NCBI GenBank assembly: GCA_903850425.1
Contig: CAINLR010000181.1
Span: 1-32,053 of the forward strand
DNA: 32,053 nucleotides
DNA from: an uncultured Verrucomicrobia subdivision 3 bacterium
GTDB lineage: Bacteria; Verrucomicrobiota; Verrucomicrobiia; Limisphaerales; UBA11358
Direction: 5' to 3'
The notes beneath the pieces are model-generated. The model saw only the letters and a list, made by a program, of their open reading frames with translations, searched no databases and was not told the origin of the DNA. Below are positions 1 to 32,053 of the stretch, piece after piece; the stretch's first letter is position 1, and every line of letters starts with the position of its first letter. The position numbers and the translations under genes are program-made.

Positions 1-138
1 AACCGGGTCTTTGATTCCCTGGCGGGGGTGAAGCAACAGCTCCGCTCAGGTCTCATCCGCCTGGCGCGGGATCGGATTCGCGTGCGCAGCATCACCGCCT
101 GGCCGTGGATAGTTACACTCAACTTGAAAGCAAGTTAG
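1..138 (+). CDS. Transposase, C-terminal fragment (IS630-like, cut by window edge)
   Basis: Frame 1 is open from the first base to TAG at 136-138 and encodes 45 residues beginning NRVFDSLAGVKQQLRSGL and ending in TAWPWIVTLNLKAS. The pattern F-SL--V---L--GL followed by R-RSIT-WPWI resembles the C-terminus of IS630-family DDE transposases, from memory of the family only. The catalytic residues lie outside the window. It runs convergently into metX-metW, with only two bases between the two stop codons, so an insertion sequence end probably lies at or inside the 3' end of that gene. A short inverted repeat, AACTT-GAAAGC-AAGTT, sits at 121-136. The family is uncertain, but a coding tail is likely. 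Confidence 0.45.
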   Translation, partial: NRVFDSLAGVKQQLRSGLIRLARDRIRVRSITAWPWIVTLNLKAS

Positions 139-140
139 AA

Positions 141-1964
141 TTAGCATCTCACTTTTTCATCCTTGCGCCCCAGCACGAAGATGGCGAGGTCCGCATCCCG
201 GTTGGCGTCCCCGGTGATTTCCTGCCCGGCTTCGGTGTTGAGCGCGATGCGGCGCTGGATGGGCAACTTTTTTGCGCGACAAAAATCTTCAAAGTCCGCA
301 ATGGACAGAAAGCGGATGTCTGCCGTGTCATACCATTTATCCCGCAGCCAGCCATAAGACCGGGGTGCCCTGCCCTCTTCGGCCAGAATGCGGCGCAGCT
401 TGTGGAACGCGAGATTGGGAAAGCTCACGATGCACGTTGCGCCCACGCGAAGCATTTCAGCGATGACGCCTTCGACATCCTTCACGGCCTGCAAGGTCTG
501 CGATAACACCACGCAGTCAAATTGTTTGTCCGCGAAGGCGCGCAACCCTTCATTCAAATCCGCGTGGATGACATTTAGATGCCGCTGCAATGCGCCGAGA
601 ATGTTTCGCTCGTCGAGTTCGATGCCTACCAACCGGCCGGGACCACGGTGTTCGAGTCGGGCCAGCAAACTGCCGGTGCCGCAGCCCAGATCCAAAACGC
701 TGGCCCCCGGCGGAATCAATTCCACGATGCGGTCGTAGTCGAGCCGGTGCTCGTGAAAGATGCTGGTCGGCCCGTGTTGCTCTTCTTTTTCGACATCGGG
801 AGCGTGCGGCGCGGGCGCGAGGTTTTGGATGAAGGCGCGCACCATTTCGCCGTAGCGATCAAAATCGTCCGGCAGCAGAAACGCGTCGTGACCGCAGTGG
901 CTCTCGATGTCGCAGTAACTCACGGCGGCGTTGTTGCGAATGAGCGCGTTCACTATATCGCGGGACTGGCGCGGTTGGAACAGCCAGTCGCTGGAGAAAC
1001 TCAACACCAGCCAGTCGCAACGCGCGGGCGCAAAACTCGCCGACAGTTGTTCCGGCGTGCCGCCCAGATCAAACAAGTCCATCGCCAATGACAACGTGAT
1101 GTAACTGTTCGCATCAAAGCGTTCCACGAACTTCGTTCCCTGATGTCCCAGATAGGAACCAACAGAAAAAGTTTTTTCAAATTCCATCGCCACTTCGCGC
1201 GGGTGCAGCCGGTCGGCCTCGAACTTCTGGTTCATGGCCTCCGACGAAAGATAAGTGATGTGGCCGATCATCCGCGCCAGCGCCAGGCCGACGCCGGGGC
1301 CGTGGGGCTTGTCGTAATACTGGCCGCCGTGATAATGCGGATCGCGGCGGATGGCGTTGCGGCCCACCACGTCAAACGCCAGCGCCTGGCTGGTCAATCG
1401 CGGCGAACTCGCGAGCACCACCGCGCCGCGCAACCGGTCGGGATGGCGCGTGGCCCAGGTCAAGGTCTGATGTCCGCCGACCGAGCCACCAACGACCGCA
1501 ATCAACTGGCCGATGCCGAGATGATCCAGCAAACGCCGTTCGACTTCCACCATGTCGCCAATGGTGACGGTCGGAAAATCCGGCCCGTAGGGTTTGCCCG
1601 TCGCCGGGTTGAGACTGCCGGGTCCGGTGGTGCCGCGACAACCACCGAGCAAATTCGGACAGACCACGAAGAAACGATCCGTGTCCACCGGCCGGCCTGG
1701 ACCGACGAGAATGTCCCACCAACCGGGTTCATCCTCCGCGTTATGGCGGGCGACATGCGAATCGCCGCTGATGGCGTGGCAAACCAGAATGGCGTTGTCG
1801 CCGGCGGCATTGAGTTTGCCGTAGGTTTCAAACGCCACCGTCACATCGGGCAGCGCGCCGCCGGATTCCAACTGGAGCAGATCACTCAGCGTGACGCTCT
1901 GCACATAACGCAACGGCTGCGCGGTGCGAACGGCGTCGCTGCTTTCAAAAATATCTTTGGCCAT
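141..1964 (-). CDS. metX: Homoserine O-acetyltransferase fused to MetW-like methyltransferase domain
   Basis: This is a 607-residue two-domain protein. Residues 1 to about 385 form an alpha/beta-hydrolase of the MetX family, which transfers an acetyl (or succinyl) group from CoA to homoserine in cytoplasmic methionine synthesis. The nucleophile elbow is VVGGSVGG with Ser161; Asp326 (SSDWLFQP) and His359 (HCGHDAF) complete the triad. After a short charged linker (about 386-405) comes a MetW domain with the Rossmann motif VLDLGCGTGS at 423-432. MetW is usually a separate partner encoded next to metX and reported to support it, so the fusion joins known partners. The gene lies 72 bases downstream of metY on the same strand, giving a metY-metXW order. 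The start is the ATG opening MAKDIFESSD. The last few residues (KVRC) may be altered by the neighbouring transposon end. Confidence 0.93.
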   Translation of the reverse strand: MAKDIFESSDAVRTAQPLRYVQSVTLSDLLQLESGGALPDVTVAFETYGKLNAAGDNAILVCHAISGDSHVARHNAEDEPGWWDILVGPGRPVDTDRFFVVCPNLLGGCRGTTGPGSLNPATGKPYGPDFPTVTIGDMVEVERRLLDHLGIGQLIAVVGGSVGGHQTLTWATRHPDRLRGAVVLASSPRLTSQALAFDVVGRNAIRRDPHYHGGQYYDKPHGPGVGLALARMIGHITYLSSEAMNQKFEADRLHPREVAMEFEKTFSVGSYLGHQGTKFVERFDANSYITLSLAMDLFDLGGTPEQLSASFAPARCDWLVLSFSSDWLFQPRQSRDIVNALIRNNAAVSYCDIESHCGHDAFLLPDDFDRYGEMVRAFIQNLAPAPHAPDVEKEEQHGPTSIFHEHRLDYDRIVELIPPGASVLDLGCGTGSLLARLEHRGPGRLVGIELDERNILGALQRHLNVIHADLNEGLRAFADKQFDCVVLSQTLQAVKDVEGVIAEMLRVGATCIVSFPNLAFHKLRRILAEEGRAPRSYGWLRDKWYDTADIRFLSIADFEDFCRAKKLPIQRRIALNTEAGQEITGDANRDADLAIFVLGRKDEKVRC

Positions 1965-2036
1965 GGAACCAGAATTTTGCGGCAGGCATTACCACCGCAC
2001 CGGCGATTTCTACTCGCCGGTGCGCCGTGCTAGAAA

Positions 2037-3664
<1,628 letters not shown>

Positions 3665-5473
3665 ATGAAAACGCTGCTGTTAATCACGCTGGTTGTCACC
3701 GCGAGCGCGCTCGCGCACGGCGAACTGGCCATTGCGAACCGGGGACAACCTCGCTGTGTGATTGTTCAACAAGCGGACGCCACCGCTGCGGAGCAAACCG
3801 CCGTGGCCGAACTCGTGTCGCACCTCAACCAGATCACCGGGGCGAAGTTCGCGGTGCTGACCAATGCGACTGATGCGCCCAAAAGTGCCATTATCATTGG
3901 TCCGGGCGCGCTCGCCTCGCAGCTTTTTCCGCAGCTTCATTTGGCCGGCCTCGGCCCGGAGGAATTCATCATTTGCTCGCAGGGCCAGCGACTGTTGCTG
4001 GCGGGAGGCCGTCCGCGCGGGACGCTTTACGCGGTGTATCGCTTTTTACAGGACCAATGCGGCGTGCGCTGGTGGACGCCGTGGGCTACAAACCTGCCCC
4101 ATCATGCCACGTTGCGCGTGCCGAATCTTGATGTGCGCAGCCAGCCGGCATTCGAGTATCGCGAGCCGTATTGGTTCGCTGGCTTCGATCCGCTGTGGAA
4201 GGCACGCAACGGTGCGAACGGCGAGATGCGATTGATTCCAAAGGAACTGGGCGGCTGTATTACTTACAAGGGATTCGCCCACACATTTTATCCACTCGTT
4301 CCGCCGGAGAAGTATTTCGCTCCGCACCCGGAGTGGTTCAGTCTCATCAATGGTCACCGCACCCACGAGAACGCGCAACTCTGCCTAGCGAACCCGGAAT
4401 TGCGCGACTTCGTGGTGGGCCGGGTGAAAGAACGGCTGCGCGAGTCGCCTGACGCGAAGATTATCTCCGTGACGCAAAATGATTGTCAGGGCGCGTGCCA
4501 GTGTCCGAACTGCAAAGCCATTGATGCCGCCGAGGGTAGTCCGGCGGGCAGCATGATTGCGTTTGTGAATTATATCGCCGAGCAAATCGAGCCGGAGTTT
4601 CCGAACGTGGCCGTGGACACCTTCGCCTACCAATATACCCGCAAACCGCCGAAGACGATCAAGCCGCGACCGAACGTCATTGTGCGGCTGTGTTCGATCG
4701 AATGTAATTTCCGCGAGCCGCTGGATCATTCGTCGAACGCGGCGTTTCTGGCGGACCTCGCCGGCTGGTCAAAGCTCTGTCAACGGCTCTATGTCTGGGA
4801 CTACACGACGGATTTTGCGAACTATGTGCTGCCGCATCCGAACTGGTTCACGCTGGGCGCGAACGCGCGGCTGTTCGCCAAATACAATGTGCGCGGCGTC
4901 TTTTCTGAAGGTGCCTATCAAGGCTGGGGTGGCGAGATGGGCGAGTTGCGCGCGTGGCTGCTAGCACAGCTGTTCTGGAACCCACAGTCAGATGACCGCG
5001 CGCTGATCCGCGAGTTTCTGGAGGGCTATTACGGGCAGGCCGCCGCGAAACCGATCCTGCGCTACCTCGATTTGGAGTATGGAGCAGCGAAGGGATTTTA
5101 TCTCGGCTGTTACACCCGACCGAACGCACCGCAGCGCACTTTCAAGGTGCTGGCCGAAGCGGAACGACTCTGGCAACAGGCCGAGCAGGCGGCGGCGGGC
5201 GAAGCGGAATGGTCGGCGCGCGTGCGGCAAGCCCATCTGCCAGTGCAATTGGCCTTTCTCCGCGACTGGGCGAACCTGCGCACGGAGTGCCGCCAACAAA
5301 ATGGCCGGTGGCCGCTGCCGGAGTCGCGTCAGGAAGTGGCGAGGCAGTTCGCCGCCGTCTGCGCCGGCGTGCCTGGTCAAGACTGGACGCACGTGACGGT
5401 GCTAAACGAATCGGGTTTGACCGTGGAGAAGTTTCAGGCGCAATTCAAGGACGAAGTGCTGCATGGGCCATAG
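3665..5473 (+). CDS. Secreted DUF4838 / alpha-glucuronidase-like protein
   Basis: A 602-residue exported protein. The signal peptide is MKTLLLITLVVTASALAHG. Residues about 30-130 resemble the N-terminal domain found before some glycoside hydrolases such as alpha-glucuronidases. The central part, about 210-500, matches my recollection of DUF4838, with CQCPNCKAIDAAEGSPAGS, a conserved YVWDYTTDFANYVLPHPNW segment and GVFSEGAYQGWGGEMGELR. The catalytic activity is not established. It is the first gene of a plus-strand cluster with a tandem DUF1080 lipoprotein and a Tat-exported oxidoreductase, so a role in breaking down or oxidising a glycan or glycoside outside the cytoplasm is likely. The frame opens earlier at a GTG (3608), but the ATG at 3665 puts the signal peptide at the N-terminus and is preferred. 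There is no clear Shine-Dalgarno. Confidence 0.8.
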   Translation: MKTLLLITLVVTASALAHGELAIANRGQPRCVIVQQADATAAEQTAVAELVSHLNQITGAKFAVLTNATDAPKSAIIIGPGALASQLFPQLHLAGLGPEEFIICSQGQRLLLAGGRPRGTLYAVYRFLQDQCGVRWWTPWATNLPHHATLRVPNLDVRSQPAFEYREPYWFAGFDPLWKARNGANGEMRLIPKELGGCITYKGFAHTFYPLVPPEKYFAPHPEWFSLINGHRTHENAQLCLANPELRDFVVGRVKERLRESPDAKIISVTQNDCQGACQCPNCKAIDAAEGSPAGSMIAFVNYIAEQIEPEFPNVAVDTFAYQYTRKPPKTIKPRPNVIVRLCSIECNFREPLDHSSNAAFLADLAGWSKLCQRLYVWDYTTDFANYVLPHPNWFTLGANARLFAKYNVRGVFSEGAYQGWGGEMGELRAWLLAQLFWNPQSDDRALIREFLEGYYGQAAAKPILRYLDLEYGAAKGFYLGCYTRPNAPQRTFKVLAEAERLWQQAEQAAAGEAEWSARVRQAHLPVQLAFLRDWANLRTECRQQNGRWPLPESRQEVARQFAAVCAGVPGQDWTHVTVLNESGLTVEKFQAQFKDEVLHGP

Positions 5474-5585
5474 CAGGCGGCAGTTCCCCTTTGCGACTAA
5501 GAAATCTCTCGCGTGCAGGCACTCATTCGCACAAAATCAAACGCGATTTCTAAATGCAAGCAAGACCTGTCCACCAACGAAACTC

Positions 5586-6923
5586 ATGAAATTTCAGCCG
5601 TGCCCGCAGTCGCTCCTCGCCGCAATCCTCATTAGTTTGACCGGTTGCCAGTCGCCCGCACGCCTCGGCCAGCCGAGCAATACGCCGCCCCCCGGTTTCA
5701 CCACGTTGTGGAACGGCACCAATCTCGCCGGCTGGTGGGGTGCTGATACCGAAGATCCGCGCAAATATCACGCGCTGCCGCCCGAGGATTTTCAAAAGAA
5801 GCACGCCGCGTCCCTGGCGAACATCGCGGCGCACTGGACCGCGCAAGGTCCCGACCTGGTCAATGATGGTCATGGTTTGTTCCTCACCACCGACAAGGAA
5901 TACAGCGACTTCGAGCTGCTCGTGGATTACCGCACCGTGCCGCTGGCCGACAGCGGCATCTATCTGCGCGGCTGTCCGCAGGTGCAAATCTGGGATTCCA
6001 CCGAGGAAGCCAAGTTCAAACTCGGCGCGGACAAAGGCTCGGGCGGACTGTGGAATAATTCTCCTGGCGCACCCGGCAAAGACCCGCTCGTGAAGGTCGA
6101 CAAACCGTTTGGAGAATGGAATCATTTCCGCGTCGTCATGGCCGGTTCGCGCGTCTGGGTCTGGCTCAACGGAAAACAAACGGTCGCCGGGGTGGTGCTG
6201 GAAAATTATTTTGACCGGCACTTGCCCGTGCCGCCGCGCGGCCCGATCCAGTTGCAAACGCACGGCGGCGAAATCCGCTGGCGCAACATCTTCATTCGCG
6301 AACTCGGAACAGCGGAGGCCAACCAACTCGTGCGTGGGGCTGACGGAGTGGGCTTCAAGTCGGTTTTCAATGGCCGGGATTTCAACGGCTGGGCCGGCCC
6401 GCTCGACTGTTGCCAGGTCCAGGACGAGGCCATGGTCTGGCAGCATGGCAAAGGCGGCACCATCTACACGCAGGATGAGTTCACGAATTTCATCGCGCGG
6501 TTGGAATTCAAGCTGCCGCCTGGCGGCAATAATGGCCTCGCCATCCGCTACCCGGGCACGGGCGACACGGCCTACGTCGGCATGTGCGAATGCCAGGTGC
6601 TGGACGACAATTACGAACAAGCCACCGGCGATAAGATTGACCCGCGCCAGGCGCATGGCTCGGCCTACGGCATGGTGGCCGCCGCGCGCGGCTACCAGCG
6701 CCCGATCGGCGAATGGAATTACGAGGAAGTCACGGTGCAAGGTCCGACGATCAAAGTGGAGTTGAACGGCACCGTGATTCTCGACGCCGACTTGAGCAAG
6801 GTCACGGAATATCTGGCGGGCCACGCGCATCCCGGCAAGGATCGCTTGAGCGGCCATTTCGGTTTTGCCGGCCACAACGACCCCGTCATGTTTCGTCACG
6901 TCGCCATCAAACCGCTCAATTAA
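5586..6923 (+). CDS. Lipoprotein with two tandem DUF1080 (3-keto-disaccharide hydrolase-like) domains
   Basis: A 445-residue lipoprotein. The N-terminus ends in the lipobox LTGC with Cys21, so it is probably membrane-anchored outside the cytoplasm. Two concanavalin-like DUF1080 domains follow. The first starts near residue 37 at FTTLWNGTNLAGWWG and runs to about 240. The second starts near 258 at FKSVFNGRDFNGWAG and runs to the end. Some DUF1080 proteins are annotated as 3-keto-disaccharide hydrolases, which cut glycosides after a partner dehydrogenase has made a 3-keto sugar. A Gfo/Idh/MocA oxidoreductase gene follows 14 bases downstream, which fits that pathway. The frame extends upstream to 5463, but the ATG at 5586 gives the signal sequence. 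Whether both domains are active or one only binds is not visible. Confidence 0.85.
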   Translation: MKFQPCPQSLLAAILISLTGCQSPARLGQPSNTPPPGFTTLWNGTNLAGWWGADTEDPRKYHALPPEDFQKKHAASLANIAAHWTAQGPDLVNDGHGLFLTTDKEYSDFELLVDYRTVPLADSGIYLRGCPQVQIWDSTEEAKFKLGADKGSGGLWNNSPGAPGKDPLVKVDKPFGEWNHFRVVMAGSRVWVWLNGKQTVAGVVLENYFDRHLPVPPRGPIQLQTHGGEIRWRNIFIRELGTAEANQLVRGADGVGFKSVFNGRDFNGWAGPLDCCQVQDEAMVWQHGKGGTIYTQDEFTNFIARLEFKLPPGGNNGLAIRYPGTGDTAYVGMCECQVLDDNYEQATGDKIDPRQAHGSAYGMVAAARGYQRPIGEWNYEEVTVQGPTIKVELNGTVILDADLSKVTEYLAGHAHPGKDRLSGHFGFAGHNDPVMFRHVAIKPLN

Positions 6924-6937
6924 CCCCTCACCCGACC

Positions 6938-8272
6938 ATGAACTCAAACCCCCTGCATTCCCGTCGCTCGTTCCTCAAGACGCTGGGCGTCGCCGCGATT
7001 GGCGCGCCTTTTGTCACGCGCGGCCTGATGGCGCAGTCGCCCAACAGCGTTCTGCGCCATGCCAGTTTTGGCGCGGGCGGCATGGCGTGGTCCGACCTCA
7101 CGCAGATCGCGAAATGTCCGGGCGTCGAGATCGTCGCCATCTGCGACGTGGATCTGAGCCACACGGCCGAGGCGCGCAAGGAGTTTCCGAAGGCGAAAAT
7201 TTATCAGGACTGGCGCGAGTTGCTCGACCACGAGGCGAAAAATATTGATTCCGTCAACGTCTCCACGCCCGACCACATGCACGCGCCGATTGGCGTCACC
7301 GCGATGCAACTGGGCAAACACGTTTACGGCCAGAAACCGCTGGCGCACGATCTCTACGAGGTGCGGCGCATGACGGAAATTGCCGCGCAGAAAAAAATCG
7401 TGACCCAGATGGGCATCCAGATTCACTCGACCACCCATTACCGCAAAGCCGCGCGCCTCATCCACGACGGCGTCATCGGCAAGGTGAAGGAGGTCCACTC
7501 TTGGTGCCCGAAATCATGGGGCGACACCTCCGCCAAGCCGGACCAGACTGATCCCATTCCCGCCGACTTTGATTGGAACTTGTGGCTGGGTGTCTGCGCC
7601 GAACGTCCCTTCATCGGCGGCGAATATTACCATCCCGGAAACTGGCGCAAGCGCCTGGATTTCGGCACCGGCACTTTCGGCGACATGGGCTGCCACATTT
7701 TTGATCCCGTGTTCAAGGCGCTTAATCTCACTTCGCCCACCTCGGTTCGTTCTGAAGGCAGCGCGCCCAACCAGTGGAACTGGGCGCTCGACTCCAAGAT
7801 CCACTACATTTTTCCAGGCACTGAATATACCGCCGAGAAAACCATTCCGGTCACTTGGTATGACGGGGCACAGAATCCACCGGCGGAAATCGCGGCGCTG
7901 CTCGGCGGCAAACGCCTGCCGGAAACTGGCTCCGTTTTCGTGGGCACCGACGGCGTGATGGCACTGCCGCACTACGGCAAGCCGCAGCTTTATCCCGATG
8001 CAAAATTCCATGATTTTGTCCAACCCGACGCGGGCGAGGCAAATCACTGGGGACAGTTTGTGGAAGCCTGTCAGGGCAAGGGCCGGACTACCGCGAACTT
8101 TGCTTACGCCGGCCCGTTGACTGAAACCGTGCTGCTTGGAGGCGTGGCCTCGCACTTCCCGCAAACCACGCTTCAGTGGAATGCGCATAGAATGAAATTC
8201 AATCTCGCGGCAGCCCATCAGCTTGTGCGCCGCCAGTATCGCCAAGGCTGGTCGGTCAAGGGACTCTCCTAA
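6938..8272 (+). CDS. Tat-exported Gfo/Idh/MocA family oxidoreductase
   Basis: A 444-residue NAD(P)-dependent oxidoreductase carrying a twin-arginine signal, SRRSFLKTLGVAA at residues 8-20, with probable cleavage near LMAQS (about 32). The Rossmann motif is FGAGG at 44-48, followed by CDVD at 69-72. The usual EKP motif appears as QKP at 132-134, a change often seen in exported members. Tat export fits folding with bound cofactor in the cytoplasm before transport. The start at 6938 places the Tat motif at the N-terminus and lies 14 bases after the DUF1080 stop, indicating one transcript. The likely role is oxidation or reduction of a sugar ring carbon in concert with the DUF1080 lipoprotein; the substrate is unknown. 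Confidence 0.88.
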   Translation: MNSNPLHSRRSFLKTLGVAAIGAPFVTRGLMAQSPNSVLRHASFGAGGMAWSDLTQIAKCPGVEIVAICDVDLSHTAEARKEFPKAKIYQDWRELLDHEAKNIDSVNVSTPDHMHAPIGVTAMQLGKHVYGQKPLAHDLYEVRRMTEIAAQKKIVTQMGIQIHSTTHYRKAARLIHDGVIGKVKEVHSWCPKSWGDTSAKPDQTDPIPADFDWNLWLGVCAERPFIGGEYYHPGNWRKRLDFGTGTFGDMGCHIFDPVFKALNLTSPTSVRSEGSAPNQWNWALDSKIHYIFPGTEYTAEKTIPVTWYDGAQNPPAEIAALLGGKRLPETGSVFVGTDGVMALPHYGKPQLYPDAKFHDFVQPDAGEANHWGQFVEACQGKGRTTANFAYAGPLTETVLLGGVASHFPQTTLQWNAHRMKFNLAAAHQLVRRQYRQGWSVKGLS

Positions 8273-8279
8273 ATTCCCG

Positions 8280-8343
8280 GTAGCAGTCGTGATCATGAGG
8301 CTCAAATATCTCAAATAAGAGCCTCCTCACGTCGGGGAGCTAC
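8280..8343. repeat. Small inverted-repeat element, intergenic copy (64 bases)
   Basis: Left end GTAGCAGTCGTGATCATGAG continues to GGCTC; the right end, read on the other strand, begins GTAGCTCCCCGACGTGAGG and also ends in GGCTC. The arms are 24 and 25 bases and share both termini, with an AT-rich 15-base core. It lies 7 bases after the oxidoreductase stop. Related ends occur inside lpxB and an ABC permease gene. Here it may fold as a hairpin at the end of the transcript. Confidence 0.75.
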
Positions 8344-8407
8344 ACATTTAGGAAGCCATCCGCGAACATGAATTGCCGTTGGCCTCCGCGACTGGCAAAC
8401 TCACCCG

Positions 8408-9436
8408 ATGGCTTCAAAAATTAAAGTCGCCGTTCTCGGCACCGGTTCGCTAGGGCAACATCATGCCCGCATCTACTCCGAACTCCACGCCGCCGGCGCG
8501 GTGGAACTCACCGGCATTTACGATTCGCACCCCGAAACCGCCCGCAAAATCGCGGAGAAACACAAGCTGCATGTCTTTGCGTCCATCGCCGAGGCCGCCG
8601 CGGCCAGCGACGCGCTCAACATCGTCACGCCCACCACCACGCATTTTGACCTCGCCAAACAACTGCTGGCACAAGGCAAGCACGTTCTCGTTGAGAAACC
8701 CATGACCGACAGTTCCGCGCAGGCGGCGGAGTTGTGCGAACTGGCGCAGAAAAAAAACCTCGTCCTGCAAGTCGGCCACGTCGAGCGGTTCAATCCGGTT
8801 TTTACTTTTCTCCAGACGGTCGCCACGGAGCCGAAGTTTATCGAGTGCCATCGCCTCTCGCCCTTCCCGGCCCGCTCCACCGACATCGGCGTGGTGTTGG
8901 ACTTGATGATCCACGATCTCGACGTGGTGCTCGCGTTCGTGAAATCACCCGTTACCAGCGTGGATGCCGTGGGCATTCCGGTGTTGAGCAAGAGCGAAGA
9001 CATTGCCAATGTGCGCCTGCGCTTCGCCAACGGCTGCGTGGCCAACCTCACCGCCAGCCGCATCAGCCCGGAGCGCATGCGCAAGATTCGCGTCTTCAGC
9101 GGCCCGACCAATCCGTGCTACATCTCGCTGGATTACCGCGTGCAGGAAGGCTTTATTTTCCGCGTTGCCCGCGACGGCGAAAAAGAAAGTTCGCTCCTGA
9201 AGAAAGTCCTCACCGCCAAGCTCGGCCTAGACTCCGTGATCGTCAGCGAGTTCGCCGGTAAGAAAATCGTGCGCGAGCCCGTGCCGATTGCGAAGGACGA
9301 ACCGCTCAAGCTGGAACTGCAGAGCTTCGTCAACTGCGTCCGCGAAAAACTGACGCCCGTCGTCAGCGGCGAATCCGCCAAACGCGCGCTGGATCTGGCG
9401 TTTGAAATTACGCGGCAGATTCAGCAGATAAAATGA
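8408..9436 (+). CDS. Cytoplasmic Gfo/Idh/MocA oxidoreductase, candidate UDP-GlcNAc 3-dehydrogenase (GnnA-like)
   Basis: A 342-residue protein without a signal peptide. The Rossmann loop is LGTGSLGQHH from residue 10, the catalytic-loop motif is VEKPMTD with EKP at 96-98, and VGHVERFNPVF at 122-132 is followed by an STDIGVVLDLMIHDLD segment. These last two stretches recall the GnnA group, which oxidises the 3-position of UDP-GlcNAc so that a transaminase (GnnB) can build 2,3-diamino lipid A. The gene is followed at 5 bases by an HD-domain gene and then lpxB, which supports a lipid A role. No gnnB-like gene is in the window, so the name is not assigned. Family membership is certain; the substrate is an inference. 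Confidence 0.85.
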   Translation: MASKIKVAVLGTGSLGQHHARIYSELHAAGAVELTGIYDSHPETARKIAEKHKLHVFASIAEAAAASDALNIVTPTTTHFDLAKQLLAQGKHVLVEKPMTDSSAQAAELCELAQKKNLVLQVGHVERFNPVFTFLQTVATEPKFIECHRLSPFPARSTDIGVVLDLMIHDLDVVLAFVKSPVTSVDAVGIPVLSKSEDIANVRLRFANGCVANLTASRISPERMRKIRVFSGPTNPCYISLDYRVQEGFIFRVARDGEKESSLLKKVLTAKLGLDSVIVSEFAGKKIVREPVPIAKDEPLKLELQSFVNCVREKLTPVVSGESAKRALDLAFEITRQIQQIK

Positions 9437-9440
9437 TGCC

Positions 9441-9962
9441 ATGGTTTCCGCCGCGCTCATTGAAGTGATCCGTAAACAATACAGGTTGTCCTGGAATGGA
9501 ATTCATGGGGCTAGCCATTGGGCCAGAGTTCTAGAAAACGGCTTGAAACTCGCTGAACGAACCGGAGCAAATAGAAAAGTGGTTGAATTATTTGCCGTAT
9601 TCCATGATGCGTGCCGCACAAACGATGATTGGGATGAAGGGCATGGTAGTCGTGGAGCAGCACTCGCCGGTTCGCTTCGTGGAAAATATTTTGATTTGGC
9701 AGAGGAAGATTTCACTGCATTGCAAGTTGCCTGCCGCCTGCACACTGAAGGTATCACGCAAGGAGAGGTCACGGTAATAACTTGCTGGGATGCAGACCGG
9801 CTTGATTTGGGTCGCGTCGGTATTGAACCCAATAGAGACCGTCTTTGCACTAACGCGGCCAAACCGCCTGAACTCTTTGAGTGGGCAAACACTCGTGCTT
9901 GCAGCGAGTTTATTCCACACTTTGTTCAGACACAATGGATGAGATCTACAGTTTCCGTTTGA
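9441..9962 (+). CDS. Small HD-domain protein, putative metal-dependent phosphohydrolase
   Basis: A 173-residue protein with the residue pattern of HD-domain phosphohydrolases: His22/His26 (IHGASHWARV), the His55-Asp56 pair (VFHDACR), His101 (RLHTEG) and Asp117/Asp119 (CWDADRLD). The natural substrate is unknown. It starts 4 bases after the upstream oxidoreductase and its TGA overlaps the ATG of lpxB by one base (TGATG), so it is expected to be translated with lpxB. By eye its base composition is clearly lower in GC than both neighbours, suggesting a recent acquisition inserted into an older oxidoreductase-lpxB pair. An effect on lipid A synthesis is possible only by location. Confidence 0.75.
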   Translation: MVSAALIEVIRKQYRLSWNGIHGASHWARVLENGLKLAERTGANRKVVELFAVFHDACRTNDDWDEGHGSRGAALAGSLRGKYFDLAEEDFTALQVACRLHTEGITQGEVTVITCWDADRLDLGRVGIEPNRDRLCTNAAKPPELFEWANTRACSEFIPHFVQTQWMRSTVSV

Positions 9963-11221
9963 TGAAACCGAAGACTTTCATGCTGATCGCCGGGGAGACG
10001 AGCGGGGATTTGCTCGCGGCGGAACTGGTCGCCGCGTTGCGCGAGCAATGTTCCATCCTCCATCCGTCTTCCGCTCCGGTCTTCTTTGGCGCGGGCGGCG
10101 GGAAGATGGCGGCGGCGGGCGTGGATCTGGCGTTTGACCTGACGCAGCACTCCGTCATCGGCATCACGGATGTGCTGAAAAAATATTTCAAGTTCCGCCA
10201 GTTGTTCCATCAACTGCTGGCCCTGGCCATTGAGCGCAAGCCGGACGTGGTCATCGGCATTGATTTTGGCGGGTTCAACCTGCGCTTTGGTCAGGCGGTC
10301 AAACACTACATCCGCGAAAATCCGTTTGTGAATTGGAATCCTAAAATCGTGCAGTTTGTCTCGCCGCAAGTCTGGGCGTCGCGTCCGGGCCGCGCGGACA
10401 AGCTGGCGCGCGACTACGATCTGCTCCTGAGCATTTTCCCATTCGAGAAAGACTGGTATGCCCAGCGCGTGCCCAAGCTGCGGGTGGAGTTTGTGGGGCA
10501 TCCGATGATCGGGCGATTTGCGAATGACGATTTATTACCTGCGCGCCGCACTTCTGAAGCTGGTAGCAGCCGCGGTAACGAGGGTCAAATTGAAATCGGA
10601 AATCGGAAATTCGAGATCGGAAATAAGTTAGAGACTCCTCCCGTCGTCGCCTACAAGAGTATTTTACTGCTGCCGGGCAGCCGCAAGAGCGAACTGCAGC
10701 GGCATTTGCCGGTGATGCTGGCGGCAGTGAAGAGCATTCAGGAAAAATTGCCGGCGGCGAAGGTGAAAATGGTTTTGCCCAACCCGGCCCTGGTGCCGCT
10801 GGCACAATCACTCGGCGCGAATGTGGAAATCCAAATCGGTGAACTGCCGTGGGCGCTGACGGAATCGGATGTCGCCATCGCCTCGACCGGCACCGTGACG
10901 ATGGAGTGCGCGTTCTTCGGCGTGCCGACGGTGACGCTCTACAAAACCTCGTGGCTTACTTATCAAATCGCCCGGCGCATCGTGACGGTAAAATCACTGA
11001 CGATGCCGAACCTGCTCGCCGGCGAACCGGTTTATCCAGAATTCATCCAGAACGACGCGACGCCGGAAAATCTCGCGCGGGCGGCGCTGGCATTGTTGCA
11101 AGATCCCATCCGCCGCGAAATCATCAAGGTGCAACTGGCAAAAATCATCTTGTCGCTCGGCGAACCCGGCGCGGCGGGACGCGCGGCCGCAGCGGTGTTG
11201 AGTCTGCTCCCCAGCATCTGA
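9962..11221 (+). CDS. lpxB: Lipid-A-disaccharide synthase, with an in-frame repeat insertion
   Basis: A 419-residue GT19 glycosyltransferase that joins UDP-2,3-diacylglucosamine and lipid X to the lipid A disaccharide at the inner face of the inner membrane. Family signatures are LIAGETSGDLLAAELV at 8-23, IGIDFGGFNLRF at 98-109, FVSPQVWASRPGR at 132-144, LLLPGSRKSEL from 235 and TMPNLLAGEPVYPEF near the end. It is longer than the E. coli enzyme (382 residues), largely because residues about 201-231 come from a mobile inverted-repeat element. This sits between the N-terminal lobe and the LLPGSR segment and is probably a surface loop. The start at 9962 gives MKPKTFMLIAGE; an ATG at 9935 is an alternative. 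It is coupled to the HD gene by TGATG. Confidence 0.93.
   Translation: MKPKTFMLIAGETSGDLLAAELVAALREQCSILHPSSAPVFFGAGGGKMAAAGVDLAFDLTQHSVIGITDVLKKYFKFRQLFHQLLALAIERKPDVVIGIDFGGFNLRFGQAVKHYIRENPFVNWNPKIVQFVSPQVWASRPGRADKLARDYDLLLSIFPFEKDWYAQRVPKLRVEFVGHPMIGRFANDDLLPARRTSEAGSSRGNEGQIEIGNRKFEIGNKLETPPVVAYKSILLLPGSRKSELQRHLPVMLAAVKSIQEKLPAAKVKMVLPNPALVPLAQSLGANVEIQIGELPWALTESDVAIASTGTVTMECAFFGVPTVTLYKTSWLTYQIARRIVTVKSLTMPNLLAGEPVYPEFIQNDATPENLARAALALLQDPIRREIIKVQLAKIILSLGEPGAAGRAAAAVLSLLPSI
10563..10654. repeat. Small inverted-repeat element inserted in frame in lpxB (92 bases)
   Basis: The left end is GTAGCAGCCGCGGTAACGAG plus GGTC; the right end on the other strand begins GTAGGCGACGACGGGAGGAG and ends TCTC. 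The core holds three near copies of ATCGGAAAT and is AT-rich, unlike lpxB. Read with the gene it encodes SSRGNEGQIEIGNRKFEIGN and the residues after it, a stretch I would not expect in LpxB. The reading frame is kept. The left end encodes SSRGNEG, matching SHRGNDA encoded by the copy in the ABC permease. Confidence 0.75.
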
Positions 11222-11228
11222 GTTTTAG

Positions 11229-11453
11229 TTAGAACACAATCGGCTCGTTGAGCTTGCCGCAGCCGGAACAGCGGGAACGGTCCACGTCGGCGTCGTCAGT
11301 ATAGACCAGCCCGCATTTGATGCAGCGGAACACGCGATCTTCGGAATGCGTCGGGCCAAAACGCCGCCGGTGCAGCTCGGAGTAAATGCCCACGGCGCAA
11401 ATCACGCCCAGGGCGAGGGCGACATAAATCGTGATGAGCGACGCGATGCTCAT
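11229..11453 (-). CDS. Small membrane protein with a zinc-ribbon-like tail
   Basis: The 74-residue product has one membrane segment at about 5-24 (SLITIYVALALGVICAVGIY) and a C-terminal CxxC pair: Cys44/Cys47 (RCIKCG) and Cys62/Cys65 (RCSGCG), a likely zinc ribbon on the cytoplasmic or periplasmic side. The function is unknown. Its start overlaps the stop of a 38-codon reading frame by ATGA, and it is the last gene of the minus-strand ExbB-ExbD-TonB-like group. It converges with lpxB, with 7 bases between the stops. Its conserved-looking cysteine spacing supports a real gene. Confidence 0.7.
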   Translation of the reverse strand: MSIASLITIYVALALGVICAVGIYSELHRRRFGPTHSEDRVFRCIKCGLVYTDDADVDRSRCSGCGKLNEPIVF

Positions 11454-11566
11454 GCTGGACGCCCAAGCTGGCGAACGCGGATGGTGGCTTTACCGCTGCG
11501 CTGGTGAGGCGGGCCGCCGTCCACCACCACCAGCACAATTTTGGGAATCAAATTCGTGGCGTTCAT
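11450..11566 (-). CDS. Possible 38-residue small protein
   Basis: This short frame starts with ATG 5 bases after the TonB-like stop and ends in a TGA that overlaps the next ATG as ATGA. It encodes a hydrophobic N-terminus (LIPKIVLVVVDGG) and a basic tail (RSGKATIRVRQLG). The tight spacing on both sides argues for translation, perhaps only to couple the flanking genes. I do not recognise the product. Confidence 0.35.
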   Translation of the reverse strand: MNATNLIPKIVLVVVDGGPPHQRSGKATIRVRQLGRPA

Positions 11567-11571
11567 AAAAT

Positions 11572-12393
11572 TTATGGCGGCGCGATCGAATTGGTGGGGG
11601 CAGCGGGAACGGTGTGCCAGTTGAAAATCATTTCACCGAAGGTCAACTGCGGCGCGGGGGCGAAGCGCGCGGCGCGGGCCAGCGTCTGCGCCCGCTGATC
11701 AGCCGGCTCCCAACGGCCCAAAGCTTCGGCGCTGTTTTCGGCGGGCAAAATCACGGTGGAAACCACCGTTCCCGCCACGTCCACCAACACTTGGATTCGG
11801 CTGGCGACAATCACGTCGTTGTTCGTGAGCGGCGGCAGCATAATCGGATTCAGCCAGCGTCGTTGCGCCAAATCGCCGGAGATCTGCGGCGTCAAATCTG
11901 GCGGGGTTGGGGAAATCACCGGCACATCAATCTCGGTGAACGGCGGTGGCGGCTTGAAGTTGAGCCCGAACTTCCCCGGTGAATTGGTCTCCATGAAGGC
12001 GCTGAAGATTGCGGCCAGATGGCTGCCATCCGGCAGCAGCCAATGCGGCGGGGCTGGCCAGCTAAACGATGGCGGCTTCACGACGGGCGGACTTTGCCAG
12101 AAGGCGGTGGCAAAATCATTCGCGTGAGGCAGGACGAAAATCGTCGGGTCGTCGAGCGCGATGAGTTCGCTGGCCGCATCGGCGAGTTGCAGGTGCGGCA
12201 CATTGATGACCGCGCGCAGGGCGGGATATTTTTTGGTTCCAAAAATGCAAATGAAGGCGACATGCGCCGCCAGCGCGAGCGCGATGCCGGCCATCAGCTT
12301 CCGTGGCGACCAGCTTGCGCGGGGCGGCGGCGGCTCGTCGAGCCAGGGTTGGCCCGGCGGCTTGGCCACCGGATCTGCAGGCGCCTCGTTCAT
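11572..12393 (-). CDS. TonB-like energy transducer protein
   Basis: A 273-residue protein with a cytoplasmic proline-rich start, one membrane helix at about 33-52 (LMAGIALALAAHVAFICIF) containing His44 as in TonB-type anchors, a long proline-rich periplasmic region including PPPPFTEIDVPVISPTPPDL, and a C-terminal domain (about 200-260, RIQVLVDVAGTVVSTVILP then RAQTLARAARFAP) resembling the TonB C-terminal fold. It should carry energy from the ExbB/ExbD motor to an outer-membrane receptor or other envelope target. Its ATG overlaps the ExbD stop by four bases (12390-12393). No TonB-dependent receptor is in the window, so the partner is unknown. Sequence conservation is weak; the call rests on architecture and operon. 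Confidence 0.7.
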   Translation of the reverse strand: MNEAPADPVAKPPGQPWLDEPPPPRASWSPRKLMAGIALALAAHVAFICIFGTKKYPALRAVINVPHLQLADAASELIALDDPTIFVLPHANDFATAFWQSPPVVKPPSFSWPAPPHWLLPDGSHLAAIFSAFMETNSPGKFGLNFKPPPPFTEIDVPVISPTPPDLTPQISGDLAQRRWLNPIMLPPLTNNDVIVASRIQVLVDVAGTVVSTVILPAENSAEALGRWEPADQRAQTLARAARFAPAPQLTFGEMIFNWHTVPAAPTNSIAPP

Positions 12394-12812
12394 GGCTGGC
12401 CGTCGGCGCGCGGCAAGGTGGCGAGCAGGGAATTGGTCAGGCCGCAGTCACGCGCCAGCAGCGCGAGATGCGCGAGCTGATTATAGGTCAGGGATTTGTC
12501 CGCATGGATGACGAGCGTGAGCGGTTCCCGCGAGCCCAGGACCGCCGAGCGCAGTCCGTTCGTCAGTTCCGGTTCAGTGACAATCTGATTCTTAAAGTAA
12601 ATCCGGCCGGTGGAATCCACCGCCATCGCAACCGTGCGTTGGCTGACACCCGGCAACTCGCCGGTCGCGGGCAGGTTCAACCGCATGCGCAATCCCTGCA
12701 CGGGCAGCAACCCGCCGAGCTGGAGAAAAATCAGCAGCAGGAAAAACACGGCGGCGAACGGCGCCACGTCGAAATGACTGCGCAGGATCTTGGCGTTGCG
12801 CGGGAATTTCAT
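12390..12812 (-). CDS. exbD: ExbD/TolR family biopolymer transport protein
   Basis: A 140-residue inner-membrane protein with a short basic N-terminus, one transmembrane helix at about 16-38 (VAPFAAVFFLLLIFLQLGGLL) preceded by Asp15 at the place of the essential proton-carrying Asp of ExbD/TolR, and a periplasmic domain with the usual TVAMAVDSTGRIYFKNQIVT and PLTLVIHADKSLTY strands. It works with the ExbB-like protein upstream to turn the proton gradient into motion of the TonB-like protein downstream. It overlaps both neighbours by four bases, a clear sign of a coupled operon. ExbD and TolR cannot be separated from sequence; the TonB-like partner favours ExbD. Confidence 0.87.
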   Translation of the reverse strand: MKFPRNAKILRSHFDVAPFAAVFFLLLIFLQLGGLLPVQGLRMRLNLPATGELPGVSQRTVAMAVDSTGRIYFKNQIVTEPELTNGLRSAVLGSREPLTLVIHADKSLTYNQLAHLALLARDCGLTNSLLATLPRADGQP

Positions 12813-13423
12813 TTGCCGTTCTCGGTGACGATGTTGACGATCTCCGCCGCCGCGCGTTCCATGTCGAGGACGATTTTATTCACGCGGCTGATGAGATAAT
12901 TATACGCGGCGTGGGCGGGAATGGCGACGGCGATGCCGGCGGCGGCGCAGATGAGCGATTCCCAAATGCCGCCGGACAGCGTGTCGAGATGCGCATAAAG
13001 CCCGTCCGTCTGCAATTTCATGAACACATGGATGAAGCCGATAATGGTGCCGAACAAGCCGAGCAGCGGCGCGATCTGCGCAATGGTGGCGAGGAGATTG
13101 AGCCGCTCCTCCAATTGTGGCACTTCGGTGAGGCCGGCTTCCTCCACGGATTCGCGCACGCGTTCGCGGCCCTTGTCGCGATTGAGAATCGCGGCCTTGA
13201 CGATCCGCGCAACCGGCCCGGGCGTGGCGTCACAGATGGACACGGCTTCGACGACGTTATCACGCTTAAGCACGGTGCGAACGCCGTTGAGGAACTCGGC
13301 GGAGTTGATCTGCGAGCGGTGGCAATACAGGGCGCGCTCCACGAACACCACCAGGGCGGTCGCGGCGGCGAGGAGGATGAGCCAGATGACCGGCCCACCA
13401 TTGACTAAAAGCGTCGGCAACAT
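12809..13423 (-). CDS. exbB: MotA/TolQ/ExbB proton channel family protein
   Basis: A 204-residue inner-membrane protein with three membrane segments: about 12-30 (VIWLILLAAATALVVFVE), about 112-136 (QIAPLLGLFGTIIGFIHVF) and about 150-175 (WESLICAAAGIAVAIPAHA). The second helix carries the family signature LLGLFGTIIGFI and the third the AAAGIAVAIPA stretch. A large cytoplasmic loop lies between helices one and two. It is the stator subunit of an ExbB-ExbD motor and the first gene of the minus-strand operon. The promoter should lie in 13424-13555, shared with the divergent dUTPase gene, where a perfect 11-base inverted repeat is found. Confidence 0.9.
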   Translation of the reverse strand: MLPTLLVNGGPVIWLILLAAATALVVFVERALYCHRSQINSAEFLNGVRTVLKRDNVVEAVSICDATPGPVARIVKAAILNRDKGRERVRESVEEAGLTEVPQLEERLNLLATIAQIAPLLGLFGTIIGFIHVFMKLQTDGLYAHLDTLSGGIWESLICAAAGIAVAIPAHAAYNYLISRVNKIVLDMERAAAEIVNIVTENGK

Positions 13424-13471
13424 GCGCTTGTTATACGGTTCGCGGCAGCAAGTTCAAAGCGGAAACTTGCG

Positions 13472-13533
13472 GATGCGTGACGCGGGACACGTGGCGGCGG
13501 CCAGTCCCGCTCACTTTTCACTCGTCACGCATC
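13472..13533. repeat. Inverted repeat between exbB and the dUTPase gene
   Basis: GATGCGTGACG at 13472-13482 is matched perfectly by CGTCACGCATC at 13523-13533, with 40 bases between; just inside, CGGGAC is matched by GTCCCG. It looks like a member of a dispersed palindromic repeat family rather than an operator, because the arms are far apart and the unit sits between two divergent promoters. A regulatory role cannot be excluded. Confidence 0.6.
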
Positions 13534-13555
13534 AAGGTTTTCGTATGCTCCGCGC

Positions 13556-13936
13556 ATGGAAAATCCCGACCAATTACGCGAACTCTTTCGGATGCAAAAA
13601 GCTCTCAACGAACGCATCGGCGTCCAGATGGATGGCATGAGTGAAGAGGAAAAAACCAAGTGGCTGCTCAACTACACGCGCGCCATGCAGCAGGAAATGG
13701 CCGAGCTCACCGACAGTGTGCCGTGGAAATGGTGGGCGAAGTATCAGAAATTTGACGAGCAGAACGCGCGCGTCGAGGTCGTGGATTTGTTTCACTTTCT
13801 CATCAGCATGGCCCAAGTGCTCGGCATGAGCGCGGACGACGTCTTCGCTGCCTACGTCAAAAAGAACGAAGTGAACTTCAAGCGCCAAGACAGCGGCTAT
13901 GTGAAAAAAGATCACGACGACTCAAAGCATATTTGA
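13556..13936 (+). CDS. Dimeric-type dUTP diphosphatase (all-alpha NTP pyrophosphatase)
   Basis: A 126-residue all-helical protein. The metal-binding pairs are Glu47/Glu50 (QEMAEL) and Glu74/Asp77 (EVVDLFHF), with the characteristic SVPWKWWAKY at 54-63 between them. This layout matches the dimeric dUTPase/MazG superfamily, which hydrolyses dUTP to dUMP and pyrophosphate and so keeps uracil out of DNA; it is unrelated to the trimeric Dut. Length is short but complete for bacterial members. The gene stands alone, divergent from exbB. Another nucleotide substrate is possible, but the WKWW motif favours dUTP. Confidence 0.8.
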   Translation: MENPDQLRELFRMQKALNERIGVQMDGMSEEEKTKWLLNYTRAMQQEMAELTDSVPWKWWAKYQKFDEQNARVEVVDLFHFLISMAQVLGMSADDVFAAYVKKNEVNFKRQDSGYVKKDHDDSKHI

Positions 13937-14260
13937 GCAAGCGCCCAGTCGCCGCAAAGGAATGCGGCGGAAGGCCACCGCAGTCCGGAACGCTGGCGCT
14001 TTGGGCGGAGATGGAACGGCCGCCGCCGCGTTGCCGGGTTATTCACACGAACTACACGAAAACTGAAACCCGAAAGGTCAGCTTCAGCTTGTGCCCGCTT
14101 TCGTGTGTTTTGTTTATCTCGGGGTTAAAATTTCCCTCGTGCCACTGGCCAGGTGGGAAATCGCGTCTGGCGGGCGCGGACAATGATCGGCGTTATTTCC
14201 AAATCAGCCGGCCGGTGCCGCCGGGCAGTTGGATTTCATTGTGGCCACTCCCATGGCGAG
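13937..14260. other. Gene-free stretch with hairpins and a dispersed repeat
   Basis: Downstream of both convergent neighbours. It contains a hairpin, CGCCGC at 13950-13955 pairing with GCGGCG at 13964-13969, then GC-rich sequence with several short inverted repeats, and an AT-richer inverted repeat at 14039-14129. I see no coding sequence and no clear U-tract terminator. Confidence 0.5.
14039..14129. repeat. Dispersed CGTGTGTTTTGT inverted repeat, copy 1
   Basis: The left arm has ATTCACACGAACTACACGAA and the right arm TTTCGTGTGTTTTGTTTATC followed by TCGGGGTTAAAA; the right arm on the other strand reads TTTTAACCCCGA and on into ACAAAACACACG. The right arm shares the 15-mer TTTCGTGTGTTTTGT with the repeat at 29834-29895, so these are two copies of one family. 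Confidence 0.6.
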
Positions 14261-14830
<570 letters not shown>

Positions 14831-14961
14831 GGTCGGGCTCACTCTAGTTCAAGCGCGCAAAATGAAAAGTCTTAACCGAAGCCGCCGGCCAGTCACGATT
14901 GCAGCTTGCGATTCCCACGTTCGTCGGCATTCTACTTCATGCCATGGGCTAATCACATTCC

Positions 14962-17658
14962 ATGAAAAACTTATTTGCGCTGCTCCTGATCCACCTCACC
15001 GCCTGGGCCACCCGCGCCGACAGCTTCCAGTGGGTCAACCCCATCAGCGGGAACTGGTTTGTAAACACTAACTGGCTGCCCAATACGGTGCCGGGGCCGG
15101 GCGACACCGCGATCATCACCAACGCGGGCACCTACACCGTCATGATCACCAATGGGGCGGTCACGGTGGGGGAGCTTCAGCTCGGCGCCGGCGGCAGCGG
15201 CACGCAAACTTTGCTGCAAGGCAGCGCCACCGTCCTGACCATCACGAACCGGGGCACGGTGGGTGCCAACGGCCTGCTGCTCGTCACCAATCAGGGTTTG
15301 ACCGGCTACCTGACGATTCTGGCCGGCGGGGAAATGCAAATCACCAACGCGGCCGACAAACATTTCTACGCGCTCAATCTCGTCAACCAGGGCACGGTGA
15401 CGTGGGCGGACGGCACCCTTAGCGTCGGCGGCAGCAGCGGCGAGACGACGACTATTTCCAACGGCGGCCGGTGGCAGATTACCTGTGACAACAGCATCAA
15501 CAACGGCGGCGGCGTTACGCCCACCTGGATCAACGCGGGCACACTGCGCAAGTTGGGTGGCGCGGGCATCACCAGTTTCAACGCCCTCAACTTCGTGAAT
15601 CAAGCCAATGGTTTGGTGGATGTGCTCGCGGGCACGTTGAATTTCACCGGGGCCAACACCAACATTCTCGGCGGCACATTTACCGCCACCGCACCCGGCG
15701 TGATCAAATTTGTCAATGGCACTTGGACGGACGCGGGCGGCACGTTCTCCGGGACGGGCACGAACCAGTTTCAAGGTGCCACGCTGCTGCTGCGCACCAA
15801 TTCCCTCCCCGGCCTCAAGCTTGTCGCGGGCGACGTTTACATCGCCAGCACCTTTCAGGCGGCTGGCACGATTACAAACCTGACGATGGATGGCGCTGAT
15901 TTGCGCGGCACGAACAAACTCAATGCCGGCGTGTTAACGATGAATGGCGGCAGCGTGAGGGAACAATTGACAATCCTGCCGGCCGGCCAGCTAGTGCTGG
16001 CGACCAGCGCGACGAAACTTTTTTATTCCACCACCATCCTCAATCAAGGCATCGTGACATGGAACGCTGGTTCCATTAACATCGGCGGCACGCCGCCCAC
16101 GGTGATTTCCAACGGCGGCCTCTGGGAGATCGCCGGTGACATTCCGTTCAACTTTGGCGGCGGGCTGACGCCGAGTTTCACGAACAGCGGCATTCTTAGA
16201 AAAACCACCGGCAGCGGTTTGGCGCTGGTGAATGGCTTTAACTTCGTGAACCAACCCGGCGGGCTCGTGGACAGTCTGGCGGGCACCATTCGATTCTTGA
16301 ATGGCGACTTGAGCTGGCTCGGCGGCACCTTCAACGCGACTGCGCCGGGCATGGTCGAAATCGGCAGCGGCCGCTGGACCGACGCGGGCGGCACGACGAC
16401 GGGCACAGGCACGAACCGGCTCAACGGCGGCACGCTTAATTTTCGCACCAACATCATTCCCGGCCTGCGGCTCGTGTCAGGCAGTGTCTATGTCACCGGC
16501 ACGAACACCTTCCAGCAGGCGGGCGCGATCACCAATCTGACGCTCGAAGGCGCGAGTCTGTTCGGCGCGAATTTTATTGGCAACGGCGCGCTGACGATGA
16601 ACAGCGGCGGCCTACCCTGTCAGTTGACCGTGCAGCCGGGCGGCCAGTTGCTGCTGGCCACCACCACCAGCAAGAGTCTCTATTCCTTGAACCTCATCAA
16701 CCAGGGCACGGTGCTGTGGTCGGGCGGTTCACTTTCATTGGGCAGCACGCCGACCACGGTTATTTCCAACGGCGGACTCTGGCAAATCACGAGTGATGAC
16801 TCGACGAGTTGGGGCGGTGGCCCCATTCCGGTTTGGACGAACAGCGGCACGCTGCGCAAAGCCGCCGGCACGGGCACGTCGGCAGTCGTCGGCATGAATT
16901 TTTACAATCAGTCCAGCGGCCTTGTGCAAGTGGATACGGGCACGCTGCAACTCACTTCCAGCACCACGAACACGGCGGGCACGTTGCGCTTGAACGGCGG
17001 CAAATTGAGCGCCAATGGCAACCTGGGATTCGGCGGCGGCATTCTCGAAGGCTCGGGGGCAGTGGGTGCAAACGCATTGAGCGGCGGCCTGATTTCCCCC
17101 GGCCAAAACGGCCCCGGATTGATGACGTTCTCGGCTGGGTTGAATCTTACCACCAATGCCACGCTCGCGCTGGCCGGCGTCGGCACGGTGCCGGGTAGTC
17201 AATACGATCAGCTCTCCGTCACCGGCGCAGTGGCGCTCGGCAGTTGCACGTTGTCAGTCGCGTCCTTGCCGAATGTTCCGCCCGGCACAACCTTCGTGCT
17301 CATTGATAACGATGGCACCGATGCGGTGACCGGCACCTTCAACGGGCTGCCCAATTATTCATTGCTCACGATCGGCAGCCAGTTATTCCGCCTGCACTAC
17401 AATGGGGGCACCGGCAACGACGTGACCTTGGTGCGCGAACTCGTGACGCAGCTCGCCGCGCCCAGCGGTCTGACCAATGGCGTCTGGAGTTTCACCGGCG
17501 TGGGCAACCCCTCAAACATCTACACCATTCAGGCCACCACGAATTTCATCCAGTGGACGAACCTCGGTTTGGCCACCGGCAATCTGAGCGGAAATTTCTT
17601 CTTCAACGACACCAACGCCTTTCGCTTTCCGTATCGGGTTTATCGCACGACCAATTGA
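14962..17658 (+). CDS. Large secreted repeat protein, autotransporter-passenger-like, with Verrucomicrobia-type C-terminal module
   Basis: An 898-residue exported protein with signal peptide MKNLFALLLIHLTAWATRA. It is rich in Gly, Thr and Asn, has very few charged residues, and is probably a beta-helix. Three long repeats have an exact 219-residue period: LVNQGTVTW at 140, ILNQGIVTW at 359 and LINQGTVLW at 578, each followed by ISNGGxW. Residues about 700-825 look like the end of an autotransporter passenger (SPGQNGPGLMTFSAGLNL, YDQLSVTGAVALGSCTLSV, GGTGNDVTLV). There is no outer-membrane barrel. Instead it ends in a short module, about 835-898 (YTIQATTNFIQWTNLG, then FNDTNAFRFPYRVYR), which I associate with many secreted Verrucomicrobiota proteins. 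The role is unknown, perhaps adhesion or a surface layer. Confidence 0.8.
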   Translation: MKNLFALLLIHLTAWATRADSFQWVNPISGNWFVNTNWLPNTVPGPGDTAIITNAGTYTVMITNGAVTVGELQLGAGGSGTQTLLQGSATVLTITNRGTVGANGLLLVTNQGLTGYLTILAGGEMQITNAADKHFYALNLVNQGTVTWADGTLSVGGSSGETTTISNGGRWQITCDNSINNGGGVTPTWINAGTLRKLGGAGITSFNALNFVNQANGLVDVLAGTLNFTGANTNILGGTFTATAPGVIKFVNGTWTDAGGTFSGTGTNQFQGATLLLRTNSLPGLKLVAGDVYIASTFQAAGTITNLTMDGADLRGTNKLNAGVLTMNGGSVREQLTILPAGQLVLATSATKLFYSTTILNQGIVTWNAGSINIGGTPPTVISNGGLWEIAGDIPFNFGGGLTPSFTNSGILRKTTGSGLALVNGFNFVNQPGGLVDSLAGTIRFLNGDLSWLGGTFNATAPGMVEIGSGRWTDAGGTTTGTGTNRLNGGTLNFRTNIIPGLRLVSGSVYVTGTNTFQQAGAITNLTLEGASLFGANFIGNGALTMNSGGLPCQLTVQPGGQLLLATTTSKSLYSLNLINQGTVLWSGGSLSLGSTPTTVISNGGLWQITSDDSTSWGGGPIPVWTNSGTLRKAAGTGTSAVVGMNFYNQSSGLVQVDTGTLQLTSSTTNTAGTLRLNGGKLSANGNLGFGGGILEGSGAVGANALSGGLISPGQNGPGLMTFSAGLNLTTNATLALAGVGTVPGSQYDQLSVTGAVALGSCTLSVASLPNVPPGTTFVLIDNDGTDAVTGTFNGLPNYSLLTIGSQLFRLHYNGGTGNDVTLVRELVTQLAAPSGLTNGVWSFTGVGNPSNIYTIQATTNFIQWTNLGLATGNLSGNFFFNDTNAFRFPYRVYRTTN

Positions 17659-17691
17659 ATTGATAATAACGCCGCAACGGATAAAGCGCCG

Positions 17692-18717
17692 TCAACTGCG
17701 GGCGGCTTCGATGAAGGCCTTCAGATTTTCGGTGCTGACTGCGGGCGGCACGCCGCCGGCGCAGGACAGGATCAGCCGCGAGTGGTCAGGATTTTCCGCC
17801 AGCATTTTGCGAACGCCCGCGCGCACGTCGCCGGGCGTGCCCTGCGCCAGCACGTCGCGCGGCGGCAGGTTGCCGAGGATCGTGAGGCGGTTCGCGGACA
17901 ACCTCCGAATATCGGCCAGCGTGCTCTGGATGCCGGGATTGTAAAGTTGGATGCCGGCATCCGCATAGTGCTTCACGGAGGCCGCGCACGGGGCGTCGTT
18001 GTGGAAAAATTTCACGGCGACCTCCGTGGCATAGATTTCCTTCAGATACGGGAAGCCGAATTCAAGAAAATCCCGCTCGCTGATGAAACCAACGATGTCA
18101 TCGAGCATCAGGATGCCGTCAATAGTCGGCAAGGTCTCGCGCTGGAGCGCGTGCCATTTCTTCAAAAAATTCGTGATGGTGCGGAGCAACTGGTGCGTGA
18201 GTTCCGGCTCGGTTTTCAGCGCCATTAGGAATTCCGTCGTGCCCATGAGAAAGGTGGCGACGTTGAGCGGCCCGCGCGAAACCGAGAAGCGGATTTTGTG
18301 GCCCAGATCTTCAATCCGCGGCCGTGCCCATTTCAAACGGTTGAGCATGAACGGCAGCAGCCCGTCCGTGAGCGGATTCGGCTCCTTTACGTCAGCCATT
18401 TGCGCATCGGTGCTGATGATTTTCTCCGCAAAGGGAAATTCGTTCGGCGGAAAAACACAGCGCGATCCAAAAGCGGACGGCTCCGTGCACATGCCAAACT
18501 CGGACCAGAAGCCGGGCAGGAACATGACTTCAGGAAAGGTTTCAATCGCCTTGCGGTTGGCGTCAAACCACAGCGTCTCGCTCGACAGATAGTCGGTGAT
18601 GCTGACGCCAAACCAGTTCGGCAGCCACGGCGAATCAATGATGAACCCGATGGGCAGCGGGCTGACGGTTTCGCCGCGAATCGTGGCCTGGAGATCATTC
18701 CATTGTTGGTCCGTCAT
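17692..18717 (-). CDS. Uroporphyrinogen decarboxylase (URO-D) family protein, methyltransferase-like
   Basis: A 341-residue TIM-barrel protein of the URO-D superfamily. Family features include FSVSRGPLNVATFLMG at 144-159, MLDDIVGFIS at 204-213 and the metal-type ligands His239, Cys244 (FHNDAPCAA) and Cys319 (LSCAGGVPP). A His/Cys...Cys set is typical of the corrinoid-linked methyltransferase branch (MtaA/CmuA-like) rather than HemE, which lacks it. Many unassigned members occur in Verrucomicrobiota and Planctomycetota. No corrinoid protein gene is adjacent, so the substrate is unknown. It follows aroB by 48 bases on the same strand and could share its transcript, although no pathway link is apparent. 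Confidence 0.75.
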   Translation of the reverse strand: MTDQQWNDLQATIRGETVSPLPIGFIIDSPWLPNWFGVSITDYLSSETLWFDANRKAIETFPEVMFLPGFWSEFGMCTEPSAFGSRCVFPPNEFPFAEKIISTDAQMADVKEPNPLTDGLLPFMLNRLKWARPRIEDLGHKIRFSVSRGPLNVATFLMGTTEFLMALKTEPELTHQLLRTITNFLKKWHALQRETLPTIDGILMLDDIVGFISERDFLEFGFPYLKEIYATEVAVKFFHNDAPCAASVKHYADAGIQLYNPGIQSTLADIRRLSANRLTILGNLPPRDVLAQGTPGDVRAGVRKMLAENPDHSRLILSCAGGVPPAVSTENLKAFIEAARS

Positions 18718-18765
18718 AGGTTTTTAGTTTGTGGCATCTGGTCCGGATCAGTTAAGAGAAACTGC

Positions 18766-19854
18766 TCATTGAAGTCCATCCAGGATGCCGTCAATCAAGG
18801 TCGTCGGCACCGGCTGTCCCCAGACGACTTTGCCGAGTCGCTCGGCGAGGACAAACTTCACCTCACCGCCGCTCACTTTTTTGTCCAGCCGCATCGCGGC
18901 GAAAAGTTTTTTGCGGCGGGCGGAATTCAATTTGATCTTCACCGGCAATCCGGCCTGCAGGAATAATTTTTCAATGCGTTCCGTCTCGCCCGACGGCAGG
19001 CCCAGCAGCTTGTGCGACAACTGGGCGGCCGCGACCTGGCCAATGGAAATCGCCTCGCCGTGCAAAAACTTTCCGTAGCCGGAACTGTTTTCAATCGCGT
19101 GGCCGATGGTGTGGCCAAAATTCAAAATCGCGCGCAGGCCGCTCTCCGTTTCGTCCTGGCCGACGACGTCCGCCTTGATTTCGCAGCAGCGCGCGATGAC
19201 GGTCGCCAGCGTGGCGGCATCACGCTGCAGCAACTTCGGCAGTTGGCGTTCGAGTTGGGCGAAGAGGATCGCATCGTAAATGACCCCATATTTGATGACC
19301 TCGGCGAGCCCGGAGATAAATTCACGCTTCGGCAGGGTTTTCAGCGTGTCCAGATCGCACAGCACCATTTGCGGCTGGTAAAACGCACCAACGAGATTCT
19401 TGCCAGCCCGGAGGTTCACGCCGGTCTTGCCACCGACGGAACTGTCCACCTGCGCGAGCAGCGTGGTCGGCATTTGCACGAACGGGATGCCGCGCAGATA
19501 CGTCGCCGCCACAAAGCCTGCGAGGTCCCCCACCACGCCACCGCCAAGCGCGACGATGAAGGATTTTCGTTCCAAGCGTTGCGCTGCGAGTTGGTCGTAA
19601 CACTGTTCCACCACCGCGATGCGCTTGGATTTTTCCCCGGCGGGCACGGTGATGAGCACCGGCTCAAAGCCGGAAGTGGAAAGTGATTTCAGCGCCGCCT
19701 TGGCAAACTTCTTGCCAACATTGGAATCCGTGATGACGGCGCAACGCCGGCCGAGTTGAAGTTGCGCGCACTCCACGCCAAGCCGCGGCAACAAGCCGCC
19801 GCCGACCTTGATGGTGTAACTGCGATCGCCGAGCGGGACTTGAACATTGCGCAT
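18766..19854 (-). CDS. aroB: 3-dehydroquinate synthase
   Basis: A 362-residue enzyme of the shikimate pathway that cyclises DAHP to 3-dehydroquinate using NAD and a metal ion. Diagnostic blocks are PAGEKSK, ALGGGVVGDLAGFVAATYLR (NAD-binding), PTTLLAQVDSSVGGKTGVN, the metal ligands in GLAEVIKYG (Glu), NFGHTIGHAIE (His) and LHGEAISIG (His), and DETESGLRAILNFGH. Length is normal. The start MRNVQVPLGDRSYTI is the only sensible one. The chorismate made downstream is the substrate for the TrpG/PabA partner encoded elsewhere in the window, but the genes are not linked as an operon. Confidence 0.95.
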   Translation of the reverse strand: MRNVQVPLGDRSYTIKVGGGLLPRLGVECAQLQLGRRCAVITDSNVGKKFAKAALKSLSTSGFEPVLITVPAGEKSKRIAVVEQCYDQLAAQRLERKSFIVALGGGVVGDLAGFVAATYLRGIPFVQMPTTLLAQVDSSVGGKTGVNLRAGKNLVGAFYQPQMVLCDLDTLKTLPKREFISGLAEVIKYGVIYDAILFAQLERQLPKLLQRDAATLATVIARCCEIKADVVGQDETESGLRAILNFGHTIGHAIENSSGYGKFLHGEAISIGQVAAAQLSHKLLGLPSGETERIEKLFLQAGLPVKIKLNSARRKKLFAAMRLDKKVSGGEVKFVLAERLGKVVWGQPVPTTLIDGILDGLQ

Positions 19855-20009
19855 GGCGGAAGGATAAACAGACGGGCACGCGTGTCAAAAATTGAAATTC
19901 AAACAACCCAGGCTGCGATTGCTTTTGCTGGCTGGCTGGCGGGTCACGCTGCGGCTGACGATTTTGATAAGCCGACAACATTGGGGGATTCGCCACCAAC
20001 ATTTTACCA

Positions 20010-21449
20010 TTACTTCCCGATGCAAAACGTGCTGAAAATGGAGTCCAGCAAATCTTCGGTGGTGGTCTTGCCGACGATTTCGCCGACGGCGTTGGCGGCG
20101 ATCCGCAAATCCATCGCGACCAGTTCCAGCGTGGCGTCCATGCGGAGCGCCTCAGCGGCGAGCCGCGTGGTGGCGCAAGCGCGATTCAACGCGTCCTGAT
20201 GCCGCGAATTGATGGCCACCTGCAACATCTCGGCCTTGATTTCACCGGCCCAGACGAGCGATTTGATGGCATCTTTCAACGCTTCGATCCCCTGCCCGCT
20301 CACGCAGCAGACATCCACAACGGCGGCGCTGCCCTTCGCGTGGGGTGCAAGCTTCAGCGGGTCCGGGGAACAGGCTGGAGCCGGCACGCCAACGAAGCGC
20401 TGCAATTCTCCGGCGTTCCACTTTAAAGGCAAATCGGTTTTATTGCGCACGAGAATCCGCTGTTTGTCGGAAAATTCGGCGAGATACATTTCATCCGCGC
20501 CGGTCAGCGGTTCACTGGCGTCGAGGACGTGCAAAATAAATTCCGCCTGGGCGAGCGAGGCGCGGCTGCGGCGGATGCCTTCGACTTCAATCTCGTCCCG
20601 CGCCTCGCGCAAACCGGCCGTGTCAATGAAGATGACGGGCAGGCCACGGATGTTGGCGGTTTCCTCAATCGTGTCGCGCGTGGTGCCGGCAATGTGCGAA
20701 ACAATGGCGCGGTCGTGACCGAGGAGTTGATTCAGCAGGCTGGATTTGCCGGCATTCGGCCGCCCGATAATCGCCGCGCGAATGCCGCGGCGAAGAATCT
20801 GTCCTTCATGCGCCGTGCGCAACAATTCGCCCATGAAGCCGAGGCCATTCTCCAAGCGCAGGAGCAACCGGTCCTTGGTGTCGGGCGAAATATCTTCGTC
20901 GGGAAAATCAATATGCGCCTCGACATGCGCCAGCGTGAGCATCAAGTCGTCGCGCAGTTGATTGATGCGCTGCGACAATTTGCCGGCGAGCTGTTCGTTG
21001 GCGGCGGCGAGCGCCAGTTGCGTGCGCGCATGGATCAAATCGGCGACGGCCTCGGCTTGCGCGAGATCAATGCGCCCGTTGAGGAAGGCACGGCGGGTGA
21101 ATTCACCGGGCTCGGCCAGTCGCGCGCCATTGGCCAGCAGCGCATCGAGCACGAGCTTGGCCGGCAACAGTCCGCCGTGGCAGGAAATCTCGACGGTGTC
21201 CTCGCGCGTGAAGGTGCGCGGGGCCCGCAGGACAGCGAGGAGCACTTCATCAATCACCTGGCCCTCGCGGACGATTTTTCCGAATTGAATCGTGTGCGAC
21301 GGTGCGGCCGAGGGCTTCAACGAAGTTTTGCCAAGCGGGAGAAAAACCTGATCCGCGATCGTCAAGGCTTGGGCGCCGGAAAGCCGCAGGACGGCCAACC
21401 CGCCTTCCCCGAGCGGCGTGGCGATGGCGGCAATGGGGGCGTCGTGCAT
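20010..21449 (-). CDS. mnmE: tRNA uridine-5-carboxymethylaminomethyl GTPase (tRNA modification)
   Basis: A 479-residue protein acting with MnmG to modify the wobble uridine of certain tRNAs. The N-terminal folate-binding domain begins IAAIATPLGEGGLAVLRLSG. The G domain has GRPNAGKS at 229-236 (P-loop), GTTRDT at 255-260, DTAG at 276-279 and NKTD at 336-339. The C-terminus ends FCIGK, containing the essential cysteine of the family. Between NKTD and the SGQGIEAL segment lies an extra stretch (about 352-374, VPAPACSPDPLKLAPHAKG) whose DNA is an imperfect inverted repeat, so it may be a repeat-derived insertion. It is followed on the minus strand by a 155-base gap and then aroB. Confidence 0.95.
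   Translation of the reverse strand: MHDAPIAAIATPLGEGGLAVLRLSGAQALTIADQVFLPLGKTSLKPSAAPSHTIQFGKIVREGQVIDEVLLAVLRAPRTFTREDTVEISCHGGLLPAKLVLDALLANGARLAEPGEFTRRAFLNGRIDLAQAEAVADLIHARTQLALAAANEQLAGKLSQRINQLRDDLMLTLAHVEAHIDFPDEDISPDTKDRLLLRLENGLGFMGELLRTAHEGQILRRGIRAAIIGRPNAGKSSLLNQLLGHDRAIVSHIAGTTRDTIEETANIRGLPVIFIDTAGLREARDEIEVEGIRRSRASLAQAEFILHVLDASEPLTGADEMYLAEFSDKQRILVRNKTDLPLKWNAGELQRFVGVPAPACSPDPLKLAPHAKGSAAVVDVCCVSGQGIEALKDAIKSLVWAGEIKAEMLQVAINSRHQDALNRACATTRLAAEALRMDATLELVAMDLRIAANAVGEIVGKTTTEDLLDSIFSTFCIGK
20345..20387. repeat. Imperfect inverted repeat inside mnmE
   Basis: A 43-base segment whose ends, GTGCAAGCTTCAGCGGGT and, on the other strand, GTGCCGGCTCCAGCCTGT, agree at 13 of 18 positions. 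It encodes part of a loop between the NKTD motif and the end of the G domain that I would not expect in MnmE. It may be a second kind of in-frame palindromic insert. Confidence 0.4.
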
Positions 21450-21519
21450 GGGAAGAATTTACGAACCGCGAATGACAAACCACGCAGACTTCATCCGGCG
21501 CAATGTGCCCGGCAACAGT

Positions 21520-21777
21520 TCACACATGGCGGCAGTTTCCAACCTGGTTTTCCGCGTCGCGTCCCTGCAGGTAGCGCCGCGCCTTCTCGTAACTTTTCTT
21601 GTGCAGGTAGTGCAGCAGCGACGGATCGGTGTCCCGCGGAAGCTGGCTGGTGAGATCGTCGAGGCGCGTGAACAGCGGCAGCAGGCTCGGCTTGGGATTC
21701 GCGGTGGCCATGACTTTGACCGTATCGGTGAGCTGGGTCAGTGCCGCCAACAATTCCTTTTCCACGGAAGCATTCAT
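21520..21777 (-). CDS. Small hypothetical protein
   Basis: The 85-residue product is soluble and largely helical, with segments VEKELLAALTQLTDTVKVMA and SLLHYLHKKSYEKARRYLQG; it has no signal peptide. I do not recognise the family. It starts 10 bases after the stop of the YIP1-like gene and ends 70 bases before mnmE on the same strand, so cotranscription is likely. Codon usage and the sensible helical pattern favour a real gene; no cysteine motif or catalytic signature is visible. Function unknown. Confidence 0.6.
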   Translation of the reverse strand: MNASVEKELLAALTQLTDTVKVMATANPKPSLLPLFTRLDDLTSQLPRDTDPSLLHYLHKKSYEKARRYLQGRDAENQVGNCRHV

Positions 21778-21787
21778 GCGGCGGAAA

Positions 21788-22417
21788 TTATTGGCCCAGC
21801 AGATGGCCGATTTTCTGCGTCAGCCAAGAATGATTGAAATCAATTTGGCCAAGCACATACGCGGCAGTGAGGAGCCGGGCCAGCCCCGTGGTCAGGAGGA
21901 TCACCAGAGCGCTGGAAAGATACAGGCCGAACGCATGGGTCGGGTCCGGCATCATGATCCGCGGCAGCCCCTGATACAAAATCCAGATGGATAAAGCGAC
22001 CCCGATGCCCCACGGCACCCCCGGATGCATGGCGGGCGCGGCATCCAGCAACCGCAGCAGCAGGAGCGGGCTGAGGCCGTAAACCGTGACCGCAAACGCC
22101 TGCCGATAATTTTGCCGCTGATGAAAGGTCTGGCTGACACGCAAAATCAGCAGCGCGCTGATGAACACCACCGCCAAAAACAGCACCACCTGGACCACCT
22201 CGAAGCCGAGAATTTCGTGGGGCGTGAACATTCGGACTTTATCGTATTGCCCCTGATATTTACCCCACTTGCTGAGACCCCAACCTTCCACGGCGGTGAC
22301 CAGGAGCAGCAGGGGCAACAAGTTGGTCGCTAAAATAAACACAATGCTCCGCTGAGCCAGGGCAATTTTTTCCCAGGCCACCGAAGGTTCAAAAATGAGG
22401 AAGAACACCTTGATCAT
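21788..22417 (-). CDS. YIP1-like multi-pass membrane protein
   Basis: A 209-residue integral membrane protein with about five hydrophobic segments. The N-terminus MIKVFFLIFEPSVAWEKIAL is the type that opens Yip1-domain proteins (F-P-x-x-x-W), followed by IVFILATNLLPLLLLVTAVEG, VVQVVLFLAVVFISALLIL, AVTVYGLSPLLLLRLLDA, GVALSIWILYQGLPRIM and SSALVILLTTGLARLLTAA. The YQGLPRIM segment is typical. The molecular role in bacteria is not established. A GTG at 22471 would add 18 residues; the ATG at 22417 fits the family better and leaves room for a promoter region shared with the divergent FtsB-like gene. Confidence 0.7.
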   Translation of the reverse strand: MIKVFFLIFEPSVAWEKIALAQRSIVFILATNLLPLLLLVTAVEGWGLSKWGKYQGQYDKVRMFTPHEILGFEVVQVVLFLAVVFISALLILRVSQTFHQRQNYRQAFAVTVYGLSPLLLLRLLDAAPAMHPGVPWGIGVALSIWILYQGLPRIMMPDPTHAFGLYLSSALVILLTTGLARLLTAAYVLGQIDFNHSWLTQKIGHLLGQ

Positions 22418-22499
22418 TACGGTTAAAGGATTAACCAATTTTCGGACGGTGACAACAAAAACCGCTTTCACTTTTAGCCCGCGCCGTTAAGCTGGCGGC

Positions 22500-22808
22500 G
22501 TGAAAGTTGATCTCGGCATCTGGAGCAAGCTCACGCAAGCGGTCGTCATCCTCGTCGTCCTTGCGATATTGATTCTCATTGGCATGACGTATCTGCCGCT
22601 CATTCGTGAAAACGAACGGATGCGCGCCAAGATGGACCGGCTCGACGCTGAACTGCAACAGCAGGAACAAATCTCCAAACAGCTCAAAGCGGAAATTGAT
22701 GCGCTCGGCAACGACCCGAAAACGGTGGAACGGCTGGCGCGGGAAAAACTCGGCTACGCCAGGCCGGATGAAACGGTGATCCACTTTGAAACCAGTCCGG
22801 CCAAGTAG
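22500..22808 (+). CDS. Septum formation initiator family protein (DivIC/FtsB-like)
   Basis: A 102-residue bitopic membrane protein. A cytoplasmic start (VKVDLGIWSKL) is followed by one membrane helix at about 12-31 (QAVVILVVLAILILIGMTYL), a coiled coil at about 34-70 (RENERMRAKMDRLDAELQQQ) and the conserved end NDPKTVERLAREKLGYARPDE. This order is characteristic of FtsB/DivIC, which joins FtsL and FtsQ in the division complex. The frame begins with GTG at 22500; no in-frame ATG precedes the membrane helix. It stands alone, divergent from the YIP1-like gene. Confidence 0.85.
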   Translation: MKVDLGIWSKLTQAVVILVVLAILILIGMTYLPLIRENERMRAKMDRLDAELQQQEQISKQLKAEIDALGNDPKTVERLAREKLGYARPDETVIHFETSPAK

Positions 22809-23060
22809 CCGCAGCGAAACGCCGGCGGCTGTTATTCTCATAGCATTCCGCATGAAATCTGCGCGGCCATGTCCGCGCCGCATTTTTTCTGAAAACGAGT
22901 GCGGGCAGTGCGAGGCGCGCGGAATTTGTGTAGCCCGTGAGTGCAAGTTGGTGGCGCGGGCAGTTGCGCGGGCCGCCATCCATGTCCAGAATGCGTTCCG
23001 CCGCGACCGGCGGGCGCGGCGATTTGACGTCGGTCAAGCTTTTGGGGGATCGTCCCAAGC

Positions 23061-24194
23061 TCAGTTTCGAAAAAAACGCGCCGCCAACAGATTCGCCACG
23101 GCGCCGAAAGCGCCCAGCACCGCCAGCGGCACCAGCACGGCCGCGAACCCGCTGCCGAAGCTGATGAGTTGATGCAGCGCTTGCAACGCCCAACCGGTGG
23201 GCGTGCCGAGCGAGATGGTCTTCATCAGCGGCGGACCGATTTCCAGCGGCCACCAGCAGCCGCCAAGCGCGGCCATGAGCAGGCTGGCCAGCACGCAGAT
23301 TCCCGTCACACGATCCTCGGCGGCGCTTAACGACCCGACCAACACGCCGAGCGAGCCGGCCACCCACGCGAAGACCACCAACGTCAGCGCAACGGCGGGC
23401 AGGTTCGCGCCGAGGTTGACGTGGAAAAGCCATTTGCCGACGGCGAGGAAAAACAGAATCTGCACCACGCCGAGCAGCATGAGCCCGTAGATTTTGCCCA
23501 TGACCAGTTCAAGGCGCGTCACCGGATGCACCATGAGCCGTTTGAGCACGCCGTTCCGCCGTTCCGCCGCGATGGTATTTCCGCCGAAAATCAGCAGGTT
23601 CATCATCAGATACATGACCAGATTTCCGGGCAGCGAGAAATTGAAGCCGGACGGCACCGGTTTTCGGCCGGCGAACTTCGCGTTGAGGCTCACGGGATTG
23701 GTCCTAGCCATAATGGCGCGCAATGGCGCCTCGGCAAAAGTTCCGCCGGCGTTCGTCTGCGTCGCGGCTTCGAGCAAGTGGCCGTTCATCGCGATCAATG
23801 CGCGGACGAGCCGCACTTCGATGAGCGCAGTGTCGGCCTCGCCGGAATCCTCGCCCTTGAGAAATTGCAGTTGGGTCGGCTTGTATTGCCTCGCGTTGGC
23901 GGTGAAGTTTGCGGGAATGCGGATGACGCGCGCCGCCGTCTCGCGGTTCGTCGGGTCGAGCACCCACAGGTTTTGCGCGCTCAACTCTGCGAGGAAAATG
24001 CGGCCAAGGAAATTGGTATCGGCGTTTTCGATGAGCACGGGCGGCGTGCGGTTGTAGGGCTGGCCGGCTCCGCGATTGGCAAAGCCCATAATGTAAACAA
24101 ACGCCAGCGGCATGGCGAACAGCCAGATGTAGGCGCTCTTGTGCTTGAGGAAAAGCCGCAAGTCCGTGTGGCCGATGTCGAGGATGCGTTTCAT
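23061..24194 (-). CDS. ABC-2 type transporter permease, second subunit
   Basis: A 377-residue permease. The first membrane helix is near residues 20-40 (YIWLFAMPLAFVYIMGF), followed by a large external domain of about 150 residues and five C-terminal helices: NLVMYLMMNLLIFGG, IYGLMLLGVVQILFFLAVG, AVALTLVVFAWVAGSLGVLVG, GICVLASLLMAALGGCWWPLE and GFAAVLVPLAVLGAFGAVA. It contains an ERRNGVLKRL segment typical of ABC-2 permeases. Its ATG overlaps the stop of the first permease by four bases (ATGA). Together with the ATPase it forms an exporter whose substrate is unknown (drug or lipid-type exporters are common). The frame is open upstream within the other permease gene; the ATG of MKRILDIGHTDLRLF is preferred. 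Confidence 0.85.
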   Translation of the reverse strand: MKRILDIGHTDLRLFLKHKSAYIWLFAMPLAFVYIMGFANRGAGQPYNRTPPVLIENADTNFLGRIFLAELSAQNLWVLDPTNRETAARVIRIPANFTANARQYKPTQLQFLKGEDSGEADTALIEVRLVRALIAMNGHLLEAATQTNAGGTFAEAPLRAIMARTNPVSLNAKFAGRKPVPSGFNFSLPGNLVMYLMMNLLIFGGNTIAAERRNGVLKRLMVHPVTRLELVMGKIYGLMLLGVVQILFFLAVGKWLFHVNLGANLPAVALTLVVFAWVAGSLGVLVGSLSAAEDRVTGICVLASLLMAALGGCWWPLEIGPPLMKTISLGTPTGWALQALHQLISFGSGFAAVLVPLAVLGAFGAVANLLAARFFRN

Positions 24195-25591
24195 GGGCGC
24201 AGACCCGTCTTGAATTTTCGCCGGAACAGCACCGCCGCCAGCGCGGCGAGAACCACACTGCACACCGCCAGCTTGAGCAGGACAACGCCCCAAACGACGC
24301 CCGGGTTGTTGAACTGGAGATTGCGGGTGGCATCCACAAACCAGTTGCTCGGCATCAACGGCGTGATGTGATCGCGGAGGAAGGTCGGCAATTGCCGGGC
24401 TGGAAACGCACAGCCTCCGACCAGTCCCAGCCCCATGCCGGCCATATTGTTCAGCACATTCGCCCGCCGCTCGTCCGGCACCAGCGCCACCAGCAGGGCG
24501 AACAGCGCCGCGACAAAGCAACTGTAGCCCGCAGTGAGGGCAACCAGCGCCAGCGGATTCTGCCAGTGAATCCGAAACACCAGCCCGCCGCCGCCAATCA
24601 GCACCCCGCTGCCCAGCAGCAGCACCACCACCGCGAACATGAGTTTGCCGACGAGGAAAGGCCAGAGCGGCTGGGGCATTGTCTGGTAGCGCTCGAAGGT
24701 GCGCTGGCGCAGCTCGCGATGCAGATCCGTCATCGCATTCTGACCCAGAAAGAGCAGGAACATGCCCGTCATTCCGAGCAGCAGAAACGCGAACGTGCTC
24801 GACCGACCGCTGGCTTTGGCTTGGGCATCGTGCTTTTCCACAGCTTTCACCGCGACCTGATTTGTAGCAGCCGACGGAAGGAGGCTCTGACTGACGCCTG
24901 ACGTCTGGTCGCTGACTTTTGCGTTTGCAATTAGAGCGTCGTTACCACGGTGGCTAAGGTCCGTTTGCGCCACCTCGGACGGGGCTTCTTTCGTGTAGCC
25001 AACCAGCGGTGGATTTATGAATTTTTTCGCGGCTCTTAGTTTGTCGCCGGCGCGTTCGATCAGGAACGAAACCTGGTGGTAATCATCCCTGCCCTCAAAG
25101 ACGGCCTGCCACGCGGGAAATTCTGAATTAAAATTGCGCGAGATGGCGTTCAATGCCGTCACGACCGCACCGAGCAGTTCTTCCAGCACCGCCGGGTGGA
25201 TGGACTCCGCCGGATTTTTGATCAGCTCCAGGCTCACGGGTGCGCGCGCCGTGAGATAATTGCGCATGAAATTGGTCGGGATGATGAGCACCGCGCTGAT
25301 TTTATTGGCGTTGACCTCACGCAACGCATCGGCGCGTTCCATGAAAACCGGCTCGAGATATTTGGCGCCATCGCGCTGATTCGCCGCGCCGCGCAGAAAA
25401 TCGCTCAGCACCGATTTGTCCTCGTCCACCACGGCGAAGCGAATCCGCCCCAGCGCGCCGCCGTCCGCACCGCCCCCGAACACCAGGCCGATGAGCGCGG
25501 TCATCGCCAGTGGCACGATGAGGTTGATGAGCCACGGCAGCGGATTGCGCCACGCGCGCCGTAGGTCTTTGGCGAGGAGGATGGGGAGCAT
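24191..25591 (-). CDS. ABC-2 type transporter permease, first subunit, with in-frame repeat insertion
   Basis: A 466-residue permease with the same plan as its downstream partner: first membrane helix at about 18-40 (LPWLINLIVPLAMTALIGLVFG), a large external domain, then helices from about 266 (TFAFLLLGMTGMFLLFLGQ) including LFAVVVLLLGSGVLIGGGG-like and ALVALTAGYSCFVAALFALLV segments. An LRQRTFERYQTMP stretch is the usual cytoplasmic element. Residues about 212-243 (from DLSHRGNDAL to LLPSAATN) derive from a mobile inverted-repeat element lying just outside the membrane before the second helix, where extra length is probably tolerated. It starts one base before the ATPase stop region and overlaps the second permease, so the three genes form one operon. 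Confidence 0.85.
   Translation of the reverse strand: MLPILLAKDLRRAWRNPLPWLINLIVPLAMTALIGLVFGGGADGGALGRIRFAVVDEDKSVLSDFLRGAANQRDGAKYLEPVFMERADALREVNANKISAVLIIPTNFMRNYLTARAPVSLELIKNPAESIHPAVLEELLGAVVTALNAISRNFNSEFPAWQAVFEGRDDYHQVSFLIERAGDKLRAAKKFINPPLVGYTKEAPSEVAQTDLSHRGNDALIANAKVSDQTSGVSQSLLPSAATNQVAVKAVEKHDAQAKASGRSSTFAFLLLGMTGMFLLFLGQNAMTDLHRELRQRTFERYQTMPQPLWPFLVGKLMFAVVVLLLGSGVLIGGGGLVFRIHWQNPLALVALTAGYSCFVAALFALLVALVPDERRANVLNNMAGMGLGLVGGCAFPARQLPTFLRDHITPLMPSNWFVDATRNLQFNNPGVVWGVVLLKLAVCSVVLAALAAVLFRRKFKTGLRP
24864..24957. repeat. Small inverted-repeat element inserted in frame in an ABC permease gene (94 bases)
   Basis: On the plus strand the left end is GTAGCAGCCGACGGAAGGAG plus GCTC. 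The right end on the other strand is TTAGCCACCGTGGTAACGAC plus GCTC. The core (TGACTGACGCCTGACGTCTG and following bases) is unlike that of the lpxB copy. In the permease frame the TTAGCC end encodes LSHRGNDAL, parallel to SSRGNEG in LpxB. Frame is maintained through the insert. Confidence 0.75.
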
Positions 25592-25592
25592 G

Positions 25593-26525
25593 TTATTCCC
25601 TCAATTCGCGGCCGGTAAGCTGGAGGAAAACGTCATTCAAGCTGGGCCGCTTGAGCGAAACATTTTCCACGCGCACGGGCAGGTTCAGCAATTCCTTCAG
25701 GCAATCGGAAGGATCGCGCGCGCCAACGGCCGCGACAATGAGTTGCTGCTCAGATTTCTGGATGACCCGAAAGCGGTCGTGAAATCCCGCCCACGCGTCC
25801 GGCGACGCATTTTTGAAATCGGCCTCCAGCACGAAGACGCGGTCGCCGCCAAGCCGCTCCTGCAATTCGCTGAGCGTGCCTTCCGCCAACAACCGCCCGT
25901 GATCAATGATGCCGATGCGCTGGCACAGGGACTCCGCTTCTTCGAGATAATGCGTGGTGTAGAGAATCGCCGTGCCGGTGGCGCGGAGGTTACGGATGAA
26001 TTCCAGAATGTTCAGCCGCGCCTGCGGGTCAATGCCCACGGTCGGCTCGTCGAGCAGCAGCAGTTTTGGCCGATGCAGCAGCGCGCAGCCGAGATTGATA
26101 CGGCGCTTCATGCCGCCCGAATAATTTTTGACCGCATCTTTTGCGCGATCTGTCAGCGTGAGGGCTGCGAGCAATTCCGTCGTGCGCGCCTTCGCGTCGC
26201 GCGCACTCAACCCCGCCATGCGGCCCCAGAACTCCAGGTTTTCGCGCCCGCTTAATTCCTCATAAATCGCCAGCTCCTGCGGCACCACGCCCATGATGCG
26301 CTTGGCCGTTTGCGGCGCGGACCAGAACGCCGTGCCGGCCACGAAGACCTCGCCGGCGTCGGGTTTGAGCAGGCCGGAGATCATCGAGATGGAAGTGGTT
26401 TTGCCCGCGCCGTTGGGGCCGAGCAGCCCATAAATCTCACCGGGGTGCACCTCGAAACTGACAGAATCCACGGCGCGAGTTGCGCCGAATGTTTTGGAGA
26501 GACGCTCAACCTTCAGCAAGCTCAT
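25593..26525 (-). CDS. ABC transporter ATP-binding protein (ABC-2 exporter)
   Basis: A 310-residue ATPase. Walker A is GPNGAGKT at 36-43, the Q-loop lies in [12 protein letters not shown] at 80-91, the signature is YSGGMKRR at 135-142, Walker B is LLLLDEP at 155-161 with TVGIDPQ following, and the H-loop is in [10 protein letters not shown]. The [21 protein letters not shown] context and a C-terminal extension place it in the DrrA/CcmA-like group that drives ABC-2 exporters. It is the first gene of the operon, one base before the first permease. A TTG at 26543 opens the frame earlier; the ATG of [14 protein letters not shown] is the better start. The transported compound is unknown. Confidence 0.93.
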
Positions 26526-26726
26526 GCCGCGATTGTAAGTCAACCGGACAAGGTGACAAGCAACCTTTAGCCGCGGCGGTTGACGCCCTGGTTCCGAACC
26601 GGAAACCCTCTGCTTACATCAGACCCTTAAACCCCGCGCCGCGGCTTCTGCTTTGTCCGAGCGGGCGTAACGCGACGCCAATCCAGCCGGCCACCGTGGT
26701 CTTTTTTTTCAAGCCTGCGCAAATAG

Positions 26727-27287
<561 letters not shown>

Positions 27288-27317
27288 CCGCCAAAATCAA
27301 ACTGAACCTCACTCGAT

Positions 27318-28835
27318 ATGATTATGAAGAAATATTTTCTAACCCTCGCGTTGGTTGCCGGAACCGTGCTCGGCTCGCTCTCGCTGCGTGCGGATACCAC
27401 CAATGCCCCGGCAACTCCGGCGGCCCCGGCGCTCCCTGCCGCGTCGCTCGATCAGCGCATCGCCGCCCTCGAAGCCTACATCGGCAACGGTGACCCGAGC
27501 GCGGGTTTGCCCAAGGACACCAACGGCAATCTGACCATCACCGCACCGGTTACCGTCAACGTTTCCGGTCCCGGGCATAATGCGTGGATGATGGCCAGCG
27601 CCGCGTTGGTGTTATTCATGACGCTGCCCGGCCTGGCATTGTTCTACGGCGGTCTGGTGCGCAAGAAAAACATCCTATCCGTCATCGCCCAATGTTTCGG
27701 CATCACCGGCTTGGTGACGATTCTCTGGGTGATCTGCGGCTATAGCTTCGTGTTTGCTGACGGCACCGACATCATTAGCGGCGTGCTCGGCAATTTGAAG
27801 TTCAAGATGCTGGATGGCGTCACCTCCGCCTCGAACGGCAACTACGCCTACTGGGTTTCGCAAAACGTATTCGCCATGTATCAATTGATGTTCGCCATCA
27901 TCACCCCGGCGCTGATCCTCGGTGCGATCGCGGAACGCATGAAGTTCGCCGCCATCCTCGTGTTCGTCGCGTTGTGGATGCTCGTCGTTTACTTCCCGCT
28001 CGCCCACATGGTCTGGGGCGTCAATGGCATGATGAACGGCGTCTGGAACGCGGGCGCGAAAATCCATGCGATTGACTTCGCCGGCGGCACGGTCGTGCAT
28101 ATGAGTTCCGGTTGGTCGGCCCTGGTGCTCTGCATCATCCTCGGCAAACGTCTCGGCTTCGGTAAAGAATCCATGCCGCCGCACAGCATGGTGATGTGCT
28201 TCATCGGCACCGCAATGCTCTGGGTCGGCTGGTATGGTTTCAACGCCGGCAGCGCGTGCGCCGCCGACGGCATTGCCGCGAATGCGTTCACTACCACGAC
28301 CATTGCGACGGCGGTTGCGTCCTTCGTCTGGCCCATGCTTGAATGGCTCGTCAAAGGCCGTCCCTCCATCCTCGGCTTCTGCTCCGGAGCGGTCGCCGGT
28401 CTGGTGGTGATCACCCCTGCCTGCGGATTTATTACGCCCCAAGGTTCCATCGCCATCGGCATCGCCGCCGGTGTCGTGCCGTGGTTCTTCTGCTACAAAG
28501 TCAAAGGCTGGTTTGGTTATGACGACGCGCTGGACACCTTCGGCGTTCACGCCATCGGCGGCACCATGGGGGCGATCATGACTGGCATGTTGGCGCGCAA
28601 TTCCGCCAACAGCAACTTGGCTACGAACTTGAAAGCTTATGTGACTGACTCGCTGTTCCAACCGCTCCTCGTCGAGCAGTTGAAGGCGGTCGGCATCACC
28701 ATCCTGCTCGCCGTGGTTGGCACGGCGATCCTGGCCTACATCGTGAAACTGCTCCTCGGCCTGCGTCCGAGCGAGGAAGTGGAAATGACCGGCCTCGACC
28801 TCTCCGAACACGGCGAGGAAGGCTACCACAGCTGA
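27318..28835 (+). CDS. amtB: Ammonium transporter
   Basis: A 505-residue Amt/Rh channel. After a signal peptide (KKYFLTLALVAGTVLGSLSLRA) there is an extra periplasmic stretch of about 60 residues including LDQRIAALEAYIGNG and a TAPVTVNVSGPGHN linker, then eleven membrane helices starting at AWMMASAALVLFMTLPGLALFYGG. The paired pore histidines occur in DFAGGTVVHMSSG and DTFGVHAIGG, and the signature DFAGGTVVH is intact. The C-terminal tail (LRPSEEVEMTGLDLSEHGEE) matches the part that contacts GlnK. It takes up ammonium under nitrogen limitation and is cotranscribed with glnB. The start may be 27318 or the ATG two codons later. A strong terminator follows. Confidence 0.95.
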   Translation: MIMKKYFLTLALVAGTVLGSLSLRADTTNAPATPAAPALPAASLDQRIAALEAYIGNGDPSAGLPKDTNGNLTITAPVTVNVSGPGHNAWMMASAALVLFMTLPGLALFYGGLVRKKNILSVIAQCFGITGLVTILWVICGYSFVFADGTDIISGVLGNLKFKMLDGVTSASNGNYAYWVSQNVFAMYQLMFAIITPALILGAIAERMKFAAILVFVALWMLVVYFPLAHMVWGVNGMMNGVWNAGAKIHAIDFAGGTVVHMSSGWSALVLCIILGKRLGFGKESMPPHSMVMCFIGTAMLWVGWYGFNAGSACAADGIAANAFTTTTIATAVASFVWPMLEWLVKGRPSILGFCSGAVAGLVVITPACGFITPQGSIAIGIAAGVVPWFFCYKVKGWFGYDDALDTFGVHAIGGTMGAIMTGMLARNSANSNLATNLKAYVTDSLFQPLLVEQLKAVGITILLAVVGTAILAYIVKLLLGLRPSEEVEMTGLDLSEHGEEGYHS

Positions 28836-28859
28836 TAGTCGAATCGGTTGAAACCCACA

Positions 28860-28890
28860 CGGCGGGCAACGCAAGTTGCCCGCCGTTTTT
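28860..28890 (+). terminator. Intrinsic terminator after amtB
   Basis: An 11-base-pair stem, CGGCGGGCAAC with GTTGCCCGCCG, closes on a GCAA tetraloop and is followed by TTTTTG. It ends the glnB-amtB transcript. Its AACGCAAGTT apex is the same as in the terminator after glnA. Confidence 0.88.
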
Positions 28891-28993
28891 GTATTTGAAC
28901 AGAAGGCACTGAGAAAACAGAGGCTGAAATTGGAGATCCTTGTGGTTTATCAAGCCGGAGTTTTCTCTGTTCCCTCCGTTTGCTCCTGTTCCG

Positions 28994-29821
28994 TCAGACC
29001 ACCCGAACCACCAACGCCGTGGTGTTGTCGCGGCCGGAATTCTTCAGCGACTCGGCCACCAAGGTTTGCGCCGGATGTTCGGCCGCTGCCGGCGAACGCA
29101 GAATATCAATCATGCTATGATCGTAGAGGCCGTCCGTCAGCCCATCCGTGCAGAGCAGAAAAATGTCACCCGCCTCGTAACCCACGGCCCCCACTTGCGG
29201 ATCGACAAATTGGTTGCCGCCGCCCAGCGCTTTCTGCAGCACATTGCGGCGCGGATGCGTGCGGGCCTCGCGCTCATTGATCTGCCCGTTCCGAAACAGC
29301 CAACCAACATGCGTGTCGTCGTGCGTGAGTTGTTTGATCACTTCCGATCCTTTGGCCAGATGATAAATGCGGCTGTCACCAACGTGGCCGAAATACATCC
29401 AGCCCGGCGTAAACCAGCCGAGACTCATCGTGGTCTGCATCCCCGCACACTCCTCGTAAGAACTGCCGAGATAAGCCAGGGCGCGATGGACTTGGATGAA
29501 TAATTCCGTCAAGACATCGGCAAAGCCCGCCTCCAGGCCGGCGGCCGACTGACCGAACGAGCGCGGGAGCAGCGTGGTGATCTTTTCCACGGCAATCTGA
29601 CTGGCGTATTCGCCCGCTTTGGCGCCGCCCATCCCGTCGCACACCGCGAAGGTAAAATCATTTTTCGCCAGCGAGGCCTCGCCGAATTTTCCCAGCCGGA
29701 AGATTTCCCGCGCGTCGAACTGAAGCCCCAGAAACGCATCCTCGTTGTTCTTGCGCACCTTGCCGATGTCCGCGCAACCGGACCATTGGAGCGTGACAAT
29801 TTTTTGCGGGGATTTTTTCAT
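28994..29821 (-). CDS. PP2C-family serine/threonine phosphatase
   Basis: A 275-residue protein phosphatase of the PPM/Stp1 type. The metal-binding motifs are RKNNEDAF with Glu27/Asp28, CDGMGG with Asp62 at 61-66, GHVGDSRIYHL, CTDGLTDGL and the final SGRDNTTALVV. These mark a complete catalytic domain that removes phosphate from Ser/Thr residues. There is no membrane segment, so it is cytoplasmic. A kinase-like gene lies 97 bases upstream on the same strand, separated by a repeat, suggesting a kinase-phosphatase pair. The open frame runs 48 codons further upstream through that repeat; the ATG at 29821 (MKKSPQKIVTLQWSG) is the natural start. Targets are unknown. Confidence 0.9.
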   Translation of the reverse strand: MKKSPQKIVTLQWSGCADIGKVRKNNEDAFLGLQFDAREIFRLGKFGEASLAKNDFTFAVCDGMGGAKAGEYASQIAVEKITTLLPRSFGQSAAGLEAGFADVLTELFIQVHRALAYLGSSYEECAGMQTTMSLGWFTPGWMYFGHVGDSRIYHLAKGSEVIKQLTHDDTHVGWLFRNGQINEREARTHPRRNVLQKALGGGNQFVDPQVGAVGYEAGDIFLLCTDGLTDGLYDHSMIDILRSPAAAEHPAQTLVAESLKNSGRDNTTALVVRVV

Positions 29822-29833
29822 GCCGGAATGGGG

Positions 29834-29895
29834 TTCACCACGAAACACACAAAACAGAATTCCCCTTTCGTGTGTTTTGTGTATTTCGTGGTTGA
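29834..29895. repeat. Dispersed CGTGTGTTTTGT inverted repeat, copy 2
   Basis: TTCACCACGAAACACACAAA at 29834-29853 is mirrored by the right arm ending in TATTTCGTGGTTGAA; the right arm on the other strand reads TTCAACCACGAAATACACAA. The unit shares TTTCGTGTGTTTTGT with the repeat at 14039-14129. It lies between the kinase-like and phosphatase genes and could fold in their shared transcript. Confidence 0.7.
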
Positions 29896-29918
29896 AAAAT
29901 AATTTATCCGTTGGTGGT

Positions 29919-30308
29919 TCATGCCGGCGTGGCTGGGGGCAGGATGGCGGCGAATTCGAAGTCAATCAAACAAAAGCGCCCGTCGGAAAAACGGTAGGTC
30001 ACATTGCGAATGTCGGGATCTTCGTGGCGCACGCCAAACGGTTCCAGTTCTGCAAATAATTCCTGCACGCGCTTTTCATCCAGCCGCTCCACGCGCGCGC
30101 CGCAATTGGTGGTGACAATTTTGAGTTGCTCCGGGTCGGCCTCAAGCAAGCGCGGCACAAACTTGCAGCCGCGCGCTTCCAGATGGCGCAGCACGCGCAC
30201 TTCATTCTCGAAGCGCTTCGCCGCATCCGGCCCGTGATAAGCCTTGAACACCCGGCCGTCGAAGCCGAGATGCACCGTCGCGCGGAGCGTGTCCTTGACC
30301 TTTAGCAT
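29919..30308 (-). CDS. Compact kinase-like protein (129 residues)
   Basis: A short protein that keeps the landmarks of the protein-kinase/aminoglycoside-kinase fold: Lys22 (VFKAY) at the ATP-lysine position, Glu36 in FENEVRVLRHL as the helix-C glutamate, a catalytic loop HEDPDIRN at 95-102 that fits H-x-D-x4-N exactly (His95, Asp97, Asn102), and IDFEFA at 115-120 with Asp116 at the DFG position. It lacks a full C-lobe, since eukaryotic-type kinases need about 260 residues; RIO/Bud32 kinases are also larger. It may be a minimal kinase or a pseudokinase. It is upstream of the PP2C gene on the same strand. The frame opens earlier (30386), but ATG 30308 starts at MLKVKDTLRATVHLG. It is divergent from glnA. 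Confidence 0.65.
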   Translation of the reverse strand: MLKVKDTLRATVHLGFDGRVFKAYHGPDAAKRFENEVRVLRHLEARGCKFVPRLLEADPEQLKIVTTNCGARVERLDEKRVQELFAELEPFGVRHEDPDIRNVTYRFSDGRFCLIDFEFAAILPPATPA

Positions 30309-30502
30309 ACTCGCGGCAACTATCGCCCAGCGCCTTCCGCTTGGAAAGCTCCTTCGCTTTATTTGCCCACTCTGGCCAAGAAACAACAGCCGTTGCCCCC
30401 GCCCTTCGCCGGCAAATCACAAACCCAAATCCCCAGCAAACCCTTGTCATCATTTACTGAAACCCTTTTATCCGCGTCAAATCCACCAAAGTTCTTGCGA
30501 CA

Positions 30503-30519
30503 TGGCATTCGCCGTGCTA
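30503..30519 (+). promoter_or_regulatory. Sigma-54 (-24/-12) promoter of glnA
   Basis: TGGCATTCGCCGTGCTA has GG and GC separated by exactly ten bases and differs little from the element before glnB (TGGCATCGCCGTTGCTA). Transcription would begin near 30529, giving a leader of about 83 bases. The rest of the 303-base gap to the kinase-like gene shows nothing else I can support. Confidence 0.6.
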
Positions 30520-30611
30520 AAAAAACCAGCTTGCAGGAAAAACAAAAACGCTTTGGCGCATTACAGCCGAGAAATTCCTGAACTAATACGACAACAACAA
30601 CCATCACGCTC

Positions 30612-31652
30612 ATGGCAAAATATAAATTAGAATACATCTGGCTCGACGGTTACGAACCCGTTCCCAACCTCCGTGGCAAAACGCAAATCAAGGAATTCAA
30701 AGCCTTCCCCAAACTGGCGGAACTGCCGATGTGGGGATTTGATGGCAGCTCGACGCGCCAGGCCGAAGGCAAGACCTCCGACTGCATGCTCAAGCCCGTG
30801 GCCGTCTTCCCCGACACCACCAAGAAAAACGGCGTCCTCGTCATGTGCGAAGTCATGATGCCCGATGGCAAGACCCCGCATCCCAGCAACTCCCGCGCGT
30901 CCATTCTGGATGACCCCGGCGCTTGGTTTGGTTTCGAGCAGGAATATTTTCTCTACCAGGACGGCGTGCCGCTGGGCTTCCCCAAAGGCGGCGGCTTCCC
31001 GCCGCCCCAGGGCGAATACTATACCGGCGTGGGCTACAAGAACGTCGGCTGCATCGCCCGCGAGATCGTGGACACGCACCTCGACCTCTGCCTCGATGCC
31101 GGCATCAACCACGAAGGCATCAACGCCGAAGTCGCCAAGGGCCAGTGGGAATTCCAGATTTTCGGCAAAGGCTCCAAGAGCTGCGCCGACCAGATGTGGA
31201 TGGCCCGCTACCTCCTCGTGCGCCTCTGCGAAAAATACGGCGTGGATGTGGTTTTCCATTGCAAGCCGCTGGGCAAGGATGTGGATTGGAACGGTTCCGG
31301 CATGCACGCGAACTTCTCCACCACCTACATGCGCGAAGTCGGCGGCAAGGACTACTTCGAAGCCCTCATGGCCGCGTTCGACAAATACAAAAACGAACAC
31401 ATCGCCGTGTATGGACCGGACAATCATCTCCGTCTCACCGGCCTGCATGAAACCCAGTCCATTGATAAATTCAACTACGGCGTGGCCAACCGCGGCGCCT
31501 CCGTCCGCGTGCCGCACAGCTTTGTGAACAACGATTACAAAGGCTATTTGGAAGATCGCCGGCCGAACTCGCAGGGCGACCCCTACAAGATTGCCAGCCG
31601 CATCTTGCAGACGATTGCCACCGTGCCGACCAAAAAGGCCGCCAAGAAATAG
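30612..31652 (+). CDS. glnA: Glutamine synthetase, GSII type
   Basis: A 346-residue enzyme making glutamine from glutamate, ammonia and ATP. Its length and motifs are those of the eukaryote-like GSII family (often named GlnII), not the 470-residue [23 protein letters not shown] (beta-grasp loop), [11 protein letters not shown] (metal Glu), [36 protein letters not shown] and [13 protein letters not shown]. No adenylylation loop is visible, so control probably acts on transcription, in line with the sigma-54 element upstream. Together with glnB-amtB it forms a nitrogen-assimilation module, interrupted by the minus-strand kinase-like and phosphatase genes. Confidence 0.95.
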
Positions 31653-31679
31653 TAGACGCCAACCGAGGTAGTTAGGGGA

Positions 31680-31711
31680 AACGGCGCGAACGCAAGTTCG
31701 CGCCGTTTATG
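31680..31711 (+). terminator. Terminator-like hairpin after glnA
   Basis: A perfect 12-base-pair stem, AACGGCGCGAAC with GTTCGCGCCGTT, caps a GCAA tetraloop. The following T-tract is weak (TTATGTTT). Its apex AACGCAAGTT is identical to that of the amtB terminator. Confidence 0.75.
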
Positions 31712-31788
31712 TTTCACCTGCCAATGCTAATTCGCGATCAAGCTGGGACGAACCGGTTTTATTTCATTAGATCGTTTCCAGCAAATAT

Positions 31789-31877
31789 GTAGCGGCCACC
31801 GTGTGAGCGTGTAGCGTTCTCCCTCACCCTGCCCCTCTCCCGCTGGGAGAGGGAACCGCCGTTGGCAACGTCGCTAA
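31789..31877. repeat. Possible divergent copy of the GTAGC inverted-repeat element, with a CCCTCTCCC hairpin core
   Basis: The left end, GTAGCGGCCACCGTGTGAGC, and the right end on the other strand, TTAGCGACGTTGCCAACGGC, partly match the ends of the elements at 8280, 10563 and 24864, and the 89-base length is similar to two of them. Inside lies a perfect 9-base-pair hairpin, CCCTCTCCC at 31833-31841 and GGGAGAGGG at 31845-31853, part of a REP-like sequence seen in many bacteria. The hairpin is certain; membership in the GTAGC family is tentative. Confidence 0.35.
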
Positions 31878-31956
31878 AACGCAATCGCTATCGAGCAGTT
31901 TCCGACTTGGTATGGGCTTGCTTCGAAAAAACGGAGAGTAAAATCGAGTCATTTGG

Positions 31957-32053
31957 TTAATTGTTTTTGGCTTCGAAGTCAACTGGGGACAGGAAATTAA
32001 GGGCGCTATGCAGGCGCTTGGGATTATAGAAACATTCGATGTAATCGAAGCTG
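31957..32053 (-). CDS. IS3-family transposase (OrfB), C-terminal fragment cut by window edge
   Basis: The minus strand encodes 31 residues to a TAA: SFDYIECFYNPKRLHSALNF followed by LSPVDFEAKNN. The pattern Y-I--FYN-KR-HSAL-(F/Y)-SP--FE is the conserved end of the integrase domain of IS3-group transposases, which carries the last part of the DDE catalytic core. The remainder lies beyond the window. The gene is oriented toward glnA, leaving about 300 bases that hold a terminator and a repeat. Confidence 0.85.
   Translation of the reverse strand, partial: SFDYIECFYNPKRLHSALNFLSPVDFEAKNN

Follow-up and report, generated by a model that had tools for sequence, protein, structure and literature searches.

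A decayed GTAG-REP dimer lies in frame within lpxB of a subdivision 3 verrucomicrobium, one of twenty recognised protein hosts in its genome

How does an enzyme of an essential type come to carry some 30 residues encoded by what looks like a mobile palindrome? The question is raised by a 32,053-nucleotide stretch of DNA (hereafter the window) from an uncultured Verrucomicrobia subdivision 3 bacterium (contig CAINLR010000181.1, assembly GCA_903850425.1), in which a preliminary description had picked out a 92-base palindromic segment inside lpxB, a gene of lipid A synthesis. The segment exists as claimed, and its ends match those of two other segments of the window, at 24864-24957 and 8280-8343. 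The features concerned are the following.

9962..11221, forward strand: lpxB host gene (Pfam LpxB, E 3e-69); the open reading frame runs from 9881, and the start at 9962 (MKPKTFML) was picked via orthologs
10563..10654, forward strand: decayed GTAG-REP inverted dimer in the lpxB frame, coding for residues 201-232 of the 419-aa protein
10563..10586, forward strand: left arm, a REP unit with its GTAG tag outside, 3 mismatches from the family consensus
10587..10630, forward strand: AT-rich core with a heptamer array, (GAAATCG)n, recognised by GC content and an array search
10631..10654, reverse strand: right arm, an inverted and decayed REP unit, 5 mismatches from the consensus
24864..24957, reverse strand: second in-frame copy, in an ABC-2 permease, recognised by its end match; a shorter, element-free homolog is present in the relative G016 (L260)
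24191..25591, reverse strand: ABC-2 type permease gene hosting that second copy (Pfam ABC2_membrane_3 spans residues 22-453)
8280..8343, forward strand: intergenic family copy between two open reading frames, recognised by its end match; it folds better than its shuffles (z -2.22)

Besides its Pfam match, the host protein scores above the cut-off of TIGR00215, and its best match among solved structures, by sequence and by fold, is LpxB 5w8s. A Foldseek comparison of its model with solved LpxB gave an E value of 3.9e-21 and a poor global superposition (rmsd about 21), which is taken to mean that the two domains may be placed differently. The gene is single-copy, with no other LpxB match in the source genome. 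Within the open reading frame at 9881-11221 (446 aa) the segment codes in frame for residues 228-259; these become residues 201-232 when counted from the start at 9962, which was chosen by ortholog alignment (55 sequences), and the insert of about 30 residues reported earlier is thereby confirmed. The AT-rich, repeat-bearing core was also described correctly as unlike its gene, since its GC content is 0.318 compared to 0.592 in the remaining lpxB. Arrays of the core heptamer were found in five further genomic places (control 0), one of which sits in another copy of the family, on C97. Elsewhere in the window, positions 14095-14130 and 29862-29897 form a 36-base direct repeat that is 86% identical.

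The segment is one of many. When the whole of it was used as the query, the source genome gave 10 places including itself, and only one other match was full-length (C97:2299-2390, 77%, E 1.7e-10). A search for the end motif with at most 3 mismatches, as the preliminary description had proposed, turned up many other copies: 88 matches (45 forward, 43 reverse), all of them recovered in loci fetched from the genome, compared to 0 in the reversed control. With up to 8 mismatches permitted in the second arm, these matches resolve into 53 inverted pairs of 58-97 nt (median 72) and 13 single arms, whose best partners had 10-12 mismatches. The copy at 8280-8343 exceeds the mismatch limit and was left out, so 53 dimers is a lower bound. 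The end motif also occurs in 46 of the 49 same-genus genomes, with 0-154 matches per genome and 0-3 in the controls. The reading of 10563-10654 as one copy, now decayed, of a palindromic repeat dispersed in the genome holds.

The word palindromic fits the family better than it fits the lpxB copy. In lpxB, only 14 of the 24 arm positions agree, and the segment folds no better than its shuffles (z +1.03); the permease copy, like the intergenic one, does fold better (z -2.49 and -2.22, respectively). The arm consensus is GTAGCAGCCGACGTGAGGAGGCTC. Over 106 arms, the GTAG tag at positions 1-4 is G in 100, T in 97, A in 88 and G in 105, and behind it positions 6-12 pair with positions 17-23 (7 pairs). 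In the 91 distinct arms in which this hairpin was tested, 69.1% of cells are paired compared to 60.2 in shuffles, two-sided changes number 45 cells compared to 14.2 (0 of 500 shuffles were as high), and the covariation score is 0.214 compared to 0.068 when shuffled and 0.054 for the best slid control. The number of pairs having a two-sided change, 6, is less decisive, being reached by 40 of 500 shuffles. Most arms carry a mismatch bulge at pairs 10-19 and 11-18; taken by itself, the consensus arm has no folding advantage over its shuffles (z -0.15), and the TCGGCT-type arm does have one (z -4.02). The covariation shows each arm to be built like a REP unit, with an unpaired GTAG tag followed by a small hairpin. 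In the dimers, two such units face each other with GTAG outermost. Three traits of the GTAG-REP super-family are present, namely an unpaired GTAG end tag, a short stem-loop and many copies, including head-to-head dimers.

One could consider that slippage at short tandem repeats has simply altered the length of the disordered LpxB linker and that its likeness to dispersed palindromes is incidental. The lpxB core is, after all, a heptamer array, and several further LpxB linkers carry heptamer arrays as well, of which the ATTTACG type is dispersed in 35 of the 49 genomes. However, the 24-base ends are common to dozens of places and to 19 other proteins, with covariation in their hairpins, and slippage does not create shared ends of this kind. 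Plain drift of the linker was rejected on these grounds and is very improbable.

What the segment means for the protein can be judged from a structural model, onto which the preliminary description had suggested mapping the loop. AlphaFold2, run on the 55-sequence LpxB alignment, gave a mean pLDDT of 89.1. The only stretches of at least three residues with a pLDDT below 50 are 203-212 and 214-227; they fall within the insert, between a helix (193-200) and a strand (233-237). By this prediction, the insert lengthens the linker between the two domains with disordered sequence. None of the invariant columns of the alignment lies inside it.

An LpxB match is present in 48 of the 49 same-genus genomes, and the alignment of these orthologs makes clear that the loop is not universal. 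With the many other copies in the genome, this means that neither of the two outcomes named in the preliminary description as refuting its reading was observed. Between the motifs FVGHPM and LPGSR, the linker is 32-44 aa long in 42 of the 48 and 65 aa in the window (the linker of G046, whose motif differs at one residue, was read by eye). The family is carried by six of the 48, that is, by the window and by G008, G012, G021, G036 and G047, in which the linker measures 39-62 aa. The net gain in the window is about 24 aa over the 41-aa class compared to about 31 for the element, and an exact empty site in lpxB cannot be placed because the linkers diverge. Two of the 48, G003 and G006, have an unrelated dispersed palindrome at the same place, with 28 and 33 matches in those genomes, none in 31 of the 49 and 0 in the controls. 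A comparison was also made of 80 named LpxB loci, 77 of which could be parsed, 36 of these repeating same-genus sequences. In another lineage, L143, L149 and L150 have GTAG-type arms in LpxB that are read in a different frame.

On a quick LpxB tree (89 rows, linker left out), parsimony assigns six changes to the in-genus state, one to the other-frame state and two to the other palindrome. AU tests rejected none of the five one-clade groupings (p 0.219-0.819), including a single in-genus clade for the insert (p 0.366), and three of the constrained trees scored above the free tree. This means that the LpxB tree does not fix the number of insertion events. The argument that LpxB may have been entered independently rests on the different frame in another lineage and on the unrelated DNA at the same site.

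The in-frame state had been presented as a contrast between lpxB and the other copies. It stands for lpxB, but the copy at 24864-24957 is also in frame, in the ABC-2 permease, and the same is true elsewhere in the genome. Among the 53 dimers, 23 lie in an open reading frame with 60 or more stop-free codons to either side of them, and 20 of these 23 frames belong to recognised families; the other three (C137:14114, C195:3616 and C141:211402) gave no family match and were dropped. The recognised hosts are XseA, a DinB/DnaE-type fusion, a peptidase U32, a UDG-family protein, a GcvT/YgfZ-like protein, a GH43-like protein, an HpnG-like phosphorylase, PdxJ, TilS, HrpB, a sugar-binding/nucleotide-binding kinase-like protein (C18), LpxB, the ABC-2 permease, XdhC, a pyridine nucleotide-disulphide oxidoreductase, a protein kinase, a MurQ-like protein, a DNA photolyase, a class-III aminotransferase and XdhB. 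For the UDG, GH43-like and kinase hosts, the best family match spans one side only. In the fusion (L011:3-2702, C120), a single open reading frame joins a DinB-type to a DnaE-type polymerase, with the REP dimer at the junction, and a homologous open frame without the repeat is found in G016 (L242). Lipid A synthesis, once proposed as a notable target, is not singled out: LpxB is only one of the 20 recognised hosts, and a special link to lipid A was rejected.

Homologs of the 20 hosts were sought in four relatives, aligned and scanned for arms at the DNA level. At least one relative has the arm pair in 8 of the 20 proteins (XseA, U32, the HpnG-like protein, HrpB, the C18 kinase-like protein, LpxB, the aminotransferase and XdhB), and 0 of 300 shuffled stretches passed the same test; a count by eye gave 11 of 20, and the figure used is that of the DNA test. 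Two sites, in YgfZ (L215) and the MurQ-like protein (L216), resemble shared copies that have decayed, and homologs of the kinase retain single arms; none of these three is counted among the eight. For 17 of the 20 proteins, at least one relative aligns on both sides of the site without an arm pair (for LpxB, this is G016). Three hosts are exceptions: the C18 kinase-like protein, XdhB, and the protein kinase, in whose homologs single arms persist. Thirteen of the 17 show a visibly shorter site in alignments judged by eye.

Could the loop be a selected and functional part of LpxB, built from the repeat and serving regulation or membrane docking? The insert is kept open in frame in six same-genus genomes, and 17 of the 20 coding copies use the frame that gives a hydrophilic peptide (frame 2 of the left arm; frame 0 is used in three and the TAG-bearing frame in none). 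However, the frame bias is accounted for, at least in part, by stops: one frame is closed by the TAG of the arm, and in many copies another is closed by a spacer such as CTCTGACT. Nor is an open frame more available than in shuffles: selection for protein-compatible elements was not apparent in the non-coding copies, 32 of 33 having an open frame compared to 31.4 expected. In addition, 42 of the 48 same-genus LpxB proteins do without the insert, unrelated sequences fill the site, and the lpxB copy is decaying as a palindrome, all of which makes a functional loop highly unlikely. Some bacterial inserts in conserved genes do get removed, but an intron- or intein-like removal from RNA or protein that leaves LpxB unchanged has no direct support counted in its favor and was rejected with next to no chance of being right, since the segment reads through in frame without a stop, inspection by eye showed nothing typical of an intron or intein, and the family occurs between genes as well.

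A mobile dimer lodged in a tolerant linker is consistent with what relatives carry at several of these sites. As an example, the PdxJ site of G021 holds a perfect 25-base palindrome and its YgfZ site a relative of the same palindrome, the arm of which has 30 matches in G021 and none in the source genome (controls 0). The aminotransferase site of G036 holds the second palindrome family, as seen in LpxB of G003 and G006. Dispersed unrelated families are thus found at the same loop in four proteins: LpxB, PdxJ, YgfZ and the class-III aminotransferase. A U32 homolog has yet another palindrome, one that begins with GTAG. The simplest reading is that few loops tolerate palindromic inserts, and the presence of unrelated palindromes at the same sites suggests that these are permissive loops where inserts come and go.

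Repeats of this kind have been described before. PMC3733652 reports GTAG-tagged REPs, which reach their highest numbers in Opitutus terrae, as well as head-to-head dimers and intragenic REPs, more than half of the latter in dimers or groups that encode 20-30 aa; in one case, recB in two Xanthomonas, different REPs lie at about the same site. The GTAG-REPs of O. terrae, also a verrucomicrobium, are similar to the present family in having an unpaired outer GTAG, a short hairpin, inverted dimers (of 58-97 nt here) and dispersed copies, some of them in frame and encoding 20-30 aa. They differ in that the host here belongs to subdivision 3, several sites are also held by unrelated palindromes and no linked RAYT gene was found; the present arms may or may not be among the families of that paper. 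The likeness to Rickettsia drawn in the preliminary description is sound in part. Palindromes in frame in conserved protein genes are tolerated there too, and PMC2229807 describes Rickettsia RPEs in 19 reading frames and a guanylate kinase that is still active with its insert. The present element, however, is a GTAG-tagged REP pair in a verrucomicrobial host and not a Rickettsia RPE; the tag of RPE-4 and RPE-6 is CGTC, according to PMC3733652. In REPIN/BIME systems with TnpA-REP, as outlined in PMC8266576, two inverted REPs, GTAG and a bulged hairpin are again found, but those elements lie mostly between genes and come with a partner gene for a transposase, which could not be linked to the repeats here. 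By this comparison, the verrucomicrobial repeat is a richer form of the intragenic GTAG-REP dimers already described. A search of the available literature found no paper on a palindromic element in lpxB.

How would such a repeat move? No transposase could be linked to the segment at the loci read, and the earlier term mobile element is best kept in a qualified form: dispersal and the element-free sites in relatives point to mobility. In PMC8266576, REPs are proposed to be moved by Y1 HUH transposases that recognise a GTAG-tagged hairpin. Matches to PF01797 occur in all 13 genomes searched, above the family cut-off in 12 of them. At the 31 loci read, out of 69 Y1 matches listed in 13 draft genomes, no Y1 gene had adjoining arms; at seven of them the flanking sequence does contain an arm, never a close one, and in L277 and L287 this arm is the lpxB insert itself. 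Immediately upstream of lpxB, G047 and G021 (L277, L287) each have a Y1 transposase gene. In G021, two further copies of the lpxB start (KPKTFMLIAG) are seen upstream, as though insertions had duplicated it. No target-site duplication was visible by eye in the flanks of the 53 copies. With Y1 enzymes, no such duplication is expected.

It is thus highly probable that the segment is a non-autonomous mobile GTAG-REP dimer that landed in the linker of lpxB, where it is tolerated, translated and decaying, and that the same has happened in about 20 other proteins. In this history, two GTAG-tagged REP hairpins set head-to-head around a short variable core would form a repeat that spread through the genome and the genus, most likely mobilised in trans by a transposase of the HUH/Y1 (RAYT) type. 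Insertion of one copy would have hit the stretch of lpxB that codes for the linker between two Rossmann domains, and this copy would have been tolerated because the frame stayed open and the linker is disordered by prediction and contains no invariant residue. This copy would now be translated as about 30 residues, with a presumably near-neutral effect on LpxB, while its palindrome decays. About twenty other proteins of the source genome would have taken the same kind of insert, and in relatives unrelated palindromic families would have come to fill some of the same protein sites.

Whole transposases are also seen in frame. In the source genome, L300:31-3672 (query match C4:72542-73444) is a 1214-aa open reading frame for alanyl-tRNA synthetase with an in-frame Y1 (IS200-like) transposase domain; Pfam finds tRNA-synt_2c, tRNA_SAD, DHHA1 and Y1_Tnp in the one frame, and by eye the insert is bounded by 23-base perfect inverted repeats. 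Upstream of the transposase are in-frame tandem repeats reading SPNVGTPSPNVG, in about the same loop that holds the transposase of G046 and G006. In other same-genus genomes, alaS has an in-frame transposase in the same loop (L301, L302, L303 and L305, the insertion in L302 being known from the match alone) or in another loop (L304 and L306). Y1_Tnp reaches the Pfam cut-off in 5 of the 6 alaS open reading frames scanned. In many other genomes the match is confined to the alaS sequence on either side, and they therefore appear element-free there. A PriA-type helicase with an in-frame transposase occurs in four same-genus genomes (L307, L308, L309 and L310), and long direct repeats flank the transposase in L307 and L309, as judged by eye; Pfam scans of L307, L309 and L310 found PriA domains in all three and Y1_Tnp above the cut-off in two. 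These cases suggest that mobile DNA as large as a whole gene can be tolerated in frame. Literature searches on RAYT together with alanyl-tRNA synthetase, and on in-frame transposases, found no paper.

A wider picture can be offered tentatively, with the warning that it may well prove wrong. The clade might host a community of HUH-mobilised palindromes, with bare REP dimers at one extreme and entire transposase genes at the other, all maintained in frame in shared docking loops of essential proteins (LpxB, PdxJ, YgfZ, AlaRS and PriA); unrelated families would replace each other in these loops, and autonomous copies would be translated within the host enzyme.

Most known palindromic inserts of the in-frame kind come from Rickettsia and from some genomes rich in REPs. 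The present clade, with its dozens of related genomes, offers 20 recognisable hosts in one genome, together with unrelated palindromes at the same protein sites in relatives. These findings suggest that conserved enzymes can tolerate small mobile pieces of DNA. It can now be tested whether the inserts are neutral passengers, how they are gained and lost, and where essential enzymes have loops able to take in 20-30 foreign residues, or a whole transposase.
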